64,000 bases of DNA, from the NCBI RefSeq assembly GCF_016907495.1, contig NZ_JAFBCC010000001.1:3224001-3288000 (forward strand), given 5' to 3'. Below the pieces are notes generated by a model, which worked only from the letters and a program-made list of their open reading frames with translations, did not search any database and was not told where the DNA came from. Shown one piece after another: positions 1-64,000 of this stretch. Every line of letters begins with the position of its first letter. The stretch's first letter is position 1. The stretch is from Arthrobacter tumbae (GTDB taxonomy: Bacteria > Actinomycetota > Actinomycetes > Actinomycetales > Micrococcaceae). A program made the position numbers and the translations under genes.

Positions 1-102
1 GCTGCAGGACCTTGTTTTCGTTCTGATGAGGGAGGAAGGAACATGGAGAATCGCGAGCGTGCACAATAGCGACGCCGTCTGAGAGGGCGTCGCGGGAGTG
101 GT

Positions 103-117
103 TATGATCGGATAATG
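103..117 (+). promoter_or_regulatory. -10 element of a probably leaderless promoter for the tricorn protease gene
   Basis: TATGAT lies at 103-108 and the ATG of the protease gene begins 7 bases later at 115, about where transcription would start. No Shine-Dalgarno sequence precedes the ATG. The -35 region is weak (CTGAGA around 79-84). Leaderless initiation is common in actinobacteria, so the mRNA probably starts at or next to the ATG. A small hairpin (GCGACGCC / GGCGTCGC) lies just upstream at about 69-93. Confidence 0.45.
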
Positions 118-3100
118 GCTCCTTCCCACTACCTGCGCTATCCGCACCTGTCCGGAGATCTCCTCACATTCGCAGCAGAGAACGATGTCTGGGTGGCGCC
201 GGTCTCGGGCGGGCGTGCCTGGAGAATATCCTCGCTCCAGCAGCCGGTACGGAACCCGAGATTCTCTCCTGATGGCTCCACCATCGCCTGGACAGTGGTG
301 CAGGGTGCTGCGCCGGAGGTAGTTGCAGCTGACACAGACGGAGGAAATTTCCGTCGGCTCACCTACTGGGGGCATCAGAGCACCAGGGTGAAGGGTTTCA
401 CTGCCGACGGCCGAATCATCGCAACGAGCGCCTTCCGGCACGAGGATCCCCGGCATACCTGGGCGTACACCCTGCCGGCGGATGGTTCCCCCGGCGACGT
501 CGTGCCTTACGGACCACTCGACGCGGTTGTTCACGGGGAAGCAGTCGGCGACGAGCGTCCAGTTGTCATCGGCAGTGTCATGACACGGGAGCAGGCCTGG
601 TGGAAACGTTACCGAGGGGGAACCGCGGGCAAGCTCTGGATCGATCCGGATGGTTCCGGCGACTTCAACCGCTTCCTACCCGAGCTCAACGGCAACCTGA
701 CTGACCCGATGTGGGTCAGTGGCCGCCTTGCCTTCCTTTCAGACCACGAAGGTTTCGGGAATCTGTATTCGGTATCGGCAAATGGTCAGGATCTCAGGCG
801 CCACACGGACAATGAAGCGTTCTATGTCCGGCACGCAAGCACGGACGGCAGCCGCATCGTCTACGAATCAGCAGGGACGCTGTGGCTGCTTGACGCACTG
901 GACACGGAAGCGCGGCCACTGGCTATCCAGCTCGGCTCCGCGTCCACGGGCAGGCGTCCACAGCCGCTCAACGTCGCGCGGCATCTCGCGGCCGCTGTCC
1001 CCGTCAGGGACGGCCGCGCCAGCGTGGTTGAATCACACGGGACCCTGCACCTTCTGACCCACCGCGACGGACCATCCCGCGTTGTGGATGCAACAGCAGG
1101 GGTTCGGGCACGGCTCGGTCGGCCCGTTGGCGATGACCGTGTTGCGTACATCGCCGACCACGACGGCGAGGAGGCCCTGTACATCCGCAGCGCGTTTGAC
1201 GTCGATGTTGCTGTTGCCGCCGGTCCAACGCGTCCGGAAACCGTCGCAGCGGATGATGGTTTGCCTGCGCCGGTGCCGGCAGCGAAGCCAGCCGGTGCGA
1301 ACGAAGATCAGCAGTCGGCCGGAGCAGAGTCCGCCGTCCATGGGATGCCGGACTCCGCCGTCGTCGTTGCGCAGGATCAGGCCGGCAGCACAGCACTTTC
1401 CTGCATCCGCTTTGAAGGTCGCTTCAGGGCAAGCAACCTCGCGGTGAGCCCGGACGCGAACGTCATCGCTGTTGCAGGTGAGATGGGCGAGATCCTGATC
1501 CATGAAGTTGGTACGACGGGCTTTTTCACCCTGTCCACGACGCCTCACGGCGCGATCGACGATGTGGCGTTTTCCCCCGACTCAGCATGGCTCGCGTGGG
1601 CGGAGCCCGTCACGGGAGAGGGGGCGCGCACCCGCATCCGGCTGGGCCGGGTAGCCCGGGATGCCGAGATCCACGATGTCACGGACGGCCGTTTCCGGGA
1701 CCATGCTCCGTCGTTCACCCCCGATTGCAAATTCATCGCCTTCCTGTCCGACCGGAGTTTCGACCCGGTGTATGACACCCACCGTTTCGACCTCAGTTTC
1801 CCGGCCTCGACCAAACCGTTCCTGGTAGCCCTTGCGGCCGGTACGGCGTCACCATTCGGGCCGGCCGTGCATGACCGGCCGGCGCCAATTGAGGACAAGG
1901 AAGCTCCCACGCCGGTCATAGACGTTGCTGCGGAACGCCTTGCCGAACGGATCATCCCAGTACCGGTGACGCAGGGATCCTATGAAGGTCTGCGCGCCGT
2001 GGAGAACGCGTTGCTCTGGATGGCAACTGACACGATGGGGATCACCGGCGATGGCCGCGCGACCACGGATGCCAAGGAGCCGGCAAGGCGGCTCGAACGC
2101 TTCGATATGGTCAAACGTGAGACCTCCACACTGGTTCAGGAGGTGGACTCATTCGAGGTCAGCGGCGACGGCAAACGTGCCGTCATCATCCATGCCGGAA
2201 CCATTACAGCGGTACCCACCTCTGGTCCTGCAGACCCGGACTCCGCTGAACGGGTCACGGTGGACCTCAACCGGATCCGGGTACTGCTCGATCCTCCCAG
2301 CGTTTGGCGGCAGGCGTTTGAGGATGCGTGGCGTCTTCAACGCGACTTCTTCTGGGCCGAGGACATGGGCGGCCTGGACTGGGAGGGTCTGCGTGAGCGC
2401 TACCGGCCGCTGTTGGACAGTATCGGCTCACACGATGATCTGGTCGACATTCTGTGGGAGCTGCACGGTGAGCTTGGAACGTCCCACGCCTACGTCACTC
2501 CCGCCCTTGCCAGCGAGATGGGCGCGGGCGCACAGGGATTCCTCGGAGCCGAGCTCAGCCGAGCCGAGCATGGCTGGCGGGTGGATCGGATCTTCGCCGG
2601 CGAATCTTCGGATCCGCAGGCGGCCGCGCCGCTCGCCGCGCCGGGAGTCGCTGTGGAGCCCGGGGACATTATTCAGGCGGTGGACGGCGTGCCTGTACCT
2701 GCGGATCTTGGTCCGGCGGTGCTGCTGACCGGCGCTGGCGGGCGGCCTGTCGAATTGACTGTGGCAAGGTTCGACGACGACGGCGGTGGCCAACCCGCCG
2801 TTCGCCGGGTCGCGGTTGTACCGCTGCGAAGTGAGGAACGGCTCCGCTACCAGAACTGGGTCAGCGCGAACCGTACGATCGTCCACGAGGCCTCGGATAA
2901 CCGATTTGGCTACCTGCACATTCCGGACATGGTGGCTAGGGGATGGGCGCAGCTGCACAGGGATCTCGACCGCGAGACTGCCCGCGACGGCTTGATCATC
3001 GACGTGCGCCGCAACCGTGGCGGGCACACTTCGCAGTTGGTTGCCGAACTCATTGGCCGCAAAGTCACGGCCTGGTCATTGCCGCGGGGTGAGCAGCCCG

Positions 3101-3531
3101 GCACTTATCCGGCACATGCACCGAGGGGCCCGGTCGTTGTCCTGACCGATGAGTTCGCGGGCTCCGACGGCGACATCATCACCCAGGTGGCAAAGCTACG
3201 GGGGATTGGGCCGGTCATCGGCACGCGGACGTGGGGCGGCGTCGTCGGAATCGACGGTCGGTTCAGCCTCGCTGACGGTACCGGAGTCACGCAGCCGCGC
3301 TACGCGTTCTGGATGACCGGAGGCGTTGAGTGGGGTGTGGAGAACTACGGTGTTGACCCCGACATCGAGGTACCGTTCCCTCCCCACGCATACGCCGCGC
3401 AGGAGGATCCGCAACTGGAGCACGCCGTCGGAATCCTGCGCGAGATGCTTGTTGAACTGCCGACGGACGTGCCGCCGGTGCGCAGCAACCATCCGCAGCT
3501 TGCTCCGCCGCCACTGCCGCCGCGCAGCTGA
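115..3531 (+). CDS. Tricorn-type S41 serine protease
   Basis: This 1138-residue protein has the layout of tricorn protease: N-terminal beta-propeller repeats (TolB/WD40-like, about residues 1-680), a core domain, a PDZ domain (about 800-890, with GDIIQAVDGVPVP) and a C-terminal S41 catalytic domain. The tricorn catalytic residues appear to be conserved: Ser790-His791 in ELGTSHAY, the nucleophile Ser1017-Asp1018 in EFAGSDGD, and Glu1076 in VENYGVDPDI. Tricorn degrades oligopeptides released by the proteasome or other ATP-dependent proteases in the cytoplasm. The length matches the family. An alanine/proline-rich insert at about residues 385-435 interrupts the propeller region. The gene stands alone and ends at a strong hairpin. 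The family call is firm; the true substrates cannot be read from sequence. Confidence 0.93.
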   Translation: MAPSHYLRYPHLSGDLLTFAAENDVWVAPVSGGRAWRISSLQQPVRNPRFSPDGSTIAWTVVQGAAPEVVAADTDGGNFRRLTYWGHQSTRVKGFTADGRIIATSAFRHEDPRHTWAYTLPADGSPGDVVPYGPLDAVVHGEAVGDERPVVIGSVMTREQAWWKRYRGGTAGKLWIDPDGSGDFNRFLPELNGNLTDPMWVSGRLAFLSDHEGFGNLYSVSANGQDLRRHTDNEAFYVRHASTDGSRIVYESAGTLWLLDALDTEARPLAIQLGSASTGRRPQPLNVARHLAAAVPVRDGRASVVESHGTLHLLTHRDGPSRVVDATAGVRARLGRPVGDDRVAYIADHDGEEALYIRSAFDVDVAVAAGPTRPETVAADDGLPAPVPAAKPAGANEDQQSAGAESAVHGMPDSAVVVAQDQAGSTALSCIRFEGRFRASNLAVSPDANVIAVAGEMGEILIHEVGTTGFFTLSTTPHGAIDDVAFSPDSAWLAWAEPVTGEGARTRIRLGRVARDAEIHDVTDGRFRDHAPSFTPDCKFIAFLSDRSFDPVYDTHRFDLSFPASTKPFLVALAAGTASPFGPAVHDRPAPIEDKEAPTPVIDVAAERLAERIIPVPVTQGSYEGLRAVENALLWMATDTMGITGDGRATTDAKEPARRLERFDMVKRETSTLVQEVDSFEVSGDGKRAVIIHAGTITAVPTSGPADPDSAERVTVDLNRIRVLLDPPSVWRQAFEDAWRLQRDFFWAEDMGGLDWEGLRERYRPLLDSIGSHDDLVDILWELHGELGTSHAYVTPALASEMGAGAQGFLGAELSRAEHGWRVDRIFAGESSDPQAAAPLAAPGVAVEPGDIIQAVDGVPVPADLGPAVLLTGAGGRPVELTVARFDDDGGGQPAVRRVAVVPLRSEERLRYQNWVSANRTIVHEASDNRFGYLHIPDMVARGWAQLHRDLDRETARDGLIIDVRRNRGGHTSQLVAELIGRKVTAWSLPRGEQPGTYPAHAPRGPVVVLTDEFAGSDGDIITQVAKLRGIGPVIGTRTWGGVVGIDGRFSLADGTGVTQPRYAFWMTGGVEWGVENYGVDPDIEVPFPPHAYAAQEDPQLEHAVGILREMLVELPTDVPPVRSNHPQLAPPPLPPRS

Positions 3532-3547
3532 TCCGCTACTGCTCTCA

Positions 3548-3589
3548 TACTGTGCCCCGGTCACCGTAGTTGGTGACCGGGGCACAGTA
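3548..3589. terminator. Bidirectional terminator between the tricorn gene and osmC
   Basis: A perfect 18-bp inverted repeat, 3548-3565 with 3572-3589 (arms read TACTGTGCCCCGGTCACC and its complement), has a 6-nt loop. It sits between the 3' ends of two convergent genes and can end transcription from both sides. There is no long U-tract, which is usual for GC-rich actinobacterial terminators. Confidence 0.8.
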
Positions 3590-3609
3590 CTGCCAGTTGT
3601 AAGCGGGAG

Positions 3610-4041
3610 TCAGGACTCCAGGGTTGCCTCCAGCGAGATGTCTTTGACGCCGGCGAGGGCCTGGGAGACAGGGCATCCCGTCTTCGCTTCGTCGGCGAGG
3701 CGCTGGAAGTCTTCCTCGCTCAGGTCCGGCACCGATGCCTTCAGGGTGAGCCGGATGGCGGTGATGCCAACGCCTGGCTCGAAGTCAACCTCGGCCTTGG
3801 TCTCGACTCGGTCCGGCGTCTTTCCTTCCTCGCCAAGAGCGTGGCTGAAGGCCATCGAGAAACACGCCGAATGCGCTGCAGCGATCAGCTCCTCGGGGCT
3901 GGTCTTGCCTTCAGCCTGCTCTGCCCGCGCCTTCCACGTGACGTCGTAGGTCCCAAGTCCGGAAGTGTCCAGTGAAACCTGACCTGATCCGCTGGGCAGA
4001 TCTCCACTCCAGACGGTGTGTGCTGAGCGTACGGTAGCCAT
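3610..4041 (-). CDS. osmC: OsmC/Ohr-family peroxiredoxin
   Basis: The 143-residue protein belongs to the OsmC/Ohr family of thiol peroxidases, which reduce organic hydroperoxides in the cytoplasm. The two catalytic cysteines are visible: Cys60 in AAHSACFSMAF (peroxidatic) and Cys123 in KTGCPVSQAL (resolving), with glutamates at 50-51 beside the active-site helix. Length and residue spacing fit the OsmC rather than the YhfA branch. The start has GAGGAG about 6 nt upstream. It is on the opposite strand to the tricorn gene, and a terminator separates it from the upstream sucB gene, so it is probably a single-gene unit. The true peroxide substrate is not known. Confidence 0.9.
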   Translation of the reverse strand: MATVRSAHTVWSGDLPSGSGQVSLDTSGLGTYDVTWKARAEQAEGKTSPEELIAAAHSACFSMAFSHALGEEGKTPDRVETKAEVDFEPGVGITAIRLTLKASVPDLSEEDFQRLADEAKTGCPVSQALAGVKDISLEATLES

Positions 4042-4140
4042 CAGTTCTCCTCTTCAATGGTTGAATCATGTGAACCGGACGGGCGTCCGGTTTCTCGCGC
4101 ATCGGCTGATGCGGAAGCGTGGGCTGCACCCCCGGAAGAC

Positions 4141-4178
4141 AGAAGGCAGCGCGCCGGGTAGTCGGAGCGCTGCCTTCT
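4141..4178 (-). terminator. Intrinsic terminator after sucB
   Basis: A perfect 12-bp stem (AGAAGGCAGCGC, 4141-4152, with 4167-4178) encloses a 14-nt loop. It begins 14 nt past the sucB stop codon on the minus strand and lies upstream of osmC, separating the two transcription units. Confidence 0.65.
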
Positions 4179-4191
4179 GCATCTACGTGGG

Positions 4192-5979
4192 TTACAAGCC
4201 GAGGTCGGCCTCGAAAGAGCCTTCTTCAAGGCGGGACTTCAACGTCTGAAGGAATCTGCCTGCGTCCGCACCGTCCACCAGCCGGTGATCGTACGTGAGG
4301 GACAGGTACATCATCGACCGGATTGCAATGGTGTCTTCGCCGTCTGCATCGGTGACCACCACTGGACGCTTGACGATCGCCCCGGTTCCCAGAATGCCGA
4401 CCTGGGGCTGATTGATGATCGGAGTGTCGAACAGGGCGCCGATCGAGCCGATGTTGGTGATCGTGAAGGTGCCGCCGGAAAGTTCGTCCGGTCCGATCTT
4501 GCCGCTGCGCGTACGCGCACCGACATCGGCGATCTTTTTGGCGAGACCTGCAAGATTGAGGTTGCCGGCATCATTGATTACCGGAACCAGCAGGCCCTTT
4601 TCGGTGTCCACCGCGATGGCGAGGTGCTCGGCGTCGTGGTAGGTAACCTCCTTGGCTTCCTCATCGAAGGACGCGTTCAGCTTGGCGTGCTGCTTCAATG
4701 CCTCTGTCACTGCCTTGGCAATGAACGGCAGGAATGTCAGCTTCGCGCCGTTTTGCGCCTGGAAAGTTTCCTTCGCCTTCGTACGGAGACGGGCGACGCG
4801 GGTCATGTCGACTTCGATGACCTGCGTAAGCTGCGCTGAAACCTCCAGCGACTCGCGCATACGCCGCGCAATGGTCTGGCGGATACGCGGGGCCTTCTCC
4901 ACGGTACCTCGCAGCTTCGACGCTGCAGGCGCGGCTGCGGGTGCGGCGGAAGGAGCGGAAGGAGCAGGGCTCGGAGTGTCCTGCTGCGGAGCCTTCGAGG
5001 ATTCGGCCGCCTCAAGCACGTCCTGCTTCCGGATGCGTCCACCCACACCGGTGCCCTTGATGGAGCCCAGGTCCACGCCATGCTGATTGGCAAGCTTGCG
5101 GACCAGGGGAGTGACGTAGACGGAATCTGATCCGGATCCTTCGTCCGTCGGTGACTTGGCGGGCGCCGGTGCTTCCTCAGCCTCAGTGGGCTCCTTGCTC
5201 CCCGACGGCTCCGGCTGCGGCTCCGACCGGGCTGCCTCCGGTTCTGCTGTAGGCTCTTCGCGCTCGGCCGATGGCGCTGCGGCGACCGGTTCGGCGCTCT
5301 TCGGCTCCGCCTGCGCAGGAGCCGCGCCGGCCGATCCGATGACGGCGAGTACGGAGCCGACTTCTGCGGTCTCGTCTTCGTTGACCCGGATCTCCTGCAA
5401 GGTGCCGGCGACGGGCGAAGGGATCTCGGTGTCTACCTTGTCGGTGGACACCTCGAGAAGCGGCTCGTCCACCTCCACTTCATCCCCTACTGCTTTGAGC
5501 CAACGCGTTACTGTCCCCTCGGTTACGCTCTCCCCGAGAGCGGGCAGCGTGACTTCGGTTCCCTGTGCGCCGCTTTCGCCTCCACCGGAGTCCGCAGACT
5601 CCGGTGCGGCAGGGGCCTCTGCTTCTTCTTCGCCCTGTTCGGCCGGCTCGGAAGGCTGATCCTGACCAGCATCCTCCCCGGCATCACCCGCAGACGACTC
5701 CGCGCCCGAATCATCGCTGTCGGAATCTTCCGATTCGCCTGAGCCGTCTCCGATCCTTACCAGCGGAGCGCCCACCTCGGCGGTCTCGTCTTCGGCGACG
5801 AGGATCTCCTCGATGACCCCGGCGATGGGGGAGGGGATCTCGGTGTCGACCTTGTCAGTCGATACCTCGAGCAAAGGCTCGTCAACTTCAACGCGGTCGC
5901 CGACCTGCTTGAGCCAACGGGTGACGGTACCCTCGGTAACGCTCTCGCCGAGGGCCGGTAAGTTCACGGATTCAGACAT
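4192..5979 (-). CDS. sucB: Dihydrolipoamide acyltransferase (E2) of the 2-oxoglutarate/pyruvate dehydrogenase complexes
   Basis: The 595-residue E2 subunit has two N-terminal lipoyl domains with lipoylated lysines Lys43 and Lys181, each in [12 protein letters not shown]. Acidic, then Pro/Ala-rich linkers follow, then a peripheral subunit-binding domain (about 288-325) and a catalytic acyltransferase domain (about 355-595) with the active-site motif HRLVD (His565, Asp569). It moves succinyl or acetyl groups from lipoamide to CoA. In several actinobacteria this protein serves both the pyruvate and the 2-oxoglutarate complex, so substrate specificity is uncertain although databases usually call it SucB. 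AAGGAG lies 9 nt before the ATG. The E3 gene lpdA is upstream on the same strand, 125 bp away, consistent with an operon. Confidence 0.92.
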
Positions 5980-6104
5980 GGTGTCCGGTTCTCCTTGTTC
6001 GTTCTACCTTCGACCGCCGGTACCGGGAACAGCCGGTCGGTTTGAGGTTGCCAGTGATGCTATGTGGAGTTTGATGATGCTTGAAGCAGCGGGGGATAGA
6101 GCGG

Positions 6105-7487
6105 TCAGCCGTGGAGCGGTTTGCCGGCGAGGGCAAGGTGTGCTTCGCCAAGCGACTCGTTCTGGGTGGGGTGCGCGTGCACAAGTTGGGCCACATCTTC
6201 CGGATAGGCCTCCCAGTTCACGATCAACTGCGCCTCACCGATCTGCTCACCCATGCGGGTGCCGATCATATGGACGCCGACCACCGGACCGTCCTTCTCG
6301 CGCACCAACTTGACGAGTCCGCCGGTGCCGAGAATGGAGCTCTTTCCGTTACCCGCGAGGTTGTACTCCTGGATTTCGACCTTGTCATCCCCGAGCTTCT
6401 CGCGGGCGGCCTTCTCGGTGAGCCCGACAGAGGCGATCTCGGGTTCGGAGTAAGTCACCTTGGGAATGTTGACGTCCTCGACGACGACCGGCTTGAGTCC
6501 GGCGATTTCCTCTGCGACGAAGATGCCCTGCTGGTACCCGCGGTGTGCAAGCTGGAGTCCGGGAACGATATCGCCGACAGCATAGATGTTCCCAACGCCT
6601 GTGTGCAGGCGTTCGTTGGTGATGACGAATCCGCGATCGAGCGTGATCCCGGCTTCGTCATAGCCGAGGCCGTCGGTAACTGGCCCACGGCCGACTGCGA
6701 CCAGCATCAGGTCCGCCTCGAAGGTCTTGCCGTCGACGAGTGTCACCTTGACGCCGTCGTCGTTCTGCTCGACCTTGTCAAAGAAGGTGCCGGTGTTGAA
6801 CTTGATTCCGCGCTTCTTGAAAGCACGTTCGAAGTTCTTGACGATGGAGGCGTCCTCATTGGGCACCAGTGAGGGCAATCCTTCGATGATGGTGACGTCC
6901 ACGCCGAACGACTTCCAGACGGAAGCGAATTCGCAACCGATGACACCGCCGCCCAGCACGATGGCGGTCGAGGGAATCGTCTCCATGGTGAGTGCCTGGT
7001 CGGAGGTGATGACCTTGCCGCCGATTTCCAGTCCGGGAAGCGAGCGTGAGTACGAGCCGGTGGCAAGGACGATGTTCTTGCCGGTGTACGTGGTGCCGTC
7101 GACCTCAACTGTGTTCTCGCCGGTGAGCCGGCCCGCACCCTCGATGACGGTGATGCCCTTGGCCTTGATGAGCCCCTGCAGACCCTTGTACTTACCGGCG
7201 ATGATGCCGTCCTTATAGGCGTTCACGGCGGTCATGTCGATCGACTCGAACGTGGCCTTGATGCCGTACTTCTCAGCGGAACGCGCGCTGTCTGCAACCT
7301 CGGCCGAGTGCAGAAGCGCCTTGGTCGGGATACACCCGTTGTGGAGGCAGGTTCCCCCGAGCTTGGCCTTTTCGATGAGCCCGACCGTGAAGCCGAGCTG
7401 AACGGCGCGAAGGGCGGCGGCGTAGCCCCCGCTGCCTCCGCCCAAAACCAGGATGTCGAATTCTTGCGCAGTTGCCGTATCGGCCAC
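6105..7487 (-). CDS. lpdA: Dihydrolipoyl dehydrogenase (E3)
   Basis: The 460-residue flavoprotein reoxidises dihydrolipoamide on the E2 subunits, passing electrons to NAD+. It shows the N-terminal FAD fold (LVLGGGSGGYAAA, residues 14-26), the redox-active disulfide GGTCLHNGC (Cys47, Cys52), the NAD-binding motif VLGGGVIGCEFAS, the second FAD motif IYAVGDI, and the C-terminal catalytic pair in HPTQNE (His439, Glu444). The length is normal. The start is GTG with AGGGAG 8 nt upstream. It lies directly upstream of the E2 gene on the same strand, so both probably share a transcript. Confidence 0.96.
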   Translation of the reverse strand: MADTATAQEFDILVLGGGSGGYAAALRAVQLGFTVGLIEKAKLGGTCLHNGCIPTKALLHSAEVADSARSAEKYGIKATFESIDMTAVNAYKDGIIAGKYKGLQGLIKAKGITVIEGAGRLTGENTVEVDGTTYTGKNIVLATGSYSRSLPGLEIGGKVITSDQALTMETIPSTAIVLGGGVIGCEFASVWKSFGVDVTIIEGLPSLVPNEDASIVKNFERAFKKRGIKFNTGTFFDKVEQNDDGVKVTLVDGKTFEADLMLVAVGRGPVTDGLGYDEAGITLDRGFVITNERLHTGVGNIYAVGDIVPGLQLAHRGYQQGIFVAEEIAGLKPVVVEDVNIPKVTYSEPEIASVGLTEKAAREKLGDDKVEIQEYNLAGNGKSSILGTGGLVKLVREKDGPVVGVHMIGTRMGEQIGEAQLIVNWEAYPEDVAQLVHAHPTQNESLGEAHLALAGKPLHG

Positions 7488-7557
7488 TTGGACGCTCCCT
7501 CGCGTGATCGGTGACGCACTTAGGTTCGCGCGTCGGTTGATGTCTGGCGGATTGCAT

Positions 7558-7596
7558 TGGTGTGATCTGGGTTCACCCTATCGCCAGATCACACCA
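7558..7596. terminator. Inverted repeat between pepA and lpdA, possible terminator or operator
   Basis: A perfect 13-bp inverted repeat (7558-7570 with 7584-7596; arm TGGTGTGATCTGG) lies 66 nt beyond the pepA stop and about 70 nt before the lpdA start. It has a 13-nt spacer and no clear U-tract. It most likely ends pepA transcription, but its place before lpdA also fits a regulator site or leader hairpin. Confidence 0.45.
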
Positions 7597-7661
7597 TCAG
7601 CCACTTGATGAAGGGCGAAGCACACCCCTGTGTGTCGAGTGTCACCCCAGGATGAACAGGT

Positions 7662-9212
7662 TCAGGCGGAGTGCTTCTCGGCACGTTCGACGACGTCTTC
7701 CACATAGGCCAGCAGAGTGCGCACGCCGACGCCTGTTGCACCCTTGGGTGTGTAGCCGTACGCGCCGCCCTCGTTGAAGGCGGGACCGGCGATATCGAGG
7801 TGCGCCCACGGGATCTTCTTCCCGTCGACTTCCCCGACGAATTCACGGAGGAACACGGCGGCGGTCATCATGCCGCCGAATTTCTCCCCGATATTCGCTA
7901 TGTCGGCGACCGTCGAGTCGAGGCTCGGACGCAGTTCCTCCGGCAGGGGCATGGGCCAGAACTGCTCACCGATACGATCAGCAGCAGCTTTCACCGCATC
8001 CCGTACGCCGTCATCCCCCATGACACCGGAGACGCGCTTTCCGAGCGCAACCATCTGCGCACCGGTCAGGGTGGCTATGTCGATAATCGCGTCCGGGTAT
8101 TCGCAGCTGGCGGCCGCGAGGGCGTCGGCCATCACCAGGCGCCCCTCGGCATCCGTGTTGAGCACTTCAACGGTGCGGCCACCGAAGGTTGTGAGCACAT
8201 CGGAGGGGCGCTGTGCCGTACCCGAGGGCATATTCTCCGCCAGGCAGAGCCAACCACTCACGCTGACCGGCAGACCAAGCCGGGCAATCGCGGCAACGGA
8301 AGCAAGTACGACGGCGGCGCCCGCCATGTCCAGCTTCATCGTCTGCATCCCGGCGCCGGGCTTCAGGGACAAACCGCCGGAGTCGAAAGTGATTCCCTTG
8401 CCCACCAGCGCGAGGTTGATTTTCGACTTGGCGGGAGAGTATTCGAGCTTCACCAGTCTCGGCGGACGGGAAGAACCCTTGCCCACGCCAAGAATCCCAC
8501 CGTAGCCGTCCTTCTCCAGTCTCTTTTCATCCAGCACGGTTACCTTCACCGGCAGACCCTTGACATGCTCCCGGGCGAATTGCGCGAACGATTCCGGGTA
8601 GAGATGGCTCGGTGGCTGGTTGACAAGCGTGCGCGTCACGTTGACTCCGCGACCGAGTGCCTGCGCCCGCTCAAGCGCCGCCTTCAGCGTGCGGTCCTGT
8701 GCAGCGGGGGTGAGGATCACGACGCGCGAAAGAGTGGCCGCGGAGGGGCGCGGCGCCTTGCCGCCGACTGCTGAGTAGTGCTCGGTGTACGTGTAGCTCC
8801 CCAGGAGGATCCCCTCGGCTATGGCCGCAGCCTGCGCGACTGTTGCAGCGGGAAGGGCAACAGCGAGGCTCTCCACGCCGCCCAGCTGCCGCGCCGCAGC
8901 TCCTGCTGCGCGGCGTAGCGTCTCATCCGACAAAGGGGTTCCGGCGACGGTGCGTCCCGTACCGGAAAGAACCAGTACATCGGCCCCGGTTTCAGGCAAT
9001 CCGGGAAAACGGCGCACTTCATCAGCGGCTCCAGTCACTCCCAGCGAAGGGAGGCTGTCAGTAAGCGCGCGGGCGGATTTTGCCGTGAGCGGGTTCTCCA
9101 GGAGCACGGGTCCGTCGGGGCTCTGGGCGGTGCCGATCACCAGGACCTCGCACGCGGATTTCTTGATGTCCCGGGAGACTGCGGTCAGGTGGATATCGCT
9201 GGTGTTGCTCAC
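7662..9212 (-). CDS. pepA: Leucyl aminopeptidase (M17)
   Basis: The 516-residue cytosolic aminopeptidase of family M17 removes N-terminal residues, preferring leucine, using two metal ions. The C-terminal catalytic domain shows LALVGKGITFDSGGLSLKP (metal- and substrate-binding Lys and Asp) and the family signature NTDAEGRL. The N-terminal domain (about 1-170) is the usual macro-like fold. An upstream ATG at 9383 would add 57 poorly conserved, Arg-rich residues. I prefer the GTG at 9212, which has GAGGAA about 10 nt upstream and gives a normal length. Working downstream of proteases such as the tricorn enzyme in this window, it would finish peptide breakdown. Confidence 0.94.
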   Translation of the reverse strand: MSNTSDIHLTAVSRDIKKSACEVLVIGTAQSPDGPVLLENPLTAKSARALTDSLPSLGVTGAADEVRRFPGLPETGADVLVLSGTGRTVAGTPLSDETLRRAAGAAARQLGGVESLAVALPAATVAQAAAIAEGILLGSYTYTEHYSAVGGKAPRPSAATLSRVVILTPAAQDRTLKAALERAQALGRGVNVTRTLVNQPPSHLYPESFAQFAREHVKGLPVKVTVLDEKRLEKDGYGGILGVGKGSSRPPRLVKLEYSPAKSKINLALVGKGITFDSGGLSLKPGAGMQTMKLDMAGAAVVLASVAAIARLGLPVSVSGWLCLAENMPSGTAQRPSDVLTTFGGRTVEVLNTDAEGRLVMADALAAASCEYPDAIIDIATLTGAQMVALGKRVSGVMGDDGVRDAVKAAADRIGEQFWPMPLPEELRPSLDSTVADIANIGEKFGGMMTAAVFLREFVGEVDGKKIPWAHLDIAGPAFNEGGAYGYTPKGATGVGVRTLLAYVEDVVERAEKHSA

Positions 9213-9399
9213 GAAGGTTCTTCCTCGCTTCCGATGGCTGGAAAGTGCTGCAACAGGCGTGCGGGTCTGGTCACGCCCATTCGTTCTATCGATCGTAGCC
9301 GCACGCTGTGACATGCGTCCTACAAGCATGCGGAGGGAATGAGAGGGGGCAGCCCGGGCGTTACACAGACCGGGTGAAGCCAAGGTGTATCAACTAGGG

Positions 9400-9428
9400 T
9401 TGACGCAAGGTTGGCAGCACTGGCATTA
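9400..9428 (+). promoter_or_regulatory. Candidate promoter for the PAC2 gene
   Basis: TTGACG at 9400-9405 is followed, after 17 nt, by GCATTA at 9423-9428. The -35 is good and the -10 poor. The gene start is about 50 nt downstream and has a strong ribosome binding site (GAGGAGG). The intergenic region is shared with the divergent pepA gene. Confidence 0.35.
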
Positions 9429-9479
9429 GGGCGAGCGGCGTTGGCCGTACCTGCCTAAAAACGAGTTGAGGAGGACGCA

Positions 9480-10490
9480 ATGTTGGAGCCGCAAAGCCTG
9501 TACAACGTCAGTAACTCAATTCGTGATGATCCGTCCCTCCAGGGACTTCCGCTGATTGCCGGCTTCACCGGCTTCGTCGACGCCGGCCAAGTGGTAGCGC
9601 AGGTGCGCGATGAGCTGCTCGGGTCGCTTGACCACGAGGTGCTGGCGGTGTTCGATACCGACCAGCTCATTGACTACCGAAGCCGCCGGCCCCGCATCAC
9701 GTTCGAGCAGGATCATTTGCGGGATTACCAGCCGCCCGCCCTTGAGCTCCGGGTCCTTCAGGACGGGCTGGGCGAAAAATTCCTTTTCCTGAGCGGCATG
9801 GAGCCGGACCTGCAGTGGGAAAGGTTCTGCGCCGCCGTCGCGCAGCTCATTTCCCTGTTCAAGGTTCCGTTGGTCTCCTGGGTCCATTCCCTTCCCATGC
9901 CCGTCCCTCACACCCGCCCGCTCGGCGTCACCGTGCACGGGAACCGGGGGGACCTGATCGAAGGGATGGGTTCCACCTGGCGGCCCACGGCCGAACTGCA
10001 GTCCTCCATCGGACACCTGCTGGAGCTGCGACTCGCGCAGTCCGGTCACGACGTCGTTGGTTATGTCGTACACGTGCCGCATTACCTGGCGGAAGCGGAA
10101 TATCCGCCCGCTGCGGTGACCGCACTGGAATATCTCGGCGCATCCATCGGCCGTGTTTTGCCCACTGACCGGCTACGGCAAGCAGGCCGGGACGTGGAGC
10201 GGCAGATCGCGCGTCAGGTGGACAACTCTGCCGAGGTGCAGGGAGTGGTGTCGTCGCTGGAGAAGCGTTACGACGAGCACTCGGACGGCTCCCGCCGGTC
10301 ACTGCTGGTCAAGCAGAACATGGAGCTCGCCGATGCCGAGGAGCTTGGTTCCGCCGTCGAGGCCTTTCTGGCGGGGCCGCGTGCGGCCGATGAACTCGCC
10401 GCAACACTGAATGATTCAGGAGACGGCGAAAGCGACGCGTCAGGCGCGACGGATGATACCGAAGACGGAGGGGACCGGACTGGGCACTGA
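9480..10490 (+). CDS. PAC2 family protein
   Basis: The 336-residue protein matches the PAC2 (proteasome assembly chaperone 2) family, common in actinobacteria and of unknown precise role. Visible features are the N-terminal GLPLIAGFTGFVDAGQV, a DTDQLIDYRSRRP segment, and the central SLPMPVPHTRPLGVTVHG and HVPHYLAEAEYPPAA motifs typical of the bacterial group. The last 35 residues are acidic and low in complexity. GAGGAGG sits just before the ATG. The MFS gene follows closely in the same direction and probably shares its mRNA. A role in protein turnover is only suggested by the family name. Confidence 0.88.
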   Translation: MLEPQSLYNVSNSIRDDPSLQGLPLIAGFTGFVDAGQVVAQVRDELLGSLDHEVLAVFDTDQLIDYRSRRPRITFEQDHLRDYQPPALELRVLQDGLGEKFLFLSGMEPDLQWERFCAAVAQLISLFKVPLVSWVHSLPMPVPHTRPLGVTVHGNRGDLIEGMGSTWRPTAELQSSIGHLLELRLAQSGHDVVGYVVHVPHYLAEAEYPPAAVTALEYLGASIGRVLPTDRLRQAGRDVERQIARQVDNSAEVQGVVSSLEKRYDEHSDGSRRSLLVKQNMELADAEELGSAVEAFLAGPRAADELAATLNDSGDGESDASGATDDTEDGGDRTGH

Positions 10491-10503
10491 TCCGGTTGCC
10501 GGA

Positions 10504-11823
10504 ATGAACCGGCGCGCCTGGCTGGTATGGGGCGCCGGTGTCCTGGCGTACCTCATAGCAGTTACCCAGCGCACTTCCTTCGGTGTAGCAGGAATCGAAG
10601 CAACCGAGCGGTTCGACGCGTCAGCGTCTGCTCTGGCTGTCTTCACTGTGGCGCAGCTCGTGGTGTACGCCGGACTGCAGATTCCAGTGGGCGTCCTGGT
10701 CGACAGATTCGGCCCGCGCATCATGATTGTCAGCGGTGCGGTTCTGATGGCGCTGGGACAGACCCAGCTTGCGTTCGCCGATTCTATTCCGTCCGGGATT
10801 GTTGGCCGGCTGCTGGTCGGCGGTGGAGACGCGATGACTTTCGTTGCAGTCCTCAGGCTGCTTCCTGCATGGTTCGAAACCCGGAGAATCCCCGTGCTGA
10901 CCCAGCTCACGGGCATTCTTGGACAGCTCGGCCAGATCCTCAGCGTCATCCCATTCCTGGCCGTCCTGCAATTCGCCGGCTGGAGCACCGCTTTCCTGTC
11001 CGCGGCCGGTCTGGGAGTCCTGTCGGCCGTCCTCGCTCTTGCCTTGATCCGCGATCATCCGGAGGGACACGATCAGCGAAGCCGCGCCTCACTGCGGCAG
11101 ACCGGAGTCTCCCTCACCGAAGCGTGGAAGCAGCCCGGAACCCGCCTCGGCCTCTGGTGCCACTTCACTACGCAGTTCTCGGGTACCGTCTTCGTTCTGA
11201 TGTGGGGCTACCCCTACCTGGTGAGCGCTGAAAAGCTCGCCGCAGGGACAGCTTCGGTGCTGATGACCCTCTTCGTTGTGGTTGGAATGATCTGCGGGCC
11301 GCTCCTGGGCGTGTACGTCGCCCGGCACCCGCTGCGCCGCTCGACCATGGTCCTGGCAATTACCGTGGCCACCGCGCTGGCGTGGCTGGTGGTACTGACC
11401 TACCCCGGAAGAGCTCCCGTCTGGCTGCTCGTGCTGCTGGTCGTTACGCTGGCCGTCGGCGGCCCGGGGTCCATGATCGGTTTCGACTTTGCCCGCACCT
11501 TCAATCCGGCGTCGCGGCTCGGGACCGCGACCGGCATCGTCAACATCGGCGGATTCACAGCGGCACTCCTCACCATGTTCGCCGTAGGCCTGACTCTCGA
11601 CCTGCTTCTGGCAAGCGGGTTCTCCAACGGAGAGCTGTATGCGCTGAATTCATTCAGGATTGCTTTCGCCGTTCAGTTCGTTGTGCTGGGAATCGGAACC
11701 GTGGCAATCCTGGTTCTCCGCCGTCGGGTTCGTGCCCAGTTGGCGCGTCAATCAATCATCGTGCCGCCGCTTCGGCAGGCAATTGCAAGGGAAGTACGAC
11801 GGCGGCGCGAAGCCCGCAGATAG
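10504..11823 (+). CDS. MFS transporter
   Basis: This is a major facilitator transporter of about 439 residues with roughly 12 hydrophobic segments. The MFS motif A-like loop QIPVGVLVDRFGPR follows the second helix, and a central cytoplasmic loop (about 195-225) separates the two halves. The substrate cannot be deduced. The open frame extends upstream to 10411, overlapping the PAC2 gene. I chose the ATG at 10504 because the preceding residues are polar and the hydrophobic domain starts just after it; an ATG at 10453 is also possible. No start has a good ribosome binding site, so translation may be coupled to the PAC2 gene, which ends 13 nt earlier. Confidence 0.85.
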   Translation: MNRRAWLVWGAGVLAYLIAVTQRTSFGVAGIEATERFDASASALAVFTVAQLVVYAGLQIPVGVLVDRFGPRIMIVSGAVLMALGQTQLAFADSIPSGIVGRLLVGGGDAMTFVAVLRLLPAWFETRRIPVLTQLTGILGQLGQILSVIPFLAVLQFAGWSTAFLSAAGLGVLSAVLALALIRDHPEGHDQRSRASLRQTGVSLTEAWKQPGTRLGLWCHFTTQFSGTVFVLMWGYPYLVSAEKLAAGTASVLMTLFVVVGMICGPLLGVYVARHPLRRSTMVLAITVATALAWLVVLTYPGRAPVWLLVLLVVTLAVGGPGSMIGFDFARTFNPASRLGTATGIVNIGGFTAALLTMFAVGLTLDLLLASGFSNGELYALNSFRIAFAVQFVVLGIGTVAILVLRRRVRAQLARQSIIVPPLRQAIAREVRRRREARR

Positions 11824-11918
11824 CGACTGCTCCTCCACACGCGGTCGAATCATGGGACTTACCCACATAGTGTCTTCGACAGGCCACAAGCGAGTGCTTC
11901 GGCGTCACAGTCGTATTC

Positions 11919-13169
11919 ATGACAGCAAACGCACCCCATCCCGAAGCCCCCATCAAGGTCAGCACGCCGGCCGACATCCTCAGCTACGTTCCCCACATCC
12001 TCGGCTTCCAACCGTGTGAGAGCCTCGTCTTCCTCACGATGTCGGGCAAGCGCGTGGGCGCCACCCTTCGTCTCGACCTTCCGCCCGCGGACTCTGATCC
12101 GCTGGACTATGCATCCACGGTGCGGGATTACCTTGAGTCTGACTCGTCCGCTGACGGTGTGCTGATGGCGGTGTACACCGACGCCGAGTGGGCGGAGCCC
12201 GACTCACCGCCGTACGCACGGTTGATCCACTGCCTTGACCTGGTGCTCGACGCCGCAGGACTGCCCCTGTTGGACGGATGGCTCGTCAGCTCCAGCCATT
12301 GGCGTGACTACTTCTGCGAAGACGAGTCCTGCTGTCCCTGGCCGGGCCACCCTCTTACCCGCATCACCGAAAGCATCCTGAATGCGGAATTGGTTTACCA
12401 GGGGAGCACGTACGCCGAGTCTCTGGCAGCGGCGGTGGGGGCACCCGACGCCGGACACGGCAACGAAATCAATGAACTGGCCGCCTCCTACATCGAGCAG
12501 TGGCACGGAAGGTGGGACAAGACCAGCCTTGGCCGTGATTCCCTTATCCTCTGGGACGCGCTACTTTCCCGCCCGGCAGATACGCAGGAACCAGCAGCAT
12601 CGCCGGAGGTTGTTTCTTTCCTCCTCGCTGGTCTGACCAGCGCGCCCGTGCGGGACAGCCTTATTGTGCTGGCGGCTGCGGGTGCGGACGCTGCCCAGAA
12701 ATCCGCCGTCTCGGCCGGAGTACTGCCGGCGGATCCGGACGAGGTGGACCTTCCGAACGCCTGCGACGCGCTGAAGAGCATTCAGTCTGCACAACCCGGG
12801 GAAGTCTCTGCTGAACCTGTGGATCCTGAGAACAGTGACAATCCCGCGGCTCTCTATCGAGAGGTTTTCCTGGCCACGCTCAGCATGCCGGACTGGGATC
12901 GCCTGGATGCAGCGCACGCTCTCTTCCTGCGGCTGACGGCCGTGGCGAGTGGGCAGCCGCGAGCGGCACTCTTCAGTATTCTCGGCTGGCTCGAGTGGGC
13001 GCGAGGCAGGGGCTCCCGTGCCCACCACTACCTGCAGCAGGCTCTGGACGAGGCGCCGGGTTACACCCTCGCTGAACTCCTGATGACGCTGGTCGGGACG
13101 GGTTCCCTTGCACCGTGGGCGCGTCGGCGCGAGACCGCATGGACCTCCGATTCCCGCAGGGCAGCCTAA
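11919..13169 (+). CDS. DUF4192 domain-containing protein
   Basis: The 416-residue protein carries a DUF4192 domain over most of its length, recognised from the N-terminal pattern ADILSYVPHILGFQPCESLVFLTM and the internal SSSHWRDYFCEDESCCPWPG segment. The family is restricted to actinobacteria and has no established function. No membrane segment or signal peptide is visible. The C-terminal third is helical and includes a tetratricopeptide-like stretch (ARGRGSRAHHYLQQALDEAPGYTLA). The ATG has no clear ribosome binding site. It lies alone between the MFS gene and the sigma factor gene. Confidence 0.85.
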   Translation: MTANAPHPEAPIKVSTPADILSYVPHILGFQPCESLVFLTMSGKRVGATLRLDLPPADSDPLDYASTVRDYLESDSSADGVLMAVYTDAEWAEPDSPPYARLIHCLDLVLDAAGLPLLDGWLVSSSHWRDYFCEDESCCPWPGHPLTRITESILNAELVYQGSTYAESLAAAVGAPDAGHGNEINELAASYIEQWHGRWDKTSLGRDSLILWDALLSRPADTQEPAASPEVVSFLLAGLTSAPVRDSLIVLAAAGADAAQKSAVSAGVLPADPDEVDLPNACDALKSIQSAQPGEVSAEPVDPENSDNPAALYREVFLATLSMPDWDRLDAAHALFLRLTAVASGQPRAALFSILGWLEWARGRGSRAHHYLQQALDEAPGYTLAELLMTLVGTGSLAPWARRRETAWTSDSRRAA

Positions 13170-13493
13170 AACCGGGGAGCCGGCTCGTCGGGAAGAAGAG
13201 GGAAGTGCCGGAGGCGTTGATCGTCGGTTCAGGAATTACGTGGGGTTCGCAAAGCGTGCGACAATGGAACCGAGACCCGGTTGGGTTCGTGTAACAGATC
13301 GACGCGTTTCAGACACTGCAGATGTGGGTGTTCACACCACTGAATGTCCGCAAGGGAATAGCGCATTCGGCGGAGCTGTTGTAGGTACGAACAGTTCCCG
13401 CTGACAGGTCTGATTTCAAACACGGACTTGACAGGGTCATAGTGGTGTTGCCCCCTTGGCGGCGCCGCAAACCGCCGTATGAAAGGTTCTTGA
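13170..13493. other. Intergenic region upstream of sigA
   Basis: These 324 bases hold no convincing gene. A consensus -35 hexamer TTGACA occurs at 13428-13433, but no good -10 follows at the usual distance, so promoter assignment is uncertain. The sequence just before the GTG start contains GAAAGG as ribosome binding site. A short open frame over 13108-13404 has neither family resemblance nor a ribosome binding site and was not called. Confidence 0.5.
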
Positions 13494-14735
13494 GTGTCGG
13501 CCAAGAAGACAACAGCACCGGTGTTAACAGAACCCGGTACAACTGCAACCAAGCGCAAGACCTCCGCTGCTAAACCGGCGTCGAAGGCCGCCACCGCGCG
13601 TGGCGCCAAGCGCGTGGCAAACGAAGGCAGCGTAGACACGAAGGCTCCTGAGGCTACCTCTGGAGAAGTTCCCGAGCAGGAGGCCGGGTCGGGCGCCGCG
13701 GACGTCGACGCCGCAGACACTGAAACTGCAGAGCCGGAGGCCGCGGAAGCTACTACCGGCAGCGGGTTTGTCTACTCGGACGCTGACGACGACGATGCGC
13801 CGGCACAGCAGGTCGTTTCCGCAGGAGCAACTGCGGACCCGGTCAAGGACTACCTGAAGCAGATCGGCAAGGTCGCTCTTCTCAACGCCGAACAGGAAGT
13901 TGATCTCGCTCTCCGCATCGAGGCGGGCCTGTTCGCCGAGGAGAAACTTGCGGCGAATGAAAATATCGACCCGAAGCTGCGTCGGGAACTCGAATGGGTT
14001 ATCCATGACGGAAAGCGCGCCAAGAACCACCTTCTCGAGGCAAACCTCCGTCTCGTAGTTTCGCTGGCCAAGCGCTACACCGGCCGCGGCATGCTCTTCC
14101 TGGATCTGATTCAGGAAGGCAACCTGGGCCTCATCCGTGCTGTGGAGAAGTTCGACTACACCAAGGGTTTCAAGTTCTCGACCTATGCAACATGGTGGAT
14201 TCGCCAGGCGATTACCCGGGCCATGGCAGACCAGGCCCGCACCATCCGTATTCCGGTACATATGGTGGAAGTCATCAACAAGCTGGCCCGCGTCCAGCGC
14301 CAGATGCTGCAGGACCTCGGCCGCGAACCCACACCGGAGGAGCTTGCGCTTGAACTCGACATGACCCCTGAAAAGGTTGTCGAAGTTCAGAAGTACGGCC
14401 GCGAGCCCATTTCCCTGCACACTCCGCTCGGCGAGGACGGAGATTCCGAGTTCGGCGATTTGATCGAGGACTCGGAAGCGGTTGTCCCCGCGGACGCGGT
14501 GAGCTTCACCCTTCTTCAGGAGCAGCTTCACTCCGTTCTGGACACTTTGTCGGAGCGTGAAGCAGGTGTGGTTGCCATGCGGTTCGGTCTCACTGATGGT
14601 CAGCCGAAGACCCTCGATGAGATCGGCAAGGTGTACGGCGTCACCCGTGAGCGCATCCGCCAGATAGAGTCCAAGACCATGTCGAAGCTTCGGCACCCGT
14701 CACGGTCACAGGTGCTCCGGGACTATCTGGACTAG
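13494..14735 (+). CDS. sigA: Principal RNA polymerase sigma factor (sigma-70 group 1, SigA/HrdB type)
   Basis: The 413-residue primary sigma factor directs RNA polymerase to housekeeping promoters. After a low-complexity, Ala/Glu-rich N-terminal part (residues 1-110), it has region 1.2 ([20 protein letters not shown]), region 2 ([20 protein letters not shown] and [17 protein letters not shown]), region 3 ([19 protein letters not shown]) and region 4 with the helix-turn-helix [20 protein letters not shown]. The near-perfect region 2.4/4.2 motifs and its length indicate the essential group 1 factor. The start is GTG with GAAAGG upstream. A very strong hairpin follows the stop codon. Confidence 0.97.
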
Positions 14736-14746
14736 GAACGGCAGCA

Positions 14747-14802
14747 GGCAGATTAACAGGAAGAACCCCCTCCACGGAGGGGGTTCTTCCTGTTAATCTG
14801 CC
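14747..14802. terminator. 27-bp perfect inverted repeat terminator after sigA
   Basis: Arms at 14747-14773 and 14776-14802 are perfectly complementary over 27 bp with only two bases between them. The core is AAGAACCCCCTCC paired with GGAGGGGGTTCTT, flanked by AT-rich pairs that give a U-rich 3' side in both directions. It separates sigA from the convergent DUF7455 gene and should work on both strands. The arms are unusually long. Confidence 0.85.
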
Positions 14803-14857
14803 ATCCCGTTCGGGAGGCTCCAACTATGCTGCGCTTCGGCGGACGGCCGGTGCGCGG

Positions 14858-15082
14858 CTACGCCTCTACAGTGCTCTGCGCCTTCTCGGTCAGCCGGGCG
14901 GTTTCATCCTGCCACTCTGACGTCTGCGGACGGAGAGTGCTCTCCACGGCGCGGGCGTGATGCCCGCAGAAGAGAAGCTCACCACCGGAGGACTGAAGGA
15001 CTGCGCGCACATAGGCCTGAGCCCCGCACCGGTCACAACGGTGCAAAGCGGTCAGCTCACGGGTTGCTGTAGCTGTTGTCAT
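14858..15082 (-). CDS. Small DUF7455-type zinc-ribbon-like protein
   Basis: The 74-residue protein resembles the DUF7455 family found near sigA and topoisomerase genes in many actinobacteria. It has a likely zinc-binding cluster: CDRCGAQA near the N-terminus and LLFCGHHAR about 24 residues later, giving Cys-x2-Cys and Cys-x2-His. No function is known. The ATG has AGGAGG 6 nt upstream. It is transcribed towards sigA and away from parE. The family name is recalled rather than searched. Confidence 0.82.
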   Translation of the reverse strand: MTTATATRELTALHRCDRCGAQAYVRAVLQSSGGELLFCGHHARAVESTLRPQTSEWQDETARLTEKAQSTVEA

Positions 15083-15093
15083 GGATGCCTCCT

Positions 15094-15123
15094 TAGTGGT
15101 TCCTGTAGTTCATATAACCACTA
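15094..15123. promoter_or_regulatory. Inverted repeat upstream of the DUF7455 gene
   Basis: TAGTGGTT (15094-15101) and AACCACTA (15116-15123) form an 8-bp inverted repeat with a 14-nt spacer, 12 nt upstream of the DUF7455 start codon. On the minus strand the spacer side includes a TTATAT-like -10 element. It may be an operator or a leader hairpin. Confidence 0.3.
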
Positions 15124-15333
15124 TTCGTTGCCGTTTCTTCGCAAGCTGGGTGTGCTTTCGCTGAGCGCGTAGGCTCGCACGGGGGCATCCGACAGGCATG
15201 AACCGCACACCTAACAGCCCGGCACGCCTGCCGTCCATAGCGGGGACAAGGGAATATGCTTGGGAGGGCGTGCCGCTACCGGTTCGCAGACGCACGCCGA
15301 GATAGACCGTGATCCCAAGGAGTTTCCAAGGAA

Positions 15334-17430
15334 GTGGCACCCAGCTCTGAATACACAGCCCGCCATCTTTCCGTCCTCGAAGGGCTTGAGGCGGTCCGTA
15401 AGCGTCCCGGCATGTACATCGGTTCCACTGATTCCCGGGGCCTCATGCACTGCCTTTGGGAAATCATCGACAACTCGGTTGATGAGGCGCTCGCGGGCCA
15501 TGGGCAGAGCATCAAGGTCATCCTCCATGCTGACGGGTCAGTGGAGGTACATGACGACGGCCGGGGCGTTCCGGTAGATGCGGAACCCAAAACCGGTCTA
15601 AGCGGCGTTGAGGTGGTCTTCACGAAACTGCACGCCGGCGGCAAGTTCGGCGGCGGCTCCTACACCGCCTCCGGCGGCCTCCACGGCGTCGGCGCCAGCG
15701 TGGTCAATGCGCTGTCGGCCCGCCTCGACGTTCAGGTGGACCGCGGCGGCAAGACCTACCAGATGTCCTTCCGGAGAGGTGAGCCGGGGCGATTCGCCGA
15801 CGAGCGCAAGCCGCTGCCTACGGCGAAGTTCGCCCCCTTCGTCGACAGCTCCCGTCTCGAGGTCGTCGGCAACACGAAGCGCGGAGTGACGGGAACGAGG
15901 ATTCGGTACTGGGCGGACCGGCAGATTTTCACCCCTGATGCAAAGTTCTCCTACGAAGAACTGCAGGCTCGTGCGCGGCAGACTTCATTCCTGGTGCCAG
16001 GGCTGAGCATCACTCTTCGGGATGAGCGAGCCCTTCCAGGCACGGACGGGGTGGTCGAGGAAGTCTTCCATCACGACGGTGGAATCTCCGAGTTCGCTGA
16101 GTTCCTCGCCATTGACCACGCGGTCACCGACGTATGGCGCCTGCACGGTTCCGGCCGTTTCAAGGAGTCCGTGCCCGTCCTCGATGACCAGGGCCACAGC
16201 CGGATCGCGGAGGTCGAGCGTGACTGTGAGGTGGATATCGCGCTGCGCTGGGGGATCGGCTACGACACCACGGTGAAGAGTTTCGTCAACATCATTGCCA
16301 CACCCAAGGGCGGAACCCACCAGTCCGGCTTCGAACAGGCGCTGTTGAAAACCTTCCGGAAAGTGGTCGAGGTCAACGCCCGCAAGCTCAAGGCGGGCAG
16401 TGACAAGCTGGAGAAAGACGACGTCTTTGCGGGCCTCACAGCGGTCCTGACCGTGCGGCTTGCCGAGCCGCAGTTCGAAGGGCAAACCAAGGAAATCCTC
16501 GGAACGTCTGCCGTCCGGGCCATCGTTGCCAAGGTGGTGGAAACCCAGATCCTGGCAAAGCTGAGTTCATCGGCCCGCGGAGACAAGGCACAGTCCGCAC
16601 TGCTGCTGGAGAAGGTTGTCGCCGAGATGAAGTCCCGCGTATCGGCTCGCGTGCACAAGGAAACCCAGCGCCGGAAGAATGCTCTGGAGACGTCCTCCAT
16701 GCCGACCAAGCTTGCAGACTGCCGCATTGACGACTCCGAGCGTTCTGAACTGTTCATTGTTGAGGGAGACAGCGCGCTGGGGACCGCCAAGCTGGCGAGG
16801 TCCTCCGACTATCAGGCGCTGCTGCCCATCCGGGGAAAGATCCTCAACGTGCAGAAGGCCTCGGTGGGTGACATGCTCTCCAACGCCGAGTGCGCAGCGC
16901 TGATCCAGGTTGTCGGTGCGGGGTCGGGCCGCAGCTTCTCACTCGATGCGGCCCGCTACGGCAAGATCATCCTGATGACGGACGCCGATGTCGACGGCGC
17001 CCACATCCGTACCCTGCTGCTTACCCTGTTCTTCAGGTACATGCGTCCGCTGGTTGATGCCGGCCGGGTCTTCGCGGCCGTTCCACCGCTGCACCGGGTG
17101 GAGATAATCAACCCCGGCAGCAAGACGAACGAAACCGTCTATACCTACTCGGACCAGGAGCTCCACCGACTGCTCACCACCCTTGAGGGTGAGGGCAGGC
17201 GCTACAAGGAACCCATCCAGCGGTACAAGGGGCTGGGGGAGATGGATGCCGGGCAGTTGGCCGAGACCACCATGGACCCGCGCCACCGCACCCTGCGCAG
17301 AGTCCGGATTCAGGAGGCCGAATCGGCTGAGCGGGTCTTCGACCTCCTGATGGGTAGTGACGTTGCGCCGCGCAAGGACTTTATTGTGGCGGGCGCAGCG
17401 TCCCTCGATCGTGACCGCATCGACGCTTAG
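15334..17430 (+). CDS. parE: DNA topoisomerase IV subunit B (GyrB/ParE family)
   Basis: The 698-residue ATPase subunit of a type IIA topoisomerase shows the GHKL ATP site (EIIDNSVDEAL, DDGRGVPV, GGLHGVGASVVNALS), the transducer domain, and the Toprim domain (FIVEGDSALG, LMTDADVDGAHI) that binds catalytic magnesium. With ParC it decatenates replicated chromosomes. I call ParE rather than GyrB because of its length, the GSTDSRGLMH segment and the ParC-like gene 9 kb away. GyrB itself would normally be near oriC. The start is GTG with AAGGAG upstream. Another possible name is a second gyrase-like B subunit. Confidence 0.9.
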   Translation: MAPSSEYTARHLSVLEGLEAVRKRPGMYIGSTDSRGLMHCLWEIIDNSVDEALAGHGQSIKVILHADGSVEVHDDGRGVPVDAEPKTGLSGVEVVFTKLHAGGKFGGGSYTASGGLHGVGASVVNALSARLDVQVDRGGKTYQMSFRRGEPGRFADERKPLPTAKFAPFVDSSRLEVVGNTKRGVTGTRIRYWADRQIFTPDAKFSYEELQARARQTSFLVPGLSITLRDERALPGTDGVVEEVFHHDGGISEFAEFLAIDHAVTDVWRLHGSGRFKESVPVLDDQGHSRIAEVERDCEVDIALRWGIGYDTTVKSFVNIIATPKGGTHQSGFEQALLKTFRKVVEVNARKLKAGSDKLEKDDVFAGLTAVLTVRLAEPQFEGQTKEILGTSAVRAIVAKVVETQILAKLSSSARGDKAQSALLLEKVVAEMKSRVSARVHKETQRRKNALETSSMPTKLADCRIDDSERSELFIVEGDSALGTAKLARSSDYQALLPIRGKILNVQKASVGDMLSNAECAALIQVVGAGSGRSFSLDAARYGKIILMTDADVDGAHIRTLLLTLFFRYMRPLVDAGRVFAAVPPLHRVEIINPGSKTNETVYTYSDQELHRLLTTLEGEGRRYKEPIQRYKGLGEMDAGQLAETTMDPRHRTLRRVRIQEAESAERVFDLLMGSDVAPRKDFIVAGAASLDRDRIDA

Positions 17431-17498
17431 GGCGGTTCCATCGCCCGGACGGCAAGCTCGCGCAGGAGCTGAAACAGGCAGCCCGGAAGCCAGACGGG

Positions 17499-18491
17499 TC
17501 AGCCCAGGAAGCCGGGCGCGATCAGCAGGGCTGTCGGGACGGTCAGCAGCAGTGCCGATGTGGCGAGGGCCGCGAAAGTCTGGGCGGGGGTGAGCGGCAC
17601 CTGCGGCTCAAGCAGGCGGCGCAGCCGGTGAACCGTTGAGAGGGAGGCATCATCCTGCTCGGTATCCTGCCCTGCTGCGGCATCAGACCATGCCTGATCC
17701 GGGGTGACACCCGAGCGTCCCTGTGAAGCCGACGGACCGTGCGAGCCGGTCGCCACAATGGCGATTGCTCCGACAAGGGTCTCCTGGTCCACTTCCTTGA
17801 CAGCCTCATCGTCCGCGAGCATCTCGATCAGCTCGTTGACCGCCCGCTGGGCCAGGCGCGACGTCGGAAGCCAGGGCAGCGCCGAACGCCAAGCCGCGAA
17901 GGCCCAGAGCAGAAGGTGATGCCGCTGGCTCAGGTGAGCACGCTCATGCACCAAAACCGCCCGCAGTTCCTCCTCCGAGAGCAGCCCCATCAGGCCGTCC
18001 GAGAGGACCGTCACGGAGCGGGCACCGCCGGGCAGACAATAGGCCACGGGTGCCGGGTGCTTGATCACGAGCGTGGATGGGTTAGTGTGCGAGGGCGAAC
18101 TCAACAGGTTGAGCAGGTTCCGGTGCCGTCGTCGTTGCCCCTTGATCCGCGCATAGGTGATCAGCAGGGTGAACACGAGGTGGGCGGTCAGGAGGCTCGC
18201 GGCGCTGAGCGCAAAGACGTGGACCAGGCCGAGAGTGTCCGCCGGGCGGTTGTTGACCAGAATATCCCAGAGGCCGCGCAGCGCTTCGGGCAGATTGCCT
18301 CCCAGCGGTTCCAGCCCCCACACCAGCATGGCGCCGATCATCGAGAGACCCCCGGCGAGGGCTATTGCCTGCCACAGGATCATCGCCGTAAACGGCGAAC
18401 GCGAGGGCCACTGTGCGCGGGAAAGTGCGATGGGCGCAGGCCAGGCCAGAACCACGGCAAGCGCAGCCAGGAAGTGTGAGGCCCAGAACAT
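17499..18491 (-). CDS. M56-family membrane metalloprotease (BlaR1-like, no sensor domain)
   Basis: The 330-residue integral membrane protein has about three N-terminal hydrophobic helices (residues 4-22, 36-60, 90-113), a cytoplasmic zinc-protease domain with His182-Glu183-x-x-His186 (VLVHERAHL) and the third zinc ligand in NELIEMLADDEA, and a C-terminal helix (about 300-328). It matches the M56 family of BlaR1/MecR1 but ends without the extracellular penicillin-binding domain. Its signal is therefore unlikely to be beta-lactam acylation of that domain. It lies 6 nt downstream of the BlaI-like repressor gene, so the two form an operon. By analogy it would trigger cleavage or release of the repressor. 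Confidence 0.88.
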   Translation of the reverse strand: MFWASHFLAALAVVLAWPAPIALSRAQWPSRSPFTAMILWQAIALAGGLSMIGAMLVWGLEPLGGNLPEALRGLWDILVNNRPADTLGLVHVFALSAASLLTAHLVFTLLITYARIKGQRRRHRNLLNLLSSPSHTNPSTLVIKHPAPVAYCLPGGARSVTVLSDGLMGLLSEEELRAVLVHERAHLSQRHHLLLWAFAAWRSALPWLPTSRLAQRAVNELIEMLADDEAVKEVDQETLVGAIAIVATGSHGPSASQGRSGVTPDQAWSDAAAGQDTEQDDASLSTVHRLRRLLEPQVPLTPAQTFAALATSALLLTVPTALLIAPGFLG

Positions 18492-18497
18492 GGCCGG

Positions 18498-18869
18498 TTA
18501 GTTGCTGTCCAGAAGCCGCCGGAGCGTGCGGGCCTCGCTCTCAGAGACACTGCCGATGAAGCGTGCGAGGACGGCCTCGCGATCGGGAGCGGTTACCAGT
18601 ACTTCGTGCATGAGTTCAGCGGTGTGGTCTTCACGGCTGGTTACTGCGCGGTAGCGGTGCGGACGGGTGTCCCGTTCACGCTCGACCAGGCCCTTCTTCT
18701 CAAGCCGGGACAGGACGGTCAACACTGTGGTGACCGCGAGTTCCTTGCCTTGCGCCGTACCTTCCGGGGCGAGTGCCAATGCATCACGAAGGGTGTTCGC
18801 GGTCATGGCCTCCTGGGTGCCCCACAGCAGGTCCATCACTGTGCGTTCGAGTTCACCGAGCGTGGCCAT
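18498..18869 (-). CDS. BlaI/MecI/CopY-family transcriptional repressor
   Basis: The 123-residue winged-helix protein matches the BlaI/MecI family (LGELERTVMDLLWGTQEAMT, VLTVLSRLEKKGLVER), a DNA-binding N-terminal half with a C-terminal dimerisation half. Such repressors bind short dyads and are released when an M56 partner is activated. The M56 gene follows 6 nt later on the same strand. The upstream region shared with cydA contains three identical dyads, the likely operators. A -10 candidate for this gene (TAGATT, 18950-18945 on the minus strand) puts the first dyad over the -35 region, suggesting autoregulation. The start has AAGGAAT upstream. Confidence 0.9.
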   Translation of the reverse strand: MATLGELERTVMDLLWGTQEAMTANTLRDALALAPEGTAQGKELAVTTVLTVLSRLEKKGLVERERDTRPHRYRAVTSREDHTAELMHEVLVTAPDREAVLARFIGSVSESEARTLRRLLDSN

Positions 18870-18968
18870 TCTTATTCCTTTGTTGATTCTGATCTGCGGC
18901 TGGATGGGGAAATCGCGCGTGCAATGCCAGTTCCAGGTCCCTTTAATCTACAGCTTTTTCGCGCAAGG

Positions 18969-19041
18969 TTCTACGCCATGTAGAACTGTGCGGAGAAGTT
19001 GTTCTACGATGTGTAGAAGAAGTTTTCTACAAAACGTAGAA
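18969..19041. promoter_or_regulatory. Triple BlaI-type operator between blaI and cydA
   Basis: Three perfect dyads TTCTAC-N5-GTAGAA occupy 18969-18985, 19002-19018 and 19025-19041, with centres 33 and 23 bp apart. Only the 5-nt spacers differ (GCCAT, GATGT, AAAAC). A -10 candidate for cydA, TACGAT, lies at 19005-19010 inside the second dyad. The first dyad would cover the cydA -35 region as well as the divergent repressor promoter. The arrangement fits binding by the adjacent BlaI-family repressor, but no binding is shown by the sequence itself. Confidence 0.75.
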
Positions 19042-19081
19042 ACGGCTCTCCCATCGCCAGTGCTTGAGGAATTGAGGACCT

Positions 19082-20656
19082 GTGGAAGCACTTGAAATTG
19101 CACGCTGGCAGTTCGGTATCACCACGGTCTATCACTTCCTGATGGTGCCCCTGACGATTGGGCTTGGCCTCGTTGTCGCGGTCATGCAGACCCTCTGGTA
19201 CCGGACCGGCAAGGAACACTACCTGCGCATGACGAAGTTCTGGGGAAAGCTTTTCCTCATCAATTTCATCATGGGGGTTGCCACCGGCCTGGTGCAGGAG
19301 TTCCAGTTCGGGCTGGCATGGAGCGAGTACAGCCGGTTCGTCGGCGACGTCTTCGGTGCACCGCTTGCCATGGAAGCGCTGCTCGCGTTCTTCGTCGAAT
19401 CGACCTTCCTGGGCCTCTGGATTTTCGGTTGGCAGCGGCTGCCGAAGGTGCTGCATCTTGGAGCCCTGTGGGCCGCAGTCCTGGCATCAGTATTCTCCGC
19501 CTACTTCATCATCGTCGCGAACTCCTGGATGCAGCATCCCGTGGGCGTAGAGCTCGTGGACGGCCGCGCCCGCATGGTGGACGCCTGGGCGGTGTTCACG
19601 AACAACACGGCGCTGGTCGCCTTCACCCACACCGTCTTCGGTGCCCTCGCCGTCGCCGGCGGCTTCCTGCTCGGTATCGCCTGGTACCACCTCTGGAAGC
19701 GCCGCCATGACGGACTGGATACGGTCGACGGCGAGGGGAAAGTCCTCGTCGGCACCGAAGACTCCCGCTCCCGCGGACTGATCGACCACCAGGTGTGGCT
19801 GCGCTCAGCGCGGATCGGCGCCGTCGTCGCTCTCATTTCCTTCGCCGGAACCGCCGTGTCGGGGGACCTGCAGGCGAAGCTGATGTTCGAGCAGCAACCC
19901 ATGAAGATGGCGGCAGCGGAAGCGGCCTGCCACGACGGGACCGGCTTCTCGGTCCTCTCGGTCGGCAACCTGGGATCGCAGGACTGCGATGACATCGTTG
20001 CGGTCTTTGAGGTTCCGGGCCTGCTGTCCTTCCTCGCCAACGGCGACTTCACCACCGAGGTCAAGGGTGTGAACACGCTCCTGCCCGAGTACAAGGAGCA
20101 GTACGGACAGACCCTGCCGGATGATCCGATGTACGGCGAGCGCGCCGGAATGACCATCGACTACCTCCCGGTCATGGAAGTCACTTATTGGGGCTTCCGC
20201 ATCATGATCGGTTTCGGCGGACTCGCTGCCTTCGCTGCCCTGGTGGCCCTGTGGATCCTGCGGAAGGGGACGGTCCCGGAATCGCGCTGGCTGATGCGGC
20301 TCGCGGTGTTCGGAATCCTCGCGCCTTTCGGGGCGAACTCCGCGGGCTGGATCTTCACGGAGATGGGCCGCCAGCCGTTTGTCGTGGCTCCCAACCCTGA
20401 CCCCAGCGGTATCGACGGCGTCTTCATGTTCACGGCCGCCGCAGTGTCACCGGGGGTATCGCTCGCCGAGCTCGTCTTCTCACTCGTCGCGCTCACCCTG
20501 GTCTACGCCGTCCTGCTGGTCGTCGAAGTGAAGCTGCTCTTTACGTATGTGCGCGGCGGCGTTGCCTCCGCCATGCCTGAGCTGGCTGCGAAGCACGACG
20601 ACGACAGCTCCTCACGCGGAAAGGACGACGACGATGTGCTCGCCTTTGCCTACTGA
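19082..20656 (+). CDS. cydA: Cytochrome bd ubiquinol/menaquinol oxidase subunit I
   Basis: The 524-residue membrane subunit carries the haems of cytochrome bd, the high-affinity terminal oxidase used at low oxygen or under respiratory stress. The N-terminal haem ligand His18 (TTVYHFLMVP), the stretch FGLAWSEYSRFVGDVFGAPL, and GRQPF in the conserved loop (GRQPW in many homologues) are recognisable, with about nine membrane helices. The C-terminus is Asp/Ser-rich and hydrophilic. The start is GTG with GAGGA about 4 nt upstream. It heads a cydA-cydB-cydDC cluster behind the three dyads, so the operon is probably under the BlaI-like repressor. Confidence 0.96.
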   Translation: MEALEIARWQFGITTVYHFLMVPLTIGLGLVVAVMQTLWYRTGKEHYLRMTKFWGKLFLINFIMGVATGLVQEFQFGLAWSEYSRFVGDVFGAPLAMEALLAFFVESTFLGLWIFGWQRLPKVLHLGALWAAVLASVFSAYFIIVANSWMQHPVGVELVDGRARMVDAWAVFTNNTALVAFTHTVFGALAVAGGFLLGIAWYHLWKRRHDGLDTVDGEGKVLVGTEDSRSRGLIDHQVWLRSARIGAVVALISFAGTAVSGDLQAKLMFEQQPMKMAAAEAACHDGTGFSVLSVGNLGSQDCDDIVAVFEVPGLLSFLANGDFTTEVKGVNTLLPEYKEQYGQTLPDDPMYGERAGMTIDYLPVMEVTYWGFRIMIGFGGLAAFAALVALWILRKGTVPESRWLMRLAVFGILAPFGANSAGWIFTEMGRQPFVVAPNPDPSGIDGVFMFTAAAVSPGVSLAELVFSLVALTLVYAVLLVVEVKLLFTYVRGGVASAMPELAAKHDDDSSSRGKDDDDVLAFAY

Positions 20657-20695
20657 GCCGAAGCCCCCTGCTTCCTGCGGAAAGGAACCCCGCGC

Positions 20696-21714
<1,019 letters not shown>

Positions 21715-21718
<4 letters not shown>

Positions 21719-24700
21719 TCGACCGGCTGCTGGCACGCGGCCCCGGCGGCATGTCCGTCCCGGTCCGTCCCGTGTACATCCTCGGTGTCCTTGCTGCGGT
21801 CAAGGCAGCCGGCCTGGTCCTGATTGCGGAAGCGATCGCCCGCGGCATCGCGGCACTCGCCGGCGGTGCTCTACCCTCGGCGGACCTGTTGGAGCTCGGA
21901 GTGGCGGGCGCAGTGCTTCGCGCAGGCGCCGCCTGGGCCCAGCAGGGAACCGCGCAGCGCCTGGCACACGGTGTGAAGGAGCAGTTGCGGCGGGAGGCGC
22001 TCGAGCGGGTGCTTGCCGACGGCGGGACCACGAGCGGAAAGCAGGGCACGGGCGCGCTCAGCGTGCTGCTCACCCGCGGGTTGGACGGCCTCGACAAGTA
22101 CCACACGCAGTACCTTCCGGCCCTGATCACCTGCGCGGTGGTTCCCCTCATGGTCGGCGCGCGCATCCTGGCTGCGGACTGGGTGAGCGCCGTCGTGATT
22201 GTCGTGACCATCCCGCTGATCCCGGTCTTCATGGTGCTGATCGGCTGGCACACGCAGGACAGGACAGCTGAGGCGAGGGCGTCGCTCGACCGGCTCTCGG
22301 ACCACCTGCTGGAACTGGCGAAAGGGCTGCCGGCACTCGTTGGCCTTGGCAGGGCCAGTGCCCAGACGCGTGCACTCCAGGACATCGGCGCCGGCTACTC
22401 CCGCCGCACCATGGAGACCCTGCGCATCGCTTTCCTGTCTTCCCTGGCGCTCGAACTGATCAGCACGATTTCGGTGGCGGTCGTGGCCGTCTTCGTGGGC
22501 GTGCGGCTGATCCATGGCGATGTGGGACTCGAAGTGGGTTTGCTCGCCCTGATCCTCGCGCCGGAGTGCTATCTGCCGTTGCGGGACCTGGGCGCCGCGC
22601 ACCATGCAAGCGATGACGGACTGGAGGCCGGACGGGCTGTCCGTGCCATCATCGATGCGCCACGTACTCCCGCTGCTGTGCCGGCCAGCCGCCCGAAAGA
22701 CGACGACGACGACGACACTGACGACGACGCGGACGACGCCGCTGCCGGCGCCGAACAGCTCACCCTGCGCTTCGATCGCTCAGTGGCACCGATCGTCGAT
22801 GACCTCACCTTCACCCTGTTGCCGGGATCCATCACCGCGCTGCGGGGACCCAGCGGTTCCGGGAAGTCAACGCTGATGGGCCTGCTGGCAGGAGTTCCCC
22901 AGCCCGGCCTGCTGGTTGATGGCGCGGTCAGGCCGCTCAGCGGTCAGCTCGGATGGGTTCCGCAACATCCCGAGACCCTGCTGGACACCGTTCGGGAGGA
23001 ACTCGCCTTCTATGCAGAATCGCCACTGACCGACCAGGCACTTCTCGGGCTGCTTGCTGCGGTGGACGGCACCCGGTTGCTGGACAAGTCGACCGGTGAA
23101 TTGAGCCCCGGCGAGCTGCGCAGGGTTGCATTCGCCAGGGCCCTGCTGCGCATCGGACCCGACGGGGGAACGCTGCTGCTCGACGAACCCACTGCCCATG
23201 TGGATGAAAGCACCTCGGCGGTGATCCGCCGCACAGTGCGGAACCTGCCGCCGACGGTGACTGTTGTGCTGATTGCACACGATGACCGGACGGCCCGCCT
23301 CGCCCACCACACTGTCGACCTCGGATCCACGGGAAGCCTGCCTGACCCACGGTCCCCTGCGCGCACTCCTGATCAAGGCGGAAATGACCCCGGCCTGCGC
23401 GAAACCCCGCTACCTGCGCCCGCTCCATCCGGGTTGGCCGCGCCGATGACGAACTACGGGACGGTCCGGACTGCGCTGAACGCGCTTGCACTGGTGCGCC
23501 CCTGGTCACCCCGGTTCCTCGCGGCGCTCGCTTTCGGCACGGGCTCGTCTGCTTTCGCCGTAGCGCTCACAGCGCTGTCGGGCTGGCTGATCGTCCGCGC
23601 GTCCGAACAGCCGCCCATCCTCTACCTCCTTGCGGCCATCGTAGGGGTTCGGTTCTTCGGCATTGGACGCTCCCTGCTGCGCTATTGCGAACGGTTGTGG
23701 CTGCACGGGAGCATCCTGCAGACTGCTGACGCCGTCCGGCTGCGTCTCTGGCAGGCTCTGCTTGGCAGGGCGGAAGCCTGGCGCTCGCTGTCCCGCGGAT
23801 CGGGCGGCATCGAACGGCTCGTGGGCGACATCGACGAGCTGCGGGACACTGCCGCGCGGGCGGTCTTTCCGCCGCTTACGGCCTTACTGACCGGACTGGC
23901 CGCCATCGGGACGACCGCGCTGCTGTTGCCGGACGCGATTCCCTGGCAGATCTTCGCCGTCGGTATCGGCCTTCTGGCCGCCCCGGCCGCCGCGCTGCTG
24001 GCCGAACGGTCGGCGGGAGCAGCGGGCATGACGCTGCGGGCGGCCTCCCTCGCCCAGACCACAAGCCTTCTGCGGGCGTCGCAGGACGTCGCAGTCAACG
24101 GGCTCACTGCCCGCGCCCTTGCCCGCCTCGCACAGCTGGAATCCCGTGCCGCCCGAGGACTGCGCCGCAGCTCCTGGGCTGCCGGCATCGGGCAGGCGCT
24201 CGTCATTTCTGCCTGCGTACTGGCCGCCGTCGCCATCCTCGCCGGCTCGGCAGGGCAGAGCGCAGAGGTGGTGGCCGTCGTCGTACTCATGCAGCTTGCG
24301 CTCATTGAGCCGCTCGCGGCCGGCGTTACGGCCGTGCAGCAGTGGGCGCCGCTGGGAACCGTGACGCGCAGGCTCGACGATCACCTGGAGCCCAAGGGCG
24401 CCACCGCCGGCCCGATGCTCCGGAGAAATCTTCCGGAGCCTGCGCTCGGCGAGGACCCACCGGCGCTCGCCCTGGTCGACGCCGCCGTGGGGTACGAGCC
24501 CGGTGTCGCCGTGGTGGAGGGTGTCACCCTCGCCGTGCGGAGCGGATCCTGGACCGCACTCACCGGCGCATCGGGCAGCGGCAAGTCGACCCTCATCGGC
24601 GCACTGCTCGGATTCCTCCCACTCAACAGCGGCAGGTACCTCGCAGCTGCTGCGGCGGACGGCGGGGTGCTTCCCGCTGCCTGGTGCCCGCAGGAAGGCC

Positions 24701-25131
24701 ACCTGTTTGATTCCTCTATCCGGGCGAACCTCCTGCTTGCCTGTGCTCCGCAGGAGCCGGCCGATGATGACGAGCTATGGAGGATTCTCCACGCCGTAGG
24801 GCTGGCGGACACGGTACGGGCGCGCACCGGCGGGCTCGACACCAGAATCGGCCCGGGCGGGAACACGCTCTCCGGCGGCGAGAGGCAACGCCTCGCCGTC
24901 GCCCGCGCCCTGCTGACCCGCGCGCCGGTGCTGATCCTCGACGAGCCCACCGCCCACCTCGATGCCGACGGCGCGTCCCGTCTCCTGCGTGACCTGCGCA
25001 GGGGACTGGGGGACAGGCCGGTGCTGCTCGTCACCCACGACCGCGCGGAAGCGCTGAGCTGTGACACCGGCGTCGAACTTGCTGCCGGCAGGAAGGGCAA
25101 TCACTTAAGCTGGGAGCATGCCTACGCCTGA
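21715..25131 (+). CDS. cydDC: Fused CydD-CydC thiol/haem ABC exporter
   Basis: This 1138-residue protein contains two complete ABC half-transporters. The CydD-like half has membrane helices up to about residue 310, then Walker A GPSGSGKST, signature LSPGELRR and Walker B TLLLDEPTAH. The CydC-like half follows from about residue 580, with Walker A GASGSGKST, LSGGERQR and VLILDEPTAHLD. CydDC exports glutathione/cysteine-type thiols, or takes part in haem handling, and is needed to assemble cytochrome bd. An Asp-rich stretch (329-343) sits between the first membrane part and its ATPase. The GTG start at 21715 overlaps the cydB stop; longer upstream frames would lie inside cydB. Fusion into one chain is known in actinobacteria. 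Confidence 0.92.
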
Positions 25132-26110
25132 GCTCACACCAACCGACCAGCAGCTGAGCTGGCGGGCAATCACGGCTGCAGACCTTGATGGCTGGGAGGC
25201 GCTGCTTCGCCGGATGGCGGTCGCTGACAAGCCGGACTGGATTGAACAGCGCGCTGACCTCAAGGAGGTCCTCGAAGCCTCGAAGAACGATCCCTCGCTG
25301 GATACCGTCATGGGTTTCGATGACGCCGGCACGCCGCGCGCCTTCGGACGGATCAGTGCGAATGCGGGTTCACAGCTGGTGCACGTTTTCGGTGGAGTCG
25401 ACCCGGAATGGCGGCGGCGGGGGATCGGCCGGTCGATCCACGGCTGGTACGTCGACCGTGCGCGGAAGCGCCTGTCGGACGCAGGGGTGGAGGGAGGCTT
25501 CATCCGCTCGTACGTGGAGGAGGTCAATTCCGGGCACCGCGCGCTCATGGAGTCGACCGGCAGCACCATCACCCGCTGGTTCACGGAGATGACCCGGGAT
25601 CTTTCGGCGGACATTCCGGAAGTCGACCTCGACCCGGAGTTTGAGATCGTGGCGTTCAGCGATGATCTCTCCGAAGCCATCCGCCTGGCCCACAACGAGG
25701 CCTTCCAGGATCACTGGGGGAGCGAACCGCGGGATGAGGAGAGCTGGCGGTTCACCGTCACCCACCCCGAGTTCCGGGCCGGGTGGAGCCTCGCGGTCAT
25801 CGACAACTCGTCGGGTGAGGTGGCCGCCTACGAGATCGCGAGCTACGATCCCGAGTCGAAGGAGCTGGTCGGCCACGACGAGGGCTATACCGAACTGCTG
25901 GGCGTGCGGCGCGCCTGGCGTGGACGCCGGCTTGCACCTGCCCTCCTGGCCGAAGCCATGCGCCGCTTCAAGGCAGACGGCATGGAAAACGCCGGGCTGG
26001 GCGTGGATACCGAGAATCCGTCGGGCGCGCTCGGCCTGTATGAGCGCATGGGATACACACCCACGCGCCGATCGATGGCCTTCGAGAAGCAGCTCGGGCA
26101 GCCGGAGTAG
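25118..26110 (+). CDS. Two-domain GNAT N-acetyltransferase
   Basis: The 330-residue protein has two GNAT folds. The N-terminal domain (about 10-150) has the acetyl-CoA pyrophosphate-binding loop GVDPEWRRRGIGRSI; the C-terminal domain (about 165-328) has LGVRRAWRGRRLAPALL and the family end GALGLYERMGYTPTRR. Two-domain enzymes of this layout include mycothiol synthase MshD, and this could be a relative, but I cannot confirm that. The ATG overlaps the 3' end of cydDC by 14 nt, so it is probably co-transcribed with the cyd genes, although a TAAGCT element 6 nt before the ATG could give an internal leaderless start. The acetyl acceptor is unknown. Confidence 0.86.
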   Translation: MPTPELTPTDQQLSWRAITAADLDGWEALLRRMAVADKPDWIEQRADLKEVLEASKNDPSLDTVMGFDDAGTPRAFGRISANAGSQLVHVFGGVDPEWRRRGIGRSIHGWYVDRARKRLSDAGVEGGFIRSYVEEVNSGHRALMESTGSTITRWFTEMTRDLSADIPEVDLDPEFEIVAFSDDLSEAIRLAHNEAFQDHWGSEPRDEESWRFTVTHPEFRAGWSLAVIDNSSGEVAAYEIASYDPESKELVGHDEGYTELLGVRRAWRGRRLAPALLAEAMRRFKADGMENAGLGVDTENPSGALGLYERMGYTPTRRSMAFEKQLGQPE

Positions 26111-26119
26111 TACCCGCGT

Positions 26120-28597
26120 CTACTCGGGACTCGGCCCGATCGCCTCGACGGGCTGCGGCAGTGCCACGCCTGACCCGTCGCGGCGGCCGTGCTCCGTAGG
26201 AAGCGCCCGTGCCACACCGGTGGCTGATACTGCCCGCGCCGGCCCGTGTCCCGCCCACGCAAGCACCAGGTGGTCCTCGCCCTTCAGGAAGCGATGACAG
26301 CGCACCCCGCCCGTAGCCCGTCCCTTGGCCGGGTACTCCGCGAACTCCGTCACCTTCACCGATCCCGGTGTGGTGCCCGGCAGTGCGCCGCTTCCGGCTG
26401 CAATGGTGACGACGACGGCCGCAGGATCCCCGGCGCGCACCGCACCGAAGGAGAGGACGACGTCGTCAGCTCCCAGTTTGATCCCGGCCACGCCGCCTGC
26501 GGTGCGCCCCTGCGGCCGCACCGCGCCCGCGGGGAAGCGCAGCAGCTGCGCTTCCCGGGTGATGAAAACGAGGTCGTCGGAGTCGTCAGCGGCAGCAAGG
26601 CCGATCACGCTGTCCCGGGGTTTGAGGGTGATGGCCTCCCAGTCATCCCGGTTCAGCGGGTAATCCGGAACAACACGCTTGACGATGCCCTGGGCGGTTC
26701 CGAGCGCGAAGGCCTTGTCCAGCGGCACGAGCCCCACCAGCGACTCGCCGCGCTCCAGCGTGATGAACTCCTTGATGGAGACACCGCCGGCCAGGTTCGG
26801 CGTGGTGTTTGTCGGCGGTAGGGCGGGCATGTCCATGACCTGCAGCCGCAGCATGCGGCCGGCCGAGGTGAGGGCACCGATCTCTGCGCGTGCGGTGGCT
26901 GCGACCACGGAGGTAAAGGCGTCGTGCTTGACCCGTTGGCCGCCGTCGGACATGGGCTCCCGGCCGGTGGTGCGCGCAAGCTGCCCTGAGGTTGAGAGAA
27001 GAACCCAGCACGGATCATCGGCAATCTCCAGGGCGAGAGGGGCCTTGGCTCCGTTGCCGGCAGGTGTGGGCATCACCGTTCCCTTCAGCGGCGCGCTGGC
27101 CTCCGACTCCAGCAGCACGGTGCGCCGCGGCGTGGCGAACTGGTCAGCGACGGCGGCGAGCTCATCCGAAACCAGTCCGCGCAGCCGCTGCTCGGATCCG
27201 AGGATCTCTTCGAGTTCAGCGATCTCTTTGCGCAGCTCATCCTGCTCTTTCTCCAGTTCGATGCGGGAGTACTTGGTCAGCTGGCGCAACCGGAGCTCGA
27301 GAATGTAGTTGGCCTGGATCTCGGTCAGATCATAGATTGCCATCAGCCGCTCGCGGGCAGCTGCGGCCTCATCCGAGGACCGGATGATCTGGATGACTTC
27401 GTCGATGTCCACGATGGCAATCAGCAGACCCTCGACAAGGTGGAGGCGGTCCTTCTTCTTCCCGAGCCGGTACGAGGTTCGGCGCCTGACAACCGAGATC
27501 CTGTGGCTGACGTACACCTGCAGCAGTTCCACGAGCCCGAGAGTGCGGGGCTGGCCGTCCACCAGGGTGACATTGTTGATGCCGAAGGAGTCCTCCATCG
27601 GCGAATACCGGTAGAGCTGGGCCAGCACGGCGTTGGGATTGAAGCCGTTCTTGAGCTCGATGACCAGCCGCAATCCGTGGGTACGGTCCGTCAGGTCAAC
27701 GATGTCGGAGATGCCCTGCAGCTTCTTCGCCGTCACGGCATCCTTGATCTTCTCGATCACCTTCTCAGGCCCCACCATGTAGGGCAGCTCCGTGACCACC
27801 AGACCGGTGCGGCGGGCCGAAAGCTGTTCGACCTCGACGGTTGCCCGGGTCTTGAAGGATCCGCGGCCCGTCGCATAGGCGTCACGGATGCCGTCCAGCC
27901 CGACGATCTTGCCGCCGCTCGGGAGATCCGGGCCGGGCACAAAGCGCATGAGGTCTTCCAGCGTTGCGTCCGGGTTCTCGATCAGGTGCCGGGCCGCTGC
28001 AATGACCTCGCCGAGGTTGTGCGGCGCCATATTCGTGGCCATGCCGACCGCGATGCCGGTTGCCCCGTTGACCAGGAGGTTGGGGAAGGCCGCAGGGAGG
28101 ACCTCGGGCTGGGTGAGCTGGTTGTCGTAGTTCGGGATGAAGTCGACGACGTCCTCGCCGAGGTGATCCGTCATGGTGAGCGCCGCGGCCGCGAGCCGCG
28201 CCTCGGTGTAACGGGCGGCGGCCGGGCCGTCGTCGAGCGACCCGAAGTTTCCGTGCCCGTCAATCAGGGGAAGGCGGAGCGCGAAGTCCTGGGCCATGCG
28301 CACCATGGCGTCGTAGATCGCGGCATCGCCGTGGGGATGAAGCTTGCCCATGACTTCGCCGACTACCCGCGCCGACTTCACGTGGCCGCGGTCGGGCCGC
28401 AAGCCCATGTCGGTCATCATGTACAGGATCCGGCGCTGCACGGGCTTCAGGCCGTCGCGGGCATCAGGGAGGGCTCGCGAATAGATGACCGAATACGCGT
28501 ACTCCAGGAAGGAGCCCTCCATTTCGGAGGTGACGTCGATGTCGATGATCTTCTCGGTGTAGTCCCTGTCCGGGGGTGTGGCTTGGCGCCTTGCCAT
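26120..28597 (-). CDS. parC: DNA topoisomerase IV subunit A (GyrA/ParC family)
   Basis: The 825-residue DNA-cleaving subunit has the winged-helix segment [19 protein letters not shown], the catalytic tyrosine Tyr130 in [10 protein letters not shown], a coiled-coil/tower region ([23 protein letters not shown]), and a beta-pinwheel C-terminal domain (from about 510). The C-terminal domain lacks an obvious GyrA-box, supporting ParC rather than GyrA. It pairs with the ParE subunit 9 kb upstream. The two genes are unlinked here, separated by the cyd region. The 3' end is only 9 nt from the convergent GNAT gene. Confidence 0.9.
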
Positions 28598-28685
28598 GGT
28601 GTGTCGGGTCCTTCGGCAGCTGATCGCGTAGGTGGAATGCGGTGGTCGATGTGTGGTGCGTGGACGGACGGTAACTGTGCCCCGG

Positions 28686-28724
28686 CTGACGGGAGCCGCA
28701 GCCGCCCACTACTGTGAGTCTATG
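28686..28724 (+). promoter_or_regulatory. Leaderless promoter of the GNAT/acyl-CoA-synthetase fusion gene
   Basis: CTGACG (28686-28691), an 18-nt spacer and TACTGT (28710-28715) are followed by six bases and then the ATG at 28722. Transcription would begin at the start codon, and there is no ribosome binding site before it. Confidence 0.5.
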
Positions 28725-31436
28725 GTGGCTGACGGACTATACCCCGAATATTGGGAGGCGGACGTCGTGTTGCGGGACGGCTCCACCGGCCATCTCCGGC
28801 CCATCTCGCCGTTGGATGCGGATGCGGTCCAGGCATTCCACATGAGTCAGTCCCAGAACTCCATCTACCTGAGGTTCTTCACCTACAAGTCCTCGCTGAG
28901 CGCCAAGGAACTCAAGCGGTTCACCGAGGTGGACCACGTGGGCAGGGTGGCGTTCGTGGTGACCCGCGGCCAGGACATCATTGGCATCGGCCGTTATGAC
29001 CGCCTCGACGATCCCGACGAGGCCGAGGTCGCCTTCAATGTATCGGACGCCTACCAGGGCCGGGGACTGGGGTCCATCCTGCTCGAGCACCTCGCCGTCG
29101 CAGCACTGGAGAACGGCATCCGGCGATTCACCGCCGAAGTACTTCCCGAGAACCGAAAAATGATCACGGTGTTCGCCGAAGCCGGCTACGAAGTGGACCG
29201 CCGGTTCGATGACGGTGTCGTGGAACTGACGTTCAACATCGACCCGACGGACAAGTCGCGCGCGGTGATGGAAGCACGCGAGCACCGCGCGGAGGCGCGC
29301 AGTATGCAGACCCTGCTGACGCCGTCGTCGGTTGCCGTGATCGGTGCCAGCCGCAGCTGGGGGAGCGTGGGCTACTCGCTACTTGAACACATCGTCAATG
29401 GGGGATTCACCGGGCCGGTTGCCGGAGTCAATCCCGAGGCGTTCGAACTGAACGGCATGATTGCCTACGGTTCCGTCGCCGAGATACCCGAGCCCGTGGA
29501 TCTCGCCGTGATCGCAGTGCCCTACGATCAGGTGCTCGCGGTGGTCGAGGAGTGCGGACGGGCGGGTGTCAAAGGCTTGCTTGTTGCGACGGCAGGATTC
29601 GCGGACGACGACGGCGAAGGGCTTGCGCGCCAGCGCGCGCTGGTGCACAGCGCCCGCTCCTACGGCATGCGGGTGGTGGGCCCGGCATCGTTGGGCATCA
29701 TCAACACCGATCCCACGGTCCGGCTGAATGCGTCGATGGCGCCGGAAATGCCGCAGCGCGGCGGGCTTGGCCTCTTCAGCCAGTCAGCAGCGATCGGCGT
29801 CATGCTCCATGCCGCCGCCGGCCGGCGTTCACTGGGCCTGTCTTCCGCGCTGTCCGCCGGCAACCGGGCGGACGTCTCCGGTAACGACGCCATGCAGTAC
29901 TGGGAGGACGACCCGGACACCCGGGCCGTTGCACTGTACCTGGAATCGATCGGCAACCCGCGCAAGTTCTCGCGGATAGCGCGCCGTCTGTCCCGGATGA
30001 AGCCGGTCCTCGTGGCGAAGTCGGATGTCATGGGCCTGCAGCTGCCGCCCGGCCACGCGGTGCGCACAACGCAGGCTCCGAGCGGTGCGCTGGACGCGAT
30101 GCTGCGGCAGTCCGGGGTGATCCGTGTCGAGACCACCGAACAGCTGATGGACGTGGCGCAGATCGTGGTCGGCCAGCCTGTTCCCAGTGGATCCGGAATT
30201 GCTGTCTTCAGCAACTCACTCGCCCTGGGGAAGGTGCTCGCGGACGCAGCCCTCGCTCAGGAACTCGACGTGGTCCGGCTGAATGCACACCTCGATCTCG
30301 ACGCGGGGCAGTCAGTGGCGCTGTCCGCGCTCAAAACCGCGTTCACCGATGCGCTCGCGGACCCGGGCGTGCATTCCCTCATCCTCACGCTCATTCCCGT
30401 GGTCGGTCTTTCCTTCGAGGCGGTCCTGCCGGTCCTGCAGGAGTGCGGCAGGGCGGCGGGAAAACCGGTCGTCGCGTGCTTCGCCGGGGTGCTGGATCCG
30501 GCCGCGCAGCTTGAGGGGTTGCGCGCCGCCGGCGGTATTCATCCAGGCCGCGGGGACGGGGCAGCGGACGACGGCGCGTCAGTGCCCTGCTTCGCCAGCC
30601 CGGGGGCCGCCGTGTCGGCGCTGGGTGCCGTCGTCCGGTATAGCCGGTGGAGGGAACGCGAGCATGGTGTGTTCGCGGAGCTGGACAACGTTGATGAGGA
30701 AGGCGCCGCTGCGTTGCTCGGCAGTGTGCTGTCCGGCGTACGGGATGTGGGGCTGCGCCGCCTCGATAGCGGCCAGCTGCAACGGCTCCTTGGCTGCTAC
30801 GGCATCAAGGTGCTGCCCTCGATACCCTTCGATTCAGCCGATGAGGCGGTTGAGGCTGCAGAATCGCTGGGGTGGCCGGTTGCGCTGAAGACGGTCGAGG
30901 AGAATCTGCGGCACCGACTGGACTTCGGCGGAGTGCGGCTCAACATCTCCGACGCTCCGGGTCTACGCGCAGGGATTGAGGCCATGCGCGCCGAACTTCG
31001 TCCGTTCGGTAATCCCGGCCTGGAAATCCAGACGATGGCCCCGGCCGGGCAGGCCTGTGTCATCAGGGCGATCGAGGACCCCCTTCTTGGACCCGTGGTC
31101 TCATTCGGGATGGCCGGAGATGCGGTCAACCTGCTCGATGACTGGGCGCACGGCACACCGCCGCTGACCACCCTGGACGCGGCGGATCTGCTCCGGACGC
31201 CGCGGGCCAGCCGCCGGCTGTTCGGGTACCAGGGGCTGCCGCCGGTAGACGTCCCCGCCATCGAGGACTTGCTCCTGCGGGTCGCACTGCTCAAGGACCG
31301 GCACCCCGAGATCGCGCTCCTGCGGTTCAACCCCGTCCTGGTCTCGGCTACCGGGCTCGCCGTCCTCAGCGCGGAAATCAGCGTGGGAAACCCCCAGCAA
31401 CGCACGGACAGCGCGCGTCGGGCGATGCGCGACTGA
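28722..31436 (+). CDS. GNAT - acyl-CoA synthetase (NDP-forming) fusion protein
   Basis: The 904-residue protein starts with a GNAT domain (about 15-190, with VSDAYQGRGLGSILLEHL). A CoA-binding Rossmann domain follows (about 205-330, with VAVIGASRSWGSVGYSLLE), then flavodoxin-like ligase domains and an ATP-grasp domain (about 680-900, QLQRLLGCYGIKVLPS). This is the architecture of protein lysine acetyltransferases of the Pat/Pka group, where the synthetase part is often catalytically inactive and senses acetyl-CoA. Such enzymes acetylate acetyl-CoA synthetase and other metabolic enzymes. The usual catalytic histidine region of the synthetase reads PPGHAVRTTQAPSGAL, which differs from SHTG-type motifs, so ligase activity is doubtful. 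The ATG at 28722 fits the leaderless promoter; the frame stays open upstream to 28632. Confidence 0.88.
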   Translation: MVADGLYPEYWEADVVLRDGSTGHLRPISPLDADAVQAFHMSQSQNSIYLRFFTYKSSLSAKELKRFTEVDHVGRVAFVVTRGQDIIGIGRYDRLDDPDEAEVAFNVSDAYQGRGLGSILLEHLAVAALENGIRRFTAEVLPENRKMITVFAEAGYEVDRRFDDGVVELTFNIDPTDKSRAVMEAREHRAEARSMQTLLTPSSVAVIGASRSWGSVGYSLLEHIVNGGFTGPVAGVNPEAFELNGMIAYGSVAEIPEPVDLAVIAVPYDQVLAVVEECGRAGVKGLLVATAGFADDDGEGLARQRALVHSARSYGMRVVGPASLGIINTDPTVRLNASMAPEMPQRGGLGLFSQSAAIGVMLHAAAGRRSLGLSSALSAGNRADVSGNDAMQYWEDDPDTRAVALYLESIGNPRKFSRIARRLSRMKPVLVAKSDVMGLQLPPGHAVRTTQAPSGALDAMLRQSGVIRVETTEQLMDVAQIVVGQPVPSGSGIAVFSNSLALGKVLADAALAQELDVVRLNAHLDLDAGQSVALSALKTAFTDALADPGVHSLILTLIPVVGLSFEAVLPVLQECGRAAGKPVVACFAGVLDPAAQLEGLRAAGGIHPGRGDGAADDGASVPCFASPGAAVSALGAVVRYSRWREREHGVFAELDNVDEEGAAALLGSVLSGVRDVGLRRLDSGQLQRLLGCYGIKVLPSIPFDSADEAVEAAESLGWPVALKTVEENLRHRLDFGGVRLNISDAPGLRAGIEAMRAELRPFGNPGLEIQTMAPAGQACVIRAIEDPLLGPVVSFGMAGDAVNLLDDWAHGTPPLTTLDAADLLRTPRASRRLFGYQGLPPVDVPAIEDLLLRVALLKDRHPEIALLRFNPVLVSATGLAVLSAEISVGNPQQRTDSARRAMRD

Positions 31437-31508
31437 CTTCCGCCGGGCGGCCCCGCCGGGCCCTGCGCCGGTTAGGCGTGCGCCGTCGGCATAAGTCACA
31501 CTGGAACC

Positions 31509-32186
31509 ATGACTCCATCGCTGTCGGCTGAACGCCGCGACCTGGATGCCTCCCTCGAACGAGCGGGCTTCTACCCGCGGCTGGTGGCCGACGTCGTTCA
31601 TGATGCCCTGGACGGCAGGGAACCGCTCTCGCATGTGGTTCATCTGGAGACCCACTTCGAGCGGACCGAGATCCGCCGGCACATCACCGTTCTGGTCCTG
31701 ACCGAGGACATGCTGGTGATTACCCACGTTGATGACCAGCAGCTGGACGACGCCGGTGAACAGGTGACGGCGCAGGTGTCCACCGAGTCGGTGCCGGTCA
31801 GCCAGATCCGGTCAGTGGTTCTCAGCTACCTGTATTCCCAGCCCCAGAACTACAAGCCCTCCGACCCGGCCCGGGAGCTCACCCTCGGAATCGCCTGGTC
31901 CGGCGGCCAGCGGCTCGACATGGGACCGGCCAGCTGTGGTGATCCGCAATGCGATGCTGACCACGGGTACACCGGGACCATCGCCCAGGAGGACATTGTG
32001 TTGCGGGTCAGCGCGGAAGCGGACGGCCTGCAGGCTGTGCAGAGTGCCAAGTCCTTCGCCCGCGAACTGCGCACGGTGAGCACTGCAAATCCAACCGTCT
32101 CCGGCGTCGTCGTGAACCAGCCGGGCGCCAACCGGAGGCAACCCGGGCTGGCCACCCGTTTCAGCCGCGCCCACCACGGGCGGTAA
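31509..32186 (+). CDS. DUF5998 family protein
   Basis: The 225-residue soluble protein matches the actinobacterial DUF5998 family. Its recognisable segments include GFYPRLVADVVHDALDGREP, THFERTEIRRHITVLVLTED and the acidic Cys/His-containing ASCGDPQCDADHGYTG. The last of these could bind a metal, but that is speculation. No membrane segment is present. It begins a run of three forward genes with short gaps (DUF5998, phosphodiesterase, tdk). Function unknown. Confidence 0.85.
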   Translation: MTPSLSAERRDLDASLERAGFYPRLVADVVHDALDGREPLSHVVHLETHFERTEIRRHITVLVLTEDMLVITHVDDQQLDDAGEQVTAQVSTESVPVSQIRSVVLSYLYSQPQNYKPSDPARELTLGIAWSGGQRLDMGPASCGDPQCDADHGYTGTIAQEDIVLRVSAEADGLQAVQSAKSFARELRTVSTANPTVSGVVVNQPGANRRQPGLATRFSRAHHGR

Positions 32187-32194
32187 TCCCGCTG

Positions 32195-33388
32195 GTGACG
32201 ACCCCACCGCTCCACACGGAGCCTCTTCCAGCCGCGCCCGCCTACGGCCGTTCAACCGTTGCCGAGGTTTTCACCAGTTCGGCTGCAGCTCTCGGACTAC
32301 CCGGATTTTCCAACCCCCTGGATCTGCCGGCTGCGCGCAGGGTATGCGTGGTGCTGGTGGACGGACTTGGCGCGGCGCTACTGCGTAAGCGCTCCGGCCA
32401 TGCACCTTTCCTGCGGCAGTTCCTCGACTCGTCGCGCAAGCTCGGGTCCGTCTTCCCAAGTACGACGGCGGCCGCGCTGGCCTCACTCGGCACCGGATTG
32501 GCTCCGGGGCAGCACGGCCTGGTGGGCTACGACGTGCTGGACCCTGGACAGGGCAAGGTGGTGAATATGCTCGGCGGCTGGGATGCCGCAGTGCAACCCG
32601 GACGCTGGCAGCCCCATCCCACGGTGTTCGAGCGTGTAGCTGGCGATGTACCCGTGACGAGCGTAGGGCTCGCACGTTTCGACGGATCGGGACTGACCCG
32701 GGCAGCACTGCGCGGCGGCACCTACGTGGCTGGAGGCACCCCGGAGGCACGCGTACAGGCGGTGTGTAAGGCGCTGGGTGCGAATGATCAAGCGCTCGTC
32801 TATCTCTATCTGAACGAGCTCGATAAGACCGGACACCGCTCAGGGTGTGCCTCGCCGGACTGGGGCGACCGGCTGGAAGACCTGGACCGGACCATGCGGT
32901 CCCTCGCCGCCAAGGTCCCGCCCCACACCCTGCTTCTGCTGACTGCCGACCACGGCATGGTGGATGTCGCCCCCGCCCAGCACGTCGACTTCGCGGCTGA
33001 TCCCTCTCTCGTCGACGGCGTCGCACACACGGGAGGGGAGCCCCGCATGGTTCACCTCTATACCGAGCCGGACCTGCCCGACGCCGGCAGGCAGCGCCTG
33101 GTGGACTCCTGGCGGAAGGTACACGGTGCGCACGCGTGGATCCTTCCGAGGGAAGAGGCGATCACCGCAGGATTGTTCGGGACAGTCTCGCCGGAGGTCG
33201 AGCCGCGGATCGGGGACGTCCTGGTCGCAGCCCGGGAACCGGTAGCGTTCTATGACACCCGAAGGGTGCCGGCCTCAGCTCTTGAGGTCATTGGCCAGCA
33301 CGGCTCGCTTACGCGTGCCGAGCGTGAGGTGCCGTTGCTTACCCTGGTGAAACCGGGGCCGGGACCGGCGCGGATAGTCGGTCGCTGA
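32195..33388 (+). CDS. Alkaline-phosphatase-superfamily nucleotide pyrophosphatase/phosphodiesterase
   Basis: The 397-residue protein belongs to the type I phosphodiesterase/nucleotide pyrophosphatase family within the alkaline phosphatase superfamily. The metal-binding residues are seen in VVLVDGLGAALL (first Asp), PSTTAAALASLGTGLAPGQHG (nucleophile Thr region) and YLNELDKTGH and LTADHGMVDV (Asp/His metal ligands). No signal peptide is evident, so it is probably cytoplasmic. The substrate is not deducible. The GTG start is 8 nt after DUF5998 and the tdk gene follows 3 nt after its stop, so the three genes are likely one operon. Confidence 0.87.
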   Translation: MTTPPLHTEPLPAAPAYGRSTVAEVFTSSAAALGLPGFSNPLDLPAARRVCVVLVDGLGAALLRKRSGHAPFLRQFLDSSRKLGSVFPSTTAAALASLGTGLAPGQHGLVGYDVLDPGQGKVVNMLGGWDAAVQPGRWQPHPTVFERVAGDVPVTSVGLARFDGSGLTRAALRGGTYVAGGTPEARVQAVCKALGANDQALVYLYLNELDKTGHRSGCASPDWGDRLEDLDRTMRSLAAKVPPHTLLLLTADHGMVDVAPAQHVDFAADPSLVDGVAHTGGEPRMVHLYTEPDLPDAGRQRLVDSWRKVHGAHAWILPREEAITAGLFGTVSPEVEPRIGDVLVAAREPVAFYDTRRVPASALEVIGQHGSLTRAEREVPLLTLVKPGPGPARIVGR

Positions 33389-33391
33389 CCC

Positions 33392-34123
33392 ATGGCTGAA
33401 CTCATTTTCTTCTCCGGGACCATGGATTGCGGCAAGTCCACCCTTGCCCTGCAGATGGATCACAACCACAGCGCCCGCGGACGCGCCGGACTGCTCTTCA
33501 GTTCTCACGACCGTGCGGGGGAGTCCGTCATCTCGAGTCGGTTGGGACTCATGACCCAGGCGATCGAAGTTCGTCCGGACACCGATTTCTGGGAGGAGCT
33601 GGTCCGGCGGCGCACCCACGGAACGCGCGTCAATTACCTCATCTGCGACGAAGCACAGTTCTATACGCCCGCGCAGATCGAGCAGCTTGCGCGCATTGTC
33701 GACGACATGGCCATCGACGTTTTCGCCTTTGGAATCACTTCCGACTTCCGCACCCAGCTGTTTCCAGGATCCCGGCGGCTGATTGAACTGGCCGACAGAA
33801 CCCAGGTGCTTCAGGTGGAGGCGTTGTGCTGGTGCGGGCGCCGGGCCACGCACAACGCGCGCACGGTGGACGGCGTCATGGTCGTTGAGGGTGAACAGAT
33901 GGTGGTCGGAGATGTTGAGCCGTCTACCGCCGAGAGCGATCCCGGACAGCCCCGGCTGACAGGCGGAGGTCTCGATGAACTCGACCTGCCGGCCGGTCCG
34001 GTGATCGGGTACGAGACACTCTGCCGGCGGCACCATATGCGCCGGGTGACCGCGCATACGGCGCGTACGCATGCCGGCAGCGACGTGCCGCTGCCGTTCG
34101 ATCCGGCGGCCGCGCGGCTCTGA
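33392..34123 (+). CDS. tdk: Thymidine kinase
   Basis: The 243-residue type II thymidine kinase phosphorylates thymidine with ATP for salvage. Walker A FFSGTMDCGKSTLA lies at residues 5-18, the catalytic-base/Walker B region is YLICDEAQFYTP, and the zinc-binding part has cysteines in ALCWCGRRATHNAR and ETLCRRHHMRR. An insertion of about 45 residues before the last zinc ligand and a 25-residue tail make it slightly longer than E. coli Tdk. It follows the phosphodiesterase gene by 3 nt. Together with dUTPase 2.5 kb away it supplies dTTP precursors. Confidence 0.93.
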   Translation: MAELIFFSGTMDCGKSTLALQMDHNHSARGRAGLLFSSHDRAGESVISSRLGLMTQAIEVRPDTDFWEELVRRRTHGTRVNYLICDEAQFYTPAQIEQLARIVDDMAIDVFAFGITSDFRTQLFPGSRRLIELADRTQVLQVEALCWCGRRATHNARTVDGVMVVEGEQMVVGDVEPSTAESDPGQPRLTGGGLDELDLPAGPVIGYETLCRRHHMRRVTAHTARTHAGSDVPLPFDPAAARL

Positions 34124-34134
34124 AACGGGGACCG

Positions 34135-35430
34135 TCAGTCGCCCTTGGTGCCGAACACGATCTCGTCCCAGCTCGGCACGCTGGAGCGCCGCGGCTTCAT
34201 CTTCCGGTCAGCGGAATGATCCGCGGCTCTGGCCGCTGCATCATCCGGTCCTGCTTCCGGCGCCCGGTCCGGTGACCCTGCCGCGCGCGGGCTGTCCGAA
34301 CGCCTGCTCTCTGATCGTGGAACGGAAGCTTCCTCAGTGTCGCGGGTGTCACGGGTGTTGCGCTGCGGCCTCGCGATCACGCTGATCTCACGGGTTTCCG
34401 TACTGACGCCTTCGAACAGACGGGGAGTACCGTCGTCGTACGTTTCTTCAGAATCCTCGCCCTCAAAAATGGAGGGGGCCAGACTCAGGCCCGGGAAGGG
34501 CCGCGGGTCGGTGGTCAGGGAATCCTCGGCGTCCTCCTGTCCCTGACGGGGGTGAGCGGCGGGAATGTGTCCCTTGGCAAGCATGAGTGCCAGCGCGTCA
34601 TCTCCGTCCTCATCCACACCCAACCGCTGGCCGCGGCGTGTCCGCAGCACCTCGAGCAACTCATCCGAATCGTCCGACTGGTCGTCGTCGGGCGTGTCAA
34701 CCGCGGCATCGGTTTCGAAATCGAAGACCCTGTCCGCGACCGCGCTCAGCTTCCGGGAGGGCAGCGGGCCATCGAGCGGCTCAAGCTCGCTCAGGACCTG
34801 GGCCCAGCGGTTCGCGTTGAGGACCGTCCGCCGGGACGGGTTGAATGTCCACTGTGCCGGCGGCTCCTCACCGACGGAGGCGGAGGATCCCGTGGGCAAC
34901 TCGAACGTGACCACGACCGCCCACAAACCATCCGGCTTCCGCCAGGCGTCCCATTGAGCCGTGTCAGGGTCGACTCCGAAGGCCCGGAGACGGAAGCGCA
35001 CCATATCTTCGAGCTGGGCCGGATTCTCGCCGAAAGCGGAACGGTAACCGTCATTGGACGGCAGTGGTGAGGCCACTTCCACTCGTTGCGCCAGGTGGGC
35101 CATGTAGTCACGTTCGGCGCGGACCGGGCCTTCGTAGCGCAACACATGCTGCAGCTCTACACCGGTCTCGTCAACGATGTCCTGTGCGGTCGCGCCGGCA
35201 CGGATCCTCGCCTGGATATCACGGGGAGCAAGGGACGGGCGCTTGACTGCGCCGCCCGGATTCTCTGAACCAGCGGACGGTTCCTGCCGTGCCGCCGGAC
35301 GTGTGGACGGCCTTGAACTCGCCATCCGCAGCGCCTCGTTCACGGGCAGGCGGAACGAAGCCCCGCCCTCACCGCTCAGCAGCAGATGACCTCCGCCCTC
35401 ATCCACGCCTACCAGCCGTAGCTCCTGCAT
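34135..35430 (-). CDS. sepH: Septation protein SepH
   Basis: The 431-residue protein matches SepH (DUF3071), an actinobacterial cell-division protein that stimulates FtsZ assembly. The conserved N-terminal domain (1-65) begins MQELRLVGVDEGGGHLLLS and is followed by a helix-turn-helix-like element (PRDIQARIRAGATAQDIVDE, about 75-110) with RAERDYMAHLAQRVEV. The C-terminal half is acidic, disordered and Arg/Ser/Asp-rich, as in other members. GGAGGG lies 6-7 nt before the ATG. It is convergent with tdk, only 11 nt apart, with no separate terminator. Confidence 0.93.
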   Translation of the reverse strand: MQELRLVGVDEGGGHLLLSGEGGASFRLPVNEALRMASSRPSTRPAARQEPSAGSENPGGAVKRPSLAPRDIQARIRAGATAQDIVDETGVELQHVLRYEGPVRAERDYMAHLAQRVEVASPLPSNDGYRSAFGENPAQLEDMVRFRLRAFGVDPDTAQWDAWRKPDGLWAVVVTFELPTGSSASVGEEPPAQWTFNPSRRTVLNANRWAQVLSELEPLDGPLPSRKLSAVADRVFDFETDAAVDTPDDDQSDDSDELLEVLRTRRGQRLGVDEDGDDALALMLAKGHIPAAHPRQGQEDAEDSLTTDPRPFPGLSLAPSIFEGEDSEETYDDGTPRLFEGVSTETREISVIARPQRNTRDTRDTEEASVPRSESRRSDSPRAAGSPDRAPEAGPDDAAARAADHSADRKMKPRRSSVPSWDEIVFGTKGD

Positions 35431-35669
35431 GAAAAACCCTCCAGCCGACGTACATTACTTTCACTGAAACTTTGCCATTCAAAGGGGTTCGCTCCTACTT
35501 CATCCTTGGTGTGGCGCGGAACTTATGCCCCAATTGGCTTTTGAAGGGCCTATCAGCAACAATCTCTGCGGTACGGGCACAAAATTGCCCCTCTCAGCGT
35601 TGTGAAACGGACAGGAGCCTTGCCCTTCACGGCACCGTTCCAGTACTGCAGATTCGACCGTGGCACTTG

Positions 35670-35709
35670 TTGACCACTACATCCTCCGGAGCGTGAACTA
35701 CCAACTATG
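35670..35709 (+). promoter_or_regulatory. Leaderless promoter of the DUF4193 gene
   Basis: TTGACC (35670-35675) and TGAACT (35694-35699) are separated by 18 nt, and the ATG lies 8 nt past the -10 element. No ribosome binding site precedes the ATG, so the mRNA probably starts at or next to it. Confidence 0.55.
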
Positions 35710-36006
35710 GCGACTGACTACGATGCGCCGCGGAAGACCGACGACGAACTCAGCGAAGACTCGATTGAAGAGCTGAAGTCCCGCCGCACGGACAAGCAGT
35801 CTGCGGTGGTCGACGAGGATGAGACCGATGCTGCGGAAGGTTTCGAACTTCCGGGCGCTGATCTCTCCGGCGAAGAACTGCTCGTGCGCGTGCTTCCCGC
35901 CCAGGCCGATGAATTCACGTGTGCCTCCTGCTTCCTGGTGCGTCACCGCTCCCAGATTGCGAAGGAAAAGGGTGGGCTGGCCTACTGCAGGGACTGTGAA
36001 GGCTGA
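35707..36006 (+). CDS. DUF4193 domain-containing protein
   Basis: The 99-residue acidic protein matches the actinobacterial DUF4193 family. It ends in a zinc-ribbon-like pattern: FTCASCFLVRHRSQIA and GGLAYCRDCEG give two Cys-x2-Cys pairs about 20 residues apart. A TDDELSEDS/EDETDAAE-rich region precedes it. No function is established; a small zinc-binding RNA polymerase or ribosome-associated role is only a guess. It is convergent with the DUF3093 gene. Confidence 0.88.
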   Translation: MATDYDAPRKTDDELSEDSIEELKSRRTDKQSAVVDEDETDAAEGFELPGADLSGEELLVRVLPAQADEFTCASCFLVRHRSQIAKEKGGLAYCRDCEG

Positions 36007-36038
36007 CTCCACCAGTTCGCGGAATCGAAGCGGACGCG

Positions 36039-36518
36039 TCAAGCGCCCGCTTCATACTCCGTCGGGGCGGTCAGGGCGGCTTTCAGCTGCTCCGGCCGCC
36101 TCGTCGACGTTAACCAGTATGGTGTGGGGTCTTCGGCGTCGTCGATTGTGATCCTGACAACGGGCGAGATCCACCCGCGGATGCACAGGTATGCCCTCCC
36201 GTGAAGCTCGGTTCCGCGCTGGGCGGTGGCGTCGGCGCCGGTGAAGGCCGTGACGTCTCCGAGATACCTGCGCTCGATCTGTGCCTTGCCGACCTGGAGT
36301 TCCGCAGGGGTTACCCGAATACGCGGCGTGGAGAGTACCAGCAGGGTGGTCAGGACGGCAGCAACAACGACGGCGGCGATGATGCCCGCCTCGATGCTGA
36401 TCGGTATGAACGTGAACACTGAGGCGACAGCCGCGCCTGCCACCACCATCCAGATCCACGGTGCCGGCCACAATTTCTCTTCGTATAGAACCGATTCACC
36501 GGCGGATCCTGTAGGCAT
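36039..36518 (-). CDS. DUF3093 membrane protein
   Basis: The 159-residue protein matches the DUF3093 family. Two adjacent hydrophobic helices (about residues 18-35 and 42-65: WIWMVVAGAAVASVFTFIPI and IIAAVVVAAVLTTLLVL) are followed by a soluble beta-rich domain with RYLGDVTAFTGADA and YWLTSTRRPEQL. The topology suggests a small membrane-anchored protein with a cytoplasmic domain. Function unknown. It lies between the DUF4193 and dut genes, an order conserved in actinobacteria. Confidence 0.86.
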   Translation of the reverse strand: MPTGSAGESVLYEEKLWPAPWIWMVVAGAAVASVFTFIPISIEAGIIAAVVVAAVLTTLLVLSTPRIRVTPAELQVGKAQIERRYLGDVTAFTGADATAQRGTELHGRAYLCIRGWISPVVRITIDDAEDPTPYWLTSTRRPEQLKAALTAPTEYEAGA

Positions 36519-36714
36519 GTCAGCTAGCTAAGCACCTTTCCGACCGCTTTTCATCCCGGCGCGAAGGCGCTGGCCGGCAGGTGGAAGCGCTAGAGTAATT
36601 GGAGCTAAGGGCTCCGGTGCATTCCGCACTGTCGGCGCATCGCGCCGGTGAGCTGCGCGTGCAGTGCCCGCCGTCAAAAGAACCATGCCATCACAGAATC
36701 GTGCAGGAGTAGAC

Positions 36715-37194
36715 ATGCTTGATACCGCGGAAGCTCTGTCCGTGCAGATCAAAATGCTCGACGACGGACTCGAGCCCCCTGCCTACGCACACCCCGGCGA
36801 CGCCGGCGCCGACCTTTGCACCAGGATTGACTTTGATCTCCAGCCCGGCGAGCGCGCACTCATCCCTACCGGCGTCTGTCTCGCGCTGCCGGACGGGTAC
36901 GCAGGCTTCGTCCACCCCCGGTCGGGGCTGGCTGCACGGCATGGGATCACAGTTGTCAACGCCCCTGGCACGGTCGACGCCGGTTATCGCGGAGAAATTG
37001 CCGTGACGCTGCTCAACACGGATGCGTCCACGCCGTTGACCTTCCGCAGGGGAGACCGCATCGCCCAGCTGGTCATCCAGAAAGTGGCGCAGGCTACGTT
37101 CGTCACTGTGGAGGAGCTGCCGGACTCCGCACGCGGAGCCGGCGGTTTCGGATCCACGGGCGGATTCGCTCCCATCGCAGACGCCGCACTCTGA
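36715..37194 (+). CDS. dut: dUTP diphosphatase
   Basis: The 159-residue trimeric dUTPase hydrolyses dUTP to dUMP and pyrophosphate. All five family motifs are present: GDAGADL, PRSGLA, GTVDAGYRGEI, RGDRIAQLVI and the C-terminal RGAGGFGSTG arm. An upstream GTG (36664) would add 17 residues, but the ATG at 36715 has CAGGAG 6 nt upstream and matches the family N-terminus. The DUF3710 gene follows 56 nt later. Confidence 0.96.
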   Translation: MLDTAEALSVQIKMLDDGLEPPAYAHPGDAGADLCTRIDFDLQPGERALIPTGVCLALPDGYAGFVHPRSGLAARHGITVVNAPGTVDAGYRGEIAVTLLNTDASTPLTFRRGDRIAQLVIQKVAQATFVTVEELPDSARGAGGFGSTGGFAPIADAAL

Positions 37195-37250
37195 CGCAAC
37201 CGACCGGCAGCGACCCAGCTGCCCATGACCATCGAAGGAGGAACCCGATC

Positions 37251-38030
37251 ATGATTTTCGGGCGCCGCAAGAAAAGCCAGCATTCCAGCGAAGCATCAGA
37301 CACAGCTCAAGACACAGTGTCGAGCTCCCCTGACGAGACCGCAGAGGTCCGCGAAGAACCCGTTGACACTCATGCTCCAGCCCAGGGTGAGCCGATGGCC
37401 GGACGTTCCGCAACAGGACCATTCGATGAGTCGGAGAAAGACACTCCGGCCGGGTACATAGACCTCGGGGCACTGCGCATCGCCGCTACCGAGAACCTTC
37501 AGCTCCGCCTCGAGGTCGAGGAACGGACCAAACGCGTGATCGCGGTGACGCTGGATATCAACGGTTCCAACCTGCAGCTCCAGGCCTTCGCCGCACCCCG
37601 GTCCGAGGGGCTTTGGGATGAGATCCGTGAACAGATTGCTGCGTCGGTAGGCTCGCAGGGCGGAACAGTGTCGGAACGGCAGGGCGAGTTCGGAACTGAG
37701 CTGATCGCCAAGCTCCCCGCGCAGACACCTGACGGCCGTGCCGGGTTCCGCGTCGCCAGGTTTGTGGGCGTGGACGGTCCGCGATGGTTCCTCCGGGGAG
37801 TGTTCGGCGGTCCGGCAGCCATGGATCCTGCCATCGCGGGGCCGATGGAGCAGCTCTTCCGCAACGTCGTGGTCGTTCGGGGAGATCATCCCCTGCCCCC
37901 GCGTGAACTGCTTCCGCTCAGGCTGCCGAAGGATGCCGGAGCCCCGAAGCAGCCAGAGCAGCCCGAGCAGCCGAAAGCGACACCGGATGACCCGCTTCGG
38001 CGGGGCCCCGAGATCACCCACATTGGCTGA
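37251..38030 (+). CDS. DUF3710 domain-containing protein
   Basis: The 259-residue protein matches the DUF3710 family, found next to dut in actinobacteria. A charged, Glu/Ser-rich N-terminus (1-60) is followed by a core with YIDLGALRIAA, LQLQAFAAPRSEGLWDEIRE and RWFLRGVFGGPAA. No membrane segment is present. AAGGAGG lies upstream of the ATG. Its stop overlaps the proposed start of the OB-fold gene. Function unknown. Confidence 0.88.
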   Translation: MIFGRRKKSQHSSEASDTAQDTVSSSPDETAEVREEPVDTHAPAQGEPMAGRSATGPFDESEKDTPAGYIDLGALRIAATENLQLRLEVEERTKRVIAVTLDINGSNLQLQAFAAPRSEGLWDEIREQIAASVGSQGGTVSERQGEFGTELIAKLPAQTPDGRAGFRVARFVGVDGPRWFLRGVFGGPAAMDPAIAGPMEQLFRNVVVVRGDHPLPPRELLPLRLPKDAGAPKQPEQPEQPKATPDDPLRRGPEITHIG

Positions 38031-38376
38031 CCATGGTGCAACGGGGCACCCGGCAGCGACACCGGCGCCCCTTCCGCAGCGCGGACGATTCGCCGGGAGC
38101 GGCTTCGTCGAGCGGGTAAGAATTCTGCCCCGCAGCTCTGCGCCGCAATTTGACGCGACGGTGGCCCTCCACACCCAGCGGGCCACCTCTCCAGCAGCGG
38201 AAGCCAAGCAGCCGGGCCGGCGTATCCGGCTCGTCTGGATCGGCCAGCGCCGCATCCCGGGGATCGACCCCGGAGTCGACCTCGCGTTCGAAGGTATGGT
38301 CAGCGTCATCGACGGCATTCCCACTATCCATAACCCGCGGTACGAGATCGTCGGCCGTCCTGAGGAGTCACCGTGA
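38023..38376 (+). CDS. OB-fold nucleic-acid-binding domain protein
   Basis: This is a small protein of about 117 residues. The OB-fold core (FVERVRILPRSSAPQFDATVALHTQ ... RIRLVWIGQRRIPGIDPGV ... ISVIDGIPTIHNPRYEI-like segments) matches the OB-fold protein found between DUF3710 and DUF3159 in actinobacteria. Start choice is uncertain: no ATG or GTG lies in frame before the OB domain. TTG at 38023, overlapping the DUF3710 stop by 8 nt, is the most plausible start and implies coupled translation. The first 25 residues are rich in Ala/Pro/Gly and not conserved. The nucleic acid bound is unknown. Confidence 0.75.
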   Translation: MADHGATGHPAATPAPLPQRGRFAGSGFVERVRILPRSSAPQFDATVALHTQRATSPAAEAKQPGRRIRLVWIGQRRIPGIDPGVDLAFEGMVSVIDGIPTIHNPRYEIVGRPEESP

Positions 38377-39122
38377 ACCAGCCCGCTGAGGACCGCACCG
38401 GCGGCGAAGCGTCCGACAATCCCGGGAAACATCCCGGTAAGCCTGACTCCGACTCGGGCGTAGGGTCCCTTGCCGGCCAGTATGCGGCGAAAGCCGGAGT
38501 CCGTCAGACCGAGAGCGGGCGGATCGACGTTCTCCAGTCCATCGGGGGAGTGCGCGGTCTCGCGGAAAGCATCCTTCCGGGTCTGCTGTTCACGGTGGTC
38601 TTCACCATCCTGCGGGACCTGCAGGTCTCCCTCATCGTTGCCCTTGCCGTCTCGGCCGTTTTCACCATCATCCGGCTGCTGACCAAGACACCGCTCACCC
38701 AGGCTTTGTCCGGGCTGATCGGGGTAGGAATCTGTGCGTTCGTGGCCAACCGGACCGGTAACGCGGAAGACTTCTTCCTTCCCGGATTCTTCACGAACGC
38801 CGCGTATATCGTGGGCATGGTCGTTTCCATCGCGGTCAAGTGGCCGCTGGCCGGGCTGCTTTTCGGCTTCATTCGGGGAGAGGGCACCGAGTGGCGCAGG
38901 AACGAGTCAAGGATCCGCGCCTACTCGCTGGCCACCTGGCTGATCATCGCCGTGCTCGCGCTGCGGCTCATCGTGCAGGTACCGCTGTATCTCGCGGACA
39001 ACATCGCGGCGCTCGGCACCGCACGCGTTGCCATGGGTGTCCCGCTTTATGCACTCGGGCTGTGGTTCGCCTGGCTCGTGTCGCGGCCGGCGCTCGTGAA
39101 GAAAGAGCATCCGCCGGCGTGA
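38373..39122 (+). CDS. DUF3159 membrane protein
   Basis: The 249-residue membrane protein matches the DUF3159 family. A polar N-terminus (1-60) with Gly/Ser/Asp is followed by about five or six hydrophobic segments (ESILPGLLFTVVFTILRDL, LIVALAVSAVFTIIRLL, IGVGICAFVANRTG, GMVVSIAVKWPLAGLLFGFI, WLIIAVLALRLIVQVPLYL and the last about 215-240). The GTG start overlaps the OB-fold stop by four bases. Its place beside the two TrkA genes is conserved, but no transport role is shown. Confidence 0.86.
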   Translation: MNQPAEDRTGGEASDNPGKHPGKPDSDSGVGSLAGQYAAKAGVRQTESGRIDVLQSIGGVRGLAESILPGLLFTVVFTILRDLQVSLIVALAVSAVFTIIRLLTKTPLTQALSGLIGVGICAFVANRTGNAEDFFLPGFFTNAAYIVGMVVSIAVKWPLAGLLFGFIRGEGTEWRRNESRIRAYSLATWLIIAVLALRLIVQVPLYLADNIAALGTARVAMGVPLYALGLWFAWLVSRPALVKKEHPPA

Positions 39123-39145
39123 CGCGGTCGTCGGGAAACGGGCCG

Positions 39146-39808
39146 TCAGGAAGCGGGCCGCAGAGCCGTTCTCAGAGCGTCTTCGGCGGCGATCGCAGCG
39201 ACAAAGAACAGCTCATCGCCTGCCTCCACCACATCATCGGGGCTGGGCGTGATGGGAGCATCGTCTCGGAGGATCGCCACCGCCGTGCAGTCGGCGGGAA
39301 GTTCAATCGATCCGAGCGTCCGTCCAACGAGCGGCGAATCCTGCGGAACAGTGAACTCCACAATGGCTGAGACACCGGTCTGGAGCGTCAGCAGCCGCAC
39401 CAGGTCGCCGATCTCCACGGCTTCCTCCACCAGGGCCGTCATCAGCCGGGGGGTGTTCACCGCCACGTCCACTCCCCAGGAGTCATCGAACATCCAGTCG
39501 TTCTTCGGGTTGTTGACCCGGCCCACGGTGCGTCCTACCCCGAATTCGCTTTTCGCGAGCAGGGACACCACCAGATTCACCTTGTCATCACCCGTTGCGG
39601 AGACAACGACGTCGGCCTCGTCCAGTCTGGCGTCCTTCAGTGTGGTGAGTTCACAGGCGTCGCCGATCAGCCAGCGCGCGCCCTTCAGCCCGCTTCGGCC
39701 GACCACTTCCGGCTTCTCGTCAATCAGCAGGATGTCGTGGTTGTTGGACAGCAGCTCCCGCGCGATGGATGACCCGACACTTCCCGCCCCGGCTATGACA
39801 ACCTTCAT
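39146..39808 (-). CDS. TrkA-type potassium uptake regulator (CeoC-like)
   Basis: The 220-residue cytoplasmic protein has a Rossmann NAD(P)-binding RCK_N domain (MKVVIAGAGSVGSSIAREL, acidic residue in DIVLIDE-type position LLIDEKPEVV) and a C-terminal RCK_C domain (about 135-218). Such proteins gate K+ channels or transporters by binding nucleotides. It resembles M. tuberculosis CeoC. Its ATG overlaps the stop of the second TrkA gene by four bases (ATGA), so both are one operon. No TrkH/KtrB pore gene lies nearby; the neighbouring permease, on the other strand, is KimA-like. Confidence 0.88.
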   Translation of the reverse strand: MKVVIAGAGSVGSSIARELLSNNHDILLIDEKPEVVGRSGLKGARWLIGDACELTTLKDARLDEADVVVSATGDDKVNLVVSLLAKSEFGVGRTVGRVNNPKNDWMFDDSWGVDVAVNTPRLMTALVEEAVEIGDLVRLLTLQTGVSAIVEFTVPQDSPLVGRTLGSIELPADCTAVAILRDDAPITPSPDDVVEAGDELFFVAAIAAEDALRTALRPAS

Positions 39809-40479
39809 TCCTGCTCCTCCCGCGGCGGCTTAGACAGCACCCGAGCCACTTCGTCTGTTGCGACGGTTTCCATCATGGCGTGGACTACGTCGCCTTCCTG
39901 GTAACTGGTCCCGGCTGCCGGCAGCATTCCCTCGCCGAACCGGGTGAGATAAGCGACACGGACCCCGGCCGCTGCTTCGATGTCCCTGACGGACCGGCCG
40001 AGCCAACCGTCATGGAGGGCAAGTTCACCAAGGATCAGCCGGCCCGAGGACTCGCGGAAGTCGCCGTTGATGCTCTGTTCAGGAAGAATCCGGCGCAGGA
40101 CCTGGTCGGCGCTCCACCGGACAGCCGCGACGGTGGGTATGCCCAGCCGCTGATAAATCTCGGCCCGGCCGGGATCGTAAATCCTGGCGACGACGTGCGG
40201 CACGTGGAAGATCTCGCGGGCAACACGGGTGGCAAGGATATTGGAATTGTCTCCGCTGGAGACGGCTGCGAAGGCGTAGGCGTTCTCAATGTCGGCGTTT
40301 TTCAGGGTGTCGCGGTCGAATCCCACGCCCGTGACCTTGCGGCCGCCGAATGAGCCCCTCAGCCTGCGGAACGCGCGGTCGTCCTGATCGATGATCGCAA
40401 CGCTGTGCCCGGACTCGTCGAGCGTATGCGCAAGGCTGACTCCCACCCGGCCGCAGCCCATGATTACGAAATGCGCCAC
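39805..40479 (-). CDS. TrkA-type potassium uptake regulator (CeoB-like)
   Basis: The 224-residue second RCK protein starts with VAHFVIMGCGRVGVSLAHTLD, a dinucleotide-binding glycine motif (GCGRVG), and IIDQDDRAFRRLR for the ribose. The C-terminal RCK_C domain runs from about 140. I chose the GTG at 40479 because it begins the Rossmann strand directly; the frame stays open to 40815 but those 112 residues are not conserved. It is upstream of and overlaps the CeoC-like gene, so they make a pair as in M. tuberculosis ceoB-ceoC. The divergent permease gene starts 94 nt away. Confidence 0.87.
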   Translation of the reverse strand: MAHFVIMGCGRVGVSLAHTLDESGHSVAIIDQDDRAFRRLRGSFGGRKVTGVGFDRDTLKNADIENAYAFAAVSSGDNSNILATRVAREIFHVPHVVARIYDPGRAEIYQRLGIPTVAAVRWSADQVLRRILPEQSINGDFRESSGRLILGELALHDGWLGRSVRDIEAAAGVRVAYLTRFGEGMLPAAGTSYQEGDVVHAMMETVATDEVARVLSKPPREEQE

Positions 40480-40560
40480 TGCGCCACCCCTGGTTGTCTG
40501 CTTCCCTGTTGACAGAACCAAGCGTAGTGGGCGAGTGGAGGAGACGCCGCTCAAACGCGC

Positions 40561-40576
40561 TAGTCTGTGGGCTGTG
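40561..40576 (+). promoter_or_regulatory. Candidate leaderless promoter of the KimA-like gene
   Basis: TAGTCT (40561-40566) ends 7 bases before the GTG start at 40574. There is no ribosome binding site. The -35 region is poor, although TTGACA occurs further upstream at 40509-40514 at a non-standard distance. Confidence 0.35.
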
Positions 40577-42550
40577 CTGACTTTCTTCGAGGCCGTCAAG
40601 CGGGTGCTGGTGGGCAAACCGTTCCGCAATGATCGGCTCCGGCATGAGACGCTGCCCAGGAAAATCGCCATGCCGCTGTTTTCCACCAGCGCGCTGTCCT
40701 CCGCAGCGTACTCGCCGGACGAGATTCTCCTCACCCTCGCGCTGGCGGGGGTCACAGCAGTTGCTGTTTCGCCCTGGGTGGGCCTTGCCGTCATCGTGGT
40801 CCTGTTGGTGGTCATTGCGTCCTACCGCCAGTCAGTGCACGCCTATCCCTCAGGCGGCGGCGACTACGAGATCGCGCGACGGAATCTGGGCAACGGGGCC
40901 GGCGTGACCGTCGCTGCGGCGCTCATGGTGGACTACGTCCTTACCGTGGCGGTATCGGTCTCTGCCGCCGCGCATTATTTGATCTCATTGGCGCCGGCAC
41001 TGGCAGGCACGCAAAGCGCGCTGGCGGCTGGCGCCGTCGTCGTTCTGGTGCTGGTGAACCTGCGGGGGTTCACCCGGGACGCCCGCGTGCTTGCCGTCCC
41101 GTCCTATGTTTTCATGGCGGCAATCCTCGCGCTCTGCGTTACCGGTATCGTGCAGCGGCTCAGCGGGACGCTGGGGGAGGCGCCGAGCGCCCGCTTCGAG
41201 ATCATCCCGGACCCGGCGTTCGAGAGCGGGCTGGTAGGACTGGCCGGGGCGCTGCTCATCCTGCGGGCGTTCTCCTCGGGTGCGGCAGCACTGACGGGGG
41301 TTGAGGCGCCGAGCGCAAACGTGCCGAGCTTCAAAGCGCCGCGCGCCCGCAACGCAGCGAGCACGCTGCTTATTCTGGGCGTGGTTGCGTCCCTGATGAC
41401 GGCCGGGGTCATCTACCTGGCGAACGCGACCCGCGTGCACGTGGTGCAGAGTCCGTCGGAGCAGCTGCTCCTTGACGGCGACCCCGTAGGCGGCTCCTAC
41501 GTCCAGAACCCGGTCATCAGCCAACTTGCACGCACCATTTTCGACGGCGGAAGCCTGCCGTTCATCGTGGTTGTGGCAGCGACTGCCCTCATACTCCTGC
41601 TGGCGGCGCACGGCGCGTTCAACGGCTTCCCGGTGCTGGCGTCGATCCTCGCCAAGGACGGCTATCTTCCACGCCAGCTGCGTACCCGCGGTGACCGCCT
41701 CACCTTCAGCAACGGCATCATGGCGCTCGGCCTCGGGGCGATCCTGCTGATCGTCGTCTTCCGGGCGGATGTCACCCAGCTGGTGCAGCTGTATATCGTC
41801 GGCGTCTTCGTCTCCTTCACCGCAACCCAGCTCGCGCTGATCAAGCACTGGACCCGCGAGCTGCGCAGCACCGTTGACAGGAAGCACCGCCGGCAGATGA
41901 ACAAGTCCCGGGCCATCAACTCGATCGGATTCGTTCTCACTGCCGCAGTGCTCGTGGTGGTGCTGGTGACCAAGTTCGAGTTCGGAGCCTGGATCGCGGT
42001 CCTTGCGATGGTGGTGCTCTTCGCTGTCATGCTCAGCATCAAGAAGCACTATGACCAGGTGGCCCGTGAACTGGCCATCGACGACGCCGCCTCCGCCCGC
42101 GCCCTGCCGTCAAGGGTCCACGCCGTCATCCTGGTCTCGCATGTGCGCAAGCCGGTGCTGCGCGCGCTCGCCTTCGCCCGTGCATCCCGCCCCTCCCGGC
42201 TCGATGCGATCGTGGTCGATGTCGATGCCGAGGAGACCCGGCGCACGCTCGAGGACTGGGACCGCCTGGAGCTTCCGGTGCCGATAACCGTCCTCGCCTC
42301 GCCTTACCGTGACACCATCCAGCCGATCATGGACTACATCCAGTCCATGCGGCGGGACTCGCCACGCGACCTCATTGTCGTCTACATCCCGGAGTACGTC
42401 GTCGGTAAATGGTGGGAGCAGCTGGTCCACAACCAGACGGCGTTGCGCATCAAGACCCGGCTGCACTTCGAGCCGGGGGTTATGGTGGCAAGCGTGCCAT
42501 GGCAGCTGGCATCCTCCGACGCCGCCCGCGAATCCCAGGACAACAGGTGA
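40574..42550 (+). CDS. APC-superfamily permease, KimA/YdaO-like potassium transporter candidate
   Basis: The 658-residue membrane protein has about 12 hydrophobic helices and a C-terminal soluble domain (about 510-650). The segments FFEAVKRVLVGKPFRNDRL, SALSSAAYSPDEILLTLALA, SYRQSVHAYPSGGGDYEIA and LMVDYVLTVAVSVSAA match the pattern of the Bacillus K+ importer KimA, a proton-coupled symporter in the APC superfamily. The divergent neighbours are two RCK-type regulators, supporting a K+ role. It may instead carry amino acids, as generic annotation would say. The GTG at 40574 was chosen because upstream residues are not conserved. Its stop overlaps the RNA methyltransferase start. Confidence 0.8.
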   Translation: MLTFFEAVKRVLVGKPFRNDRLRHETLPRKIAMPLFSTSALSSAAYSPDEILLTLALAGVTAVAVSPWVGLAVIVVLLVVIASYRQSVHAYPSGGGDYEIARRNLGNGAGVTVAAALMVDYVLTVAVSVSAAAHYLISLAPALAGTQSALAAGAVVVLVLVNLRGFTRDARVLAVPSYVFMAAILALCVTGIVQRLSGTLGEAPSARFEIIPDPAFESGLVGLAGALLILRAFSSGAAALTGVEAPSANVPSFKAPRARNAASTLLILGVVASLMTAGVIYLANATRVHVVQSPSEQLLLDGDPVGGSYVQNPVISQLARTIFDGGSLPFIVVVAATALILLLAAHGAFNGFPVLASILAKDGYLPRQLRTRGDRLTFSNGIMALGLGAILLIVVFRADVTQLVQLYIVGVFVSFTATQLALIKHWTRELRSTVDRKHRRQMNKSRAINSIGFVLTAAVLVVVLVTKFEFGAWIAVLAMVVLFAVMLSIKKHYDQVARELAIDDAASARALPSRVHAVILVSHVRKPVLRALAFARASRPSRLDAIVVDVDAEETRRTLEDWDRLELPVPITVLASPYRDTIQPIMDYIQSMRRDSPRDLIVVYIPEYVVGKWWEQLVHNQTALRIKTRLHFEPGVMVASVPWQLASSDAARESQDNR

Positions 42551-43848
42551 CCCAGAACCCAGAACTCGAACTGACCATCGGTCCGCCCGCACACGGCGGG
42601 CACTGCGTTGCCCGGCACGAGGGCAGGGTGATCTTCGTGCGTCACGCTCTGCCCGGAGAGGTGGTGAGGGCCCGCCTGACCGAGCACGACGACGACGCCC
42701 GCTTCTGGCGCGCGGACGCCACGGAGGTGGTGCAGCCCTCTTCCGACCGGGTGAACCATCCGTGGCCGTTGGCGGACGCCGGCCTCGCCGGAATGCGCGG
42801 CACGCGGCCCGTGGGCGGCGCGGAATTCGGACACATCGAACTGTCCGCGCAGCGTCGCCTGAAGGGTGAGATCTTCTCGGAGCAGCTTGCGCGCCTGGGA
42901 AAAATTGAACGCGCCATCACTGTCGAACCGGTTCCGGATGAAGCTGCGGACGGACTGGGATGGCGCACCCGCGCGGGCTTCGCCGTTGATTCCGACGGGC
43001 ATCTCGCCATGCATGAGCACCGCTCGACCGTGCTTATCCCGGTGGCCGATATGCCGCTCGCTGTTCCTGAAATCAATAAGCTGGCGCTGTGGAATCTGGA
43101 TTTCAGCGGCGTGGATGGCGTGGAAGTCGCCGCGGGCTCCGGTGATCAGGAGCCGCTGGTGCTGCTCAAGACCCGACAGGACCGGCCCAGCCGCAGGGTC
43201 CGGGAGGTGGCTGAGGAAATCCAGGGTGCGTCGGTGGCGGCGTGGAACCCTGAGACTGGCTCGCTCACGCAGCTGCGCGGTCGGACCTGGGTGCGCGAGA
43301 CCGTCGGTGACCATAGCTTCCGGGTCACCGGAGAGGGATTCTGGCAGATACACCGCAGCGCCCCGCGGGTTCTGACCAACGCGGTGCTCGAGGGGCTCGA
43401 CGCAGCGCCCGGCCGGCGGGTGGCGGATCTGTACGCCGGAGCCGGGCTGTTCACTGCTGCGATCGCTCAGCGGGTCGGTGAGACAGGTTCCGTCCTGTCC
43501 GTCGAAGGATCACCGTCGGCCAGCCGGGACGCACGGAGGAATCTGCACGGGCAAAACCACGTGGACATCGTGCAGGGGAAGGTGGAAAAGGTGCTGCGTG
43601 AGCGCCGACCGCATCTTGACGCCGTCGTGCTTGATCCGCCGCGGGCAGGCGCGGGCAAGGAAGTCGTCAGGGCAATGATTGGAACCGGTGCGAAGTCGGT
43701 GGTGTACGTTTCCTGCGACCCGGCTTCCTTCGCCCGGGATGTCGCCTACTTCGCCGGGGCGGGATGGAGCCTCGAATCCGTGCGCGTCCTCGATCTCTAT
43801 CCGCACACGCACCATATGGAGTCCGTGGCAGTCTTCCGCGGAGAGTGA
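42547..43848 (+). CDS. TRAM-domain class I SAM-dependent RNA methyltransferase (RumA/TrmA-like)
   Basis: The 433-residue enzyme methylates uridine (m5U) in rRNA or tRNA using SAM. The N-terminal TRAM domain (about 5-60) ends near GEVVRARL; the SAM motif is DLYAGAGLFTAAIAQ; the catalytic Cys and base appear in VVYVSCDPASFARD. The Cys-x5-Cys-x2-Cys iron-sulfur site of RumA/RlmD is not present: the equivalent part reads HPWPLADAGLAGMRGTRPVGGAEFGHIEL and has no cysteine. Cluster-free homologues are usual in actinobacteria. The GTG start overlaps the permease stop (GTGA). The target uridine is not known. Confidence 0.86.
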   Translation: MTQNPELELTIGPPAHGGHCVARHEGRVIFVRHALPGEVVRARLTEHDDDARFWRADATEVVQPSSDRVNHPWPLADAGLAGMRGTRPVGGAEFGHIELSAQRRLKGEIFSEQLARLGKIERAITVEPVPDEAADGLGWRTRAGFAVDSDGHLAMHEHRSTVLIPVADMPLAVPEINKLALWNLDFSGVDGVEVAAGSGDQEPLVLLKTRQDRPSRRVREVAEEIQGASVAAWNPETGSLTQLRGRTWVRETVGDHSFRVTGEGFWQIHRSAPRVLTNAVLEGLDAAPGRRVADLYAGAGLFTAAIAQRVGETGSVLSVEGSPSASRDARRNLHGQNHVDIVQGKVEKVLRERRPHLDAVVLDPPRAGAGKEVVRAMIGTGAKSVVYVSCDPASFARDVAYFAGAGWSLESVRVLDLYPHTHHMESVAVFRGE

Positions 43849-43870
43849 GCCCGCAATCCCCGCATACCGA

Positions 43871-44019
43871 TAGGATGAAAACGTTGTTCCGCGTGGACTT
43901 CGCCGCCTTTGGTTTGGCGCGAAAACCCGATACCTGCTCCTGCTGGAGTCTTAGGTACTCCTAACTAGCAGCTCGCGCCCGCCGGAACAAGGATAGAAGA
44001 CGGCGAGAGGAGTCCTGAC
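43871..44019 (+). promoter_or_regulatory. Folded leader of the aconitase mRNA
   Basis: TAGGAT (43871-43876) could be a -10 element, giving a leader of about 135 nt. The leader begins near TTGTTCCG (43884-43891) and its far end carries CGGAACAA (43983-43990), so the two could close a long-range stem. Inside, CTGCTGGAGT pairs with ACTCC and AGCAG around 43941-43971. A dyad TTAGG-N4-CCTAA (43951-43964) resembles an iron-regulator (DtxR/IdeR) box in its first half. The ribosome binding site GAGAGGAG lies just before the ATG. Confidence 0.4.
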
Positions 44020-46815
<2,796 letters not shown>

Positions 46816-46830
46816 CCAGGCCCGCCCACA

Positions 46831-46868
46831 AGAACACGCCGTCTCCGGTACCGGAGGCGGCGTGTTCT
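46831..46868 (+). terminator. Intrinsic terminator after acnA
   Basis: The arm AGAACACGCCG (46831-46841) pairs with CGGCGTGTTCT (46858-46868), and the palindrome CTCCGGTACCGGAG between them extends the stem to about 19 bp with a small loop. The outer arm is nearly the same as that of the terminator after the RNase E/G gene at 53272-53309. Confidence 0.8.
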
Positions 46869-46985
46869 GCGTTGGGCCGGAGGCGCGCAACGCCGCGGGC
46901 ACGGCTGGGCGGCAGGCCGCGTTAGAGTTAACAGCGTGTGAGAACGCACCGGTGCCGCAGATCACAAGTATCAGAAGGAGGCGCG

Positions 46986-48959
46986 ATGGGACTCCTGGAG
47001 ACCATCCACAGCCCACAGGACCTCACCAGGTTGTCAGGACAGCAGCTTTCCCGCCTGGCCGCGGAGATACGCGCCTTCCTCATCCGGACTGTGTCCCGCA
47101 CAGGCGGGCACCTGGGCCCCAACCTGGGTGTTGTCGAGCTGACGATCGGCATTCATCGCGTGTTTGACTCCCCGCGCGACAGCATTGTCTTCGACACCGG
47201 GCATCAGTCCTACGTGCACAAGCTCCTGACCGGACGGCAGAACTTTGATTCCCTGCGCCAGCAGGGTGGGCTCTCGGGCTATCCCTCGCGCGCTGAATCA
47301 GTGCACGACGTCGTGGAAAGCTCACACGCTTCGGCGTCGCTTTCGTGGGCTGATGGCATCTCGCGGGCGCGCATGCTGAACGGCGAGGAGGACCGCTCTG
47401 CCGTCGTCCTGATCGGCGACGGCGCGCTGACCGGCGGAATGGCCTGGGAAGCGATCAATAACATCGCGGCTGACAAACGGCGCCGGGTGGTCATCGTCGT
47501 CAATGACAACGGACGCTCCTACGCCCCCACGATCGGCGGAGTGGCGGACTACCTCGCCTCGCTGCGGCCGACCCTTGACTCGGTACGCACCCACCGCGTG
47601 TATGAGGGCACCCTCGACTGGTGGAAGCGGAAGCTGCAGAACGGCGGTGCTGTGGGCCGCTTCGCCTACAAAAGCCTGCATGCCACCAAGAAAGGCGTGA
47701 AGGACTGGTGGGCGCCCCAGGGACTCTTCGAGGACCTGGGCATGAAATACATCGGTCCCATCAACGGCCACGACCTCGCGGCGGTGGAGCACGCACTGAC
47801 GCAGGCCAAAAACTATGGCGGGCCGGTCATCGTCCATGCCATCACCGAGAAGGGCCACGGCTATGCGCCGGCGCGCGCCGATGAAGCGGACCAGTTTCAC
47901 GCTGTCGGAATCATTGATCCTGAAACCGGTGAGCCGATCGGCGCCGGGGGAGTGCAGTCCTGGACTTCGGTTTTCGCCGAGGAGATTGCGGCCATCGCGG
48001 ATGAGCGGAAGGACATCGTCGGAATAACCGGCGCCATGCTCATCCCGGTCGGGCTCCACAAGTTCGCCGCGAAGCATCCGGACCGGGTATTCGACGTCGG
48101 CATTGCGGAACAGCATGCTCTCACCAGCGCCGCGGGCATGGCCTTCGGCGGCCTCCACCCGGTCATCGGCCTGTACGCCACCTTCCTGAACCGTGCCTTC
48201 GACCAACTCCTGATGGATGTCGCCCTCCATAAGGCGGGCGTGACCATCGTGCTGGACCGCTCCGGCGTAACCGGACCGGACGGCGCAAGCCATCATGGCA
48301 TGTGGGATCTCTCGATGCTGCAGATCGTTCCGGGGCTGCACCTGGCGGCGCCGCGCGATGCCACCCGGCTCCGGGAGGAACTCCGCGAGGCCGTGGCGAT
48401 CGGCGATGCTCCGTCGGTCGTGCGTTACTCGAAGGGCAACGTCGGCGTCGAGGTGGAAGCCGTTGAACGGCTTCCCGACGGCGTGGATGTCCTCTGCCGC
48501 AGGCCGGCCGGCTCGCGGCAGAATGATGTCCTCATTGTCAGCGTCGGCGCCATGAGCGAACTCGCCCTTGATGTATCCAACCGGTTGGGCGCGCAGGGGA
48601 TCAGCTCCACCGTCATCGATCCGCGCTGGGTGCTTCCGGTGGCCCGTTCAGTCATTCAGCTGGCAGCCGAGCACCGCATCGTGGTCGTCATTGAGGACGG
48701 GGTGCGTGCCGGCGGTGTCGGCTCGCGTATTCGTCAGGAGATGCGGTCTGCGGGCGTTGATACGGCGCTCAATGAGGTTGGCCTGCCGGTGGAATTCCTC
48801 GACCACGGCTCACGCAGCGAAGTTCTGGAGCGGGTCGGGTTGACTGCCCGGAAGGTTGCACAGGACACCGTGGAGCAGGTGCTCGGAACCAAGGTGCCTG
48901 TGGCACGTCCACTGCCCGGCGAGGTTCCCTCGGCTACGGGTCAGCTGCCCAAGCTCTAG
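46986..48959 (+). CDS. dxs: 1-deoxy-D-xylulose-5-phosphate synthase
   Basis: The 657-residue thiamine-diphosphate enzyme condenses pyruvate and glyceraldehyde 3-phosphate in the first step of the MEP isoprenoid pathway. ThDP binding is seen in [19 protein letters not shown]; the catalytic His is in [15 protein letters not shown]; transketolase-type central ([18 protein letters not shown]) and C-terminal domains follow. The length is normal. An upstream in-frame GTG (46938) was rejected in favour of the ATG at 46986, which has GAAGGAGG 5 nt upstream. A TAGAGT element at 46923-46928 may be its -10. The enzyme uses ThDP, whose synthesis gene lies 5 kb downstream. Confidence 0.96.
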
Positions 48960-48974
48960 CCCACGGGGCGTGGC

Positions 48975-49613
48975 TCAGCCGAGGAACGCCCGGGAAAAGC
49001 TGAAGAAGACCGAGGCCGCCGTCGCCACCAGGAGCAGCACGGTGAGCGGCCAGGCCCATTCGGCGAGGATCCGGCGCGCGCCTGCCGGTGCCGGCAGATC
49101 GCCATGGATGATGTTTCTCGCTGTCAGCAGGACGGTGAGGACTGCCATCGCTGCCCACACCGCCATGCAGTACAGGCACAGGATGTGGATCGTGAACAGC
49201 GCCTGGCTCCACAACCACACGACAAATGCGAACCCGAGACTGACCCCGAGCTGTAGTCCGCGCCAGTACCAGCGGGCCGGACGGCCACCTGAGAACAGAA
49301 CCATCGCCGTCGTCAGGATGATGGGGAAGGCGACAAGCCCGATCAGCGGATTGGGGAATCCGAACAACGCGGCCTGCCAGGTGCGGAACACTTCGCCGCA
49401 GGAGACAAAGGGGCTGATGTCGCAGGACGTCACGTAGTCCGGATCCTCGTACAGCGCGATCCGTTCCAGGACCAGTTGGCCCGATGCCAGGAAACCGACG
49501 ACGCCGCACACCAAGAGCAGCCACGCCATGCCCCGGTTGCGGGCGAAGGCAGGTTCGTCGCTTGCGCCCGGGTCTGCGGACTCCGTTCCCGCGTGTCGCG
49601 CTTCCTCGGTCAT
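48975..49613 (-). CDS. Vitamin K epoxide reductase (VKOR) family membrane protein
   Basis: The 212-residue protein has about five hydrophobic helices (from residue 29) and the VKOR redox centres: a Cys pair in YVTSCDISPFVSCGEVF and the active-site CLYC motif in HILCLYCMAVW. Bacterial VKORs reoxidise DsbA-like proteins with quinone, supporting extracytoplasmic disulfide formation. The start ATG at 49613 was chosen because the very long open frame upstream (to 51557) runs antisense through the RNase E/G gene and has no resemblance to a protein. It is convergent with dxs. Confidence 0.9.
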   Translation of the reverse strand: MTEEARHAGTESADPGASDEPAFARNRGMAWLLLVCGVVGFLASGQLVLERIALYEDPDYVTSCDISPFVSCGEVFRTWQAALFGFPNPLIGLVAFPIILTTAMVLFSGGRPARWYWRGLQLGVSLGFAFVVWLWSQALFTIHILCLYCMAVWAAMAVLTVLLTARNIIHGDLPAPAGARRILAEWAWPLTVLLLVATAASVFFSFSRAFLG

Positions 49614-50025
49614 GCGCGCTCTCCTCGGTGTCGCTGTGGCGGCGTGTATGCCACCAGCGAGTCTAGCGGCCGGTACAGCCGGTAGTGATGGGCATGTGAG
49701 ACAATGAACGTGGCTGGTACGGGAACCACATTCCGGTGCCGGTCCAGTGACAGGCTTCCGGTTCTGCCGGCGACGCTCCTGCGGATTTGGCACTTCATGG
49801 TGAACCCCGCAGAATCCGCCGGGCAGAACCCGCGCTGGTTTCAGCGATCGGGCAGGAAAAGCGCCACTGGTCATCGAGTGATGCCGCGCCCCATGGTTGG
49901 CGCGACCTTGAGCGACACAATAACGACTTCCGGGTGACGCGTGCACATACGCCGCGGACACCCGACCAAGCGCCTCGCGGCGACGGAATGTGGACGCCGT
50001 TCGCGGGGGTGGAGCACAGCCGAAT
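49614..50025 (+). other. Intergenic region and long leader of the RNase E/G gene
   Basis: These 412 bases contain no gene that I can support. An extended -10-like element, TGA followed by GACAAT (49697-49705), could start a leader of about 315 nt. A nested hairpin lies at 49760-49830: GGTTCTGCC (49760-49768) pairs with GGCAGAACC (49822-49830), and GCGGATT (49781-49787) with AATCCGC (49813-49819). Long folded leaders on RNase E genes can mediate autoregulation. Confidence 0.45.
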
Positions 50026-53000
50026 ATGGATTCAAACGCATCAGATACCTCAGAGGTCCTGACGGACACAGCTGAGCAGGAAGCGCCCGCACGCAAGGCG
50101 CCGCGTACCCGACGCAAGAAAAACGACGACGCCGCCGAGAGCCCGGATGCCTCACCGGCCTCCGCGCAGAGTGACGACGCCCCGCAACCCACACGCCGCC
50201 GTCCTTCCCGCCGGGCGTCGCAGCCTGAGGTCAGCCTGCCGGAGTCCCCGTCCGAGCCGCCGTCAGTCGGCTCAGTCCCGGCCGGGTCTGCTGCTGACGC
50301 GCCGACCGGCGAAGCTGTCGTCGAAGATGGCCAGTCCTCGAGCGATGCGGCTCCAGCAGAAAAGCCCGCGCGCACCCGGCGTACCCGTAAAGCCACAACC
50401 GACGTCAGTCCTGAGTCTTCCCCGGCGGCAAAGGAGGCCCCGGATGCGGCCGGCTCCGCGCCGGAGCGGCCCGTCCGCCGTCGTCGTGTGGCAACGAAAG
50501 CAGCAACCGTAGAGGACCCTGCCGAGCCTGCAGTGACAGAACCTGCAGTCACAGAGCCTGAGGCAGCTGAACCTGCTGTCACGGAACCTGTTGTCAAGAA
50601 CTCTGCTGTCACTGAATCTGCGGCGCCGAATGCCCAGTCCGTTGATTCTACCGAGGCGCCGGCCGCCGACGAGGAAGCTCCTTCCGGGGGCACCGAGCCT
50701 GATGGCCGTGGTGGCCTGGACCCCTTCGCCGTTCCGGATTCACCGGTATCCCTGCTTTTCCATGCCCCGGACCTCACCGCGGTTGTGCCGCGGACGCCGC
50801 CGAAGACCGCACCGAAGGTCGTTACCGAGGTTGTCGAAGACGACAATGAGGGCGATGACGACGGGCGCGGGCGTCGCCGAAGCAGGCGCAGCAGGAGCCG
50901 CAGCCGGGCCGCGGAGTCAGAGGCCTCCGAATCCGGGTCGGAGTCCCGGAACCAGGCGCCGGCGGAATCCGGTGAGGAGAGCGAACCGGTGACCTCCCGC
51001 CGTCGCCGTCGCCGTCGCCGCGGGGATGAGGACCTCGAACTTACCGGCGGGCAGGATGATGACCCGCCGAACACGATCACGCGTGTACGCGCTCCGCGGC
51101 AGAGCCAGGAGGCGCCGTCGGACCAGGTGACGAGCGTGAAGGGTTCCACCCGGCTGGAGGCCAAGAAGCAGCGCCGTCGTGAGTCGCGGGATTCGGGCAG
51201 GCGCCGCCAGGTCATCACCGAGGCGGAGTTCCTTGCGCGGCGTGAATCCGTTGACCGCCAGATGGTGGTCCGCCAGCGCGACGACAGGATCCAGATCGGG
51301 GTCATGGAAGACGGAGTGCTCGCTGAGCACTTCGTGTCCAAGACCCAGCAGGATTCGCTGATCGGGAACGTGTACCTCGGCAAGGTCCAGAACGTCCTGC
51401 CCAGCATGGAAGCCGCGTTCATCGACATCGGGCGGGGACGGAACGCCGTGCTGTATGCCGGCGAGGTCAACTGGGACGCGGCCGGCCTGGACGGCCAGCC
51501 ACGCCGCATTGAGCTTGCGCTGAAGTCGGGTGACCCGGTGTTGGTGCAGGTCACCAAGGACCCGGTGGGTCACAAGGGCGCGCGCCTGACCAGCCAGATC
51601 TCCCTGCCCGGGCGGTACCTGGTGTACGTGCCGGGAGGTTCCATGACGGGCATCTCGCGCAAGCTTCCCGACGTCGAGCGCAACCGCCTCAAGCGCATCC
51701 TCAAGGACAGGCTTCCGGAGAACGCAGGCGTCATCGTGCGCACGGCGGCAGAGGGAGCCAGCGAAGAGGAACTGACCCACGACATCAACCGCCTCCGCTC
51801 CCAGTGGGAGACGATCGAGGGCAAGGCGAAGTCCACCAAGACGCTCGCGCCCGAGCTGCTTTACGGAGAGCCGGACCTGACCATCAAAGTGGTCCGGGAC
51901 GTCTTCAACGAGGACTTCTCCAAGCTGATCGTCTCCGGTGAGGAAGCCTGGGACACCATCGAGGCGTATGTGATGTACGTAGCTCCTGACCTCGTGGGCA
52001 GGCTCGAGAAGTGGACGAAGGACGAGGACATCTTCGCCGCCCGGCGCATCGATGAGCAGATCCACAAGGCGCTGGACCGCAAGGTGTTCCTGCCTTCCGG
52101 CGGCTCGCTGGTGATCGACCGGACGGAAGCCATGACGGTGGTCGACGTGAACACCGGAAAGTACACAGGCAGCGGCGGCAACCTTGAGGAAACCGTCACC
52201 AAGAACAACCTCGAAGCAGCCGAGGAAGTCGTCCGGCAGCTTCGCCTGCGTGACATCGGCGGCATCATTGTCATCGACTTCATCGACATGGTGCTTGAGG
52301 CAAACCGTGACCTCGTGCTGCGGCGGCTCGTCGAGTGCTTGGGACGTGACCGGACCAAGCATCAGGTCGCTGAGGTCACCTCGCTTGGGCTCGTCCAGAT
52401 GACCCGCAAGCGGATGGGAACCGGGCTGCTTGAAGTGTTCGGCGAGAACTGCGAGCACTGCGGCGGGCGCGGCGTCGTCACCCATGACGAACCGGTTGAA
52501 CACCGCAGGCATGCCGTCTCCACGGAGAACCACCAGCAGCACCTGCGCCAGGAAAAGATCTCCCGCAGCGAGCGCAAACGGCGGGCGAAGACTCCGCCGG
52601 TGGAGGAGCACGTTCCCGCGCCGGAACCGACGAAGGCCGACGACGCCGAACGCCAGGCTCGTGCCGAAGCGGCGCGGGCTGCCCTGGCGAGTATTGCCGC
52701 TGCCACCCATGCGGCGCATGAGCACGATCATGAACAGGGCAGCCCTCCTGCGGCGGAAGCGCCGTCGTCGGCCGCTGTGCTGACGATCAACGGCGAGAAG
52801 GTGACGCTGCCGAAGGCGAAGAACGCTTCCGCTTCCGTCCGTCCTGAGACCGCCCTGACGCTGGAGAGTTTGACGGAGGCCTTCAACCGCTACCCTGCGG
52901 CGGGTGAGACAGACCCAGTCAGTGCGGCGCGCGAGTCTGCGAGCCCGGCCGGCGGGTCCGTGGCGCCTGTGGATGACATACCGGTGGCCGGTCCGGAGGC

Positions 53001-53253
53001 GGCGCGGCAGGGGGCCGCCGCAGCCGACTCCGGTGCGGCGCCGTCGTCGGGCCGTCGCAACCGGCGGCACCGCGCGGCCAGCAGCGCCCAGGGCTCGGCC
53101 GCGAACGCCACGATCGAGCGTGCAGGCACTGAGGCGGCCGCCCCGGCAGCCGGAACACAGTACGTCGCCCGCGCCGGGACGCCTGCAGCCAAACCGCAGC
53201 AGTCAGAAGAGCCCATGATCCTCGGAGTCGGGGTTCCGGCCTCCGAGCTGTAG
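50026..53253 (+). CDS. rne: Ribonuclease E/G
   Basis: The 1075-residue endoribonuclease is involved in RNA processing and decay. The first roughly 420 residues are a disordered, acidic and Arg-rich extension with AVTEP-type repeats and the cluster SRRRRRRRRGDEDL. An S1 domain follows (about 421-530, with VYLGKVQNVLPSMEAAFIDI), then the catalytic domain with AMTVVDVNTGKYTGSGG and VIDFIDMVLEANRD (metal-binding Asp), and a zinc-link Cys pair CEHCGGRG. The last roughly 245 residues are low in complexity. This layout is that of actinobacterial RNase E/G (RhlA-type scaffold at both ends). The ATG 50026 has GGAG at 11 nt; GTG 49990 is possible. Confidence 0.93.
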   Translation: MDSNASDTSEVLTDTAEQEAPARKAPRTRRKKNDDAAESPDASPASAQSDDAPQPTRRRPSRRASQPEVSLPESPSEPPSVGSVPAGSAADAPTGEAVVEDGQSSSDAAPAEKPARTRRTRKATTDVSPESSPAAKEAPDAAGSAPERPVRRRRVATKAATVEDPAEPAVTEPAVTEPEAAEPAVTEPVVKNSAVTESAAPNAQSVDSTEAPAADEEAPSGGTEPDGRGGLDPFAVPDSPVSLLFHAPDLTAVVPRTPPKTAPKVVTEVVEDDNEGDDDGRGRRRSRRSRSRSRAAESEASESGSESRNQAPAESGEESEPVTSRRRRRRRRGDEDLELTGGQDDDPPNTITRVRAPRQSQEAPSDQVTSVKGSTRLEAKKQRRRESRDSGRRRQVITEAEFLARRESVDRQMVVRQRDDRIQIGVMEDGVLAEHFVSKTQQDSLIGNVYLGKVQNVLPSMEAAFIDIGRGRNAVLYAGEVNWDAAGLDGQPRRIELALKSGDPVLVQVTKDPVGHKGARLTSQISLPGRYLVYVPGGSMTGISRKLPDVERNRLKRILKDRLPENAGVIVRTAAEGASEEELTHDINRLRSQWETIEGKAKSTKTLAPELLYGEPDLTIKVVRDVFNEDFSKLIVSGEEAWDTIEAYVMYVAPDLVGRLEKWTKDEDIFAARRIDEQIHKALDRKVFLPSGGSLVIDRTEAMTVVDVNTGKYTGSGGNLEETVTKNNLEAAEEVVRQLRLRDIGGIIVIDFIDMVLEANRDLVLRRLVECLGRDRTKHQVAEVTSLGLVQMTRKRMGTGLLEVFGENCEHCGGRGVVTHDEPVEHRRHAVSTENHQQHLRQEKISRSERKRRAKTPPVEEHVPAPEPTKADDAERQARAEAARAALASIAAATHAAHEHDHEQGSPPAAEAPSSAAVLTINGEKVTLPKAKNASASVRPETALTLESLTEAFNRYPAAGETDPVSAARESASPAGGSVAPVDDIPVAGPEAARQGAAAADSGAAPSSGRRNRRHRAASSAQGSAANATIERAGTEAAAPAAGTQYVARAGTPAAKPQQSEEPMILGVGVPASEL

Positions 53254-53271
53254 CCGCCGTCGCCTGAGCAG

Positions 53272-53309
53272 AACACGCCGTTCCCCTGAATCCGGGGGAA
53301 CGGCGTGTT
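53272..53309 (+). terminator. Intrinsic terminator after rne
   Basis: AACACGCCGTTCCCC (53272-53286) pairs perfectly with 53295-53309 around an 8-nt loop, followed by TTT. It ends rne transcription 60 nt before the TPP riboswitch. Confidence 0.85.
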
Positions 53310-53368
53310 TCGTTGTGCGGTGTTTCGGTGTGCAGCGGTGAGCCGCCGCACGGTAGGGTAGGCCACAG

Positions 53369-53466
53369 TGACACGCGGTGCCCGTTCGGGGCTGAGATAA
53401 AACGCGTTGAACCTGATCTAGAGATGGCCGCCACCAGGCGGCCTTTGGCCTAGCGGAGGGATGTCG
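53369..53466 (+). promoter_or_regulatory. TPP riboswitch (THI element)
   Basis: The conserved cores are present in order: GGTGCCCG (53377-53384), GGCTGAGAT (53390-53398), TTGAACCTGATCTAGAG (53407-53423), a variable GC-rich extension (GGCCGCC / GGCGGCC), and TAGCGGAGGGATG at the 3' side. P1 can close between GACA (53370-53373) and TGTC (53462-53465). The 3' strand includes GGAGGG, the ribosome binding site of the ThiD-TenA gene, so TPP binding probably blocks translation directly rather than by a separate terminator. Confidence 0.9.
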
Positions 53467-53469
53467 CGG

Positions 53470-55041
53470 ATGAGTATTCGCACGCTCGTGGAGCACAGAG
53501 AAACACCATCGGTCCCAGCTCGGGCGCGGACCATTCCGCGCGTGCTGAGTATCGCGGGAACAGACCCCACCGGCGGAGCCGGTATCCAGGCGGACCTGAA
53601 AAGTATCGGGGCGCAGGGTGGCTACGGCATGGCTGTCGTTACTTCCCTCGTTGCGCAGAATACCCGGGGGGTGCGCAGCGTGCATACGCCGCCGTCGGCG
53701 TTCCTCGATGAACAGCTGCAGGCGGTCAGCGATGACGTCACCATTGACGCGGTGAAGATCGGCATGCTCGGCGACCCGGACACCATCCGGACAGTGAGGG
53801 GATGGCTGCCGCGGGCCTCCGGGGCCGTCGTCGTGCTCGATCCGGTCATGGTCGCAACCAGCGGGGACAGGCTCCTTGCGGCCGACGCGGAGGACGAGCT
53901 GCGCGCCCTGGTACCGCTGGCTGACCTCGTGACGCCGAACCTGCCGGAGCTCGCGGTACTGCTTGGCGAGTCGGTTGCGCCAAGCTGGGAAGCGGCTCTG
54001 GAGCAGGGCAAGCGGCTCGCAGTATCAACGGGTACCTCCGTGCTGGTCAAGGGCGGCCATCTCGAAGGTGCCCTTGGGTGCCCGGATGCGCTCGTGAACG
54101 CGTCCGACGACGCCGGCACCGTCACGGTGGTGGGCGGCACGCGGATTGATACACGGAACACGCACGGCACCGGCTGCTCCCTGTCGGCGGCCCTGGCGAC
54201 CGTCCAGGTGCGCACCGGAAACTGGCATCAGTCGCTCATCATCGTGAAGACGTGGCTCCGGGGTGCGCTCGAACGGGCGGACGAGCTCAATGTGGGGCAG
54301 GGAAGTGGACCGATTCATCACTTTCATGAATTCGTTCCGGGTCCCATTCCGGAAGCTCCGGCAGACGACCGCCCGTTCAGTCAGCGGGTCTGGGAGCTCA
54401 CCACGCGCCACCGTGCGGCGATCGACGCGCTAGGGTTCGTGCGTGCGCTCGGCGACGGAAGCCTGCCGGCTGAGCAGTTTGCCTATTATCTGGCGCAGGA
54501 TGCAATCTATCTGGCGGGCTATTCGCGCGTGCTGTCCAGGACCAGCGCGCTTGCGCCCAGCGAGGCTGAGCAACTTTTCTGGGCGCGGTCTGCACTCACG
54601 TGCCTTGAGGTGGAGTCCGAGCTTCACCGGACGTGGCTGACCGGACGTGGGCAGCCTGCAGGGCAAGGGCCGGTGACCAAAGCCTATGTGGATCATCTGC
54701 TGGCGGCTGCTGCCCATGGAGGCTACGGCGTTCTGGTGGCAGCAGTCCTGCCGTGCTTCTGGCTCTACGCGCACGTGGGTAGCGCCTTGCACGCGCAATG
54801 GAGCGGCTCCGGAGCCGGCCAGGACCACCCGTACGCAAGCTGGCTGGAAACGTATGCGGATCCTGCCTTCGCGGAAGCCACTGCACGTGCAATCTCCATT
54901 GCAGATGCGGCTTTCGCAGCTGCCTCGCCCGCAGATAAGGCGGCGATGATCGAGGCTTTCGAAGCCTCTGCCTGGTACGAACACGAGTTCTTCGACGCGC
55001 CGACACGCCTTGATTTGCGGGATTCCACGAAATTGCCGTAA
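53470..55041 (+). CDS. thiD: ThiD-TenA fusion: hydroxymethylpyrimidine kinase with thiaminase II domain
   Basis: The 523-residue bifunctional protein is for thiamine synthesis and salvage. The ThiD part (about 20-290: RVLSIAGTDPTGGAGIQADLK, TRNTHGTGCSLSAALAT with the anion hole) phosphorylates HMP and HMP-phosphate. The TenA part (about 305-515: FSQRVWELTTRHRAAID, YYLAQDAIYLAGYSRVL, LPCFWLYAHVG with the likely nucleophile Cys) recycles pyrimidine from thiamine breakdown products. The start at ATG 53470 is 9 nt after GGAGGG; the ATG at 53461 is too close. It is preceded by a TPP riboswitch. The ThiDP-dependent Dxs enzyme is nearby. A similar fusion is known in yeast (Thi20). Confidence 0.92.
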   Translation: MSIRTLVEHRETPSVPARARTIPRVLSIAGTDPTGGAGIQADLKSIGAQGGYGMAVVTSLVAQNTRGVRSVHTPPSAFLDEQLQAVSDDVTIDAVKIGMLGDPDTIRTVRGWLPRASGAVVVLDPVMVATSGDRLLAADAEDELRALVPLADLVTPNLPELAVLLGESVAPSWEAALEQGKRLAVSTGTSVLVKGGHLEGALGCPDALVNASDDAGTVTVVGGTRIDTRNTHGTGCSLSAALATVQVRTGNWHQSLIIVKTWLRGALERADELNVGQGSGPIHHFHEFVPGPIPEAPADDRPFSQRVWELTTRHRAAIDALGFVRALGDGSLPAEQFAYYLAQDAIYLAGYSRVLSRTSALAPSEAEQLFWARSALTCLEVESELHRTWLTGRGQPAGQGPVTKAYVDHLLAAAAHGGYGVLVAAVLPCFWLYAHVGSALHAQWSGSGAGQDHPYASWLETYADPAFAEATARAISIADAAFAAASPADKAAMIEAFEASAWYEHEFFDAPTRLDLRDSTKLP

Positions 55042-55043
55042 TC

Positions 55044-55194
55044 TTGATCTTCGGTGCGGCGCCCTCGTATGGCTATTTTCGGGGCGTGGATGCATCGTGA
55101 GTGCATTAGCACCCCTCCGGCTGCGCTGAGAACAGCGTACGGCCCCGGAATCAGTATGCAAACAGTTTGATCGTCGAGAGAAGTGAGTTCCCAA
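55044..55194 (+). promoter_or_regulatory. Promoter and hairpin leader of rplU
   Basis: TTGATC (55044-55049) and TATGGC (55068-55073), 18 nt apart, form a promoter candidate. The predicted leader (about 55080-55194) folds into two hairpins: one closed by GGGG/CCCC with ATGCA (55090-55094) pairing TGCAT (55102-55106), and one with CGCTG (55124-55128) pairing CAGCG (55133-55137). GAGAGAAG precedes the GTG start. Ribosomal protein leaders often bind the product, so this may be an L21 autoregulatory leader, but its structure does not allow a family assignment. Confidence 0.4.
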
Positions 55195-55503
55195 GTGGTG
55201 TACGCGATTGTCCGCGCAGGCGGCCGCCAAGAAAAGGTTTCCGTGGGAGACCTCGTAACCCTTGACCGCGTCCCCGGTGAGGCCGGCAGCAGCTTCAAGC
55301 TGCCTGCTCTCCTTCTGGTAGACGGCGACAAGGTGACTTCAGCAGCACAGGATCTGGCAAAGATCAGTGTCACTGCCGAAATCGTCGAGAATCTTCGGGG
55401 CCCGAAGATTGTTATCCAGAAGTTCAAGAACAAGACCGGCTACAAGAAGCGCCAGGGTCACCGTTCAGAGCTCACCAAGGTCAAGATCACGGGTATCAAG
55501 TAA
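55195..55503 (+). CDS. rplU: 50S ribosomal protein L21
   Basis: The 102-residue ribosomal protein is recognised by [18 protein letters not shown] at the N-terminus and [22 protein letters not shown] near the C-terminus, where basic residues contact 23S rRNA. An alternative GTG 12 nt earlier would give four extra residues that other L21 proteins lack; the GTG at 55195 makes the usual V/MVYAIV start. It is first in the order rplU-rpmA-obgE, conserved across bacteria. Confidence 0.97.
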
Positions 55504-55559
55504 CCGCTGCAGGTTCCTCGATCCAAAGATTCTGTTTCAGAAAAGGGCAGGCATAACAG

Positions 55560-55820
55560 ATGGCACATAAGAAGGGTGCGAGTTCCACTCGCAACGGTCG
55601 CGACTCCAACGCGCAGTACCTCGGCGTGAAGCGCTTCGGCGGACAGGTCGTCAAGGCAGGCGAAATCATCGTCCGCCAGCGCGGAACCCACTTCCACCCC
55701 GGCGCAAACGTCGGTCGTGGTGGCGATGACACGCTGTTCGCACTCGAAGCCGGTGCCGTCGAGTTCGGCACCCGCCGTGGACGTCGCGTTGTCAACATCG
55801 TGGGTGCGGCTGCCGAGTAG
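55560..55820 (+). CDS. rpmA: 50S ribosomal protein L27
   Basis: The 86-residue protein starts [17 protein letters not shown] and has the core [19 protein letters not shown]. It lies near the peptidyl transferase centre, with the N-terminus reaching the tRNA CCA ends. Unlike Firmicutes such as Staphylococcus, it has no cleavable N-terminal extension. It follows rplU by 56 nt and precedes a strong terminator, so some transcripts end before obgE. Confidence 0.98.
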
Positions 55821-55864
55821 TACTCGCAACCGCACACCACAGCAGCGTTACGCAAGAGCACTAG

Positions 55865-55901
55865 GTGGGGTGAGCCAATCAGGCTCACCCCACTTTCTTT
55901 T
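55865..55901 (+). terminator. Intrinsic terminator after rpmA
   Basis: The stem GTGGGGTGAGCC (55865-55876) pairs perfectly with 55882-55893 around AATCA and is followed by TTTCTTTT (55894-55901). It is the most classical terminator in the window. It separates rpmA from obgE, whose start is 50 nt downstream. Confidence 0.93.
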
Positions 55902-55950
55902 AAGCCGATAAGCTCGGCAAAAATGAGAAGTTTCTCAAGAGGAGTACACC

Positions 55951-57546
55951 GTGGCAAGCTTCGTTGACCGGGTAGTTCTGCACGTCTCGGGCGGCACCGG
56001 CGGACACGGGTGCGTCTCGGTCAAGCGGGAAAAGTTCAAGCCGCTGGGCGGGCCTGATGGCGGTAACGGCGGAGACGGCGGAGGCGTCATTCTTCGCGTT
56101 GACCCGCAGACCACCACCCTCCTGGATTACCATCATGCACCGCACCGCCATGCCACCAACGGTGGGAACGGCATGGGTGACTGGCGCGAGGGAAAGCGGG
56201 GAGAGACGCTTATCCTTCCCGTCCCGGACGGCACGGTGGTCAAGACGCGCGACGGCGAAGTATTGGCTGACCTTGTTGGTGCCGGTACCGAGTACGTGGC
56301 AGCTGCCGGGGGGCAGGGCGGCCTCGGAAACTCCTCCTTGTCATCGCAGAAGCGCAAGGCGCCCGGTTTCGCGCTCCTGGGCATTCCCGGCGATGCGCGC
56401 GACGTGGTGCTGGAACTCAAATCCATTGCAGACATCGCGCTGGTCGGGTTCCCCTCGGCCGGAAAGTCCAGCCTGATTGCCGCCATGTCTGCGGCTCGTC
56501 CAAAGATCGCGGACTACCCATTCACCACTCTCCGTCCCAACCTCGGAGTCGTACAGGCCGGGGAGGTCCGATTCACCATCGCGGATGTTCCCGGACTCAT
56601 CGAAGGCGCAAGCGAGGGCAAGGGGCTGGGCCACGACTTCCTGCGCCACGTCGAGCGCTGCGCCGCCCTCGTCCATGTGCTTGACTGCGCTGCGCTGGAG
56701 ACGGACAGGGACCCGCTGAAGGACCTGGAGATCATCGAAGGTGAGCTTGATCGCTACGCCGTTGACATGAGCTACGCCGGTCCCGGCGGTGAAGTTGTAC
56801 CGCTCAATGAGCGCCCGCGCCTGGTGGCACTCAACAAGGTGGACGTTCCCGACGGCCGGGACATGGCCGAGTTCGTGCGTCCGGATCTCGAAGCCCGCGG
56901 ATACCGTGTCTTCGAGGTCTCAGCCACCAGCCACGAAGGGCTTCGGCAGCTCGGCTTCGCCATGGCGGAGATCGTGCGCGAGGCACGCGAGGTGCTCGAG
57001 ACCGTGCCTCCGGTTGTCGCTCCCGCTGTGCTGCGCCCCCGTGCAGTCAACGCCAAGGGATTTGTCATCCGGCGCGAGGAAAAGAATCTCGAGCCCCTCT
57101 TCAGGGTCCTGGGTGAGAAGCCGGAGCGCTGGGTGAAGCAGACGGACTTCACAAATGACGAGGCTGTTGGCTACCTTGCGGACAGGCTCGCTAAGTTGGG
57201 TGTTGAGGAACAGCTCTTCAGGAGTGGGGCCAAACCGGGGGACACCGTGGTGATCGGCGAGGGCGACGGCGTCGTCTTCGACTGGGAGCCAACCATGATG
57301 GGTGGAGCTGAACTTCTGGCCTCTCCTCGCGGCACGGATATTCGTTTGGCCGAGTTCGTGCGTCCCACGCGCGACGAGAAGCGGGAGGACCACCAGACCC
57401 GGAAGGATGCGCGGGCTGCGGCGCGCGACGAACTCGAGGCGGAGCGGAAGGCCGGCATCTGGACGGAGTCGGTCAACTACAAGCACTCCGGGCCCAAGGC
57501 AGCGAAGAACGACAGCGACACTGACACAGGTGACGGCGAGGACTGA
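55951..57546 (+). CDS. obgE: Obg/CgtA GTPase
   Basis: The 531-residue essential GTPase is involved in 50S ribosome assembly and stress control. The Obg domain is glycine-rich (residues 1-157; [17 protein letters not shown]). G-domain motifs are GFPSAGKSS (G1), DVPGLIEGA (G3) and NKVD (G4); the C-terminal OCT domain has [20 protein letters not shown]. The C-terminal tail is long and charged, as in actinobacterial members. The GTG start has AGGAG 6 nt upstream. ProB and ProA follow, a frequent order. Confidence 0.97.
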
Positions 57547-57592
57547 TCCCGCCAGGCACCAACAGAAACTCCGTAATCAACAGAAGGAATCG

Positions 57593-58741
57593 ATGACCGT
57601 AAAGCGCCCGATCAAAACCCGCTCCGGACTGGCGAAAGCCAAGAGGATTGTTGTAAAGGTAGGTTCATCCTCGCTCACGTCGCTCTCCGGAGGACTTTCC
57701 GATGAAGCGCTGTTCGCGCTGTCCGATGTTCTCGCTGCGCGGCACAACGAAGGGACCGAGGTCATCCTCGTCTCGTCGGGCGCGATTGCAGCGGGTCTCG
57801 CTCCGCTCGGACTCGCGCGGCGACCCAATCAGCTCTCGTCCCAGCAGGCGGCTGCCAGTGTGGGACAGGGTCTGCTCATGGCGCGTTACACCCACGCATT
57901 CGGCGCTCACGGTGTCACCGTCAGCCAGGTCCTGTTGACTCTCGATGACCTGATACGGCGAAGCCACTACGCGAATGCGCACCGTGCAATGGAGCGGCTT
58001 CTGAACTTCGGTGTGGTTCCCATCGTCAACGAGAATGACACTGTGGCGAGCTCCGAGATCCGTTTCGGGGACAATGACCGTCTGGCCGCCCTGGTGGCCC
58101 ACCTGGTCAAGGCTGATGCGCTGGTTCTGCTCTCTGACGTCGACTCCCTGTATGACGGTCCACCCAAGGACGGAGCACAGCGCATCCCCGAGGTCCGTGG
58201 ACCTCAGGATCTTGAGGGCGTGAGCATCGGCCGGACAGGGAAAGCCGGGGTCGGTACGGGCGGCATGGTCACGAAAGTCGAAGCTGCCACGATCGCCGCT
58301 TCCTCCGGCATTCCGGCACTCGTCACTTCGGCAGAGAACGCCGGAGCGGCGTTGGCCGGAGAGGACGTGGGCACCTGGTTCAGTACCAATGGCCGCCGCC
58401 AGCCGATCCGCCTGCTCTGGCTGGCCCATCTGGCCCGGATCCAGGGAACGCTCACGCTTGACGACGGCGCGGCCAAGGCCGTGGGGGAGCGGCGGCGGTC
58501 GCTTCTGTCGGCTGGGATCGTCTCAGTCGGGGGAGAGTTCGAGGCTGGGGATCCCGTCGAGATGGTGGACCGTGCAGGTGCGGTCATCGCCCGGGGACTG
58601 GTGAACTACAGTTCATTCGAGTTGCCGCGGATGCTCGGCAGAACCACCCGCGAGCTGTCGAAGGAACTCGGCAGGGAATACGAGCGTTCGGTGGTGCACG
58701 TGAACGACCTCGTGGTCCTGAATGCGGTTGCCTCTTCCTGA
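57593..58741 (+). CDS. proB: Glutamate 5-kinase
   Basis: The 382-residue first enzyme of proline synthesis phosphorylates glutamate at the gamma carboxyl. The amino acid kinase domain has RIVVKVGSSSLTS and FGDNDRLAALVA; a C-terminal PUA domain (about 280-370, GAVIARGLVNYSS) is present. The ATG at 57593 lies about 10 nt after AGAAGGA. The gene starts 46 nt after obgE; the open frame continues upstream into obgE but those residues are not ProB-like. The product goes to ProA, encoded 43 nt downstream. Confidence 0.96.
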   Translation: MTVKRPIKTRSGLAKAKRIVVKVGSSSLTSLSGGLSDEALFALSDVLAARHNEGTEVILVSSGAIAAGLAPLGLARRPNQLSSQQAAASVGQGLLMARYTHAFGAHGVTVSQVLLTLDDLIRRSHYANAHRAMERLLNFGVVPIVNENDTVASSEIRFGDNDRLAALVAHLVKADALVLLSDVDSLYDGPPKDGAQRIPEVRGPQDLEGVSIGRTGKAGVGTGGMVTKVEAATIAASSGIPALVTSAENAGAALAGEDVGTWFSTNGRRQPIRLLWLAHLARIQGTLTLDDGAAKAVGERRRSLLSAGIVSVGGEFEAGDPVEMVDRAGAVIARGLVNYSSFELPRMLGRTTRELSKELGREYERSVVHVNDLVVLNAVASS

Positions 58742-58772
58742 CCCCCAGCTGGGGTTGGGACGGTGTGCTCGT

Positions 58773-58787
58773 TAGACTGGGGTGATG
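58773..58787 (+). promoter_or_regulatory. Candidate -10 element for a leaderless proA transcript
   Basis: TAGACT (58773-58778) ends six bases before ATG 58785. There is no good -35 element, and the gene may also be read from the proB transcript. Confidence 0.3.
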
Positions 58788-60122
58788 ACTGACGTGACTA
58801 CACAGCAGACTGCCCATCAGACACCCACCGACCCTGCCGACGGCGAGGCGCCGGCCACGCCGGTGAACGTCGAGCAGGCTGTGCACGCCATAGCAGACCG
58901 CGCCAGAACCGCATCGCGGATCATCGCCCGGGCTAACCGGTCCCATAAGGACAAGGCGCTCGAAGCCATCGGTGAGGCACTCGTGGCCAACCAGGACGCC
59001 ATTCTTCGCGCCAACCAACAGGACCTTGAGTCGGGACGCGCCAAGGGCACCTCAACTGCTTTGCTGGACCGGCTGAGCCTGAGCGAAGAGCGGATTGCCG
59101 GCCTGGCCGCAGCGCTCGAGAACCTCGCCGGCCTGCCGGATCCCGTCGGAACCATCGACCGCGGACAAACACTGCCCAATGGTGTCCGCCTCCGGCAGGT
59201 GCACGTGCCCCTCGGTGTGGTCGCAGCCATCTATGAGGCCCGCCCGAATGTAACGGTGGACATCGCCGGCCTCGCGCTGAAGAGCGGTAACGCCGTCATC
59301 CTGCGTGGTGGAAGTGCGGCCGCCCATACCAATGCTGCGCTTCTTGGTATCATCCGGGACGCCCTGGACCGAACAGGGCTGCCGGCGGACGCCGTGCAGA
59401 CCGTGGACGAGTTCGGCCGCGAAGGAGCCAACGTCCTGATGAAGGCCCGCGGCCGGGTAGACGTACTGATTCCCCGCGGTGGCCATGACCTGATCCAGAC
59501 CGTGGTCGCCAACGCCGCCGTACCCGTCATTGAGACAGGCGAAGGCAACGTCCACATCTTCCTCGATCAAAGCGCAGAAGAGGAGATGGCGGTGGACATC
59601 CTGCTCAACGCCAAAACCCAGCGTCCCAGTGTCTGCAACACAGTTGAGACTCTCCTCGTGCACAGGGACGCCGAAGCGGCGCCGGCCGTCCTGGAAGCCC
59701 TGTCCAACGCCGGTGTGCGCATCCACGCGGACGCCCGGATCCAGGCAATCCTCCCGCCGGGTGTCACGGCAGATACGGCCAGCGAGGACGACTGGGCACG
59801 CGAGTACATGGATCTCGATATCGCCGTTGCGATGGTGGACACCGTGGATGAAGCGCTGGAGCACATCCGGACCTGGAGTACCGGCCACACCGAAGCCATC
59901 ATCACCAATGATCTGGCACGGTCCGAACAGTTCATCGCCGGTGTGGATTCAGCGGCGGTCATCGTCAACGCCTCCACGCGATTCACGGACGGCGGAGAGC
60001 TTGGCCTGGGCGCCGAGGTCGGTATCTCCACCCAGAAGATGCATGCCCGGGGGCCAATGGGCCTGCGCGAACTGACCACCACGAAGTGGATCATCCAGGG
60101 CGACGGACAGATTCGCCGGTAG
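58785..60122 (+). CDS. proA: Gamma-glutamyl phosphate reductase
   Basis: The 445-residue second proline enzyme reduces glutamyl phosphate to glutamate semialdehyde with NADPH. The catalytic Cys is in QRPSVCNTVETLLVH (about residue 283), and the NADP fold and family signatures are in VAAIYEARPNVTVDIAGLALKSGN and GNVHIFLDQSA. An N-terminal extension of about 30 residues is rich in Thr/Pro. GTG at 58782 is an adjacent alternative start. ProB lies upstream, and a small membrane protein gene follows. Confidence 0.95.
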   Translation: MTDVTTQQTAHQTPTDPADGEAPATPVNVEQAVHAIADRARTASRIIARANRSHKDKALEAIGEALVANQDAILRANQQDLESGRAKGTSTALLDRLSLSEERIAGLAAALENLAGLPDPVGTIDRGQTLPNGVRLRQVHVPLGVVAAIYEARPNVTVDIAGLALKSGNAVILRGGSAAAHTNAALLGIIRDALDRTGLPADAVQTVDEFGREGANVLMKARGRVDVLIPRGGHDLIQTVVANAAVPVIETGEGNVHIFLDQSAEEEMAVDILLNAKTQRPSVCNTVETLLVHRDAEAAPAVLEALSNAGVRIHADARIQAILPPGVTADTASEDDWAREYMDLDIAVAMVDTVDEALEHIRTWSTGHTEAIITNDLARSEQFIAGVDSAAVIVNASTRFTDGGELGLGAEVGISTQKMHARGPMGLRELTTTKWIIQGDGQIRR

Positions 60123-60214
60123 CAACGCGTAGGATAGTACGGAAACAGTACTGTAAGTATGCGCTGACCCGCGCCCGGCCGGCGGGCGGACACATCGTTC
60201 CCAAGGGGAGAAGA

Positions 60215-60451
60215 ATGCTGACCCAAATCCTCAACGTTGCGGTGGTTGCAGGCGAGACTGCCGAGCACCACACAGAGCTTCCGATGCCTGCCATCGCGTA
60301 CGGCGCTATCATCATGGGATTGCTGTTGTTGCTGATGTTCGTCACCATTGCGTTCACCAGCCTGGGACACCGGCATGAAGCAGTTCAGGAGCACGCGGAT
60401 CCCCATCGCCAGCATCCGAACAAGCATGACCATGGCGAATCTGCCCACTGA
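60215..60451 (+). CDS. Small single-span membrane protein with histidine-rich tail
   Basis: I do not recognise a named family for this 78-residue protein. A short N-terminus ([19 protein letters not shown]) is followed by one hydrophobic helix (about 32-53: [22 protein letters not shown]) and a hydrophilic tail with 10 or so histidines ([22 protein letters not shown]). AAGGGGAG is 7 nt upstream of ATG. It lies between proA and nadD, with nadD starting 5 nt after its stop. A metal-binding role for the tail is possible but unproven. Confidence 0.75.
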
Positions 60452-60456
60452 TCTCC

Positions 60457-61152
60457 TTGACCGTTCCTCCCGCGTCCACCCCTGAGCAAGGGATACAGCC
60501 GAACGCTCTCGTCGCCGGCGGTCCAGCCCGCTGGCGACTTGGCGTGATGGGTGGAACCTTCGATCCGATCCACCACGGTCACCTCGTCGCGGCGAGCGAA
60601 GTAGCTGCAGCATTCGATCTGGACGAAGTTGTGTTCGTACCCACGGGACAGCCCTGGCAGAAGAATGCCAAGGAAGTCAGTCCAGCCGAACACCGCTACC
60701 TCATGACCGTCGTGGCCACAGCATCAAACCCGCGCTTCACGGTGAGCAGGGTGGATATCGACCGTCCTGGTCCCACCTACACAATCGATACACTCCGTGA
60801 CCTGAGAGCTACCCGACCGGAAGCGGAGCTGTTCTTCATCACGGGCGCGGATGCCATGGCGCAGATTCTGTCCTGGAAGAACGTTGATGAGCTGTGGTCC
60901 CTTGCGCATTTTGTCGGAGTCACCAGGCCTGGCCATGAACTGAGCACACAGCGCAAGGACGTCAGCCTGATGGAGGTTCCGGCGATGTCGATTTCCTCGA
61001 CAGACTGCCGTCGCCGCGTCTCGGGTGGAGAACCGGTCTGGTATCTGGTTCCAGACGGCGTCGTGCAGTACATCGCCAAGCACGGGCTCTACCGGAAGGG
61101 CGCTCCTGAGACGGGAACGCCGGTCCAACCTGAAGTGTCCACAACAACATGA
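60457..61152 (+). CDS. nadD: Nicotinate-nucleotide adenylyltransferase
   Basis: The 231-residue enzyme makes deamido-NAD from nicotinate mononucleotide and ATP. The nucleotidyltransferase motif [16 protein letters not shown] lies at about residues 29-44, and the C-terminal [16 protein letters not shown] signature is close to the usual ISSTxIR. The start is uncertain: TTG at 60457 is the only in-frame start near the expected position, and gives about 28 residues before the motif. No ribosome binding site is evident, so translation may be coupled to the preceding small gene. Confidence 0.92.
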
Positions 61153-61173
61153 CAATCACTGGGTGAAGAAGTA

Positions 61174-62262
61174 ATGAGTAACGGTCACGAGTCCCCGCAG
61201 AGCCGGAGGTCGCTCCGGCAAGCGAACGCCGCCTCTGCCGGGAACCACTCGCCGTCGCAGGGAATTTCCGGGGAAGCGCCGCTCTCCGGGCACCGGTCGC
61301 CGGCGCAGTCCGGTAAACCGGCGGCCGTCAGCATTGAACCGGCGCCCCGCGAACGGCGCAGCCGGCGGGCAGCAGATGCTCCCGTGGATGCGCCGTCGGC
61401 CGTGTCGGCTCCTTCCACCGAGCGTATATCGCAGGTCCGTGCCCGTGATCGCGAAATGCTGCGCAGCTACCGTGCGCTGGCAGACCAGCAGGTTGAGCAG
61501 CCCGCAAGCATCCCCACCCGACGGCAACTCCGTCTTCAGCAAAAGGCCGCCCGTGAGAAGGCATTGCAGACGGACGGCACCGCCCGCACCTCCCCGGCCG
61601 AGGAAATCCAGTCCGAGACTGCCCAGCCGGGCGGCATGACGGTAGAGCAGGCGCTGGCCGCCCGTGAAGCAATCGTTCATCAGGCACAAAACCAGGTGGC
61701 GGTGATGGAAGCGGCTGCCAAGGACGATCCCTTCTCCGTGGACCTGGAGATCCTCGCCCAGCAGAAGGCACTTGCCGAGCGCGCAGCCGTGCTCAACACA
61801 CGTGCGCAGAAGATCCAGCAGCTTACGCAGGAGAATCGGCAGCGCAAGCCGCTGCTCAATGACCCGACGACGGCGCACAATCTTTCGATCGTTTCCCCGG
61901 TCGAATTCGTTCGCGTTCCGGCCGAAAGTCCGGAGGCTGCTGCTCCGTCCACCTCCCACATACCGGTGGTGACTGCGCCCGCCGTTCCGAGCAGACCGCC
62001 GTCGTCGGCGTTGTCTCCGGATTCTGCGGGACGCTCACAGGTGCTTGCGCAGGCGGAGGCAATGGTCCGTGAACAGCGCCGTCCGGGTTCCGACGGCGCG
62101 ACTCCCATCCGTGCGCGCAGCGCCCACGGATTGGAACCCCTTGATGCCATGACGGCAGGACTGGCACGTGTCCAGCGAATGCGGACCGTGCAGTATTCGG
62201 TAGTAGGTTTGGGCGCATTGGCGCTCATCACCGGAATCATGATGATTGTCGGCCGCTTTTAG
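61174..62262 (+). CDS. Hypothetical protein with C-terminal membrane anchor
   Basis: I recognise no characterised family for this 362-residue protein. It is hydrophilic, rich in Ala/Arg/Ser/Pro, with a probable coiled coil (about 150-230, including EILAQQKALAERAAVLNTRAQ) and a single C-terminal hydrophobic helix (about 339-360: VVGLGALALITGIMMIVGRF). This is the topology of a tail-anchored cytoplasmic protein. It lies between nadD and rsfS. AAGAAG is upstream of the ATG, and rsfS starts 26 nt after its stop. No function is inferred. Confidence 0.8.
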   Translation: MSNGHESPQSRRSLRQANAASAGNHSPSQGISGEAPLSGHRSPAQSGKPAAVSIEPAPRERRSRRAADAPVDAPSAVSAPSTERISQVRARDREMLRSYRALADQQVEQPASIPTRRQLRLQQKAAREKALQTDGTARTSPAEEIQSETAQPGGMTVEQALAAREAIVHQAQNQVAVMEAAAKDDPFSVDLEILAQQKALAERAAVLNTRAQKIQQLTQENRQRKPLLNDPTTAHNLSIVSPVEFVRVPAESPEAAAPSTSHIPVVTAPAVPSRPPSSALSPDSAGRSQVLAQAEAMVREQRRPGSDGATPIRARSAHGLEPLDAMTAGLARVQRMRTVQYSVVGLGALALITGIMMIVGRF

Positions 62263-62287
62263 CGGCAGACCACACCCTAGGAGATCA

Positions 62288-62695
62288 GTGAGCGCATCGG
62301 AATCGTCCATTGCGATTGCCCGCACCGCGGCACGCGCGGCGACGGACAAGATTGCACAGGACATCGTGGCCATGGATGTCAGTGAACGCCTGGCGATCAC
62401 TGACGTCTTCCTGGTGGCCTCGGCCCCCAGCGAGCGCCAGGTCAACGCCATCGTTGACGGCATCGAGGAAGAACTCGCGAAGCAGGATCTGAAGCCCGTG
62501 CGCCGTGAGGGCCGGAGCGAAGGCCGCTGGGTACTGCTTGACTACGCTGAGGTGATCATCCATGTCCAGCACCAGGAAGACCGCGTTTTCTACGCCCTGG
62601 AGCGGCTGTGGGGAGATTGCCCCAAGGTGGACCTGCAGCTGGAGGACGCCGCAGGCGCCGCTCCCGCAGACACCGCGTCCGCCGACGCCGAGTGA
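62288..62695 (+). CDS. rsfS: Ribosomal silencing factor RsfS
   Basis: The 135-residue member of the Iojap/RsfS family binds L14 and prevents joining of ribosomal subunits in starvation. It is recognised by DKIAQDIVAMDVSERLAITDVFLVASAPSERQ and the C-terminal GRWVLLDYAEVIIHVQHQEDR ... FYALERLWGDCPKV. The GTG start was chosen because upstream residues are not conserved. It ends by overlapping the histidine phosphatase start by four bases (GTGA), and nadD upstream is a common partner in bacteria. Confidence 0.95.
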   Translation: MSASESSIAIARTAARAATDKIAQDIVAMDVSERLAITDVFLVASAPSERQVNAIVDGIEEELAKQDLKPVRREGRSEGRWVLLDYAEVIIHVQHQEDRVFYALERLWGDCPKVDLQLEDAAGAAPADTASADAE

Positions 62696-63393
62696 ATCCG
62701 CGCGCCGTCGACAGCGCAGCAGGTGACTCCGCACCGGAGGGCCGCCGCATCGTTTTCTGGCGGCACGGCCGGACCGAATGGAACGCCCGGGGCTTGTTCC
62801 AGGGGCAGGAGGACATCGCGCTCGATGATCTGGGCAGGCAACAGGCTGCACAGGCTGCCCACGAGCTGAAGCACCTGGCGCCGTCGCTCATTGTGTCGTC
62901 AGACCTGGAACGGGCGCGGGATACTGCGGCGGCATTGAGCGTTGCCACGGGAGTATCTGTGGGTACGGACGCACGCTTTCGGGAGACCTATGCCGGCAAG
63001 TGGCAGGGACTTGCGTTCGCGGACATCGGCGAGCGGTTTCCCGAAGACCAGCAGGCGTGGCACGAAGGCGACCCCCATGTTGCTGCCGGGGGTGGAGAGA
63101 GCAGGTCGGACGTCGGCGGGCGCATGAAGGCGGGGACGCTCGACGCCGTCGATCAGTTGGCGCCGGGCCAGACGCTCGTTGTGGTCAGCCATGGCGGAGC
63201 CATCCGCGCAGGTGTTGCCGCCCTAATGGGAATTCCGGCGGATCTCTGGGGATCGCTGGCAGGTGTGGCCAATTGTCACTGGTCGGTGCTGGAGGAGTTG
63301 AATCCATCGTCGTCGGCGGTGCCGCTCAGGTGGCAGTTGACAGAACATAACGTCGGTCTGGCATCCATGCCGTCGTCCCCGCTGGAAGGCTGA
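62692..63393 (+). CDS. Histidine phosphatase family protein (phosphoglycerate mutase-like)
   Basis: The 233-residue enzyme of the histidine phosphatase superfamily has the signature IVFWRHGRTEWNARGLFQGQ, with the phospho-accepting His in RHG, and later VVVSHGGAIRAGV with the second catalytic His. It has SSDLERARDTA typical of cofactor-dependent phosphatases. The substrate could be a sugar phosphate or a nucleotide-derived phosphate. The GTG start overlaps rsfS. A glucosyl-3-phosphoglycerate phosphatase role in some actinobacteria is possible but cannot be assigned. Confidence 0.9.
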   Translation: MNPRAVDSAAGDSAPEGRRIVFWRHGRTEWNARGLFQGQEDIALDDLGRQQAAQAAHELKHLAPSLIVSSDLERARDTAAALSVATGVSVGTDARFRETYAGKWQGLAFADIGERFPEDQQAWHEGDPHVAAGGGESRSDVGGRMKAGTLDAVDQLAPGQTLVVVSHGGAIRAGVAALMGIPADLWGSLAGVANCHWSVLEELNPSSSAVPLRWQLTEHNVGLASMPSSPLEG

Positions 63394-63484
63394 ATCGACG
63401 CCTCCGCGCCGATTTTGCGGGGGCAGGAAAATTGTCTAAACTAGACAAGTTGCTCCGACCAGTCAGGGCGGGGTATACGGGTTT

Positions 63485-63560
63485 GGGGCTGTGGCGCAGC
63501 TGGTAGCGCACCTGCATGGCATGCAGGGGGTCAGGGGTTCGAGTCCCCTCAGCTCCACCA
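63485..63560 (+). tRNA. alaT: tRNA-Ala (anticodon GGC)
   Basis: A full 76-nt cloverleaf: acceptor stem GGGGCTG with CAGCTCC, D-loop AGCTGGTAGC, anticodon stem CCTGC/GCAGG with loop ATGGCAT (GGC reads GCC and GCT alanine codons), and T-loop GGTTCGAGTCC. The 3' CCA is encoded. It lies downstream of the histidine phosphatase gene in the same direction. Confidence 0.97.
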
Positions 63561-63562
63561 AC

Positions 63563-63609
63563 AATCCGCTGGAACAAGGGGAAGTAGCCCTGTTCCGGCG
63601 GATTTTTTT
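63563..63609 (+). terminator. Terminator after tRNA-Ala
   Basis: AATCCGC-T-GGAACA plus GGG pair with CCCTGTTCC-G-GCGGATT (one U:G pair, one bulged A), followed by seven T residues (63603-63609). It ends transcription just after the tRNA. Confidence 0.85.
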
Positions 63610-63705
63610 CTGCCTGAAACGCACCCGCACCCAGCAGTTGGCCCCTTTCAAGGCGTAACCAATATCGGCAATGTACGCTGAATCAACGACGGCGTTGGGG
63701 GATCG

Positions 63706-64000
63706 ATGCAGAAGTACAGCAAGTTGTTCATCATCGGTGGCGCACTTTTCATCGCAGGAATTCTCCTGCTGGCGCCCGGTGTCTCTGATTACTCGACCGC
63801 GGTTGCCCGTGACACCGACATGCGCGGGTCGACTGTATTGTTCCTTGCCGGTGGCGGAGCTCTCGTGCTGGCAAGCATCGTGTTGGTCATCCGAGGTGCC
63901 CTACTCAAGCGCAAGTACATGAATACCGTACAGACCTGGGAATCAAGGACAGATCCCGAGACGACAAGCGCACGGCCGTCGATGTTCGGCGACCGGCCCG
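63706..64000 (+). CDS. Two-helix membrane protein, cut by the window end
   Basis: The reading frame is open from ATG 63706 to the last base. The first 98 residues have a hydrophobic helix at about 7-25 (LFIIGGALFIAGILLLAPGV), a second at about 43-64 (STVLFLAGGGALVLASIVLV), and a Thr/Ser-rich soluble stretch after it. A GTTGGGGGA stretch upstream may be the ribosome binding site. I do not recognise the family. Its 3' end is missing, so neither length nor any C-terminal domain can be known. Confidence 0.7.
   Translation, partial: MQKYSKLFIIGGALFIAGILLLAPGVSDYSTAVARDTDMRGSTVLFLAGGGALVLASIVLVIRGALLKRKYMNTVQTWESRTDPETTSARPSMFGDRP

Follow-up and report, generated by a model that had tools for sequence, protein, structure and literature searches.

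A BlaI-type repressor beside cytochrome bd in Arthrobacter tumbae probably controls a genome-wide aerobic respiration regulon

BlaI-family genes are routinely named penicillinase repressors. How actinobacteria jointly adjust the bd and bcc-aa3 branches of respiration with the supply of heme, copper and assembly factors is only partly known. The stretch of the A. tumbae genome analysed here (the window, 64 kb, C1:3224001-3288000 of a single-contig genome of 3.70 Mb) carries a blaI-type gene divergent from a cytochrome bd operon, with three copies of one dyad between them, which raises the question of what binds these sites and how far its control extends. The features of the locus, in window coordinates, are:

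17499-18491, minus strand: blaR-like membrane metalloprotease gene, downstream of blaI (Pfam, HEXXH)
18498-18869, minus strand: blaI-type repressor gene (Penicillinase_R, E 3.8e-22)
18870-19081: blaI-cydA intergenic region, 212 bp, holding all three dyads
18969-18985: putative operator dyad 1, TTCTAC-N5-GTAGAA, spacer GCCAT
19002-19018: putative operator dyad 2, spacer GATGT, centre 72 bp from the cydA start
19025-19041: putative operator dyad 3, spacer AAAAC, centre 49 bp from the cydA start
19082-20656, plus strand: cydA, cytochrome bd subunit I (Cyt_bd_oxida_I, E 1.3e-151; GTG start)
20696-21718, plus strand: cydB, cytochrome bd subunit II (Cyt_bd_oxida_II, E 3.3e-98)
21715-25131, plus strand: fused cydDC, one open reading frame with CydD and CydC NCBIfam models above cut-off

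The cydDC start is a chosen GTG overlapping the cydB stop, and the mechanical open reading frame runs from 21328. The preliminary description of this DNA had placed the dyad triple exactly: all three are perfect, have different spacers and lie within the 212-bp region, and the centre of dyad 1 is 108 bp away from the start of blaI and 105 bp away from that of cydA. No further copy occurred in the 64 kb at up to one or up to two mismatches, and 100 shuffles of the window gave a mean of 0.01 dyads at up to one mismatch, with none of the shuffles reaching three. The three perfect dyads are real and far above chance. Their position near the gene starts fits repression, though a sigma-70-type scan of both strands of 18840-19120 recognised no promoter, and the earlier statement that the dyads cover likely promoters was not borne out. 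Within 18870-19081 there was no CRP-type match (consensus per PMC7739888, up to two mismatches). A Rex-type consensus at up to three mismatches gave none there either. Over the whole window, 6 CRP-type and 3 Rex-type matches were counted, where shuffles gave more on average (18.8 and 8.5), and the match closest to the intergenic region was at 18475. The earlier remark that no Rex site is visible holds for this region and this consensus; control by BlaI "instead of Rex" goes beyond this result, and other regulators may also act here.

Co-occurrence of the dyads with the BlaI pair in relatives, which the preliminary description had proposed as a check, was found in all of the 80 named blaI loci that we kept from 203 stretches: in each, a perfect dyad is found no more than 500 bp upstream of blaI, and a blaR-like homologue is present. 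The closest of these loci are from Arthrobacter (98% in Arthrobacter sp. Soil782). In 71 of the 80, cydA is divergent and 2-3 dyads are present; in the other 9 an acetyltransferase gene stands in place of cydA, yet 1-2 dyads are found. In two genomes (G001 and G017) cydA is relocated with two dyads and blaI retains one. Genes read as insertion-sequence genes (transposase and ATPase; L071, L077) lie beside the relocated cydA of G017, and of G001 as judged by a 513-aa gene, and an insertion sequence is a possible cause of the separation. Another locus (L177), on WNZI01000013.1 titled Vibrio cholerae strain 35D, has an Arthrobacter-like parE-blaR-blaI-cydAB order at 67.6% G+C, with identities of 84% for blaI and 85% for cydA; the assembly is probably mislabelled or contaminated.

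Across 149 genomes of the family, 123 had at least two dyads and all 123 had a close BlaI match, which in one of them (G122) is only a fragment at a contig edge. Among the 26 genomes with no or one dyad, BlaI was missing from 18 (16 with no dyad, 2 with one), a distant homologue alone was present in 4, an in-frame TGA interrupted the gene in 2, and BlaI was intact in 2. The association of BlaI with the dyads gave a Fisher p of 1e-25, a value that ignores relatedness, the BlaI absences falling in three genera (g17, g20 and g29). Full-length cydA was found in 19 of the 26 low-dyad genomes. In 11 genomes without BlaI the 400 bp upstream of cydA contained no dyad at up to two mismatches (0/11), and where an intact BlaI adjoins cydA in low-dyad genomes a perfect dyad lies within 400 bp upstream (2/2). 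The two loci with an in-frame TGA (L389 and L390, from G081 and G125) have blaI beside cydA; the cydA dyad is perfect in one locus and has one mismatch in the other, and the loci look from their sequence as if they were mid-decay.

We then considered the geometry of the site. When spacers of 2-9 were allowed in 12 genomes, 90 half-site pairs were obtained (35 for the reversed control), and 87 of the 90 had N5. The 312 distinct perfect sites favour A/T at plus and minus 10 (0.80) and a purine as first spacer base (0.79). Between families, half-site and BlaI recognition helix change together: the helix is A[VTAPLI]TTV[LH] in the TTCTAC families, and AYTTVM at the loci of families f14 and f15 and one locus of f7, where the dyads read TACGAC or TACTAC with N5 unchanged. 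AYTTVM is also found at an f2 locus without a dyad and in Mycobacterium tuberculosis BlaI.

These results bear on the possibility that the dyads are bound by a different transcription factor, which regulates respiration and has blaI-blaR merely as one of its targets. A perfect cydA dyad persists in all four genomes of genus g26 (4/4), which have only a distant BlaI (E ~1e-10 to 1e-11), in one case (G048) of another helix type, and this counts against simple dependence on a TTCTAC-family BlaI. On the other hand, dyads are lost along with BlaI in three genera of the family, and the half-site varies with the BlaI recognition helix, both of which speak against a separate factor. We therefore regard this explanation as unlikely and BlaI as the likely binder of the dyads, judging from the sequence comparison. 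Two further genomes (G028 and G246) have blaI beside cydA with a TTCTAC-type helix but no recognisable dyad.

The dyads were next located across the A. tumbae genome, where 7 perfect copies were found against 1 for the reversed pattern. Those outside the blaI-cydA locus, in genome coordinates, are:

402165: perfect dyad before hemQ-hemH-hemC-hemD-hemB
1557351: perfect dyad before the gene of a 111-aa protein, then DUF1761
2205748: perfect dyad before the gene of a 199-aa membrane protein, then DUF1775 and DUF4232 proteins
3514090: perfect dyad between ctaE and qcrC

One-mismatch dyads occur at eight places. The one at 2358173 lies inside cstA and was set aside as chance; the others are:

215035: one-mismatch dyad before atpI and the atp operon
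814838: one-mismatch dyad before ccsX-ccdA-resB-ccsA
949354: one-mismatch dyad before a CtaG/CopD protein gene
2340327: one-mismatch dyad before sucCD
3429418: one-mismatch dyad before ctaB
3434038: one-mismatch dyad before two ABC genes and ctaA, divergent from sufR
3513296: one-mismatch dyad before ctaE

At up to two mismatches the order flips, the reversed control giving 149 matches and the forward pattern 77, so that weight is placed only on perfect and conserved one-mismatch sites; two-mismatch sites, such as the following one, prove little by themselves:

3521919: two-mismatch dyad before ctaC

The names hemQ, ctaB, ctaA, redoxin, ResB, ccsA, ctaE, qcrC, ctaC, atpI, sucC, CtaG/CopD, DUF1761, DUF1775 and DUF4232 are backed by Pfam or NCBIfam, and the remaining gene names were read from the sequence.

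All 24 genus genomes, A. tumbae included, contained 3-11 perfect dyads each (0-2 for the reversed pattern), and no perfect dyad was found in 14 genomes from other families of the order. All 53 loci with perfect dyads (75 dyads) were taken from the 12 genus genomes for which every dyad position was listed, and 46 of them precede blaI, cydA, qcrC, hemQ, hemoglobin-type or rhodopsin genes: qcrC 12, hemQ 12, cydA 12 (10 in common with blaI), blaI alone 2, flavohemoglobin 5 (one checked by Pfam), truncated-hemoglobin-like 2 (named by reading, without a Pfam match) and rhodopsin 1 (Pfam). The other loci precede genes for the 111-aa protein (4), the 199-aa protein (2) and an 80-aa protein (1). No dyad was flagged within a called gene, but the dyad at the 80-aa-protein locus (L105) runs into the end of the gene next to it. 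The hemQ dyad lies ~53 bp from the start in most loci, and the cydA dyads, where three are present, lie ~50, 74 and 106 bp from the start. The one-mismatch ctaE site is kept in 12/12 qcr loci. The atp-operon site, at up to one mismatch, is present in 15/30 genus genomes including A. tumbae, compared with 0/900 single-base-shuffled windows, and is therefore lineage-specific.

The 111-aa membrane protein (L022:4549-5331 and homologues) has no Pfam match and is followed by DUF1761 in A. tumbae; a perfect dyad precedes it at 4/53 genus loci, at 5/51 loci of other genera and in A. tumbae, making it a candidate for a respiration-linked protein. The rhodopsin gene (L056:4131-5015 in genome G003, PF01036) has a perfect dyad ~100 bp upstream, and a light-driven pump in that genome may be under the same control as the respiratory genes.

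A similar set of neighbours was obtained from 12 genomes that represent 12 further genera within the family, in which all 51 dyad places not adjoining blaI were taken. They comprise hemQ 8, flavohemoglobin 6, the 111-aa protein 5, ccsX-type redoxin 3, gpm-ccsX 1, ABC-ctaA/sufR 3 (in one case within a sufR call that is too long), CopC-like or CtaG/CopD 7 (Pfam named one as CopC, BLAST three as CtaG/CopD, and the remainder were named by reading) and pyridoxamine-oxidase-like 3 (one by Pfam). One each was found for ctaB, ctaC (305 bp), sucC and a truncated-hemoglobin-like gene and, by Pfam, for SURF1, SdhC, Usp, PPK2 and VTT proteins; 6 places (L240, L263, L271, L273, L279, L287) had no recognised product or nearby start. 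Thus ctaA, ctaB, ccsX, sucC and CtaG/CopD, which have one-mismatch sites in A. tumbae, have perfect dyads in other genera. Comparison genomes other than the named records were annotated with a simple gene caller; some cydA and qcrC starts are approximate, and 4 of the 51 dyads (L239, L249, L271, L287) were flagged within a called frame. In an order-level sample, 11 of 22 chosen genomes had perfect dyads (f19 5/5, f6 6/7, others 0/10). Of the non-blaI places there (20 of 22 taken), BLAST identified ccsX at 2 and CtaG/CopD, flavohemoglobin and DUF1775 at 1 each, and the other 15 were unrecognised or read by eye (one CopC-like, three Usp-like).

A narrower reading would confine BlaI to its own operon and cytochrome bd and take the dyads elsewhere as incidental. 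The three f14/f15 genomes agree with it: TACKAC-N5-GTMGTA matched 6 times, two per genome, and always at the blaI-cydA locus, although the count does not exceed that of the reversed control (1, 3 and 2 matches) and only the location is informative. A wider regulon for the TAC[GT]AC dyad was looked for in these genomes, and nothing beyond the cyd locus was found. The perfect dyads before qcrC and hemQ in 12/12 genus genomes each, and the repetition of the dyad before hemQ, flavohemoglobin, ccsX, ctaA, ctaB and sucC in other genera, speak against the narrower reading, which was rejected as very unlikely. Control of cyd by BlaI, the central proposal of the preliminary description, is thus favoured in that the dyads track blaI-blaR and cydA and are lost with BlaI, but it is too narrow given the many other targets. 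Cytochrome bd next to blaI appears, from these sequences, to be one target among a broad respiratory set that also takes in heme, copper, cytochrome c and nitric-oxide defence genes.

The two proteins encoded beside cydA were then compared with known families. Penicillinase_R spans residues 4-121 of the 123-residue BlaI (79.3 bits, cut-off 22.6), among solved structures M. tuberculosis BlaI 2g9w is the best match (E 2.7e-17), and MecI is matched weakly (E 0.006). The genome has this one full-length BlaI and a weak partial family match at 1694907 (24.6 bits). CopY/TcrY copper repressors, which belong to the same superfamily, have metal-binding cysteines; A. tumbae BlaI contains no cysteine and reaches 29.5 bits (E 7.5e-07) with the CopY_TcrY model, whose curated cut-off is 121.95. 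A copper-only CopY regulator was rejected because of this low score, the missing cysteines and the respiration-wide targets. The 330-aa BlaR-like protein matches Pfam Peptidase_M48 above cut-off (E 1.3e-10) and Peptidase_M56 below it (22.8 bits, cut-off 31), and has an HEXXH motif at residue 182 as well as four hydropathy peaks. It is very improbable that the pair keeps the classical role of sensing beta-lactams, with cyd as one of several envelope-stress targets. Such a role would agree with BlaI/MecI family membership and with the reports that M. tuberculosis BlaI represses blaC and binds the cyd and ATP synthase promoters (PMC5473688). Against it, the BlaR-like protein gave no Pfam match to a penicillin-binding sensor domain, and among those dyad neighbours that were identified no beta-lactamase or PBP2a gene was recognised.

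Taken together, we consider it likely that the BlaI-type repressor encoded next to the dyads uses them as operators, through which it controls its own expression, cydAB-cydDC and a genome-wide aerobic respiration regulon. Comparison supports the site, the regulon and the dependence on BlaI; from the sequences we infer repression, proteolysis and the signal. A BlaI dimer would bind each 6-N5-6 dyad and repress, and the dyads before blaI make autoregulation of blaI-blaR likely. The predicted regulon would include the oxidases (cytochrome bd and bcc-aa3, through ctaE-qcrCAB and perhaps ctaC), the synthesis of heme and heme A (hemQ-hemH, ctaA, ctaB), copper delivery (CtaG/CopD, CopC, DUF1775) and cytochrome c maturation (ccsX-ccdA-resB), with flavohemoglobin in many relatives and ATP synthase in part of the genus. 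Given that the BlaR-like protein has no penicillin-binding domain by Pfam and that respiration, heme, copper and NO are what the targets have in common, the cue may be respiratory failure: BlaR would inactivate BlaI when respiration is impaired by blocked electron flow, NO, cyanide or a shortage of heme or copper. Such a cue is plausible in view of the strong induction of M. smegmatis cydA by KCN, NO and sulfide given in the available part of PMC7739888. With both oxidase branches under one repressor, the simplest view would be that total capacity and cofactor supply rise when electron flow is blocked.

Among 20 more distant blaI loci, 10 adjoin cydAB, 3 adjoin cydDC and 7 neither, and several families have blaI-blaR beside cydAB, in some with TAC[GT]AC half-sites. 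We lean slightly towards a history in which BlaI-BlaR began as a local bd switch and spread respiration-wide in the TTCTAC lineage, with BlaR sensing a membrane or electron-transport cue and not antibiotics, and with beta-lactam control as a separate use. A distant BlaI-BlaR group (L327, L329, L330, L335; 29-40% identity) adjoins genes read as CcdA/thioredoxin-like (one CcdA by BLAST); in this group blaI is preceded by a small gene, and there is no dyad. A link between BlaI pairs and respiration may be more widespread. If the proposal is true, much of the respiratory set in readily testable soil bacteria is governed by a one-component repressor paired with a membrane protease, a reason is given for the BlaI sites reported at mycobacterial cyd and atp promoters, and a concrete operator becomes available for sequence-based regulon prediction.

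The staphylococcal BlaI/MecI and BlaR1/MecR1 systems resemble the A. tumbae pair in the Penicillinase_R winged helix and the membrane protease partner. Their operators are palindromic with TAC/GTA and have the core TACA-N2-TGTA, that is, one base less between TAC and GTA than the Arthrobacter TAC-N5-GTA. Staphylococcal BlaR1 carries a beta-lactam sensor domain, which was not found in the A. tumbae BlaR-like protein, and the two systems have different targets. In Corynebacterium glutamicum, HrrSA regulates the making of heme and the respiratory chain, with the balance between cyd and bc1-aa3 among its effects (PMC7337898), but it is a two-component system that responds to heme, unlike a one-component repressor paired with a protease. 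Crp1 of M. smegmatis, whose action at cydAB comes with inhibition of aa3 by KCN, NO or sulfide (PMC7739888), is an activator, and its consensus is unmatched in the A. tumbae blaI-cydA intergenic region.

The closest known system is BlaI-BlaR of M. tuberculosis (Rv1846c-Rv1845c). As far as the available parts of the sources go, its BlaI is said to bind the cytochrome bd and ATP synthase promoters (PMC5473688, citing Sala 2009), was examined by EMSA at Rv1303, the first atp-operon gene (PMC12565901), and has a regulon that includes atpH and sigC (PMC8265638). The statement in the preliminary description that BlaI-type proteins reach respiratory genes in M. tuberculosis had thus already been reported (PMC5473688), and respiratory control by a BlaI-type protein is not new in kind. 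A. tumbae likewise has sites at cyd and ATP synthase, as dyads before cydA (perfect) and atpI (one mismatch), and the M. tuberculosis BlaR also lacks an extracellular sensor domain (PMC5473688). The M. tuberculosis pair is unlike in its recognition helix and in its additional targets blaC, sigC and ftsQ (PMC8265638, PMC12565901). A limited search of partly available literature found no report of hemQ, qcr, ccs or flavohemoglobin as M. tuberculosis BlaI targets. As far as searched, what is new in comparison with these systems is the Arthrobacter-type operator, the extent of its regulon, its loss together with BlaI, and the differing operator of other families.
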